DNA from: Lacisediminimonas sp.
GTDB taxonomy: Bacteria; Pseudomonadota; Gammaproteobacteria; Burkholderiales; Burkholderiaceae_D
Direction of reading: 5' to 3'
NCBI RefSeq assembly: GCF_030645335.1
Contig: NZ_JAUSNH010000016.1
Coordinates: forward strand, 1 to 39,329
DNA: 39,329 nt
Each line of letters begins with the position of its first letter. Position 1 is the first letter of the stretch. Both the position numbers and the translations under genes were made by a program. Below the pieces are notes generated by a model. That model ran no database searches and was not told where the DNA came from. It saw nothing but the letters and a program-made list of their open reading frames with translations. This document shows, piece by piece, positions 1-39,329 of the stretch.

Positions 1-488
1 CCGGCCCATGCGGCCGGATCGTGCACATCGCGATCTTCGGGCGCGATATTGTAGTCGCCCAATAGCGCCAGTTGATCGGTGTCGCGCAGTTCCGCAACCA
101 GCCATTCATGCAGCGCATGCAGCCAGCGTAGCTTGTATTCATATTTGTCGGAGCCGACCGTCTGCCCATTGGGTACGTACGCGCAGATGATCCGCACGCC
201 ATCCACCGTTGCCGCGATGATGCGCTTTTGTTCGTCCGGGAACAGCGGGTTGTTGACCGTGACATTCTCCAGCGGGCGGCGTGACAGGATCGCCACGCCG
301 TTGTAAGTCTTTTGGCCCGCGTAGGCAATCTGGTAACCGGCGGCCTCGATTTCCGCGACCGGGAATTTGTCGTCGGTCAGCTTGGTCTCCTGCAGGCACA
401 GGACGTCGACCGGCGATTCTTCCAGCCAGCGCAATACCTGCGGCAGGCGAACTTTCAGCGAGTTGACATTCCAGGTGGCGATGCGCAT
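1..488 (-). CDS. xthA: Exodeoxyribonuclease III (N-terminal part; gene runs off the window start)
   Basis: Minus-strand translation from 488 reads MRIATWNVNSLKVRLPQVLRWLEESPVDVLCLQETKLTDDKFP..., a typical ExoIII N-terminus. Confidence 0.93.
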   Translation of the reverse strand, partial: MRIATWNVNSLKVRLPQVLRWLEESPVDVLCLQETKLTDDKFPVAEIEAAGYQIAYAGQKTYNGVAILSRRPLENVTVNNPLFPDEQKRIIAATVDGVRIICAYVPNGQTVGSDKYEYKLRWLHALHEWLVAELRDTDQLALLGDYNIAPEDRDVHDPAAWA

Positions 489-754
489 GGTCATGGTCTT
501 CTTTAGATGCTTGACTTGCTGGGGTGCTGCTGACGACCATTCTGGTGCGCCAGGTCATGTGCTGCGGTTTGCCGCGCTTGCTCGCTTTCTGCAGCTTTTT
601 GCAGGCGAAATTTCACCAGCGGATTGTATTTCAAGCTTCGCGGAAAGTCCCGCGTCCATTGAAAAACTGACTGGCGCATGCAGCCTGCGCTATCCTCCGG
701 CATGAAGCGATGGCAAATCCTTCATCCGAATAATCCAGGAATTTGGACTTTTCC

Positions 755-1684
755 ATGCCCGAAGCCCAACATCAAGCAAGCCAGTCCCCTATACCTGCGT
801 TGAAATTGCCGATCCTGCTGCGCGGGGTGGCCTGGTCGATGGTATCGGTGATGATCTTTTCGTTCTGGTTTGTCGCTACCCGGTTTTCGGTGACCCATGA
901 TTTGCGTTTCTGGGACGTGATCGCCTTGCGTTTCGGCGTGGGCGCCGTGCTGTTGCTGCCGGTGCTGATCATCAAGCGACGACGGCTGATGGCACGTGCC
1001 GGCGAAGGCTTTATTTTTGCCGTTCTATGGGGCGCGCCGTTCGTCCTGCTATTGACGCTCGGGCTACAAATGACGACGGCAGCCGAGTCGTCTGCCGTGA
1101 CGCCGACGCTGATGCCGGTTTTTGCAGGGCTGATCGGCTGGATCGTATTGCGCGAAAAGCTTGGGCCCACGAAGTGGGCCGGCTACGCCGCCATTGCCGC
1201 CGGCCTCGCAATCCTGATGTTGAACGATCCGGTAGCCAACGTCAGCTCGAACCCGGCCGATCTTGCGCCGCTGGCGCTCGCTTCAGTGCTGTGGGCGATT
1301 TATACGATCCGCTTTCGCCGCAGTGACATGACGCCGCTGGAAGGGGCGACGCTGATGTGCTTCTGGTCCGCGGTGATGTTCCTGCCGCCTTACTTCATGT
1401 TCGGCCTGTCGCGCCTGCACCTGGCGTCGACTCAGGAGTTGGTGTTCCAGGCCGTCTACCAGGGCTTGCTGATGAGTGTGGTCGCGATCATCTCGTTCAA
1501 CCGCGCAATTACCCTGATCGGTCCGCGTGCAGCAGCAGCGATCATCGCCTTCGTGCCGCTGACGACTGCGCTGCTGGCTATTCCGTTGATCGGAGAAGTC
1601 CCATCGAGCAGCGGGGCTGTCGCCATTTGCGTGATCGCCCTGGGCGTCATCATCACCGCATGGCCGTCCCGCAGCAAGAAGTGA
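755..1684 (+). CDS. DMT superfamily (EamA) membrane transporter
   Basis: ORF with about 10 hydrophobic segments and two EamA-like halves (GLIGWIVLREKLGPTKWAGYAAI...). The provided ORF begins at a TTG (743); ATG at 755 is an alternative start. Confidence 0.85.
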   Translation: MPEAQHQASQSPIPALKLPILLRGVAWSMVSVMIFSFWFVATRFSVTHDLRFWDVIALRFGVGAVLLLPVLIIKRRRLMARAGEGFIFAVLWGAPFVLLLTLGLQMTTAAESSAVTPTLMPVFAGLIGWIVLREKLGPTKWAGYAAIAAGLAILMLNDPVANVSSNPADLAPLALASVLWAIYTIRFRRSDMTPLEGATLMCFWSAVMFLPPYFMFGLSRLHLASTQELVFQAVYQGLLMSVVAIISFNRAITLIGPRAAAAIIAFVPLTTALLAIPLIGEVPSSSGAVAICVIALGVIITAWPSRSKK

Positions 1685-1705
1685 CAGGCTCATGAACCCA
1701 TGAGC

Positions 1706-1753
1706 AAAAAAGAGGGGAAGTGGCGCTCTATCTCGCTGCTTCCCCTCTTTGTC
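1706..1753. terminator. Bidirectional intrinsic terminator between convergent genes
   Basis: Perfect 12-bp inverted repeat AAAGAGGGGAAG (1709-1720) / CTTCCCCTCTTT (1739-1750), A-tract on the left and T-run on the right, between the DMT transporter (+) and pepA (-). Confidence 0.8.
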
Positions 1754-1797
1754 CTGCGATTACACCTTCCCGCAGATTCTTCCCCTGCTTCGAAGCC

Positions 1798-3300
1798 TTA
1801 TTTCGCTGCGCGGTTGATCAGGAAGGTTGTCAGCAAGGGCACCGGCCGCCCGGTCGCGCCTTTTGCCGCGCCGCTCTTCCATGCGGTGCCCGCGATATCC
1901 AGGTGCGCCCACGTGTATTTGCGGGTGTAACGCTCAAGAAAGCATGCTGCGGTAATGCTGCCGGCAGGCGGTCCGCCGATATTCGCCATGTCGGCGAAGT
2001 TCGACTTCAGTTGCTCCTGGTAGCTGTCTTCGATCGGCATGCGCCATGCCGTGTCGCCGGTCGCACGGCCAGCGACAAGCAGTTCATCGGCTAACGCATC
2101 ATGATCGGCGTCATGGCGGGTGAACAGGCCTGAGTTGTGATGGCCAAGCGCGGTGATACAGGCGCCGGTCAGCGTGGCGACATCGACCACGGCCGCAGGC
2201 TTGAACCGCTCGACATAGGTCAGCGCATCGCACAGGATCAGCCGGCCTTCGGCATCCGTGTTCAGGATTTCGATGGTTTGTCCCGACATCGACGTCACGA
2301 TGTCGCCCGGACGGGTGGCGGTTCCTGAGGGCATGTTCTCGCAGCTCGGGATCACGGCGATCACGTTGAGCTTGAGCTTCATGCGGCCGACTGCGCGCAT
2401 GGTGCCCAGCACCGAGGCTGCGCCACACATGTCGTATTTCATTTCGTCCATGCCGGCGCCGGGTTTAAGGGAAATGCCGCCGGTGTCGAAAGTGATGCCT
2501 TTGCCGACCAGCACCACCGGCGCATCCTTGGCCTTGCCGCCCATGTGACGGATAACGATGAACTTGGGCGGCTCTACCGTGCCGTTTGTAACCGAGAGGA
2601 AACTGGCCATCTTCAAGGCCTGGATCTGCTTGCGGTCCAGCACTTCCACTGCCATCGCGAATTCATCGCCGAGCTTGCGCGCGGTGGTCGCCAGGTAGGT
2701 CGGCGTGCATATGTTGGCCGGCAAGTTGCCGAGGGTTTTGGTCAGGTCCATGCCGTCGGCAATCGCCGCGGCCTGGGTGATGGTCGTCCTGGCAGCGCTT
2801 GCCATGGCCGTCGGTACGGCGAAAGCGACCTTGCGCACGCCGCTGGTGGCGGATTCCTTGCGGCTCTTGAGCTGGTCGAATCGATAGATATTGTCGCGCA
2901 GGGCGCCCACCAGGCTGCGCAGGCACCATGCTGCATCCCTATCCTTGATCGCATCCAGCGGGAGCGCAATCAGCGCGTCGCTGGCGCCCAGTGTGGAGAA
3001 TGCACGCGCGATGGCTTGCGCTGCGCTACTGAAATCCTTGCTGGCCAGTGCGCCCTGGCGGCCCAGCCCGACCAGCAGGATCCGCTGCGCGGCGGCGCCT
3101 GTCTGCCGCAACAGCAGGGTGGTCCCGGCCTTGCCGCTGATGTCGCCCGACTTGACGGCATTGCTGATGACCCGCGCCGTGTCCAGCGCGGCAGCGGGTT
3201 CCGAGAGCTTGCCGTCCTCAAAGATACCCACTGCGATGCAGCCGCTCTTGAACTGAGCGATGGCGTTTTTTCCATCAAATGTTTTTATGCTAAAGTCCAT
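1798..3300 (-). CDS. pepA: Leucyl aminopeptidase (M17 family)
   Basis: Contains [35 protein letters not shown] and the [10 protein letters not shown] signature of M17 peptidases; start [13 protein letters not shown] at 3300. Confidence 0.96.
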
Positions 3301-3343
3301 GAACGCTCCCTCGAGAATCCTGCAATTATAGAGCCTATCCAAC

Positions 3344-4474
3344 ATGATTTTTCAGCGCGCCCTTCGACGTGAGTTGATCAGTAACGCCGGCGCAGTTTTC
3401 ACTACCCTGTTCACCATCACCATTACGGTCATGCTGATCCGGATCCTGGGCCAGGCCGCAGGCGGCCAGGTCGGGTCGCAGGACGTGGTCGCCCTGATCG
3501 GTTTCTCGGCATTGAATTACCTTCCTGTCCTGCTGATCCTCACCGGATTCATATCGGTGCTGCTGGTCGTCACCCGCAGTTACCAGGATTCGGAAATGGT
3601 GGTGTGGTTCGCTTCCGGATTGAGCCTTTCACGCTGGATCCGGCCGGTGCTGGGTTTTGGCATGCCGGTCGTGATCCTGACTGCGGTACTCAGTTTTTTT
3701 GTGACGCCCTGGGCCAACCAGCAAAGCGCCGAATTCCGCGAGCGCTTTGAGAAGCGTGAAGACCTTTCACGCGTTTCGCCCGGCAAGTTCCAGGAGTCGG
3801 CATCGGCCGACCGCATCTTTTTCGTCGAAGGCATCGCCAGTGACGCCAGCCGCGTGCGCAACGTATTCGTCAACACCGTGCGTGACGGCAAGACCAGTGT
3901 GGTCGCCGCCCGCGAAGGCCGCATCGAGTTCGACCGGCGCGGCGATAAATTCCTGATCCTGCAAAATGGCCGCCGCTATGACGGCAGCCCCAGCCAGCCT
4001 GATTTCCAGTTGATGCAGTTCGAGCGCTACGGTGTGTTGGTGTCGCAGCAATCGAGCTCCGCCGCAGGGGATCGGGCGGCGCGGGCATTGTCGACGCAGC
4101 AGCTGATCGCCGAACCCACTGCGTTCAACCTGGGCGAGCTGTTATGGCGCATCGCCTTGCCGCTGATGTGCCTGCTGTTGATGTTGCTGGCCGTGCCGCT
4201 GGGTTTCATCAATCCGCGCGGCGGCCGCTCAGGCAACCTGCTGGTGGCATTGTTCCTGTTTATCCTGTACAGCAACATGACCAGCATCTTCCAGGCTGCA
4301 GTAGTGCAAAAGCGCATGTCACTGGCCGACGCCGTGTGGCCGGTCCACCTGGTTGCCGCACTGCTGGTACTGTTGCTGTTCATCTGGCGTATCAACGTCA
4401 ACAGCCCGAAGCATCCGCTGGTGCTTTGGGGGCGCTTCAAGCACGCCATCTCTGCTTCAAAGGCGGCTTCCTGA
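3344..4474 (+). CDS. lptF: LPS export ABC transporter permease LptF
   Basis: [41 protein letters not shown]..., YjgP/YjgQ-type permease, divergent from pepA and followed by lptG. Confidence 0.94.
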
Positions 4475-4505
4475 TGCGCCGCAATCCAAACGCCCGGGAC
4501 CTGGA

Positions 4506-5645
4506 ATGAAAGTCCTGCAGCGTTATCTCGCACGCGAAATCATCCGCTCGGTGATTTTCGTGCTGGTCGCCTTCTTGTCCCTGTTCGCCTTCTTCGACCT
4601 GATGAACGAGCTGCAATCGGTCGGCCGGGGCGGATACAAGCTGCAGCACGCCTTTGCCTACGTGGTGCTGGGCATGCCGGGCTATGTCTACGAATTGATG
4701 CCGATTGCCGCCCTGATCGGGACGATTTATGTGCTGTCTCAGATGGCCGCACGCTCGGAGTTCACCATCATGCGCGTGTCGGGCCTTTCGACTGTGCAGG
4801 CCGGTCGGATGCTGGCGCTGGTTGCGGTCTTTTTTACCGGGCTGACATTCCTGTTTGGAGAGGTCATCTCGCCCAGGGCCAGCGACATGGCGGAGCGGCT
4901 GAAGCTGGAATTGCGCGGCACGGCATTGTCCAAGCAGTTCCGATCCGGACTGTGGGCCAAGGATGTGGTGCGCGAGAACGGCATTAGCGGACGTGTAATG
5001 GGCTCGCGCTTCCTGAATGTGCGCGAGGTACGATTCGATGGCGAATTGCTCGACTTGACCATTTATGAGTTCGACCGCGACTTCCGCATGACGCGTGCCG
5101 TCACTGCGGCCCGCGCGCAATATGCCGGCGCCAACACCTGGAACCTGGCCGAAGTCGCGCAGACCATGTTTCCGGTATCCGGTGCGTCGCTGACAATGGA
5201 TGAACTGGCTGCGGTGAAGACGCAGAAGTTCAATACCAGCACGCTGGTTTCTGAAGTCACGCCCGATATTCTGGCTGTGCTGTTTGCCGATCCGGACCGC
5301 ATGTCTGCCTATGACCTGGCGGCCTACACTCGCCATCTCGCCGACAACCAGCAGCGCACCGAACGCTACGAGATCGCGTACTGGAAAAAACTGACCTACC
5401 CGTTCGCCGTATTCGTCATGATGGCGCTGGCGCTGCCGTTCGCCTACATGCAAGTGCGTGCCGGTGGCGTCAGCCTGAAAATTTTCGCCGGTATCATGCT
5501 GGGGGTGTCGTTCCAGCTCGTCAACAGCCTGTTCGGACATATCGGCTTGCTCAATACCTGGCCGCCGCTGGCGACGGCGGTACTGCCGAGCCTGTTGTTC
5601 TTGCTGGTGGCAATCGGGTCCCTGGCCTGGGTGGAGAGAAGATGA
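4506..5645 (+). CDS. lptG: LPS export ABC transporter permease LptG
   Basis: MKVLQRYLAREIIRSVIFVLVAFLSLFAFFDLMNEL...; second YjgP/YjgQ permease. Confidence 0.94.
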   Translation: MKVLQRYLAREIIRSVIFVLVAFLSLFAFFDLMNELQSVGRGGYKLQHAFAYVVLGMPGYVYELMPIAALIGTIYVLSQMAARSEFTIMRVSGLSTVQAGRMLALVAVFFTGLTFLFGEVISPRASDMAERLKLELRGTALSKQFRSGLWAKDVVRENGISGRVMGSRFLNVREVRFDGELLDLTIYEFDRDFRMTRAVTAARAQYAGANTWNLAEVAQTMFPVSGASLTMDELAAVKTQKFNTSTLVSEVTPDILAVLFADPDRMSAYDLAAYTRHLADNQQRTERYEIAYWKKLTYPFAVFVMMALALPFAYMQVRAGGVSLKIFAGIMLGVSFQLVNSLFGHIGLLNTWPPLATAVLPSLLFLLVAIGSLAWVERR

Positions 5646-6025
5646 GCAATCAAGCAAAGCAAGCCTTAATCCTGTTTGCCCACGGCGCACGCGATCCGCG
5701 CTGGGCCGAGCCGTTTCGCAAGCTGGCCGAGCGGGTGCAGGCGCAACGACCGGATATTATCGTTGCGCTGGCGTTCCTGGAGCTGATGTCACCGCGGCTT
5801 CCCGATTGCGTGCCGCAACTCGTCGGGCAGGGCTGTGAAAAAATCAGCGTGGTGCCGGTCTTTCTCGGTCAGGGGGGGCATGTACTGCGCGATTTGCCGC
5901 TGCTGCTCGATGACTTGCGGCGCGCCTATCCGGAATTGCAGCTCGATGTTGCACAAGCAGTGGGCGAAGACGAATCGGTGCAGGAGGCAATGGCTCGTTA
6001 TTGCGTGGCGACCCTGTCGGCCTGA
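5642..6025 (+). CDS. Short CbiX/SirB-type sirohydrochlorin chelatase
   Basis: 127 aa: LILFAHGARDPRWAEPFRKLAERVQAQRPDIIVALAFLELMSPRLPD...VVPVFLGQGGHVLRDLP, a single-domain CbiX pattern. ATGA overlap with lptG. Confidence 0.85.
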   Translation: MSNQAKQALILFAHGARDPRWAEPFRKLAERVQAQRPDIIVALAFLELMSPRLPDCVPQLVGQGCEKISVVPVFLGQGGHVLRDLPLLLDDLRRAYPELQLDVAQAVGEDESVQEAMARYCVATLSA

Positions 6026-6049
6026 GCAGCGGGAGCCAGGAGCCCGAAG

Positions 6050-6766
6050 TCAGGCTTGACGCGGACCCAGTGCGTTACCGATCATGACCAGTACGGGGCC
6101 GGTGCAAGCCTCGATTCCCTGCCGCAGGCCGCCCAGCGTCAGGTACGCCACGCGCTGTCCCGGCAAACTGCAATTCTCGACAATCACCACCGGCGTCTCT
6201 GGTGAACGCCCCAGCGCCAGCAGGCGCTCCGCCGTCGTCATCGCTTCCCGCCCGCCCATGTATTGCACGATAGTGTCGCAGGCCGGCAGGATGGTGTCAT
6301 CCGGCTGGCCGGGCGCGGTGGCGGAGGTGAAAAACGCCACGCTGCGGGCAATGCCGCGCATGGTCAACGGTTGTTTTGCGGCGGCGGCCGCAGCCAGCGC
6401 GGCGGTAATGCCGGGGACGATTTCGACTTCAATGCCATGCGCCTCCAGCGCCCGCAATTCTTCGTCGGCGCGGCCGAATATCATCGGGTCGCCGCCCTTG
6501 AGTCGCACCACCAGCTTGTAGTCGCGCGCACAAGCCACCAGTCGTTCATTGATTTCCAGCTGAGCGGTGGAACGCTGGCCAGAGCGCTTTCCGACCGATA
6601 TCTTGATCGCCTGCGGACAAAGGGCCAGCATTTCGTCAGTCACCAGCGCGTCGTACAGCACGACATCGGCCAGGGCCAGCATGCGGGCGCCGCGGACCGT
6701 GATAAGGTCAGCCGCGCCGGGGCCGGCGCCGACCAGGAACACCTTGCCGTATGCGCCCGCAGCCAT
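6050..6766 (-). CDS. cobA: Uroporphyrinogen-III C-methyltransferase (SUMT)
   Basis: GKVFLVGAGPGAADLITVRGARMLALADVVLYDALV...VRLKGGDPMIFGRADEEL: SUMT signatures. Confidence 0.93.
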   Translation of the reverse strand: MAAGAYGKVFLVGAGPGAADLITVRGARMLALADVVLYDALVTDEMLALCPQAIKISVGKRSGQRSTAQLEINERLVACARDYKLVVRLKGGDPMIFGRADEELRALEAHGIEVEIVPGITAALAAAAAAKQPLTMRGIARSVAFFTSATAPGQPDDTILPACDTIVQYMGGREAMTTAERLLALGRSPETPVVIVENCSLPGQRVAYLTLGGLRQGIEACTGPVLVMIGNALGPRQA

Positions 6767-8091
6767 CAGTCCAGCCGCACCATGCCGGCGGCCACGGTCT
6801 GGTGCGTCACTTCGTCGATCAGGATGAACGATCCGCTGGCACGCGCGACGTCGTAGGAATCCACCGCCAGCGCCTGTTGCACGTTCACGCTTACCCGCGC
6901 GATGCCATTGAGCGCCAGGCTCTTGGCCGGATGGCGCTGCTGGGTGTTGATATCGAGTACCGATTCAATGTCGCTGATGCGGGCCATGACTTGCCGTGTA
7001 GTGTGTTTAAGCCAGTACTTGCGCTGCAGGTCCAGCGGCTCTTCAGATAGCCAGCAAATATCGGCCAGCAGGCTTTTCGTGACGGTGGCGGGAGCGTCCG
7101 CTGCCGCCATTGTATCCCCGCGCGAAATGTCGAGATACTCGTCGACCAGCAAGGTGATCGACTGGCCGGCGCTGGCGCTCTCCAGCGGCCCGTCGAATGT
7201 CAGGATTTCCTTGACGGTTGCCGACTGTCCGCCGGGCTGCACGACGAGCTTGTCGCCCCGGCTGACACTGCCGGCTTCGATCCGGCCCATGTAGCCGCGG
7301 AAGTCGCGGGCCTCGTGCCCATTATGGCGGGCAACGAGCTGGACCGGAAAGCGGAATGCGGCATGGTGCGCCTGGTCGTGGACCGGTAGCGATTCAAGCA
7401 GCTCGATCAGGGTAGGACCCTGGTACCACGGCATGTTGTCGCCCGGGGTGACGACGTTGTCGCCCACCAGTGCCGACATCGGGATCGGGCGGATGTTTTC
7501 CAGTCCCAGCTGGCTTGCAAACACGCGGTAAGCCTCGACAATCCGGTTGTAGATAGCCTGGTCATAGCCGATCAGGTCCATCTTGTTGACCGCAACGATC
7601 ACATGCCCGATCCGCAGCAAGTGCGCAATGGTCGAGTGACGCTTGGTCTGGACCAGCAATTCCACGCTGCCGTCGTCGCCCAGCTTCACCTTCGACACAT
7701 CGATCAGGATGACGACGGCATCAGCCGTCGATGCGCCGGTCACCATGTTGCGGGTGTACTGCTCATGTCCCGGTGTATCGGCAATGATGAACTTGCGCTT
7801 GGGTGTGGCGAAGTAGCGGTAGGCGACATCGATGGTGATGCCTTGCTCGCGTTCTGCCTCGAGTCCGTCGGTGAGTAGTGACAAGTCGATCGTGTCACCG
7901 ACGGTGCGCTTGTGGCGGGCCCGCGAAATGGCATCCAGTTGGTCGGCGAAGATGCCCTTGCTGTCAAACAGAAGCCGGCCGATGAGCGTGCTCTTGCCGT
8001 CGTCCACGGAGCCTGCGGTAATGAAGCGCAGCAAGCCGCGCTCAGCGTGTTGACCGTCAGGGGCGACGTTCTTTTCCAGTACGGCGTTCAT
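6766..8091 (-). CDS. cysN: Sulfate adenylyltransferase subunit 1 (GTPase)
   Basis: LLRFITAGSVDDGKSTLIGRLLFDSKGIFADQL...DTPGHEQYTRNMVTGAS: CysN/NodQ GTPase. Confidence 0.95.
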   Translation of the reverse strand: MNAVLEKNVAPDGQHAERGLLRFITAGSVDDGKSTLIGRLLFDSKGIFADQLDAISRARHKRTVGDTIDLSLLTDGLEAEREQGITIDVAYRYFATPKRKFIIADTPGHEQYTRNMVTGASTADAVVILIDVSKVKLGDDGSVELLVQTKRHSTIAHLLRIGHVIVAVNKMDLIGYDQAIYNRIVEAYRVFASQLGLENIRPIPMSALVGDNVVTPGDNMPWYQGPTLIELLESLPVHDQAHHAAFRFPVQLVARHNGHEARDFRGYMGRIEAGSVSRGDKLVVQPGGQSATVKEILTFDGPLESASAGQSITLLVDEYLDISRGDTMAAADAPATVTKSLLADICWLSEEPLDLQRKYWLKHTTRQVMARISDIESVLDINTQQRHPAKSLALNGIARVSVNVQQALAVDSYDVARASGSFILIDEVTHQTVAAGMVRLD

Positions 8092-9041
8092 CAGAAATAT
8101 CCTTCCTTCTTGCGTCGTTCCATCGATGCTTCCGAGGTCTGGTCATCCATCCGCGTTGCGCCCCGCTCCGTAATCTGCGTGATCGCCGTCTCGGCGATGA
8201 TCGCATCGACCGAGGTCGCGTCGGAGGCCACCGGGCAGGTGCAGGAAATGTCGCCGACCGTGCGAAAGCGCACGCTGCGGGTCTCGATCAATTCTCCCGG
8301 GCGCGGCGGTGTCAGCGGGGTCACCGGCACCAGCAGGCCGTTGCGCGCAATCACCTGGCGCTGGTGGGAAAAATAAATGTCCGGCAATTCGAGCTGCTCG
8401 CGCCCGATGTATTGCCAGACATCGAGTTCGGTCCAGTTCGATATCGGAAACACGCGCATGTTCTGCCCTGGATGGACGCGCGTGTTGTACAGGTCCCAAA
8501 GCTCGGGACGCTGGGCCTTCGGGTCCCACTGGCCGAATTCGTCGCGGAACGAGAAAATGCGCTCCTTGGCCCGCGCTTTTTCTTCATCGCGGCGTGCGCC
8601 GCCGATGCAGGCGTCGAACTTGTGCTGGCTGATGGTTTCCAGCAAGGTCACTGCCTGCGCGGCATTGCGCGAATCGGTCTGCGGGTTGCGCAGGCGCACC
8701 GTGCCGCGGCGGATTGATTCTTCTACCGAGCCGATGATCAGGCGCTCCCCCAGTTCAGCGACCCTGCGGTCCCGAAATTCAATGACTTCGGCGAAATTGT
8801 GGCCAGTGTCGACATGCACCAGCGGGAAAGGAAATTTGCCAGGGCGGAAGGCCTTCTCGGCGATGCGCAGCATCACTACCGAATCCTTGCCGCCGGAAAA
8901 CAGCAGTGCCGGATTGGTGCACTCTGCGGCGACTTCGCGCATGATGTGGATCGCTTCGGATTCCAGCCAGTCAAGGTGCGCGCGGCTGCTGGTCGCCTGC
9001 TTGCCGATATTCCGGATGCCCCGGTCTGCTACTGTATTCAT
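8091..9041 (-). CDS. cysD: Sulfate adenylyltransferase subunit 2
   Basis: HLDWLESEAIHIMREVAAECTNPALLFSGGKDSVVMLRIAEKAFRPGKFPFPLVHVDTGHNF; PP-loop motif SGGKDS. Start at MNTVADRG (9041) inferred from overlap with cysH. Confidence 0.95.
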   Translation of the reverse strand: MNTVADRGIRNIGKQATSSRAHLDWLESEAIHIMREVAAECTNPALLFSGGKDSVVMLRIAEKAFRPGKFPFPLVHVDTGHNFAEVIEFRDRRVAELGERLIIGSVEESIRRGTVRLRNPQTDSRNAAQAVTLLETISQHKFDACIGGARRDEEKARAKERIFSFRDEFGQWDPKAQRPELWDLYNTRVHPGQNMRVFPISNWTELDVWQYIGREQLELPDIYFSHQRQVIARNGLLVPVTPLTPPRPGELIETRSVRFRTVGDISCTCPVASDATSVDAIIAETAITQITERGATRMDDQTSEASMERRKKEGYF

Positions 9042-9787
9042 GGTCCTGAACCCTCGATGGATGTTTGCTCGCTCCTGATCCGTACCAGCTTGCCGTTCAC
9101 CTGATGCAGGCCACACTCTTTTGACTGTGGGTCTTCCCACCACCAGCGGCCGGCACGGACGTCTTCGCCTGGCTTGATCGCACGGGTGCAGGGTTCGCAG
9201 CCGATCGACGGATAGCCCTTTTCATGCAAGGCATTGACAGGGACGGCATTGCTGCGCAGGTAGTGCCAGATGTCTGCTTCCGACCAGTCGGCGAGCGGAT
9301 TGAATTTTTCCATCTGGTGGGCGGCGTCATGCTCTTGTACCGCAAGCGCCGCGCGGGTGGCCGATTGCGTGCGCCGCTGGCCGGTGATCCAGGCTTGTTT
9401 GCCAGCCAGCGCGCGCTGCAGCGGCTCGACATTGCGGATGTGGCAGCATTGCTTGCGCAATTCGACGCTGTCGTAAAAGGCATCGTGGCCGAATCGGACG
9501 ACATACGCATCGACAGCGGCTGGCTGGGGGCGGTACACCGCAAGCCGGTAAGCATAGGTGTCGTGAATGCGCTGAAGCATGGCGAGTGTCTCGTCATGCA
9601 GACGGCCGGTGTCGAGGGTGAAAATCGTGATCGGTAATCCGGTGCGCAGGATCAGGTCGGTGAGCACCATGTCCTCGGCAGCCAGGCTGGACGCGAATAC
9701 GGCGGGTGAAAAGTCTCCCGCAATACGCGCCAGCGTCCGCTTCGTGGCGGCCACCAGTTCATTGTACTGAGGAGATATGGTGCTCAT
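9038..9787 (-). CDS. cysH: Adenylylsulfate (APS) reductase, CysH family
   Basis: PAPS/APS reductase fold (FASSLAAEDMVLTDLILR) with KQCCHIRNVEPL and GCEPCTR, the two cysteine pairs of the 4Fe-4S APS-reductase type. Start MSTISPQ at 9787. Confidence 0.93.
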   Translation of the reverse strand: MSTISPQYNELVAATKRTLARIAGDFSPAVFASSLAAEDMVLTDLILRTGLPITIFTLDTGRLHDETLAMLQRIHDTYAYRLAVYRPQPAAVDAYVVRFGHDAFYDSVELRKQCCHIRNVEPLQRALAGKQAWITGQRRTQSATRAALAVQEHDAAHQMEKFNPLADWSEADIWHYLRSNAVPVNALHEKGYPSIGCEPCTRAIKPGEDVRAGRWWWEDPQSKECGLHQVNGKLVRIRSEQTSIEGSGP

Positions 9788-10311
9788 GACTGGACTGCTC
9801 CCGCGCTGCGGTCGACGCGCCGGAAAAGTGGCGTTTTTTGATCCCACGACGCCTGGTAAGTCACGGAAAAATCGGTCAGGCCCTTGAGCGCATCATCGAT
9901 ACTGCGGTCCGGGCGGGTCGCGAATGCATCGAAGCCGACCCGCTGCATGTAGAACAGCTGATCTCGCAGCACATCGCCAATGGCGCGCAACTCGCCTTCG
10001 AAGCCCAGCCGGGTGCGCAGGTTCCAGGCAATCGAATAGCCGCGGCCATCGGTGAACTTGGGGAATTCCACCGCAATCACCGGCAGGCGCGACACGTCGT
10101 CTTTCAGGGACTCTGATCGTTCATCGCTGGCAAGCCACACGCCGACATCGGTGCGCAATGCCAGCGCGGTGCGCTGCGCAAGCCATACCGCAAGCGGCAC
10201 CAATACCGGGCCGCCCGGAATCGCGACCATGGCGCTCGATTCACCTTCGCCAAGCTTCAACAGTGTCCAGTTGTCGTCGACGATCTGTCGATCCTTGATG
10301 ATCTTACGCAT
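9784..10311 (-). CDS. DUF934 family protein
   Basis: MRKIIKDRQIVDDNWTLLKLGEG...VAVEFPKFTDGRGYSIAWNLRTRLGFEGELRAIGDVLRDQLFYMQRVGFDAFA, with characteristic position between cysH and cysI. Confidence 0.87.
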   Translation of the reverse strand: MRKIIKDRQIVDDNWTLLKLGEGESSAMVAIPGGPVLVPLAVWLAQRTALALRTDVGVWLASDERSESLKDDVSRLPVIAVEFPKFTDGRGYSIAWNLRTRLGFEGELRAIGDVLRDQLFYMQRVGFDAFATRPDRSIDDALKGLTDFSVTYQASWDQKTPLFRRVDRSAGAVQS

Positions 10312-11998
10312 AGCTGTTCTCCTCGCTGCTGCCTTGCAGTGCAATCGGCGCACCATAGACCTTGTCCTTGAATGGCGTCACGCCGATGCGGCGCACGGTA
10401 TCGATGAACCGTTCATCCTCGACGCGAAGCGTCACATACACGTCGAGGATGCGTTCGATCACGGCCGGCATCTGGCTGGCTGAAAACGACGGCCCGATTA
10501 TCTTGCCGATCGCACTGTCGTTTCCTTGTGCGCCGCCGATCGATACCTGGTACCACTCGGCGCCATCCTTGTCGACGCCGAGGATGCCGATGTTGCCGAC
10601 ATGGTGGTGGCCGCAAGCATTGATACAGCCGGAGATATTCAGGTCGATCTCGCCGATGTCGTGCTGGAAATCGAGGTCGTCGAAGCGCTGTGCGATTGCA
10701 GCGGCAATCGGAATCGATTTCGCATTCGCCAGCGCGCAGAAATCGCCGCCAGGGCAGCAAATGATGTCGGTCAGCAGTCCGATATTGGGCGTGGCCAGTC
10801 CCTCTGACTTGAGCTCCTGCCACAATTCGAACAAGGCTGCCTGGCGGACATCGCCCAGCACCAGGTTCTGTTCATGCGTGACGCGCAGTTCGCCAAAGCT
10901 GTAGCGCTCGGCCAGGTCGGCGACGAAGTCGATCTGTCGGGCAGTGGCGTCGCCAGGCGGCACGCCCGTCTTCTTCAGTGAAACGCTGACAATCGCGTAA
11001 CCGGGCATGCAATGCGCGCGCACATTGCGTTTCATCCAGCTGCCGAATGCCTTGGATTGCGCTTTTTGCTGCGTCAGCAGCGCATCCGCGTCCGGCAGCG
11101 TCTGATAGGCGGGGGCCGCAAAAAAAGTGCTGACGCGTTTGAGTTCAGCCGCAGTCAGCGTGCCGGGCCCATCCTTGATGTCGTTCCATTGCGCTTGGAC
11201 CTGGCGCGCAAACTCTTCTACACCGAGTGACTTCACCAGGATCTTGATCCTGGCCTTGTAGATGTTGTCGCGCCGGCCGTATTCGTTGTAGACGCGCATG
11301 ATCGCTTCGGTATAGGTCAGCAAGTGCTGCCACGGAAGGAATTGGCGGATGATGCTGCCCAATATCGGCGTGCGGCCCATGCCGCCGCCGGCCAGGACCT
11401 GGAAGCCAAGTTCACCGTTCTCGTCATGCACTGCATTGAAGGCGACGTCATGCACCAGTGTTGCGGCCCGATCTTCGCTGGCGCCGTTGAATGCAAACTT
11501 GAACTTGCGCGGCAAGTAGGCAAACTCGGGATGGAAGGTGCTCCACTGCCGCAGGATTTCCGCGAAGGGGCGCACATCGGCCAGCTCATCGGCGGCCACG
11601 CCGCAGAATTGATCGGAGGTGATATTGCGAATGCAGTTGCCGGAAGTCTGGATCGCATGCAACTCCACTGATGCCAGTTTTTCCAGGATCAGCGGCGTTT
11701 CTTCCAGTTCGACCCAATTGAACTGGATGTTCTGGCGGGTCGTGAAGTGACCATAGCCACGATCATGCTCACGCGCGATGCGGCCCAGCATGCGCATTTG
11801 CACGGACGAAAGCAGGCCGTAGGGTATGGCCACGCGCAGCATGTAGGCGTGGCGCTGGAAGTACAGGCCATTTTGCAGCCGCAGTGGACGAAATTCTTCC
11901 TCGGTCAGTTGGTCAGCCAGCCGGCGCCGTACCTGGTCGCGGTACTGGGCGATGCGTTCCTTGACGATTTGATGATCATATTGGTCGTAGCGGTACAT
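10304..11998 (-). CDS. cysI: Sulfite/nitrite reductase hemoprotein (CysI-like)
   Basis: MYRYDQYDHQIVKERIAQYRDQVRRRLADQLTEEEFRPLRLQNGLY...; siroheme/4Fe-4S cysteines in CCPGGDFCALANAKSIPIA and INISGCINACGHHHVGNIGI-like segments. Confidence 0.93.
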   Translation of the reverse strand: MYRYDQYDHQIVKERIAQYRDQVRRRLADQLTEEEFRPLRLQNGLYFQRHAYMLRVAIPYGLLSSVQMRMLGRIAREHDRGYGHFTTRQNIQFNWVELEETPLILEKLASVELHAIQTSGNCIRNITSDQFCGVAADELADVRPFAEILRQWSTFHPEFAYLPRKFKFAFNGASEDRAATLVHDVAFNAVHDENGELGFQVLAGGGMGRTPILGSIIRQFLPWQHLLTYTEAIMRVYNEYGRRDNIYKARIKILVKSLGVEEFARQVQAQWNDIKDGPGTLTAAELKRVSTFFAAPAYQTLPDADALLTQQKAQSKAFGSWMKRNVRAHCMPGYAIVSVSLKKTGVPPGDATARQIDFVADLAERYSFGELRVTHEQNLVLGDVRQAALFELWQELKSEGLATPNIGLLTDIICCPGGDFCALANAKSIPIAAAIAQRFDDLDFQHDIGEIDLNISGCINACGHHHVGNIGILGVDKDGAEWYQVSIGGAQGNDSAIGKIIGPSFSASQMPAVIERILDVYVTLRVEDERFIDTVRRIGVTPFKDKVYGAPIALQGSSEENSYA

Positions 11999-12302
11999 GA
12001 TGCTCCTTGCGAATTTGATTGCTGCAGCTGGCTAGAAGGCCAGCCTGGCGGCGCGGCCTGCCAGCGTCGTTGCTCGTACCAGGCGGCTTAATGCTTTGGA
12101 TAGAGCAAGTGCGATGGGTGCACCGATGTCGATGCCGGGTAAGGACGCTATATACGCAATAGTCATATCGCCCGTCGCAAAGAAGCAGGAATGGTAATAA
12201 ACTGGTGGCTTATTCCAAACGACAGACAATCTATTTACTTATATGCGCAGTTGATATGAAGGATTGTCACGGAACGCAGCAGGCCACATCGGGAGTCAAG
12301 GC

Positions 12303-13244
12303 ATGAACCTTCATCAACTTCGCTTTGTCCGCGAGGCCGTCAGGCAGGGCTTCAACCTGACCGAGGCGGCAAAGGCATTGTTCACATCGCAACCCGGTGT
12401 CTCCAAGGCCATCATCGAGCTTGAGGAAGAGTTGGGTGTGGACATCTTTGCCCGGCACGGCAAGCGCATACGCGGCCTGACCGAGCCTGGCCGTGCGGTC
12501 TTGCAGTCGGCCGAGCTGATCCTGAAGGAGATCGATAGCTTGAAGCGGATCGGCAATGAATTTGCCGCGCAGGATACCGGCAGTTTCACCATTGCCACCA
12601 CCCATACGCAAGCGCGCTATGCCTTGCCCAAGGTGGTGCAGGCGTTTGCCCAGCGATATCCAAAGGTAAGATTGTCATTGCTGCAGGGAAATCCCAGGCA
12701 AGTGGCGGACATGGTGTTGCGCGACCAGGCCGATATTGCGATTGCAACCGAGTCCATCGCCGAGGTGGCCGGACTGGTATCGCTACCTTGCTATCAATGG
12801 GAGCATATGGTCGTCGTGCCACCTGATCACGCGTTGCTGAAGTCGCGCTCGCTGACGCTGGAGGAGATAGCCGCCTGGCCCCTGATCACGTACGACGCCG
12901 CATTCGCCGGCCGCAACAAGATCGACAAGGCGTTTTCAATGCGCGGCCTGAAGCCCGATGTACTGCTCGAAGCGATCGATGCCGATGTCATCAAGACCTA
13001 TGTCGAACTGGGCATGGGCGTGGGCATCATTGCCGGCATGGCCTATGACGCCGAGCGCGATGTCAATCTGCGGGCAATTCCGGCCGGTCATTTGTTTGGC
13101 ACCAATGTTTCGCGGGTGGCGCTCAAGCAGGGAGCCTACATGCGGGGTTATGTCTATACCTTCATTGAGCTGATGACGCCGACGGTCAATCGCAAGCTGA
13201 TCGACCAGGTAATGAGCGGCACGAATGAAATGTACGAACTTTGA
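12303..13244 (+). CDS. cysB: CysB-like LysR-family transcriptional regulator
   Basis: MNLHQLRFVREAVRQGFNLTEAAKALFTSQPGVSKAIIELEEELGVDIFARHGKRI; divergent from cysI. Confidence 0.92.
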   Translation: MNLHQLRFVREAVRQGFNLTEAAKALFTSQPGVSKAIIELEEELGVDIFARHGKRIRGLTEPGRAVLQSAELILKEIDSLKRIGNEFAAQDTGSFTIATTHTQARYALPKVVQAFAQRYPKVRLSLLQGNPRQVADMVLRDQADIAIATESIAEVAGLVSLPCYQWEHMVVVPPDHALLKSRSLTLEEIAAWPLITYDAAFAGRNKIDKAFSMRGLKPDVLLEAIDADVIKTYVELGMGVGIIAGMAYDAERDVNLRAIPAGHLFGTNVSRVALKQGAYMRGYVYTFIELMTPTVNRKLIDQVMSGTNEMYEL

Positions 13245-13414
13245 CCGTGAAAGCTTGCGCGTGGAAATGGGCGCGAACAGATGAGCGGTTCAGTTCGGGC
13301 GCAGCGCGCCAGCCGGCGTACTCGCCGTAGCGATAGGGCGACACCCATGAGGAAGGGCAATGCTCCCGCTCACGTGTGCCGCGTCTGAAAGAAACAGAAA
13401 TCAAGAAATGAAAA

Positions 13415-14281
13415 TCAGGAACCCACGGTTTGCGCTGATCCTGATGGCGTTGTCGCCGCCAATGCGACAGCGCGTGCCTTGCGCGCCTGCTTCGCACGCA
13501 AGGTAGACGGTGGCAAGCGCCGCAGCGTTTTGAGTGCGTCCAGGTCCCTGATTGTGATCGAACGCTGGTCAACGATGATCAAGCCGATCTCGTTGAACGC
13601 AGACAGCGTACGGCTGACGGTCTCCAGCGTCAGCCCAAGGTAACTGCCGATTTCATGGCGCGTCATGCGCAGGTTGAATACCTTGCTGGAATATCCCATG
13701 TCCGCAAAGCGATCCGACAGCGACACCAGGAAGCGAGCCACCCGCGCTTCTGCCGACAGTCCGCCCAGCATGCTGACCATCGCCTGTTCCCGCACCAATT
13801 CACGGCTCATCACGCTGTACATGGCATGCTCAAGTTCGGCGTGGGTACGGCCGATGGCGGTAAATTTCTTGAAGGGCAACAGCACCAGGTCGCAACTCGA
13901 CAAGGCCACGGCTTCTGACGAATAACGCCGACTGTGTATGCCGTCCACACCGAACAAATCGCCTTTCATGGGAAAGCTGAGTACCTGTTCGTTGCCGAAC
14001 TCATCGATGGCGACTGTCTTGAGGAAGCCGGAGTGAACAATATAGAGTGTGTCGAAAGCCTGTCCGATGGTATGTATCCGCTGGCCAGTCTTGAACTGCA
14101 CATGCTGGAACAGGGATTCTTCATCGTCAAGTGAGGACGCCGCCGTCGGCAACCGAAGAAGGTCGCAGAGTTCTTTCAAGTTGGACCAAAGCTTCCCTTG
14201 TCGTTGCCATCCTGCGTCCTGGACGTGAAGCATGGACGCAGGGAAATCGGGCCTGATGTCGGGCGTCTGAGTGGTTAGCAT
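13415..14281 (-). CDS. Crp/Fnr-family transcriptional regulator
   Basis: cNMP-binding-like fold plus HTH_Crp: MTRHEIGSYLGLTLETVSRTLSAFNEIGLI with the FNR-type ExxSR recognition helix. Confidence 0.9.
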   Translation of the reverse strand: MLTTQTPDIRPDFPASMLHVQDAGWQRQGKLWSNLKELCDLLRLPTAASSLDDEESLFQHVQFKTGQRIHTIGQAFDTLYIVHSGFLKTVAIDEFGNEQVLSFPMKGDLFGVDGIHSRRYSSEAVALSSCDLVLLPFKKFTAIGRTHAELEHAMYSVMSRELVREQAMVSMLGGLSAEARVARFLVSLSDRFADMGYSSKVFNLRMTRHEIGSYLGLTLETVSRTLSAFNEIGLIIVDQRSITIRDLDALKTLRRLPPSTLRAKQARKARAVALAATTPSGSAQTVGS

Positions 14282-14615
14282 TGAATCTCCTGTTTATCGT
14301 ATTGGTTGACCGGCTGCCAGCGCGGTCCTGTTACCGCACCAGCGCTCGCCGATGTGACTTGCAATGCCTTCGAGAAAAACGGCCCAAGCCACGAGTGGAG
14401 GCCGATGCTATTGCTGCGTGTCACAAATCGCGGGCACGTGCTTAGTATCCCAATCGACCGTGGGAAACACTATCAGCAGTCGCTGATTCGGGCTGTAGGA
14501 GCCAATATTGAAATTTAGGATAATTCCTAATGGCGCAGGATTGGGGATGACGCGGGCGCCGGGCAGGTGCGATGCGCCGCGTGGCGGCGGGGAATTGCTG
14601 CCGGCGATCGGGGAG

Positions 14616-15263
14616 CTACATTTTCAGCGGATTGAGCAGCCCGTGCACGACCGCGTACTGAACCAGGTCGGCCAGCGAGGGCACGCCCATCTTGTGCAGT
14701 ATGCGGGTCTTGTGGGTGCTGACGGTCTTGACCGACAAGTGGAGTGACTCGGCGATTTCAGTGATGGACTTGCCGCTGACGAGCATGCTGAATACTTCAA
14801 ACTCGCGATCCGACAATTGCTTGTGGGGCAGGTCTTCCATGACCGACGGCATGGCGTCCATGGCGAGCTGTTCGGCGACTTCCAGGCTGATGTAAGGCCG
14901 GCCCGAGGCAACCCGCCGGATTGCGCTGACCAGCTGCGTGCCCGCGCTTTCCTTGGTCAGGTAGCCGCGTGCGCCGGCACGGATGGCGCGCACGGCATAC
15001 TGCTCCTCGTCGTGCATGGTGAGGATCAGGATCGGCAGCTTGGGCATCTCGTCCTTGATCTGGCGGATCAGCTCGACCCCGTTGCGGCCCGGCATCGAGA
15101 GATCCAGCATCAGCAGGTCGAACCCGCCCTTGCGCACTTGCGCCAGGGCTTCAAAGCCATCGGTTGCCTCGCCCACGACCTGGATGTCTTCTGCGCCTTC
15201 CAGTATGCGCTTCAAGCCTTCGCGCATGATGGTGTGGTCGTCTGCAATAACAATGCGAATCAT
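14616..15263 (-). CDS. NarL/FixJ-family response regulator (REC + LuxR HTH)
   Basis: MIRIVIADDHTIMREGLKRILEG...LLMLDLSMPGRNGVELI...LSDREFEVFSMLVSGKSITEIAESLHLSVKTVSTHKTRILHKMGV. Confidence 0.94.
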   Translation of the reverse strand: MIRIVIADDHTIMREGLKRILEGAEDIQVVGEATDGFEALAQVRKGGFDLLMLDLSMPGRNGVELIRQIKDEMPKLPILILTMHDEEQYAVRAIRAGARGYLTKESAGTQLVSAIRRVASGRPYISLEVAEQLAMDAMPSVMEDLPHKQLSDREFEVFSMLVSGKSITEIAESLHLSVKTVSTHKTRILHKMGVPSLADLVQYAVVHGLLNPLKM

Positions 15264-15465
15264 GGAGGGTGCCTGATCGAAGGAAGCGTGAACGCGGGAA
15301 TTGAGGACTGATGCTTGTTCGCAAGCGAGGTCATTCTATTGCAGGTAACAGGGATTGCGCGAGCACAAGCTGTTGATGGATGTCAAACAGGTTTGCCAAA
15401 AGTGCAGTCCGTTCACGCATCCGTCAACTGATACACTGGCAACCTCAGCTATTTATCGACCCGCC

Positions 15466-15921
15466 ATGCAAATACAGATCGGTGACATCGGGCACATCAT
15501 CCAGCTGGCAATTGCACCTGTGTTCCTGCTCACGGGTGTCGGTACCAACTTGCTGGTGCTCACTAATCGCCTGGCCCGGGTGATCGATCGTTCCCGTGTG
15601 CTGGAAGATCGGATGGAGGCGCGGGGCGAGGCGGTGATGGATGCCTCCCTGGCGGAAATCGCCATCCTGTACCGTCGCGCCAAGCTGATCAATAGCGCGA
15701 TTACCCTTTCCACCACCTGCGGCTTGTTGATCTGCCTGGTGGTTGCCGCCCTGTTCCTCGGCGATGCCCTTGGGCTGGGCCTGGCCACGCTGATTGCCGG
15801 GCTATTCGTGCTGGCGATGTTTTGCCTGATCGGCAGTTTCGTCTTCCTGCTGCGTGAAATCTTTGTGGCGACCAATTCGCTTTGGATGGGGCGGCTTGCG
15901 CACCGCCATACAAGGAGTTAA
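15466..15921 (+). CDS. DUF2721 family membrane protein
   Basis: MQIQIGDIGHIIQLAIAPVFLLTGVGTNLLVLTNRLARVIDRSRVLED...: DUF2721-like with three TM segments. Confidence 0.82.
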   Translation: MQIQIGDIGHIIQLAIAPVFLLTGVGTNLLVLTNRLARVIDRSRVLEDRMEARGEAVMDASLAEIAILYRRAKLINSAITLSTTCGLLICLVVAALFLGDALGLGLATLIAGLFVLAMFCLIGSFVFLLREIFVATNSLWMGRLAHRHTRS

Positions 15922-15997
15922 AAAGGCCATTTGTTCGGTTGACGAATTATCTGCCTTGGCGCATTGTTCGCCAAACAACTTGTTGACTCAAGGCATC

Positions 15998-18900
15998 ATG
16001 ATCCCTAGCGATTCTCAGGATGGCGATCTGGATCGCGACTTCGATGCGTCGATGCTCGCCCTGGTAGCGCAGTCAGTGGGTTTCATCGTGGCCATCTATG
16101 AAATTGAAGATGACCTGATCTACCTCAGCGATCAGTGGTCGCTGCTGACCCGCGCCAACGCCAATCCTGTTTATCTGAGTGTCCACGAGTTCAGCACCCT
16201 GGTGCATCCGGACGATTTTCCGGCGGTTTCGGAAGCACTCGGCGCATGCTTGCGCGGCGAGAGTGAAAACTGGGATGTGGAATTGCGGGTGCGCGCGGCC
16301 ACCGGCGAATGGCGCCGGCTGATGTTGCGGGCCAGGATTGCCGCCCGCAGCGAGTTAGGCGCACCGCAGCGCATCATGGGCGCCATGTTCGATGTATCCG
16401 ATCATCATCGGGCATCTGCCGGCACCGAGGTACAAGACGAGGTTTACCGCTCGTCGTTCGAGCAGAGCATCAATGGCATTTTGCTGGGCACGCCCGACGG
16501 TGGCATCTTGCGTGCCAATCCGGCGGCCTGCCGCATGTCGGGGTATACGGAAACCGAATTGATCAGCCTGGGGCGCGACGGCCTGATCGATACCAGCGAT
16601 GGCCGCCTGGCGGGATTCCTCACCCAGCGGCGATACTTTGGCAAGAGCAGGGCCAGCGTGTCGCTGATCCAGAAAGATGGCAGCCTGCTCGAAGTCGAAC
16701 TGACCTCCGTGCTGTTTACCGATAGCCAGGGTTTGCGCAAGAACGTCATTACCCTGTACCCGGCCTCCGACAATGGCAGCGCCGAGCGCTCGCTTTATCG
16801 CGTCACCCGGATGTATGAGGCCCGCAAGCAATGCAGCAAGGCCATCATCCTGTCCAAGAGCAGGGACACCATGCTGGCCGAGGTATGCCGTGTGGCAGTG
16901 GCGTCGCAGCACCTGGCGCTGGCATGGTTTGGTACAGTGGACCCGGCAACGCTTGCGGTGGTGCCTGTTACCCGTTGCGGCGACGAATCGGAATTCCTCG
17001 ACACCGCCTATTTTTCCGCCGATGCGCGGGTCGACGAAGGCCGCGGCCCGGTTGGCCGGGCATTGCGCGAGAACCGGGCGCAGACATCCAATGACTTCCT
17101 GCGCGATCCGGAAGCGGAACCCTGGCGCGTCCTGGCCGGCCGCCATGGCATGCGCTCGGTTGCAGTGCTTCCGCTGGGACAGGGCGGCGAGCAAGTCGGT
17201 GTGTTGGTGCTGCATGCGCGCGAGCTTGATTTTTTCGACCCGCAATTGCTGGAACTGCTGATCGAACTGGCGCAAGAGATATCGTTTGGCCTGGAAAACC
17301 TGCAGCGCGACGCCGCCTTGCATGAAAGCGAGTCCCGCTTCCGGACGCTATGGGAAACCGCACTCGACGCCATCGTGATCCTGGACGAGCAATCCCTGGT
17401 CCACTATGCCAACCCCGCCATCACCACGCTGTTTGGTTACCGCATCGAAGAAATCATCGGCCGCGGCTTTTGCATGCTGTATCCGCCGGCGCAGGGCGAG
17501 GTCCATGAGCGCGCCATGCAGCGCTACCTGTCCGCGCCGCGTTCCGGGCGCCGCTGGCGCGCGGTAAGCACCATCGGTCGCCACAAGGACGGTCGCAATA
17601 TCCTGATCGAGATCACCTTCAACGATGTCACCATTGACGGTGCGCGCCGCTTCATCGGTTATGTCCGCGACGTCACGCAGCGCAAGCAGGCCGAGCAGTT
17701 GAACCGCAAGCAGAACAGCATCCTGCGCCGCATTGCCGGCGGAGCCGGGCTCGACCCCACGCTGGAGGCAATAGCGCGGATGGTGGAGGGCGAGATGGAG
17801 GAGACGGTCTGCGCCTTCCTGGTGGCCGACGATAGCGCATCGGGCTTCACTGATTGCGTTGCGCCTTCACTGCCGGTTGCGGTGGGCAAGGCGCTGCTTG
17901 CCACGGAGATTGCCAAGTCGGCCGGGCCGGCTGGTGCAACTGCGCAGCGCAGGGAGCCGGTAATCCTGGCGGACCTGTCGGTGCAAACTGCATGGCCGGA
18001 AGCAGTCCAGGCCATCGTGTCGCGCGGCATCCTTGGGTATTTCTGCTGGCCCATCATCGGGCGCTCGTCACATTTGCTGGGCGTCATGGTGGTAGAGCGG
18101 GGCGAGCCCGGCGTACTGGGACCGGCCCACAACCGGGTCGTCCAGCTCGCGCTCGACCTTGCTGGCGTTGCCATTGAAAGCCGCAAGTCGGAAGAGCTGA
18201 TCCGGCATCTTGCCCAGTTCGACGAATTGACCGGCCTGGCAAACCGCACTTTCCTGATCGAGACCCTTGAGCGTTCGATCGCCCGGGCGCGGCGGGGCGA
18301 GGCGCAGGTCGGTGTATTGTTCGTCGACCTCGACCGCTTCAAGCTTATCAACGACACCATAGGCCATGAAGCCGGCGACATCGTATTGCGCGAAGTTGCC
18401 CGCCGCTTGCAAGATGTGGTGCGCAAGGGCGACCAGGTTGGGCGCTGGGGCGGTGACGAATTCATCGTGGTGATCGAGCAGTACGTTGACGTTGGCACCC
18501 TGACCCGGGTGGCAGACAAGCTGATCAATGCGATTTCGGTGCCGATCGCCGTGGGCGATATCGAGTACCAGCTCACCGCCAGCATCGGCATATGCACCTG
18601 GCCGGACGATGGTCCGGACCTGCAATCATTGTTGCGCAATGCCGATCTGGCGATGTATCGCGCCAAGGAGCAGGGACGCAACAGTTTCCGTTTCTTTTCG
18701 GCGCAGATGGGTGTCAGTTCGCTTGAGCGGGTACGGCTGGAGTCGGGCTTGCGGCAGGCCGTGGAAAATGACGAACTGGTGCTGCATTTCCAGCCCAAGC
18801 TCGATCTGCTCACTGGCGAGATCACCGGCATCGAGGCGCTGCTGCGCTGGCAGCATCCGCAGCAGGGCCTGATCTGGCCGCTGAAGTTCATTGAACTGGC

Positions 18901-19582
18901 AGAAGAAACCGGCCACATCGTTGCCATCGGGCGCGCGGTGCTGCGCAAGGCTTGCGAGCAGATGCGGGCCTGGCAGATGGCGGGCCTGACTTCCGGCCGG
19001 ATTGCGGTGAACCTGTCGGCGCGCCAGTTGCTCAGCGAAACCCTGATTTCGGATGTGGCCGGGGCGCTGGAGGAGAGCGGCCTGCCGCCAGGCATGCTGG
19101 AACTGGAGATTACCGAAAGCATGTTGATGAACAACGCCCGTGCCGGGCTAAAGCGGCTGGCCGAGCTGCGCGGCATGGGGGTGCACCTGTCGATGGACGA
19201 TTTCGGAACCGGCTACTCGTCGCTGGCGAACCTGAAGCGCTATCCGATCGACAGCGTCAAGATCGACCGTTCCTTCATCCGCGACCTGCCGCACGACAGC
19301 AATGATGCGGCAGTCACCGAAGCCGTGGTGGCGATGGCGCATGCACTCAAGCTGCGTGTGGTGGCCGAAGGGGTCGAAACCGAGGCGCAACTCAATTTTC
19401 TGCACGCCCAGAAATGTGACGAAATACAAGGCTACTACTTCAGCCGGCCGGTCGCTGCTGCGGTGCTGGAGGATTTCATGCGACGTTATGTTTCGTCCGA
19501 CCGCATCCGGCTGGCGCTGCAGGGCGGGCAGACAAAAATGCCTGCCGCGCCACCGCTGCTGCCATCCCGCGACCCCGGGTAA
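15998..19582 (+). CDS. PAS/GAF sensor diguanylate cyclase/phosphodiesterase (GGDEF-EAL)
   Basis: 1194 aa from MIPSDSQDG; three PAS-like and two GAF-like segments, RWGGDEF, RKGD I-site, and EALLRW plus DDFGTGYSSL EAL motifs. An upstream in-frame start at 15854 is also possible but overlaps the DUF2721 gene. Confidence 0.93.
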   Translation: MIPSDSQDGDLDRDFDASMLALVAQSVGFIVAIYEIEDDLIYLSDQWSLLTRANANPVYLSVHEFSTLVHPDDFPAVSEALGACLRGESENWDVELRVRAATGEWRRLMLRARIAARSELGAPQRIMGAMFDVSDHHRASAGTEVQDEVYRSSFEQSINGILLGTPDGGILRANPAACRMSGYTETELISLGRDGLIDTSDGRLAGFLTQRRYFGKSRASVSLIQKDGSLLEVELTSVLFTDSQGLRKNVITLYPASDNGSAERSLYRVTRMYEARKQCSKAIILSKSRDTMLAEVCRVAVASQHLALAWFGTVDPATLAVVPVTRCGDESEFLDTAYFSADARVDEGRGPVGRALRENRAQTSNDFLRDPEAEPWRVLAGRHGMRSVAVLPLGQGGEQVGVLVLHARELDFFDPQLLELLIELAQEISFGLENLQRDAALHESESRFRTLWETALDAIVILDEQSLVHYANPAITTLFGYRIEEIIGRGFCMLYPPAQGEVHERAMQRYLSAPRSGRRWRAVSTIGRHKDGRNILIEITFNDVTIDGARRFIGYVRDVTQRKQAEQLNRKQNSILRRIAGGAGLDPTLEAIARMVEGEMEETVCAFLVADDSASGFTDCVAPSLPVAVGKALLATEIAKSAGPAGATAQRREPVILADLSVQTAWPEAVQAIVSRGILGYFCWPIIGRSSHLLGVMVVERGEPGVLGPAHNRVVQLALDLAGVAIESRKSEELIRHLAQFDELTGLANRTFLIETLERSIARARRGEAQVGVLFVDLDRFKLINDTIGHEAGDIVLREVARRLQDVVRKGDQVGRWGGDEFIVVIEQYVDVGTLTRVADKLINAISVPIAVGDIEYQLTASIGICTWPDDGPDLQSLLRNADLAMYRAKEQGRNSFRFFSAQMGVSSLERVRLESGLRQAVENDELVLHFQPKLDLLTGEITGIEALLRWQHPQQGLIWPLKFIELAEETGHIVAIGRAVLRKACEQMRAWQMAGLTSGRIAVNLSARQLLSETLISDVAGALEESGLPPGMLELEITESMLMNNARAGLKRLAELRGMGVHLSMDDFGTGYSSLANLKRYPIDSVKIDRSFIRDLPHDSNDAAVTEAVVAMAHALKLRVVAEGVETEAQLNFLHAQKCDEIQGYYFSRPVAAAVLEDFMRRYVSSDRIRLALQGGQTKMPAAPPLLPSRDPG

Positions 19583-19632
19583 TTGCTGCTGGCTGCCTGC
19601 TTACCAGCCGGGCGCCTGCTGGCGAACGCGCA

Positions 19633-21582
19633 TCACCATAAGGCGCGGCCGACATTGGGATCAAGTATCCATCCCGGTGGTATTCGCGTGCCGAATGCCG
19701 CGCCATAGCCCTCCATGCCCCCCTGCGCCTGCATTGGCCCCCAGGCCTGCTGCAAAAAATTTTCACCGCCACCCATCAGCGTCGAAAATGGCGACAAGGA
19801 AAAGCTTTGGATTCCCGCCGCCGGTGAGCGCGTCATGCCGCCGATCTGTGTGCTGACCCCTGGACCGGATCGCATGGCTGCCGGGAATTGTTGCGCCGGA
19901 GGCTGCAGGCCCAATGCGATCAGTACGTCGGGCATGCCAAAGCCGGTTCTTTTCGGATCGCCGATATTGATCGCCCTGGTGCTGAACCGGATGATCTGGA
20001 ACAGGCGCTCGACCCGCTCCGCGCTGCGGGTCGCATAGCGCTGCTGGAAGTCCGGGTGGTGCGCCAGGACCAGTGCGGCCAGTCCCGTCACATGCGGCGC
20101 TGCCATTGATGTACCGTCCCACACAGCGAAGTTATTGTCCGGAACCGAAGAGGTAATCGCCACACCGGGCGCACATACCGCAATCTGCGGTCCGAAGCAG
20201 GAAAACTTCGCACTGAAGTAACCATCGGCATCGATCGCGCTGCCGACTGTTTCGGTGTGATAGCTGTCAGGCGGGAATTCCCCCACCTTGCCGATTGCCG
20301 CCACCGCCAGCACATGCGGCGAGGACGCCGGATACTGCACTTCATTACCGGAATTGCCGGCCGCGACAATGCAGGCAATGCCCTGCCGCCGCGCCCGCAA
20401 CAATTGCTGCTCCAGCGCTTCGGACGGCTGGGCGCCGCCCAGGCTCAAGTTGACCACGTCCACCTGCTGCTCGATGCAGTACTCCAGCGCGTCGATCAGT
20501 TGGCTGACCTGGCCGCCGGGGAACAGCTTGCAGACGTGGATCTCGGCGTCAGGCGCGAATCCGCGGATGCCGCGCGGGCCATCGCTGCCGGCGATCACGC
20601 CGGCGCAGTGTGAGCCGTGCGCAATCATGTCTTCGGTCCAGGTACCTGGCGAGGTGCGCTTGTTGATGATGTCGATGCCCAGGTGCACGCCCTTCAGGTC
20701 ATCATGGCTGGTGGCGGCGCCGGAATCGATGATCGCAATCCTGATCCCCTGCCCGCGAAACTGTGGCGGCAGCCGGTCCAGCCGCATCGCCTTCTGGCCC
20801 CAGCCCAGCGCCTGCTGCTGCGGGAACAGCGACAGCGACGGCCAGTCGGCAAGCGGGCGCAGTCCGACCACGTTGGGCCCATCGAAATCGATGTCCGGGT
20901 TGCGCTGGTAAAAGCTCCAATGATCCGCCCTGGGTTTGACATAGAGCGCGCTGATGCTGTCCGGTGTTTCGCCAAACAGTGTCAGCAGCGCCCGGCCCTG
21001 CGCATCGGTGGTGGCATTGGCTGGCAGCAGGCTGCCAAACAGGTAAACTTCCGCGCCGGCCACGGGCGCGTTGTCGGCACCCACCACAAGCACGCCGACC
21101 TGGACCGGCACGCTGCCCTGTGTCGTGAATCCCGCCACCATGCCCGGTGCCGAGAAGCTCGGGTCAAGCAGGTGCAGGCTCTGGTCCGGTTCGACAATCA
21201 CCCGCCCTTGTCCCTGCTGGTTCAGGTTGCTCGCCTTGTCGTCTGCCATGCGCGCCACCAGCACGCTGCTGGAGTCGCCGATTCCGGCACCGAGTGCACC
21301 GATCGCCGACTTCGGCTTGATGATGTCGACGATCTCGATGTCGGGGCTGTTGCGCAAGGCCTGTTCGATCACGTTCGACTGCAGTGGCATCAGTCCCATC
21401 ATCATCAGGCCTTCTTGCTGGCGGCTGGCGACCAGGAACTGTGACTTGCGCCGGCCGATCCGGTGCGGCCCGGGGGCAGGGCCGGCAGCATTGGCGGGGG
21501 CCAAGCGGTCGGAGGAGGGCTGCTTGTCGGCCTCGGAAGACGCCGGGGTAGCGCTGCCGGTGCTCGTGTGTCGTTTTGTCAT
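19633..21582 (-). CDS. S8 subtilisin-like serine protease with N-terminal propeptide-like and beta-sandwich (CnaB/TTR-like) regions
   Basis: Catalytic motifs IRIAIIDSGAATSHDDL (Asp), AHGSHCAGVIAGSDG (His), AAGNSGNE (Asn), DGTSMAAPHVTGLAAL (Ser); 649 aa from MTKRHTST. Confidence 0.93.
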   Translation of the reverse strand: MTKRHTSTGSATPASSEADKQPSSDRLAPANAAGPAPGPHRIGRRKSQFLVASRQQEGLMMMGLMPLQSNVIEQALRNSPDIEIVDIIKPKSAIGALGAGIGDSSSVLVARMADDKASNLNQQGQGRVIVEPDQSLHLLDPSFSAPGMVAGFTTQGSVPVQVGVLVVGADNAPVAGAEVYLFGSLLPANATTDAQGRALLTLFGETPDSISALYVKPRADHWSFYQRNPDIDFDGPNVVGLRPLADWPSLSLFPQQQALGWGQKAMRLDRLPPQFRGQGIRIAIIDSGAATSHDDLKGVHLGIDIINKRTSPGTWTEDMIAHGSHCAGVIAGSDGPRGIRGFAPDAEIHVCKLFPGGQVSQLIDALEYCIEQQVDVVNLSLGGAQPSEALEQQLLRARRQGIACIVAAGNSGNEVQYPASSPHVLAVAAIGKVGEFPPDSYHTETVGSAIDADGYFSAKFSCFGPQIAVCAPGVAITSSVPDNNFAVWDGTSMAAPHVTGLAALVLAHHPDFQQRYATRSAERVERLFQIIRFSTRAINIGDPKRTGFGMPDVLIALGLQPPAQQFPAAMRSGPGVSTQIGGMTRSPAAGIQSFSLSPFSTLMGGGENFLQQAWGPMQAQGGMEGYGAAFGTRIPPGWILDPNVGRALW

Positions 21583-21602
21583 ATTGTTGATCCTGTTTCG
21601 TT

Positions 21603-21860
21603 TCAATTCCCGCCACCGGGGAAGGGGGACAGTGGCTGGTCCGGTTCGATGCTCAGGCGAGTCGCTGCGCGGAATCGGTGACGCAAGGCCTTTGCCTGTG
21701 CGTCATTCATCCGCACCACCGCGGTATGGGGCGCGTGCGGCGGGCCGATGGTGTCTTCGAGTTCAAGCGCCGGGTCGCTGCGTATGCCATCGAGTACATC
21801 GGCCAGCGTGGCGGGATCCGCGGCGTGAACCAGGTAACGTGTTGATGCGGGTCTGCTCAT
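21603..21860 (-). CDS. 85-aa protein resembling a stand-alone subtilase propeptide / I9-like inhibitor
   Basis: MSRPASTRYLVHAADPATLADVLDGIRSDPALELEDTIGPPHAPHTAVVRMNDAQAKALRHRFRAATRLSIEPDQPLSPFPGGGN; aligns with residues ~48-140 of the downstream protease. Confidence 0.8.
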   Translation of the reverse strand: MSRPASTRYLVHAADPATLADVLDGIRSDPALELEDTIGPPHAPHTAVVRMNDAQAKALRHRFRAATRLSIEPDQPLSPFPGGGN

Positions 21861-21887
21861 GTCGTTGTTCGCTCAGTTAACAAGAAG

Positions 21888-21913
21888 GGCCGGACCCGTA
21901 TCCGGATCCGGCC
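21888..21913 (-). terminator. Candidate (weak) intercistronic terminator/attenuator hairpin
   Basis: On the minus strand GGCCGGA-N12-TCCGGCC is followed by CTTCTTGTT, between the repeat-protein stop and the 85-aa gene start. Confidence 0.4.
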
Positions 21914-21951
21914 ATGGCCGTGGGCGCCTGCGACGGGCGCCGCGCAAACTG

Positions 21952-23097
21952 TCAGTGGATGGTTTGCTGGCCAAACCCTGCGCCGGTGGCGCCCTGCGGA
22001 TTGGCATAGCCAGTCCCGCCACCCTGCTGTCCTTGCTGTGCCTGCTGCTGCATCAACTGCTGCAGCATTTGCTGCTGCGCCAATTGGGCCTGCAGCGCAT
22101 ACGCCGTTGCCGGATCATTGGCGAAGGGCAGGATCTGCCCGATCTGACCGGCGATGTTGCCAATCTGCGAGCCCAACTGCTGGTTGCCCAGCATGCCGCC
22201 GACGGCGCTGCCCACTGGTTGGCCGTATTGGCTCAGCAGGTTGCCGAACCATCCTTGCGGCCCCAACGACTGCTGTCCCTGGCCAGGCTGTTGCTGTTGC
22301 TGCTGCTGTTGGGCTTGTTGCCATGCTTGCTGTTGCGCCAGTTGGGCGTAGGCCAGCGTGGCGGGATCAGCGTTGAACGGCAGCATGCGGCCGAACTGCC
22401 CGGCTATGCCGCCGATGGTGCTGCCCATTCCCCGGTTGCCGAGCAAGCCGCCGATGGCGCCGCCGACCGGTTGTGCAATCTGTCCGAGCAAATTGCCAAA
22501 GAATCCCTGCGGCGCAAATTGCTGGCCCTGGCCCTGTTGCGCCTGTTGCTGTTGTTGTTGCTGCTGTTGCAGCAACTGTTGGAGTTGCTGCAGTTGCTGT
22601 AGCTGTTGCAGTTGCGCCGGATCGGCATTGAAGGGCAACATTGAACCGAGCTGTCCTGCAATTCCGCCTATCGTGCTGCCCAGTCCCCGGTTGCCGAACA
22701 TGCCGCCGATGGCGCCGCCAAGTGGTCGTCCAACCTGGCCGATCAGGTTGCCGAAAAATCCTTGCGGCGCCAGTTGTTGCTGTTCCTGTGGCTGTTGCTG
22801 CTGTTGCTGCAGATTTTGTAGTTGCTGCAGTTGCTGCAGTTGCTGCAGTTGCTGCTGCTGTTGGGCTACTTGCATCGGATCCGCATTGAAGGGCAGGAAG
22901 CCCCCGCCGATGCCGCCCGCGATCTGGCCGATCTGTCCACCCAACTGCGAATTGCCGAACAGGCCACCGATGCCGCGCCCCACCAGGCCACCGACCGGCC
23001 CGCCCAGCAGGCTGCCGAATAGCCCCTGTGGAGCCAGACCGCCACCGCCACCATAGGATTGCGCATAGGGATTGGCGTTGTATTGGGATTCGTACAT
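21952..23097 (-). CDS. Glycine-zipper / polyglutamine repeat protein (381 aa)
   Basis: Four repeats of APQGFFGNLxGQxxxPxGGAIGGxxGNRxxGSTIGGIAGQxGxxLPFNADP joined by polyQ/LQQ linkers; RBS AAAGGAG just upstream of the ATG on the minus strand. Confidence 0.88.
   Translation of the reverse strand: MYESQYNANPYAQSYGGGGGLAPQGLFGSLLGGPVGGLVGRGIGGLFGNSQLGGQIGQIAGGIGGGFLPFNADPMQVAQQQQQLQQLQQLQQLQNLQQQQQQPQEQQQLAPQGFFGNLIGQVGRPLGGAIGGMFGNRGLGSTIGGIAGQLGSMLPFNADPAQLQQLQQLQQLQQLLQQQQQQQQQAQQGQGQQFAPQGFFGNLLGQIAQPVGGAIGGLLGNRGMGSTIGGIAGQFGRMLPFNADPATLAYAQLAQQQAWQQAQQQQQQQQPGQGQQSLGPQGWFGNLLSQYGQPVGSAVGGMLGNQQLGSQIGNIAGQIGQILPFANDPATAYALQAQLAQQQMLQQLMQQQAQQGQQGGGTGYANPQGATGAGFGQQTIH
22111..23037 (-). repeat. 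Four-copy coding repeat: 22876-23037, 22618-22773, 22363-22518, 22111-22266
   Basis: Repeat units of 54, 52, 52 and 52 aa, spaced 88, 85 and 84 aa apart, counted from the translation. Confidence 0.9.
22822..22848 (+). repeat. 9-nt tandem repeat (TTGCTGCAG)x3 within an LQQ-encoding linker
   Basis: Three exact copies read at 22822-22830, 22831-22839 and 22840-22848, followed by TTGCTGCTGCTG. Confidence 0.85.
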
Positions 23098-23481
23098 GTG
23101 AAACTCCTTTGTATGGATTTGCCGGTCCGGGCATCCGACATGCCAGTCCGGTTGTCCGAACTACGCATGCCAATGCCGTGCACCCTGTATTGCCCTGCGA
23201 CCGGCCAGATTTTTCTTCGATTTCGGGTGCAGAACCGATTGCCCCCGCGTGAGTTTGCTGCGGCAGAAGAACCACGACCGACGTGTCCTTCATGCTGCGA
23301 GCAGTGTTGTCGGGCGCCGTGGGGTTTTCAAGCCGTGCTGGGGCAGACTTGAGAGGTCTCAATAGGGCTGCAGTCAGCGTTAAGCCGGTGCACATTAAGG
23401 TCGATTAGCGAACGTTTTTTATGGTCCTGCCGCAGCAGGATTGCCGCGCCGGTAGTGTTCGCTACAGTGCCCGCTACATAC

Positions 23482-23916
23482 CTACCGTTGACGGTCCGGC
23501 TCATGCCAGCGGCGATGCTCACCGCCACCATGCAGCCGGCGCAGTTCATGCTCGTGCCACTGGCGAAGGTGCAGCTCTTCCTCGAACAGACGCCGGTCGC
23601 GCAGCGAGGGGTCGCCATGGGTAAATGGCGGCGGCTGCGGCGGTACAGGCTGCCAGCCCGGGTAGAAAGGCTGCATCGACGTATAGGGAAAAGCCGGCGT
23701 GACGAAAGGCGAGGGAGAGGGCGCTTGCAGCAAGGGCGGCGGTGGATTGAACATTCCCGGGCTTGGCGCAAGATGCGGGAGCGGCGCTGGCGGCGCGCGA
23801 TGATGCGCCCCGGGTGGCGGATTGACCAGCCCCCTTGCTCCATGCGCCAAGGCGTTGAGCGGCGCCCACAGGTACAGGCACGCAGCAAAAGCAACAAGAC
23901 CAGTAATGATGCGCAT
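23482..23916 (-). CDS. Proline-rich protein with N-terminal signal/anchor segment
   Basis: MRIITGLVAFAACLYLWAPLNALAHGARGLVNPPPGAHHRAPPAPLPHLAPSPGMFNPPPPLLQAPSPSPFVTPAFPY...; GGAG located ~8 nt upstream of the ATG on the minus strand. Confidence 0.62.
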   Translation of the reverse strand: MRIITGLVAFAACLYLWAPLNALAHGARGLVNPPPGAHHRAPPAPLPHLAPSPGMFNPPPPLLQAPSPSPFVTPAFPYTSMQPFYPGWQPVPPQPPPFTHGDPSLRDRRLFEEELHLRQWHEHELRRLHGGGEHRRWHEPDRQR

Positions 23917-24339
23917 GACAGGACTCCGGACAAGGTCGCCTGGTGGAAGCCGGCACCCGATAACTTTGACATGCCGGAAACAGGATCGATGCCGGCAGGC
24001 GCAAAAAAAGCCCGGTTCGTTGCCGGTCCGGCTATTGACCCGGGTCAAGCAGTTCCGGTAAGGTAAGCGCCTCCCATCTTTCCTGGCTGCACAGCATGCG
24101 CGACTCTTCCGGTTCTACCGCACGGGCGTTACCGGGCAAAAGCAGGCAGTTCAATTTCAGCAAGCTGCAGGCCGTGCTGTGCATGGCGGCGTCGGCTGCG
24201 GTGAGCGTCGCCCTGCTGGCCTGGGCGATTTCAGCCTGGTCCTGAGCATCGGGCGCTGATGTCTTCCGCCAGGCTGCTGGTGGATCAACAACGCATTGCC
24301 GATTGACCACAAGCAAGACCGCCACTACACTGGCGCCGT

Positions 24340-24534
24340 ACTGGTGCACGCACGCCTGTCTGGCGTGCAGTTAAACGGGAAACACGGCGCGAAGCGCGGC
24401 TTCGCCAACGTGTGCTGCCCCCGCAACGGTAAGCAAGCGTATGGGTCATCCATACCGGCTGTCATGAAGCCACTGTGCCGAAGTCCGGCATGGGAAGGCC
24501 GGCAGTTTGTCTTGCTAGCCCGGATACCGGCCCG
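24340..24534 (+). ncRNA. Cobalamin (AdoCbl) riboswitch
   Basis: GGTGCACGCACGCC...AAACGGGAAACACGG...GCTGCCCCCGCAACGGTAAGC...AGCCACTG...GGCATGGGAAGGCCGGC...AGCCCGGATACCGGCC (B12 box), upstream of a btuB-like gene. Confidence 0.93.
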
Positions 24535-24623
24535 TACAGGTGAAGACCTCGCGCAAGCAGGCCTTCGTTCGAACCGGGCTTGCGGGGAAGCCGGCCCGGT
24601 ACTCCTCGTAGCAAACCATCATC

Positions 24624-26528
24624 ATGAACCCTCGTTTTACCTGCGCTCCCGCATGGACGCCGTTCGCACTCGCCCTGGCCATTGGCGCGGCTTATTCTCC
24701 ACTCTCCCAGGCGCAAGCCAGATCCGATGCCACGCTGCCTGAAGTCCAGGTAAGCGGCTCGCGCTTTGTCAGCGATCCGGTTTTCGCGCCGCTTGGCGCC
24801 ACCGTCATCAGCGCCGATGAAATCCGCGACGCCGGCATCGGCAACGTCAGTGAGGCGATACGCAAGCTGGGCAATGTATCGGGCCGACAAGGCTTTACCG
24901 CGCCGGATAATTTCTCGCTCGACATGCGTGGCTTTGGCGCCAACAGCGACCAGAATATCGTGATCATGGTAGACGGCGTGCGCCTGTCAGAAAATGAACA
25001 GGCGGCTGCGCAACTGAGCGCCGTGCCGATCGACAGCGTCGAGCGTATTGAAATCGTGCGCGGTGGAAATAGCGTGCTGTACGGTGACGGCGCGATCGGC
25101 GGCACGATACAGATCATCACCAAAAAGCCGCAGCGCAACACCCAGCGCGCCAGTGTGTTCGTTGAAGCAGGCAGCTTCGGCCAGCGCGCCGCACGTGCCA
25201 CGTTTTCAAAGGACTGGAACGGCCTGGCGCTGGATGCCAACCTGAGCCGGCAGGATCAGGAAGGCTATCGCCGCAATAACGCCGTGCGCGAAGAAAATGT
25301 CAGCGCCAGCTTGCAAAAGTCTTTCGAAGGCGGGCGTGTCGGTCTGCGCGTGGAGAATGGCACGCAAGATTTCCGTCTGCCTGGCGCCTTGTCCCTGGCG
25401 GCATTCCAGGCCGATCCGCGCGCGACTAATACGCCGCGCGATTTCGGCTCGCTCGACAGCCGTCGCACCACCTTGTTCGGCGAGATGCGCGCCGGTGAAC
25501 TCGATTTCGCCGCCGAACTTTCCAATCGCGAAAAAGCATCGCGGCAATATGGCAGTTTCCCGTATTCCTTCGATACGCGCACCACGCAGTTTTCCCCGCG
25601 CGTGCGCTGGCTGGGTACTGTCGGCGGCCTGCGCAATGAGCTCGTCAGCGGCATCGACCTCACGCGCTGGTGGCGCAGCGTCGGCAGCGCAATCGCGTCG
25701 CAAGACGCCCAGGCGATCTACCTGCGCGATGAATTGCGCATCGGGCGCTGGCGCATGGCTGCCGGTGCGCGCCACGAAAGTTTCGACAAGAAGGACACCA
25801 AATACAAGGTCGAACAAAGCGTCAATGCCTGGGAGCTGCAGGCGGCTTATGCGGCAAGCGAGCAGGCCGAGGTCTATGCCAAGCTCAGCAAGAGTTACCG
25901 CATCCCCAACGCGGACGACAATGCATTCCTGGCCAAGCCCTTGTTGCCGCAGACCTCGCGCGATATCGAAGTCGGCGCCGTGCTGGGCGATGCGCGCCGC
26001 AAATTCATTGCACGGGTATTTCGCCACAAGCTGTCCAACGAGATATTTTATGATCCGACCGTGTTCTCCAACGTGAACCTTGATCCGACGCAGCGCGAAG
26101 GTTTCGAGCTGGAAGCCAATCTGCGCATAGCGCCGAGCGTGTCGCTGGCCGGTGCGTTTTCGCATATCGCCGCCGGCTTCACTGCCGGGCCGAATGCCGG
26201 ACGCGAAATGATCCTGGTACCGCGCAATACGGCCTCGTTGCGCGTGAACTGGATGCCTGGCGGGCCGCAGCGCGCGACCATCGGTGTACGCTGGACGGAT
26301 GAGCAGCGCTATGGTGACGACTTCAGCAACGCGTGCAGCAGGCGCATTGCTTCCTATGCGGTGGTCGATGCACGGTATGCTTATCGCAGCGGGCCATGGG
26401 AATTTGCCGCCACCGGCAGCAACCTGGCCAATCGAAGTTATTTCAGCAATGCCTTCTCCTGCGCCACCGGCAGCGTCTACCCGGAATCCGGCCGCCAGGT
26501 CCGGGTATCGCTGCGACGTGATTTCTGA
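24624..26528 (+). CDS. btuB: BtuB-like TonB-dependent outer-membrane receptor
   Basis: Signal peptide, plug domain (MRGFGANSDQNIVIMVDGVRLSENEQAAAQLSAVPIDSVERIEIVRGGNSVLYGDGAIGGTIQIIT), terminal Phe; directly behind a cobalamin riboswitch. Confidence 0.9.
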   Translation: MNPRFTCAPAWTPFALALAIGAAYSPLSQAQARSDATLPEVQVSGSRFVSDPVFAPLGATVISADEIRDAGIGNVSEAIRKLGNVSGRQGFTAPDNFSLDMRGFGANSDQNIVIMVDGVRLSENEQAAAQLSAVPIDSVERIEIVRGGNSVLYGDGAIGGTIQIITKKPQRNTQRASVFVEAGSFGQRAARATFSKDWNGLALDANLSRQDQEGYRRNNAVREENVSASLQKSFEGGRVGLRVENGTQDFRLPGALSLAAFQADPRATNTPRDFGSLDSRRTTLFGEMRAGELDFAAELSNREKASRQYGSFPYSFDTRTTQFSPRVRWLGTVGGLRNELVSGIDLTRWWRSVGSAIASQDAQAIYLRDELRIGRWRMAAGARHESFDKKDTKYKVEQSVNAWELQAAYAASEQAEVYAKLSKSYRIPNADDNAFLAKPLLPQTSRDIEVGAVLGDARRKFIARVFRHKLSNEIFYDPTVFSNVNLDPTQREGFELEANLRIAPSVSLAGAFSHIAAGFTAGPNAGREMILVPRNTASLRVNWMPGGPQRATIGVRWTDEQRYGDDFSNACSRRIASYAVVDARYAYRSGPWEFAATGSNLANRSYFSNAFSCATGSVYPESGRQVRVSLRRDF

Positions 26529-26558
26529 GCCACGGCACAGGTTCGCAGGGACAGCCAG

Positions 26559-27521
26559 ATGAACGCACGACCGATGCTCTTGTCGCTGCTGGCGGGACTG
26601 GCCGTGCTGGCGCTCGCGCTGGGCGTGGCATGCGGCAGCAGCGGATGTAGTGCATTGTCATCCGACATCCTGTGGCAACTGCGCCTGCCACGCGCGCTGG
26701 CCGCGTTTGCGGTTGGCGCCTTGCTGGCCCTGTCCGGCGCGCTGATGCAGGTGCTGCTGCGCAATCCGCTGGCTGATCCCTATGTGCTGGGCGTGTCCGG
26801 CGGCGCAGCCGCCGGCGCCATGCTCGGGCTGAGCTTATTTCCGGCGCTGGCCTGGAGCCTGCAAGCCGGTGCGCTCGCCGGCGCCCTGTTGTCACTGCTG
26901 CTGTTGCTGGCACTGGCCGGGCGCGCGCTGATGGGCGCTGCCGCGCCAGCTTCGACCGCGCCGGCCGGCGTGCGCCTGATCCTGACCGGCGTGATGATCG
27001 CGGCCGCATTCGGTGCACTGCTGTCGATGATGTTGGCCATGGCGCCCGACAATGCGCTGCGCGGGGTGTTCTTCTGGTTGCTGGGCGACCTCGAGAGCAG
27101 CCGCTACCAGGCGTTTGGCTGGATCGTGCTGGTGGCCGCCGTCATCTGGTCATGGCTCGCTGCGCCGCAGCTCAACGTGCTGGTGCATGGCGACGCGGCG
27201 GCTTTCCTGCTCGGCGTCCGGGTCGACCGCTTGCGCCTGATGACCTTGCTGGTGGCGGGCATTTCCACCGCAGCGGCGGTCTCGGTTGCCGGCACGGTCG
27301 GCTTCATTGGCCTGGTTGTGCCGCATGCGGCGCGCCTGATGATCGGCAATGACCAGCGCCTGCTGCTGCCTGCTTGCGCATTGGCCGGTGGTGCGGTGCT
27401 GGTACTGGCCGACCTTGTTGCGCGCACGGTGGTGGCGCCGGTGCAATTGCCGGTGGGTGTCATTACGGTGCTGGTCGGCGTACCGGTATTTCTCGTCCTG
27501 CTGGCAAGGAGCCGGACATGA
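26559..27521 (+). CDS. btuC: FecCD-family ABC transporter permease (cobalamin)
   Basis: LRLPRALAAFAVGALLALSGALMQVLLRNPLADPYVLGVSGGAAAGAMLGL: FecCD/BtuC signature. Confidence 0.9.
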   Translation: MNARPMLLSLLAGLAVLALALGVACGSSGCSALSSDILWQLRLPRALAAFAVGALLALSGALMQVLLRNPLADPYVLGVSGGAAAGAMLGLSLFPALAWSLQAGALAGALLSLLLLLALAGRALMGAAAPASTAPAGVRLILTGVMIAAAFGALLSMMLAMAPDNALRGVFFWLLGDLESSRYQAFGWIVLVAAVIWSWLAAPQLNVLVHGDAAAFLLGVRVDRLRLMTLLVAGISTAAAVSVAGTVGFIGLVVPHAARLMIGNDQRLLLPACALAGGAVLVLADLVARTVVAPVQLPVGVITVLVGVPVFLVLLARSRT

Positions 27522-28309
27522 CGCTGCTCGAAACTCGCGGATTGACGCTGCAAGCCGGCTCCCGCCTGCTGGTGCAGGGACTCGACTGGCGGGTGGAGCC
27601 GGGGCAGCTCTGGTGCCTGCTGGGACCCAACGGCGTTGGCAAGACCACGCTGCTGCATGCGCTATGCGGCCTGCGCCAACCGGTGGCGGGCACGGTGCTG
27701 ATCGACGATCGGCCGATCGCAGCCACGCCGCCGGAGCAGCTGGCGCGCCGGCGCGGACTGCTGCCGCAGCAACAGTTCGATGCGTTTTCCCATAGTGTGC
27801 TGGATACGGTGCTGGTGGGGCGCGCGCCGTATCGGATCGGGCGGCAGTGGGATAGCCAGGATGATCGCGCCATTGCGCGCACTGCATTGCGCCGGCTCGG
27901 CCTGGAGGCGCTCGCCCCGCGCGATGTGCTCACCTTGTCGGGCGGCGAACGGCAACGCGTGGCGTTCGCCGCATTGCTGGCGCAAGCACCGCCCTTGATG
28001 CTGCTTGATGAGCCGACTTCGCACCAGGACGTCGGTCACCAACTGGCGCTGATGGGCCTGATGCGCGAGCTGCTCGACACGCATGCCGTCGTAATGAGCT
28101 GCCACGACATCAACCTCGCGGCGCGGCACGCCACCCATGCGTTGCTGCTGTCCGGCACACGCCACTGGATCGGCACTGTCGATGCGGTCCTGAGCAGCGC
28201 CAATTTGCAGGCTGCGTTCGGATGCCGCTTTGAGAAAAACGGGAATTATTTTGTCGCCGTTGAAGCGGATTTTGCCGATGGTGCTGCGTCTTCGGCCGGC
28301 GCATCATGA
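27518..28309 (+). CDS. btuD: ABC transporter ATP-binding protein (cobalamin)
   Basis: Walker A GPNGVGKTT, signature LSGGERQRV, Walker B LMLLDEPTS; ATGA overlap with btuC. Confidence 0.9.
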   Translation: MTLLETRGLTLQAGSRLLVQGLDWRVEPGQLWCLLGPNGVGKTTLLHALCGLRQPVAGTVLIDDRPIAATPPEQLARRRGLLPQQQFDAFSHSVLDTVLVGRAPYRIGRQWDSQDDRAIARTALRRLGLEALAPRDVLTLSGGERQRVAFAALLAQAPPLMLLDEPTSHQDVGHQLALMGLMRELLDTHAVVMSCHDINLAARHATHALLLSGTRHWIGTVDAVLSSANLQAAFGCRFEKNGNYFVAVEADFADGAASSAGAS

Positions 28310-28372
28310 GCTTGTGGCCAGAGCGGGCGCAAGCCTGCCAGGCCAGCGCCTGATTGGCGGCAGGGCAGCTAC

Positions 28373-28783
28373 CTAGCGCAGGATTATCTGGGTGCAGCGA
28401 AACAGCGCAATCGTCTTGCCGCCCGCTTTCACCGTGGCATCCCAAACCTGTGTCGTGCGGCCCATGTGGACTGCCTTCGCTTCGCATTCCAGCGTGCCTT
28501 CCAGCGCCGTGCCGAGATGATTGCTCTTGAGTTCGATCGTCGTGAAGCCCTTGGCGCCCTCGGGCAAGTTGGCGATGCAGCCATAACCGCAGCAGGTATC
28601 GGCCAACGTGACCACGGCCGCGGCATGCAGGAAACCGTTCGGCGCCAGGTGGTGCGCCTGGATCTGCATGCGCGCGCCGAGCGTATCGCCACCCACTTGC
28701 GTCACTTCCACCCCGAGCAGGGCTGGCAGCGTGGTCTTTTGCAGGGAATTGAAATATTCCGGAGTCAGTGCGGGCTTTTTCAT
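28373..28783 (-). CDS. PaaI-family hotdog thioesterase
   Basis: MKKPALTPEYFNSLQKTTLPALLGVEVTQVGGDTLGARMQIQAHHLAPNGFLHAAAVVTLADTCCGYG...: hotdog thioesterase. Confidence 0.87.
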   Translation of the reverse strand: MKKPALTPEYFNSLQKTTLPALLGVEVTQVGGDTLGARMQIQAHHLAPNGFLHAAAVVTLADTCCGYGCIANLPEGAKGFTTIELKSNHLGTALEGTLECEAKAVHMGRTTQVWDATVKAGGKTIALFRCTQIILR

Positions 28784-28854
28784 GGGCGGGTGTCGGCAGG
28801 ATGACGGGCGGGCAATGTTATTCTTGCACAATACCATTCATCGGGAGAAGCAGC

Positions 28855-29463
28855 ATGCCAGTCATCGTGATCGCCAATCCGAAAGGCGGCGTTGGCAAAA
28901 GCACGATCGCGACCAATCTTGCCGGTTGCCTGGCCCGTCAGGGGCACAAGGTGATGCTGGGTGACGCCGACGCACAGCAATCTTCCCGTTCCTGGTTGTC
29001 CTTGCGGCCCGGATCGCTGCCGCCCATCCTGGCCTGGGAAGTCGATGGCCAGTTGGCGCGTCCGCCCAAAGGCACGACCCATGTCGTGCTGGACACACCG
29101 GCCGGCCTCGACGGCGAGCGCCTGGACCAGGTGCTGCGGATTGCCGACAAGGTGATCGTGCCGCTGCAAGCGTCGATGTTCGACATCCTGGCCACCCAGG
29201 CATTCCTGCAGCGATTGCAGTCAAGGCGCGGGCGTCACGCGACCGCCATCGTCGGCATGCGTGTCAACACGCGTACCAAGGCTGCCGAACAGCTGGCGCA
29301 TTACGTCGGACAACTGGGATTGCCGGTGCTCGGTTATTTGCGGGATACGCAAAATTATGTGCAGCTCGCCGCCATGGGGGCGACGCTGTGGGATGTCGCA
29401 CCGTCCAAGGTCGAGAGGGATATGGAGCAATGGCAGGAATTGGTCGGATGGGTCGGCAGATGA
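28855..29463 (+). CDS. ParA/MinD-family ATPase (orphan)
   Basis: MPVIVIANPKGGVGKSTIATNLAGCLARQGHKVMLGDADAQQSSRSWLSLR: deviant Walker A. Confidence 0.9.
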   Translation: MPVIVIANPKGGVGKSTIATNLAGCLARQGHKVMLGDADAQQSSRSWLSLRPGSLPPILAWEVDGQLARPPKGTTHVVLDTPAGLDGERLDQVLRIADKVIVPLQASMFDILATQAFLQRLQSRRGRHATAIVGMRVNTRTKAAEQLAHYVGQLGLPVLGYLRDTQNYVQLAAMGATLWDVAPSKVERDMEQWQELVGWVGR

Positions 29464-29559
29464 GCGGGCAGCGATCCGGCGACTATCGACGTATCGACCC
29501 ATCAGCGCTGATGCACTGACCGGCGTGCCATCGCCCCTGACCACTGCACCGGCCCCGGT

Positions 29560-30488
29560 TCAGCGCTTGCTGCGCGCAATATCCAGCGCCCGGCAAATGG
29601 CTTGCGTGCCTTCCAGGATACGCGGCGTTGCGCGCGTGAGCGTATCGGCATCAACCGTAAAAAGATTCCCCAGCCGCACCGCGGTGGCGCGCGGAAAGCG
29701 TTGCCAGATCTGCAGGCCATCGTCATCTGCGCGTCCGCTGGCATTGATGATCACGGTCGGATCGGCCAGCAATACATCTTCGATGCCAATGGTCGGCGCA
29801 AGCTGCGGCAAGTGAGCGAAAACATTGCTGCCGCCGCAAATGGCCATCGCTTGCGATACCAGGTGCTCGTTATTGAGCGTCATCAGCGGCGAGCGCCACA
29901 CCTGGTAAAACACCCGCACCGGCGGACGGTTGCGATAGCGTTCCTGCAATTCGCGGACCTGGCGCCGGAATTGCGTCGCCGCCGCCCGTCCGGCGGATGC
30001 CGTGCCGGCCAGGATTGAAAGCCGTTCCAGCGACGTGGCGATGGTCTCGAAATCGCGTGGTTCGCTGATGAAAACCGGATAGCCAAGATCCTGCAACTGC
30101 TGCAGGCGCACTGGATTATTGCCGCTGCCCCAGGCGACGATCAATTGCGGTCGCAGTGCGGCAATGCGCTCGATGTCAAACGCGGCGGCGCTGCCGACCG
30201 ATGCAATTGCCCGCGCCTCGCGCGGGAAGTCGCTGTATTCAATCACGCCCGCCACACTGCTGCCGGCGCCGACTGCAAACAGCAGTTCAGTGGCATGGGG
30301 AGCCAGGCTGACGATGCGTCGCGCCGGCGACGACAAGCTGACTGTGCGTCCGGCGTCATCAATCACCTGGACCTGTGCCTGCGCGGGCCCGGCAGCCGCG
30401 GCAAGCGCCAGCAGCGCCAGCGCCAACAGGCCGCACAGCAAGCGGCGCTGGCCTTGCCACAAGCAGTGGTGAAGGCCGGCCTGGCGCA

Positions 30489-30489
<1 letters not shown>
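29560..30489 (-). CDS. btuF: Cobalamin-type ABC transporter substrate-binding protein
   Basis: Signal peptide then VQVIDDAGRTVSLSSPARRIVSLAPHATELLFAVGAGSSVAGVIEYSDFPREARAIASVG: BtuF/FecB family. Confidence 0.88.
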
Positions 30490-32250
<1,761 letters not shown>

Positions 32251-32284
32251 CGCAGCCGGGACGGTCCGGCGCAGTCACAATGGC

Positions 32285-32491
32285 TTACTTCGACTGATAG
32301 ACGTAAGCTTGCTGCTTGACGCGGGCCAGGTCATCGCGCTTGATATCGTCAAGGTCGATCGGCGGCTTGTCCCACAGCAGATTGCGGCCCTCGCGCTGGT
32401 CGGATTCCAGCGCAGGATTTTTTTGCTTCATTTCGGTCAGGAATTTTGTAAACTCTGACTGGTAACCAGTGAGTTGCTTCGACAATTTCAT
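32285..32491 (-). CDS. DUF3460 family protein
   Basis: MKLSKQLTGYQSEFTKFLTEMKQKNPALESDQREGRNLLWDKPPIDLDDIKRDDLARVKQQAYVYQSK. Confidence 0.88.
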   Translation of the reverse strand: MKLSKQLTGYQSEFTKFLTEMKQKNPALESDQREGRNLLWDKPPIDLDDIKRDDLARVKQQAYVYQSK

Positions 32492-32566
32492 GGCGTTGTG
32501 CTAACAGTAGGTGCGATCAGGCGCTATTCTACCCCGAGACCCGGGCGATTCCTGAGAGGAGCAGTA

Positions 32567-33079
32567 ATGAAACAACTGGTACGCGCGTTTTTCGCGTTTG
32601 TCTGCTCGATCGCCGCGCTGGGCTGCGACCAGCAGGGGCGGTTCGTCGAAGAGGCCGGGCTGGAAAAGCTGTCGCGCGGCGTATCGAGCGAAGCCGACGT
32701 GCGTCTGGCCATGGGCCGGCCGGATACCGTCTGGGAAGAGGAGGGCGGTGCACGCACCCTTGAATATCCGAAAGGCCCGAGCGGGGTGAAAACCTGGATG
32801 TTTGATATCGACCGTGCCGGCACCCTCAAGGACTGGCGCCAGGTACTGACCGCCGAGAACTTCAAGCGCGTCACGCCCGGCATGAGCCTGGACCAGGTAC
32901 GGCGGCTGCTCGGCCGGCCGCGCTCGACCGTGCAATTTCAATTGAAGAATGAAGAAGTCTGGGACTGGCTGTACGAAGAGGGCGCTGGCAGCAGGCGCCT
33001 GTTCAACGTCCACATCGATATCGATACGCGCAGCGTCACGCGTACATCGACCTCGGAAGATCCGGATATCAGGCCCTGA
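32567..33079 (+). CDS. Tandem BamE/SmpA-like lipoprotein
   Basis: Lipobox-like IAALGC; two similar segments LEKLSRGVSSEADVRLAMGRPDTVWEE and FKRVTPGMSLDQVRRLLGRPRSTVQFQ. Confidence 0.85.
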   Translation: MKQLVRAFFAFVCSIAALGCDQQGRFVEEAGLEKLSRGVSSEADVRLAMGRPDTVWEEEGGARTLEYPKGPSGVKTWMFDIDRAGTLKDWRQVLTAENFKRVTPGMSLDQVRRLLGRPRSTVQFQLKNEEVWDWLYEEGAGSRRLFNVHIDIDTRSVTRTSTSEDPDIRP

Positions 33080-33180
33080 AAGCTGCACAGCGGCGCCCGG
33101 GCCGCTGCGCTTGCGTGCCCTTGCCGCACGCGATTATTCGGCACAAGCGATTGGCGCGAGGCGCAGGCTCCAGGCGCCTA

Positions 33181-34863
33181 CTATAGCTGTGCCGCGCGCG
33201 CCAGTGCCTGCTGCACGGTGTCTACGCAATTGTCCGCACCCAGCCGCTTCAGGAAGCCGCTGCGCTCCATGATGCTCTTAGGTTGGCCTTGCAGGCCGCA
33301 CAAGATCAACTGGCTCTCGTTTTTTGCCAGGGCCCGGTGCACGCTTTCCAGCGCATCCAGGCCGGTGGCGTCCATGTTGATCAGTTTATGCAGTTCCAGC
33401 ACCAGGGCGCGCCGCGGCATTCCCCCGGCTTCGGCCAGGCCTTCGATCTTGCCGACCGCGCCAAAGAACAAGGCGCCGACCATCGAATAAGCGTGCACGC
33501 CTTCAGGCAAGGGCGCGTCGGTTGCCAGCGGCTGTATCGTGGTCAGGCTGGAAATGCGATAGATGAAGAACAGGCATGCCAGCACCAGTCCGACCTCCAC
33601 CGCCACGGTCAGGTCGACCGCCACGGTCAATACGAAGGTGGCGACCAGCAGCACCCGGTAAGTCATTGCAAAATGGCGCAGGCGCGCAAACTCATGCCAT
33701 TCGCCCATGTTCCAGGCGACAAACAACAGGATTGCCGCCAGTGCGGCCAGCGGTATATCCGACGCCAGCGGTGCAGCGATCAACACGATCAGCAACAGCA
33801 CGAAGGCATGGACAATGCCGGCCACCGGCGACGCCGCGCCGCTGCGGATGTTCGTCATGGTCCGGGCGATGGTGCCGGTGGCGGGCAGGCCGCCGAAAAA
33901 TGGCACGATGAAATTGGCAACGCCTTGCGCCATCAGTTCCTGGTTCGGGTCATGGCGCTCGCCAATCACGCTGTCGGCCACGCGCGCGCACAGCAAGGAT
34001 TCGATCGCACCCAACAGGGCGATCGTCAGCGCTGGCGGTAACAGGTACTGCACCAGCGCCCAGTTGAACTCGGGCACGGCGAATGCTGGCAGGTCCTGCG
34101 GGATGCCGCCAAAACGCGTGCCGATGGTTTCCAGTGGCAACTTGAACAGGCCCACCGCGGCCGTCGCCAGCACCAGCACGATGATCGTGCCGGGGACGCC
34201 GCGTAACAGGCGCAGCCAGAGCCGATCACGGTCGCGCGCAATTTGCTGCATGCCGGGCGCCCGGGGCCGCAGCAGCAGCGGCCAGATGAACACCAGCGCC
34301 AGCGACGCGGCGGCAACCGCCAGCGTCGGCAGGTGCACCGTGTGCGCGGCCGACGCCAGCACCTTGACCTGCGCAAAAAAATCGCCGGGCATGCGGTCGA
34401 TGCGCAGGCCAAAAAAATCCTTCAATTGCGACAGCGCGATCAGTACCGCAATGCCGTTGGTGAAGCCGATCACGATCGGGATGGGTATGTAGCGGATCAG
34501 CGAGCCGAGCTTGAGCGCGCCCATGACAAACAGCAGGACGCCGGCGAAGATGGTGGCCAGCATCAGGTTGGCCAGGCCGTAGCGTTCGAGGATGCCGTAA
34601 ATGATGACGATGAATGCGCCGGCCGGTCCGCCGATCTGGACCCGCGAACCGCCCAGCGCCGAGATCAGGAATCCGGCGATGATCGCCGTGAACAGTCCCG
34701 CTTCCGGCTTGACGCCGGAGGCGATGGCAAAGGCCATGGCCAGGGGCAGCGCAACGACGGCAACGGTCAGGCCGGCGCCCAGGTCGCGCCCGAGCTTGGT
34801 GCTGTCGTAATCCCGAAGCTCGTCGATCAGGCGTGGCCGAAAGCGCAGGTTTGGCAGGTTCAT
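33181..34863 (-). CDS. SulP-family anion permease with C-terminal STAS domain
   Basis: ALPLAMAFAIASGVKPEAGLFTAIIAGFLISALGGSRVQIGGPAGAF: SulP signature; STAS-like C-terminus (ALVLELHKLINMDATGLDALE). Confidence 0.93.
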   Translation of the reverse strand: MNLPNLRFRPRLIDELRDYDSTKLGRDLGAGLTVAVVALPLAMAFAIASGVKPEAGLFTAIIAGFLISALGGSRVQIGGPAGAFIVIIYGILERYGLANLMLATIFAGVLLFVMGALKLGSLIRYIPIPIVIGFTNGIAVLIALSQLKDFFGLRIDRMPGDFFAQVKVLASAAHTVHLPTLAVAAASLALVFIWPLLLRPRAPGMQQIARDRDRLWLRLLRGVPGTIIVLVLATAAVGLFKLPLETIGTRFGGIPQDLPAFAVPEFNWALVQYLLPPALTIALLGAIESLLCARVADSVIGERHDPNQELMAQGVANFIVPFFGGLPATGTIARTMTNIRSGAASPVAGIVHAFVLLLIVLIAAPLASDIPLAALAAILLFVAWNMGEWHEFARLRHFAMTYRVLLVATFVLTVAVDLTVAVEVGLVLACLFFIYRISSLTTIQPLATDAPLPEGVHAYSMVGALFFGAVGKIEGLAEAGGMPRRALVLELHKLINMDATGLDALESVHRALAKNESQLILCGLQGQPKSIMERSGFLKRLGADNCVDTVQQALARAAQL

Positions 34864-35079
34864 CCTGCCATTGTGCGCCAGCAGGGGCAGGCAAACAACT
34901 GAAGGCCGCAGGGAAGTCAATGCCGATCAACAGGAAACGAGGGGCGGGACGACAGTTGAAAGCGGCCGGCCCAGCCCGGCAATCTGGTGCGCCGCCGGCA
35001 GGTCCGTGTGGCAGGTGCGTGAGGCTGGTGAGGCCGGTGCGAGTCCATCAAACAGGTCACGCGCAGCCGGCCAATTGGC

Positions 35080-35559
35080 TTAACGGCGCAGCATCCGTCG
35101 CATCACGTTTGGCGCCGGCTCCAGCGGGTCGGCATGTTCGACATCGAGCTCCATCGCCAGTTCGAAGCCCTGCGCCGCATACAGGTCCACCAGCCGCGGT
35201 TGGTCGGCCGGCACCGCCAGCCGCAACTCGTCGACGTTGCTGGCGTGGGCATGATGGATGACTGCTTCCAGCAGGTGTTGCGACAGGTGGTTTCCGCGCC
35301 ATTGCGGCAGTACGCCCATCAGGCGTATTTCCCACACGCCCTCCTCGGCTTCCAGCGGCAGCCAGCGCACCGAGCCGATTGCCTGCTGGCCATCCTGCAG
35401 GATGAAGCCGCCGCCCTGTTGCAGGTGCTGCGTCACGACGGCTGCCGGATCGTCCTGCCCGTCCGGGCCTGGCGCCCCCTGGCTCGGCCAGCAGGCGCGG
35501 GTCAGCCCGGCGATCAGGTGCGCGTCATCGGCTGCGGCTTCTCTGACCAGCAGGTCCAT
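35080..35559 (-). CDS. GNAT-family N-acetyltransferase
   Basis: MDLLVREAAADDAHLIAGL...EEGVWEIRLMGVLPQWRGNHLSQHLLEAVIHHAHASNVDELRLAVPADQPRLVDLYAAQGFE. Confidence 0.87.
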   Translation of the reverse strand: MDLLVREAAADDAHLIAGLTRACWPSQGAPGPDGQDDPAAVVTQHLQQGGGFILQDGQQAIGSVRWLPLEAEEGVWEIRLMGVLPQWRGNHLSQHLLEAVIHHAHASNVDELRLAVPADQPRLVDLYAAQGFELAMELDVEHADPLEPAPNVMRRMLRR

Positions 35560-35564
35560 GGCGT

Positions 35565-37649
35565 TCAACTGATCCGCATGCCAGGCCTCGCGCCGGGCCA
35601 GGGGGTCAGGATGTAAAGGCCGGGATCCTTGCCGTCCGCCGCCGATGCCGCCAGCACCATGCCTTCGGACAGGCCGAACTTCATCTTGCGCGGGGCCAGG
35701 TTGGCCACCATCACGGTCAGCTTGCCCACCAATTGCTCCGGCGAATAGGCCGACTTGATGCCGGAGAAAACATTGCGGGTCTTGCCTTCGCCGACATCGA
35801 GCGTCAGCCGCAACAGTTTGTCGCTGCCCTCGACCGCTTCGCAATTCACGATCAGTGCAATGCGCAGGTCGATCCTGGCGAAGTCATCGATCTTGATTTC
35901 CGGCGCAATCGGCGCCATTGCTTCGCTTGCCGCGGCGCCGGATTGCGCTGCCGCGCCGGCGTCGTCCGCTGCGGCCGCGGCCGGCGGCTCAAACAAGGCA
36001 TCGAGCATTTTCGGATCGACCCGCGTCATCAGGTGCACATAAGGATTCACCCGATGCCCGTGGGGCAATGGCGTGCTCACCTGATCCCAGGCCAGCGGCC
36101 CGACATTGAGCAGCGCTTCGACCTGGCGCGCCAGCTCCGGCAATACCGGCTTGAGGTAGATGGTCAGGATGCGGAACGCCTCCAGCAAGCGGCTGCACAC
36201 CTCTTGCAGGCGATCATTGTTGGCCGCATCCTTGGCCAGTTCCCACGGCTTGTTGGCGTCGACATAGGCATTGACCGCATCGGCACGCTCCATCACCAGC
36301 CGCAGCGCCTTGCCGTATTCGCGTCCTTCGTACAGGCTGGCAAGCTCATCGCTGACGTTGCGCAGGTGATCGAGGAAGGCATCGCCGCTGCGCGCCCATT
36401 CGGTCGACACCTGGCCATCGAAACGTTTGGTAATGAAGCCGGCCGCGCGGCTGGCGATGTTGATGTACTTGCCGATCAGGTCCGAGTTGACGCGGGCCAC
36501 GAAATCGTCGGGATTGAAATCGACGTCTTCCACCTTGGCCGACAGCTTGGCGGCGATGTAGTAGCGCAGCCACTCCGGATTCATGCCGACGTCGAGGTAA
36601 CGCAGCGGCGAAATGCCGGTGCCGCGCGACTTCGACATCTTTTCCCCGCTGACCGTGATGAAACCATGGACGAACACATTGTCCGGCACCTTCATCCCGG
36701 AAAACTTCAGCATCGCCGGCCAGAACAAGGTATGGAAATACGTGATGTCCTTGCCGATGAAGTGATATTGCTCGGTGGACGGATCGGCCATGAACGCATC
36801 GAAATCGCGTCCGGTCTTGTCGAAATAATTCTTCAGCGACGCCAGGTAGCCGATTGGCGCATCCAGCCAGACATAAAAATACTTGCCCGGCGCATCCGGA
36901 ATCTCGATGCCGAAATAAGGCGCGTCGCGGCTGATGTCCCAGTCGCCCAGGCCGGTATCGCCCTCCAGCCATTCGCGTGCCTTGTTGGCGACCTCCGGTT
37001 GCAGGCGCTTGCTGTCGAGTGCCCATTCGCGCAGGAATTCGCGGCAGCGCGGATCGGACAGCTGGAAGAAATAATGCTCCGACGAACGCAGCACCGGCGT
37101 GGCGCCGGTCAGTGTTGAAAAGGGATTCTTGAGGTCGGTCGGCGTATAGACCGCACTGCAGTTCTCGCAGGAGTCGCCATACTGGTCGGCAGCCCCGCAT
37201 TTAGGGCATTCGCCCTTGATGTAGCGGTCCGGCAGGAACATTTCCTTCACCGGATCGTAAAACTGCTCCACCGTTCGGGTCGTGATCAGCTTGGCGTCAT
37301 CGCGCAGACGGCGGTAGATTTCCTGCGACAGCGCATGGTTTTCCGGACCGTCGGTGGAATGCCAATTGTCGAAGGCAATATGGAAGCCCTTCAGGTATTG
37401 CGCGCGGCCAGCGGCGATGTTGGCGACGAATGCCTGCGGCGTCACGTTCGCTTTCTCCGCTGCAATCATGATCGGTGCGCCATGTGCATCGTCAGCGCCG
37501 ACGAAATTGACCTCATGGCCACGCATGCGCTGGAAGCGCACCCAGATATCGGCCTGGATGTATTCCATGATGTGGCCGATGTGGAACGGCCCGTTGGCAT
37601 AGGGCAGGGCAGTGGTGACGAACAGCTGGCGCGGCGTTGGCGAAGTCAT
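35565..37649 (-). CDS. metG: Methionyl-tRNA synthetase with C-terminal tRNA-binding domain
   Basis: [49 protein letters not shown]; zinc site CPKCG...CENCS; KMSKS motif; EMAPII-like C-terminus. Confidence 0.97.
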
Positions 37650-37792
37650 TGATGTTGCAATCGGGCTAAAAGGGTGATTCTAGCAGCGCCACGCGTTTTC
37701 CAGCCATGTCGGCAGCCTTGGCCGGGTCCACGGAGTAAAATGGCGGTTTTTCCAAGGTCGGCTTTGGCAATCCAAGGCCGTTTTTGTTTGCC

Positions 37793-39217
37793 ATGACCGC
37801 AGTCACTCCCGCATCAGCTTCATCCCCCGCAACCGTGCGCACCCGATTCGCACCGAGCCCCACCGGTTTCCTGCACCTGGGCGGCGCCCGCACGGCCCTG
37901 TTTGCCTGGGCTTACGCCCGCCGCCATGCCGGTACATTCATCCTGCGCGTTGAAGACACCGACCTCGAACGCTCCACGCCGGAAGCGGTGCAGGCCATTC
38001 TCGACGGCATGGCCTGGCTCGGGCTCGATCCGGACGAAGGCCCGTTCTACCAGATGCAGCGCATGGACCGTTACCGCGAAGTGGTGGCGCACATGCTGCA
38101 GCAAGGCAGCGCGTACTACTGTTACTCCTCCCCGGCCGAACTCGAAGCGATGCGCGAGCAACAGCGCGCGCTGGGCGACAAGCCGCGCTACGACGGCACC
38201 TGGCGTCCGGAGCCCGGCAAGACATTGCCAGCCGTGCCCGCTGACCGCAAGCCGGTGGTGCGCTTCCGTAATCCGGTCGATGGCGACGTCACCTGGGATG
38301 ACGCGGTAAAGGGACCGATCACGATTGCCAACCGCGAGCTCGACGACCTCATCATCGCCCGTCCTGACGGCACGCCGACCTATAACTTCTGTGTCGTCGT
38401 CGACGACTGGGACATGCGCATTACGCACGTGATCCGCGGCGACGACCACGTCAACAACACACCGCGCCAGATCAATATCCTGCAAGCGCTGGGTGCCCAA
38501 CTGCCGATCTATGGCCACCTGCCGATGATCCTCGGCGCCGATGGCGAAAAGCTGTCCAAGCGCCACGGCGCAGTCAGCGTGATGGACTATCCGGCCCAGG
38601 GCTACCTGCCCGAAGCGATGCTGAATTACCTGGCGCGCCTGGGCTGGAGCCACGGCGACGAAGAGATCTTCACGATGGGACAGTTCTGCGCCTGGTTCGA
38701 CCTTGGCCACCTGTCCAAGTCGCCCGCGCAGTTCAATCCAGAAAAGCTCGCATGGCTCAATAACCATTACATCCGGCAAGCGGAACCGGCGCGCCTGGCA
38801 GCCCTTGCACGGCCGATGATGGAACAGGACGGTGCGCAGTTTGACGGTGCTCCCGATCTCGATGCAGTGCTGGCACTGATGAAAGAGCGCGTCAAGACCA
38901 TCAATGAACTGGCCGATGCCGCCATGCTGTTCTACCGCACGCCGGCGCCAGACGCCGAACTGCTGGCGCAGCACCTGAATGCCGCCGTCAAGCCTGCGCT
39001 GCTGGACTACGCCGCCCGCTGCAAGACCGTGGAATGGAAAAAAGACGCACTTGCGGCCATGCTCAAGCAAGTGCTGGCCGATCATCAGCTGAAGATGCCG
39101 CAACTGGCGCCTGCGGTGCGCGTGCTGGTGTGCGGCCGCGCGCAGACGCCGTCGGTCGATGCGGTGCTGGCGCTGTTCCCGCGTGAGAAGGTGCTGCGCA
39201 GTTTGCAGAGTGCCTGA
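37793..39217 (+). CDS. gltX: Glutamyl-tRNA synthetase
   Basis: [56 protein letters not shown]...[11 protein letters not shown]. Confidence 0.97.
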
Positions 39218-39232
39218 AAAATGTTCTAGAAT
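39203..39232 (+). promoter_or_regulatory. Candidate sigma70 promoter for the downstream tRNA
   Basis: TTGCAG (39203-39208) - 18 nt - TAGAAT (39227-39232), overlapping the 3' end of gltX. Confidence 0.4.
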
Positions 39233-39307
39233 CTCAGACTCGCTTGAACAGCGCCGAACGCAGCGTTGAACGAGGTTCCCGAAGGGGCGGCTGGCAGCAA
39301 AGCAAAC

Positions 39308-39329
39308 GGGTGTATAGCTCAGCTGGGAG
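39308..39329 (+). tRNA. 5' end of a tRNA gene truncated by the window end; isotype not determinable
   Basis: GGGTGTATAGCTCAGCTGGGAG: acceptor 5' strand plus D-arm (TAGCTCAG..GGGAG, A-box). Confidence 0.75.

Follow-up and report, generated by a model that had tools for sequence, protein, structure and literature searches.

The S8 proteases QhpE and PatA/PatG process a dedicated peptide substrate in cofactor or natural-product pathways. Plasmodium SUB1-ProM is a stand-alone, propeptide-like protein that is encoded beside subtilase genes and acts as a potent and selective inhibitor, and the yeast peptidase B inhibitor has likewise been named as a stand-alone propeptide-like inhibitor (PMC6993865). 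The Caulobacter CdzABCDI system is a contact-dependent bacteriocin that contains glycine-zipper proteins of 84-86 aa, predicted to aggregate; the Cdz proteins are exported by a type I system, are accompanied by an immunity protein and, as described, have no subtilase (PMC5380434).

Here we analyse a stretch of 39,329 nucleotides from Lacisediminimonas sp. (contig NZ_JAUSNH010000016.1; the window) in which a glycine-zipper repeat protein (rep), an 85-aa protein (p85) and a subtilase (S8) are encoded side by side. Like SUB1-ProM, the yeast inhibitor and the fungal protein POIA1 (structure with subtilisin BPN', PDB 1v5i), p85 is a small, separate protein predicted to be of the propeptide type. 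The cassette differs from these systems in being bacterial and leaderless, in that S8 keeps its own prodomain and in its third gene, which codes for a repeat protein; inhibition by p85 is putative. The glycine zippers of rep recall Cdz, but type I secretion and immunity genes were not found around the cassette, and only the cassette has an S8 subtilase. S8 shares catalytic-domain similarity with QhpE and PatA/PatG, but its scores are far below the cut-offs for those families and no QhpC/QhpD or cyanobactin genes lie near the cassette. We found no description of such a three-gene bacterial cassette in the open-access literature, and it appears to be an undescribed system of environmental bacteria.

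The original prediction described a locus of four same-strand genes, and all four ORFs are present on the minus strand (start codons were picked by rule). S8 (19633..21582) is a leaderless subtilase of 649 aa with an ATG start and an upstream TTG at 21606; p85 occupies 21603..21860 and rep, of 381 aa, 21952..23097. The fourth gene (23482..23916) encodes a Pro-rich protein with a hydrophobic, signal-like N-terminal segment. The gaps are 384 nt between the Pro-rich gene and rep, 91 nt between rep and p85, and, as had been noted, 20 nt from the stop codon of p85 to the ATG of S8. S8 is the only one of the four proteins with a Pfam family (PF00082), nothing scoring above the cut-off for the others in Pfam and NCBIfam searches. 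The grouping of rep, p85 and S8 stands, but the Pro-rich gene does not belong with them: apart from one genome of the same genus (44% identity), no other locus has a conserved copy. The functional unit is therefore 19633-23097.

To define the distribution of the cassette, we searched 146 genomes of the window's family in six frames for S8 homologues, took 6-19 kb around each and searched these neighbourhoods with all window proteins. Besides the window, close S8 homologues (about 57-78% identity) are found in 25 of the 146 genomes, and one further genome has two diverged copies. rep is upstream of S8 in 24 of 24 testable genomes, and directly upstream wherever the contig reaches; the contig of the remaining locus, L040, stops short of this position. 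In 24 of the 25 genomes, p85 is encoded between rep and S8. It is absent from two close or distant loci, L050 (the exception among the 25) and L056. Each of the three genes is conserved as a protein in more than 20 genomes, so that their features go beyond chance. The surroundings are not shared: an all-against-all ORF comparison revealed no flanking gene other than rep, p85 and S8 that is common to all neighbourhoods, and the flanking genes vary by clade, with several unrelated settings (one clade, for example, has the cassette flanked by earP/efp and gltX). Recurrent co-occurrence across genera, which the original prediction had proposed as its own test, is thus what we observe. Because the genes travel together across many bacteria, rep, p85 and S8 are probably one undescribed machine.

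Profile searches gave the same picture from the side of the partner genes. Matches to the p85 profile (142 family genomes) and the rep-unit profile (138 family genomes) are confined to genomes with S8 or an S8 remnant, except for a single rep without a visible S8 in genome G090, which sits at the end of a contig so that the next gene lies beyond it. The homologues are thus not routinely found apart, which would have counted against a single unit: no p85 occurs away from S8, and rep does so only at this broken contig. Among 299 genomes from across the phylum, p85 matched only cassette genomes, and the rep profile gave two extra matches, both with E>1e-4. Matches to a profile built from the N-terminal region of S8 are rare (4 of 399 phylum genomes and 5 of 300 order genomes, the window's genome counted); they occur in a family of another class and on two Streptomyces plasmids. 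The order rep-p85-S8 is kept in L067 and L068 from the other class and in L055 from the window's own family, despite sequence-unrelated rep repeats; L075 likewise has the three genes in this order. At most 399 genomes were covered per search, and phyla beyond Pseudomonadota were reached through plasmid records only. A scan of genome contigs returned one relative, Lacisediminimonas profundi. Plasmid searches with three rep types gave no match, and a phage search with S8 gave general catalytic-domain matches only, none covering 80% of the query.

Several individual loci depart from the standard form. At L079 (G052:C1:256500-262500) the cassette has decayed, a deletion having joined a p85 fragment to the C-terminal portion of S8, and rep was not seen in the 6 kb examined around this remnant. 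In L047 (G124:C322) a frameshift near residue 310 splits S8, with both rep and p85 intact; this is either an assembly error or a recent pseudogene. At L077 (G635:C202) there are two upstream genes, encoding a Gln/Gly-rich protein of 299 aa and a protein of 152 aa with Ser-Ile-His at its C-terminus; p85 was not recognised there.

S8 is a member of the subtilisin family by both sequence (Peptidase_S8, PF00082, E 3.1e-40) and modelled structure (Foldseek to subtilisins, 1e-22). The catalytic triad and oxyanion Asn (Asp286, His322, Asn410 and Ser492) are invariant in the 19 aligned proteobacterial S8 proteins. In an AlphaFold model (mean pLDDT 72), residues 47-132 form an alpha/beta domain, residues 160 to 240 or so a beta-sandwich and residues 258 to 556, again approximately, the catalytic domain; 1-42 and 565-649 are disordered. 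We assign the corresponding features to residues 46-136 (21175..21447, minus strand), an I9-like prodomain identified by profile comparison and in the model; residues 158-250 (20833..21111), the beta-sandwich, with weak CarboxypepD_reg/Big_1 similarity; and residues 258-556 (19915..20811), the subtilisin-fold catalytic domain, from the Pfam match and the model. Foldseek aligned the model to unprocessed pro-subtilisin E (3whi) over 523 columns with a target-normalised TM of 0.80. The catalytic domain alone would give about 0.86 of 275 residues in this comparison, and because the observed value exceeds its possible share, the N-terminal domain of S8 appears in the model to occupy the propeptide position of pro-subtilisin E. 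This modelled docking of a propeptide on the catalytic domain is as in pro-subtilisin E and BPN' (S8A), from which S8 differs in having no signal peptide, a beta-sandwich inserted after the prodomain and a disordered C-terminal tail ending in Trp. The terminal Trp, found in the window's S8, is present in 23 of 24 readable Oxalobacteraceae-type S8 proteins. Against more specific families the scores are far below the cut-offs for QhpE (NF049966, 3.4e-22) and PatA/PatG (TIGR03895, 1.2e-9), and S8 reaches 137 bits against a cut-off of 279 for the type VII secretion mycosins (TIGR03921 equivalog), which it likewise resembles over the catalytic domain only.

The 85-aa protein had been predicted to be propeptide-like, and profile-profile comparison upholds this. 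In hhalign, p85 matches residues 42-138 of S8 with a probability of 98.5 and E 2e-15; the two share the same order of elements and an IExDxPL end. In an independent profile search, the second match of the p85 profile in most genomes is the S8 N-terminal domain. On this homology, we take the view that p85 is a stand-alone second copy of the I9-like propeptide of S8 itself. None of 21 p85 members matched Pfam below 0.01, a search of Pfam, NCBIfam, PHROGs and PADLOC yielded no family for p85 or rep, and searching PDB sequences with the S8 N-region and p85 profiles gave nothing significant. Foldseek found no subtilisin propeptide among the top 50 matches to the p85 model, ranking BMC-H shell proteins, PduA among them, first at weak significance (best E 3e-3, TM 0.5-0.6), so the propeptide identity of p85 rests on homology to the S8 domain and not on a fold match.

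rep has an extreme composition, with 27% Gln, 20% Gly and 2.9% charged residues, and is built of four glycine-zipper units joined by Gln-rich linkers. All four units match the rep-unit profile: unit 1 (PQGLFGSLLGGPVGGLVGRGIGGLFGN...GGIGGGFLPFNADP) at 22867..23034 and body units 2, 3 and 4 at 22609..22770, 22357..22515 and 22102..22260, all on the minus strand. Unit 1 is of a separate head type (head-head identity 0.61 versus head-body 0.49), and readable copies have one to five body units. Body units have a mean identity of 0.80 within one protein versus 0.64 between proteins, as expected for repeat homogenisation. A unit starts with PQG and an aromatic or aliphatic residue and ends with LPF-x-A/V-DP, or more narrowly LPF-[SNG]-[AV]-DP. 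Its glycines are regularly spaced, those at positions 4, 7, 19, 23, 27, 32, 36 and 44 being invariant or nearly so, and the conserved glycines from position 19 onwards form GxxxGxxxG zippers, a feature of the Cdz type. Typical Oxalobacteraceae-type reps have 1-7% charged residues, 14-32% Gln and 13-23% Gly. A transmembrane role was rejected, as no stretch of a typical rep reaches a KD of 1.6. The weak matches of rep to DUF5832 and phrog_3112 cover mostly Gln-rich sequence and probably reflect composition. In L067 the repeats are seven copies of LQSFWSVLKKIGQGVQTGVNIGHQLGVF and in L055 they are APQGFDFGSILSTVAQGAAQALPGLLMGLLSS, both unrelated in sequence to the window's units. Despite such differences, the protein ends in His in 28 of 28 complete cassette reps, usually as Thr-hydrophobic-His; in the window the end is Thr-Ile-His, encoded directly before the stop (21955..21963, minus strand). 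Four reps, in L056, L076, L061 and L062, have no terminal His, and these are diverged variants with no recognised p85.

Between rep and p85 the window contains an intercistronic hairpin, GGCCGGATCCG-GATA-CGGGTCCGGCC (21888..21913, minus strand), with a strong, GC-rich stem, 27 nt before the p85 ATG. In 16 of 21 loci the best stem at this position is stronger than expected from dinucleotide-shuffled sequence (p<0.05), compared with 4 of 23 for the same test upstream of rep. The Fisher combined value of 7e-18 overstates independence, the loci being related, although the stem sequences differ widely between genera. Stems are also present in L055, L067 and L068, with paired changes in the latter two and a full terminator shape with a T-tract in L055. 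The spacing from the end of the stem to p85 is mostly about 17-30 nt. This leaves no room for a promoter between them, from which we infer read-through transcription from rep into p85-S8. The hairpin is a candidate attenuator or mRNA-stabilising stem, and the arrangement fits a single operon that would yield much rep and little protease. In L067 (10145-10969) and L068 (5045-5869) a 274-aa protein that by eye looks like the SARP/BTAD type is encoded immediately ahead of rep in the same orientation; it is a possible regulator of the cassette in these two loci.

On balance, we favour the view that rep-p85-S8 is an operon-encoded module in which a self-associating repeat protein is handled by a dedicated subtilase under the control of I9-type propeptides in cis and in trans. 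The abundant, nearly uncharged rep would self-associate through its glycine-zipper units within the cell. S8, at low abundance and dedicated to rep, would bind it, probably through the motifs at the unit starts and ends and/or the C-terminal x-hydrophobic-His, and would cleave or remodel it so as to control assembly. Classical subtilisins prefer AAPF, which LPF-x closely resembles, and the unit end is therefore a candidate cleavage site; LPF-x-A-DP may instead be a helix cap. The N-terminal propeptide of S8 would aid folding and keep the enzyme latent, while p85, a second propeptide copy from the same transcript, would inhibit S8 or aid its folding in trans, such that rep processing starts only when p85 is removed. 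The earlier proposal that S8 processes rep or controls its assembly is consistent with the arrangement described here. If the module works in this way, it would be a bacterial example of a subtilase that has a single dedicated repeat protein as its partner and is controlled by a duplicate of its own propeptide made from a separate gene. It would also allow study of how Gln/Gly glycine-zipper proteins of low charge avoid harmful aggregation, and the terminal His, the unit ends and the hairpin offer direct and cheap experimental handles. A tentative extension, which we regard as possible rather than likely, is that the system forms a cell-internal protein polymer or condensate whose repeat payload can be exchanged and whose C-terminal hydrophobic-His tag is read by the system's own subtilase, with the trans propeptide timing processing, and that it spans two Pseudomonadota classes and a catalytically dead branch on Streptomyces plasmids.

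The cassette could also be a protease-activated self-killing or anti-phage module, with rep as a polyprotein made up of membrane-active helices: on a trigger p85 would be removed and S8 would cut rep, freeing glycine-zipper or amphipathic peptides that make the membrane of the producing cell permeable. Lineages differ in the hydrophobic module but retain the protease, the C-terminus and the motifs on either side, a pattern that an exchangeable payload would show, and the cassette is patchily distributed within the family. S8 proteases are known in defence systems, among them IetAS, and S8 is weakly similar to IetS (E 5.9e-9 in PADLOC and 8.3e-5 in NCBIfam). This match is, however, confined to the catalytic domain and far below the 900-bit cut-off, and the cassette has no conserved ATPase partner. 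More generally, the neighbourhoods have no conserved gene for a sensor or an ATPase and none of the defence-island kind, hydrophobicity in typical reps peaks at a KD of about 1.0-1.3, short of transmembrane values, and the arrangement of the hairpin suggests that rep is made in bulk, a hazard if rep were a stored toxin. We therefore consider this explanation unlikely.

A different division of labour is suggested by the Streptomyces plasmids, where S8 homologues of about 35% identity (L061, 6010-7596; L062, 5806-7584) lie beside a Gln/Gly-rich upstream gene. In these relatives GTT or GTA replaces the catalytic GTS (Ser to Thr or Ala) and the oxyanion Asn is replaced by Asp; they should therefore be inactive, and are apparent pseudoproteases with a related partner. 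Retention of that partner after loss of the catalytic residues indicates that proteolysis is not essential in every lineage, and binding may outweigh cutting in some. S8 might thus be mainly a scaffold or quality-control factor that, by binding rep, nucleates, caps or clears assemblies, with catalysis secondary. We think this improbable, given the full triad and oxyanion Asn in 19 of 19 proteobacterial proteins; moreover, the Streptomyces partners, which have neither terminal His nor p85, are a diverged variant.

The original prediction raised a surface fibre or Cdz-like bacteriocin. An exported product of this or the class IIb-like kind, processed by S8 outside the cytoplasm, would account for the glycine zippers and aggregation-prone composition that rep has in common with CdzC/CdzD (PMC5380434) and for the adjoining Pro-rich protein with its signal-like N-terminus. 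But rep, p85 and S8 all have N-termini unlike signal peptides, the flanks have no conserved ABC/HlyD transporter or immunity gene, and the Pro-rich gene is restricted to the genus Lacisediminimonas. These observations weaken the idea, which we now judge quite improbable.

That p85 is some other ferredoxin-like protein, such as a shell or assembly subunit for rep, rather than a propeptide mimic, as its BMC-H matches might suggest, is highly improbable, because those matches are weak and explained by common fold topology whereas the homology to the S8 N-terminal domain is direct.

Two other features of the window flank the cassette. A large multi-sensor protein of GGDEF/EAL type (15854-19582) is convergent with S8 and occupies the corresponding position in L031, a locus from the same genus. 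Genes for a TonB-dependent receptor, a BtuC-like permease, an ABC ATPase and a periplasmic binding protein (24624-28309 and 29560-30489) look, by eye, like a corrinoid uptake locus.

Follow-up and report, generated by a model that had tools for sequence, protein, structure and literature searches.

The Gln- and Gly-rich repeat protein (REP) encoded at 21952-23097 of the window, i.e., of the whole stretch of 39,329 nucleotides from Lacisediminimonas sp. that was analysed, belongs to a conserved three-gene unit, in which REP is followed by an 85-aa prodomain-like protein and then by a leaderless S8 protease. The first-pass annotation had considered REP on its own; its protein stands, and the two conserved partners, which it had missed, are added here. 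Membership in this unit changes what should be tested about REP. As the favoured though tentative explanation, argued from the sequences, we propose that REP might be an abundant, multivalent, self-associating scaffold storing the S8 protease, which would be restrained by a free inhibitor. The features of the unit are as follows:

21952-23097, minus strand: REP, 381 aa; ATG-start ORF with relatives, dN/dS ~0.1 against the L023 copy
22876-23034, minus strand: glycine-zipper unit R1, residues 22-74, 53 aa; common to the alphaproteobacterial homologues
22771-22875, minus strand: linker 1, Gln/Leu-rich, 35 aa
22618-22770, minus strand: glycine-zipper unit R2, residues 110-160, 51 aa
22516-22617, minus strand: linker 2, Gln-rich, 34 aa
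22363-22515, minus strand: glycine-zipper unit R3, residues 195-245, 51 aa
22264-22362, minus strand: linker 3, Gln-rich, 33 aa
22111-22263, minus strand: glycine-zipper unit R4, residues 279-329, 51 aa
21955-21966, minus strand: C-terminal tetrapeptide QTIH of REP; family form usually [QP]T[LIVM]H
21888-21913, minus strand: intrinsic-terminator-like hairpin with a stem of 11 bp and a T-rich tail, separating REP from the small gene
21603-21860, minus strand: 85-aa subtilase-prodomain-like protein, probable inhibitor/chaperone of S8 (hhalign, AF2, fusions L071 and L074)
19633-21606, minus strand: leaderless S8 subtilase, 657 aa; TTG start at 21606, PF00082 E 3e-40
21157-21450, minus strand: prodomain-like N-terminal domain of S8, ~residues 53-150; homologous to the small protein
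20041-20754, minus strand: catalytic domain of S8, residues 285-522
19636-19899, minus strand: tail of S8, ~residues 570-657, with a terminal Trp; similar to REP units in several relatives

Compared with its copy in a sister genome of the same genus (L023), REP has a dN of 0.16 and a dS of 1.67 over the whole length, the units alone giving 0.10 and 0.99. The dN being well below the dS, the frame represents a genuine gene under purifying selection and not a chance ORF; the plus-strand ORFs overlapping it are regarded as mere shadows cast by the repeats. The same architecture was found again in about 60 other genomes. The protein contains 26.5% Gln and 20.5% Gly, no Lys and no Cys, and has a net charge of -1. 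The best 19-residue Kyte-Doolittle window over the whole protein is 1.16, with no window above 1.6, and the same scan revealed no hydrophobic signal at the N-terminus, in agreement with the signal peptide having been described as absent. The ORF, the four units, and the Gln-rich linkers of the first-pass annotation were all recovered, as were the GxxxG glycine-zipper spacing of the units and the unusual nature of the linkers. Structure prediction, which it had suggested, gave only a partial answer, since the AlphaFold model of full-length REP is of low confidence (pLDDT 54) and informative for the helical hairpins only.

The unit lengths reported earlier (54/52/52/52 aa) coincide with ours (53/51/51/51 aa) once the residue before each unit is counted, and the linkers, previously placed at 32-34 aa, measured 35, 34, and 33 aa. 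The DNA copies of the units keep the register at spacings of 252, 255, and 261 nt and have an identity of 69-71%. In the family, R1 is the most conserved unit, the parsed members have from one to seven recognisable units and linkers of 8 to ~158 aa, and His is the last residue in all 60 of them. The likeness of the units inside each protein suggests that they may have undergone concerted evolution.

The Gln-rich, prion-like linkers had also been pointed out, and the family gives no support for regarding them as the key to function. With 32 Q/N in its best 80 residues, REP of the window lies above a prion-like threshold of 30 Q/N in 80 residues; only 62% of 53 relatives reach this value, and the two alphaproteobacterial homologues, which have Pro/Ala spacers, remain below it with 13-15 Q/N per 80 residues. 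Because the alphaproteobacteria retain the three-gene unit with such spacers, poly-Gln is not essential. A prion-like behaviour of REP is possible but would not be the conserved trait, which, as far as the compared proteins indicate, is the association of modular repeats on low-complexity spacers with two partner genes.

The probing of Pfam with REP retrieved only a sub-threshold match to DUF5832 (24.4 versus 26.7 bits); this match and that to phrog_3112 (PHROGs) were rejected as compositional, i.e., due to low complexity. No match was retrieved from NCBIfam, and REP does not fall within the curated glycine-zipper families of either Pfam or NCBIfam. Thus, the already characterised family for which the first-pass annotation had left room was not found, as no curated family of these two collections covers REP.

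The alignment (hhalign) of the small protein with the N-terminal domain of S8 itself gave a probability of 98.3 and an E value of 1.6e-14, and the former is, on this comparison, a paralogue of the latter. Its AF2 fold (beta-alpha-beta-beta-alpha-beta, pLDDT 82) is compatible with a subtilase prodomain. In the fold search, the ferredoxin-like fold, which is common, dominates, and EpiP (S8, residues 29-100) ranks only 46th with a Z of 7.4; Foldseek and VIA returned many unrelated ferredoxin-like folds and did not point to prodomains in particular. Neither a Pfam match nor a PDB sequence relative was found for the small protein, and no member of its set A1 matches the curated Inhibitor I9 model at E 1. 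The small protein probably inhibits S8, by analogy with SUB1-ProM of Plasmodium, a potent stand-alone propeptide-like subtilase inhibitor (PMC6993865). SUB1-ProM is likewise a separate propeptide-like gene beside subtilase genes; unlike the unit of the window, it is eukaryotic and without a repeat-protein partner, and inhibition by the bacterial protein is only predicted. Genes for proteins of ~80-90 aa, prodomain-like by eye, also follow other S8 protease genes at a short distance on plasmids of Pararhizobium (L126:6152-6397), Cupriavidus (L137:4980-5261), and Methylobacterium (L139:5031-5270).

The third gene product is assigned to peptidase S8 by its PF00082 match, with the catalytic Asp-His-Ser inside the domain; the ATG at 21582 is a likelier start than the TTG at 21606. 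Searches with PADLOC and PHROGs returned subtilase or protease matches only. Residues D294, H330, and S500 are invariant in 13 aligned proteins, and the triad motifs are intact in 70 out of 72 loci; the two exceptions are fragments. The triad is thus always kept in whole proteobacterial genes, which implies that proteolysis matters in these bacteria. Trp is the last residue in 61 out of 65 loci. In 39% of 44 loci, the tail is more similar to REP than shuffled tails are (z > 2), the median z being 1.2; the best case is L028, whose tail carries the REP-like LAPQAWFGALAGQ (z 6.6), and that of L026 contains a REP half-unit with DPALAAYA (z 5.4).

All three genes are present in the order given above in 60 out of 67 betaproteobacterial loci, and in two further loci (L071 and L074) the small gene and S8 are fused in one open frame. 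The remaining five comprise one locus without the small gene, one disrupted, two at contig ends, and one in which REP is hidden by an artefact of automatic start calling. Among the relatives first examined, the small gene is missing at G048/L032, all the others having the three genes in the same order. The small-protein profile matches 96 of the 372 genomes of the window's family (93 of 365 when only good genomes are counted), and 275 other genomes sampled from the class gave no match; Massilia agilis is among the members with a species name. The S8 tree mostly tracks genera, and this, together with the family-wide presence and the zero matches outside, makes the unit look like an inherited trait. 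A fourth conserved gene did not emerge when the neighbours were clustered over the loci, and some Massilia-type loci have chromosomal neighbours in common. A prophage or mobile origin was rejected, as REP was not found in plasmids, nor were relatives of the N-terminal region of S8 found in viral contigs.

A stem of at least 8 bp follows the REP stop in 52% of 63 loci, versus 2% of shuffles; a similar share (49%) have a stem after the S8 stop. The hairpins between REP and the small gene suggest that REP would be produced in excess.

Two alphaproteobacterial genomes of one genus (L135 and L136) carry the three-gene unit. The R1 zipper of L135 shares 54% identity over 54 aa with that of the window (E 2e-7); after R1, REP of both genomes continues with another repeat, a 47-aa sequence in tandem copies on Pro/Ala spacers, and closes with -TMH, and their S8 ends in -GLL. 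In a draw of 192 alphaproteobacterial genomes, the unit was present only in the genome on which the draw was centred. In four genomes of the window's family (L107-L110), the gene upstream of S8 encodes a Q-rich helical-repeat protein (type 2); the S8 there is leaderless too, is shorter, and has a prodomain-like N-terminus. The acidic repeats of type 2 are built around AAAAGMDLPTYxAxLQ; the gene lies ~49 nt before S8, and the two proteins end in QALGLL (QALGVR in L110) and AMIAQLG, respectively. Moreover, S8 homologues on Streptomyces plasmids (L124, L125, and L138) show 35-36% identity over residues 56-582 (E ~1e-75), and Q/G-rich low-complexity proteins, related to REP by position and composition only, are encoded upstream of them. 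In all three S8 homologues, Thr or Ala stands in place of the catalytic Ser (DGTTIAAAH or DGTAIAAAH), and they are predicted pseudoproteases. The pairing of a Q-rich protein with dead proteases implies that the partnership outlasts proteolysis. In the tree, the alphaproteobacterial copies adjoin the betaproteobacterial ones, and Streptomyces and type 2 lie further out, the deeper joins being uncertain owing to long branches.

As regards the rest of the window, a gene for a PAS-GAF-GGDEF-EAL protein of 1242 aa (15854-19582, plus strand) is convergent to the S8 gene. Just upstream of REP lies a His/Pro-rich ORF (23482-24048, minus strand), with a possible signal peptide when read from an internal Met and conserved only in L023 among the loci compared. 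Downstream of a cobalamin riboswitch (24325-24549, plus strand; Rfam RF00174, 76 bits) lie genes for a TonB-dependent receptor (24624-26528) and for a FecCD permease (26559-27521), together probably a vitamin B12 uptake locus.

In the storage explanation, the gene order, the small-protein homology, the triad, the hairpin, the REP-like tail pieces, and the C-termini are read from the sequence, and to these we add, as what we infer, self-association, docking, inhibition, trigger, and target. REP, made in excess, would act as a sticker-and-spacer protein, with the zipper units as stickers and the low-complexity linkers as spacers, and would self-associate in the cytoplasm; the leaderless S8 would dock on it via its REP-like tail, and the free prodomain-like protein would occupy the catalytic site, so that the protease would stay quiet until this protein is removed. 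The freed S8 might then cut REP, itself, or other targets. What favours this explanation is the order in 60/67 loci plus two fusions, the small-protein paralogy, the hairpins, the REP-like tails, and the inherited look of the unit, as well as the repeat and spacer swaps of the alphaproteobacteria, the Streptomyces pairing, and the precedents of GerG/Csp (PMC5241399), SUB1-ProM (PMC6993865), and PopC/PopD (PMC6434023). It is weakened by the low pLDDT of the REP model, by the triad being always kept in whole proteobacterial genes, where proteolysis thus matters, by a tail likeness that is clear in a minority of loci, by a small protein without a Pfam match whose fold search does not single out prodomains, by a Streptomyces partner related only through position and composition, and by the GerG repeats being dispensable in germination.

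GerG is a gel-forming low-complexity protein needed for the subtilase-family Csp proteins in Clostridioides difficile, and its repeats are dispensable for the germination role (PMC5241399). By description, GerG/Csp resembles REP/S8 in joining a repeat-rich low-complexity protein to subtilase-family proteins, some Csp being pseudoproteases; unlike REP, GerG is Asn/Met-rich, acts in spores, and is reported from C. difficile only. In Myxococcus xanthus, the subtilisin-like protease PopC lacks a signal peptide, is held by its partner PopD, and is secreted on starvation (PMC6434023). It is comparable to S8 as a leaderless subtilase with a partner protein and differs in that a repeat scaffold is not reported and in its secretion on starvation. 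Cyanobactin proteases of the PatA/PatG type, which process multi-core precursors, also place an S8 protease beside a multi-unit protein; however, the TIGR03895 match of S8 reflects the catalytic fold only (37.5 versus a cut-off of 421 bits), and modification enzymes were not seen beside the S8 gene of the window.

Near-identical tandem units beside a dedicated protease with an intact triad might instead depict a polyprotein, cut by S8 between the units so as to free several membrane-active glycine-zipper peptides, which would serve as a bacteriocin or, in the manner of gasdermins, for cell suicide, the small protein being the safety catch. Glycine zippers do occur in bacteriocins such as Cdz of Caulobacter, whose GxxxG repeats aggregate (PMC5380434), and the alphaproteobacterial repeats hold an amphipathic, KK-bearing segment, QSFWSVLKKIGQGVQTGV (moment 0.56). 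However, Cdz comprises type I secretion genes, an immunity protein, and short toxins (84-86 aa) whose N-termini are leader-like (PMC5380434), and at the REP loci no type I secretion or immunity gene was found, no neighbour is conserved beyond the three genes, and no transporter or leader recurs. The hydrophobicity of the units (best window 1.16) falls short of that of a classical membrane span, no common cleavage motif was seen in linkers ranging from 8 to ~158 aa, the type 2 repeats are acidic, and the Streptomyces proteases are catalytically dead; we thus consider a polyprotein somewhat unlikely.

As another possibility, REP and S8 might leave the cell together without leader peptides, their C-termini (-TLH and -W) serving as export signals and REP forming an extracellular matrix or surface fibre trimmed by S8. 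This reading rests on the fixed C-termini, since the final residues of both proteins are very strongly fixed. Leaderless subtilase export has a precedent in PopC (PMC6434023), and the composition of REP is silk-like. This alternative is unlikely, given that signal peptides are absent, that secretion genes do not recur at the loci and no transporter was found, and that the ends of REP and S8 differ from each other, the alphaproteobacterial S8 ending in -GLL. Finally, a leaderless protease accompanied by an inhibitor-like protein is reminiscent of a response module held ready, and REP might be a sensor or bait whose assemblies, perturbed by damage or infection, would free the protease and trigger a defence or stress response. 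This is improbable: PADLOC gave no match for REP or the small protein and matched S8 to subtilase and IetS models via its catalytic domain only, and the loci look inherited and not mobile, the search of viral contigs having yielded no relative.

S8 and the prodomain-like protein each represent a known kind of protein, and their combination with a repeat scaffold appears undescribed; no description of the three-gene unit was found in the literature searched, an absence that is not proof. That the storage explanation represents a new kind of bacterial protease-storage body, with a self-assembling scaffold of swappable repeats, a fixed module, a tail-loaded leaderless subtilase, a free-prodomain lock, and a pseudoprotease version in Streptomyces, is rather doubtful. 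If true, it would be a bacterial membraneless store for a protease otherwise dangerous in the cytoplasm, in a compact three-gene design. The swaps of repeat type with constant partners would permit a comparison of the low-complexity features that matter for assembly, and a Q-rich bacterial protein, otherwise viewed alone as a possible prion, would gain named partners.
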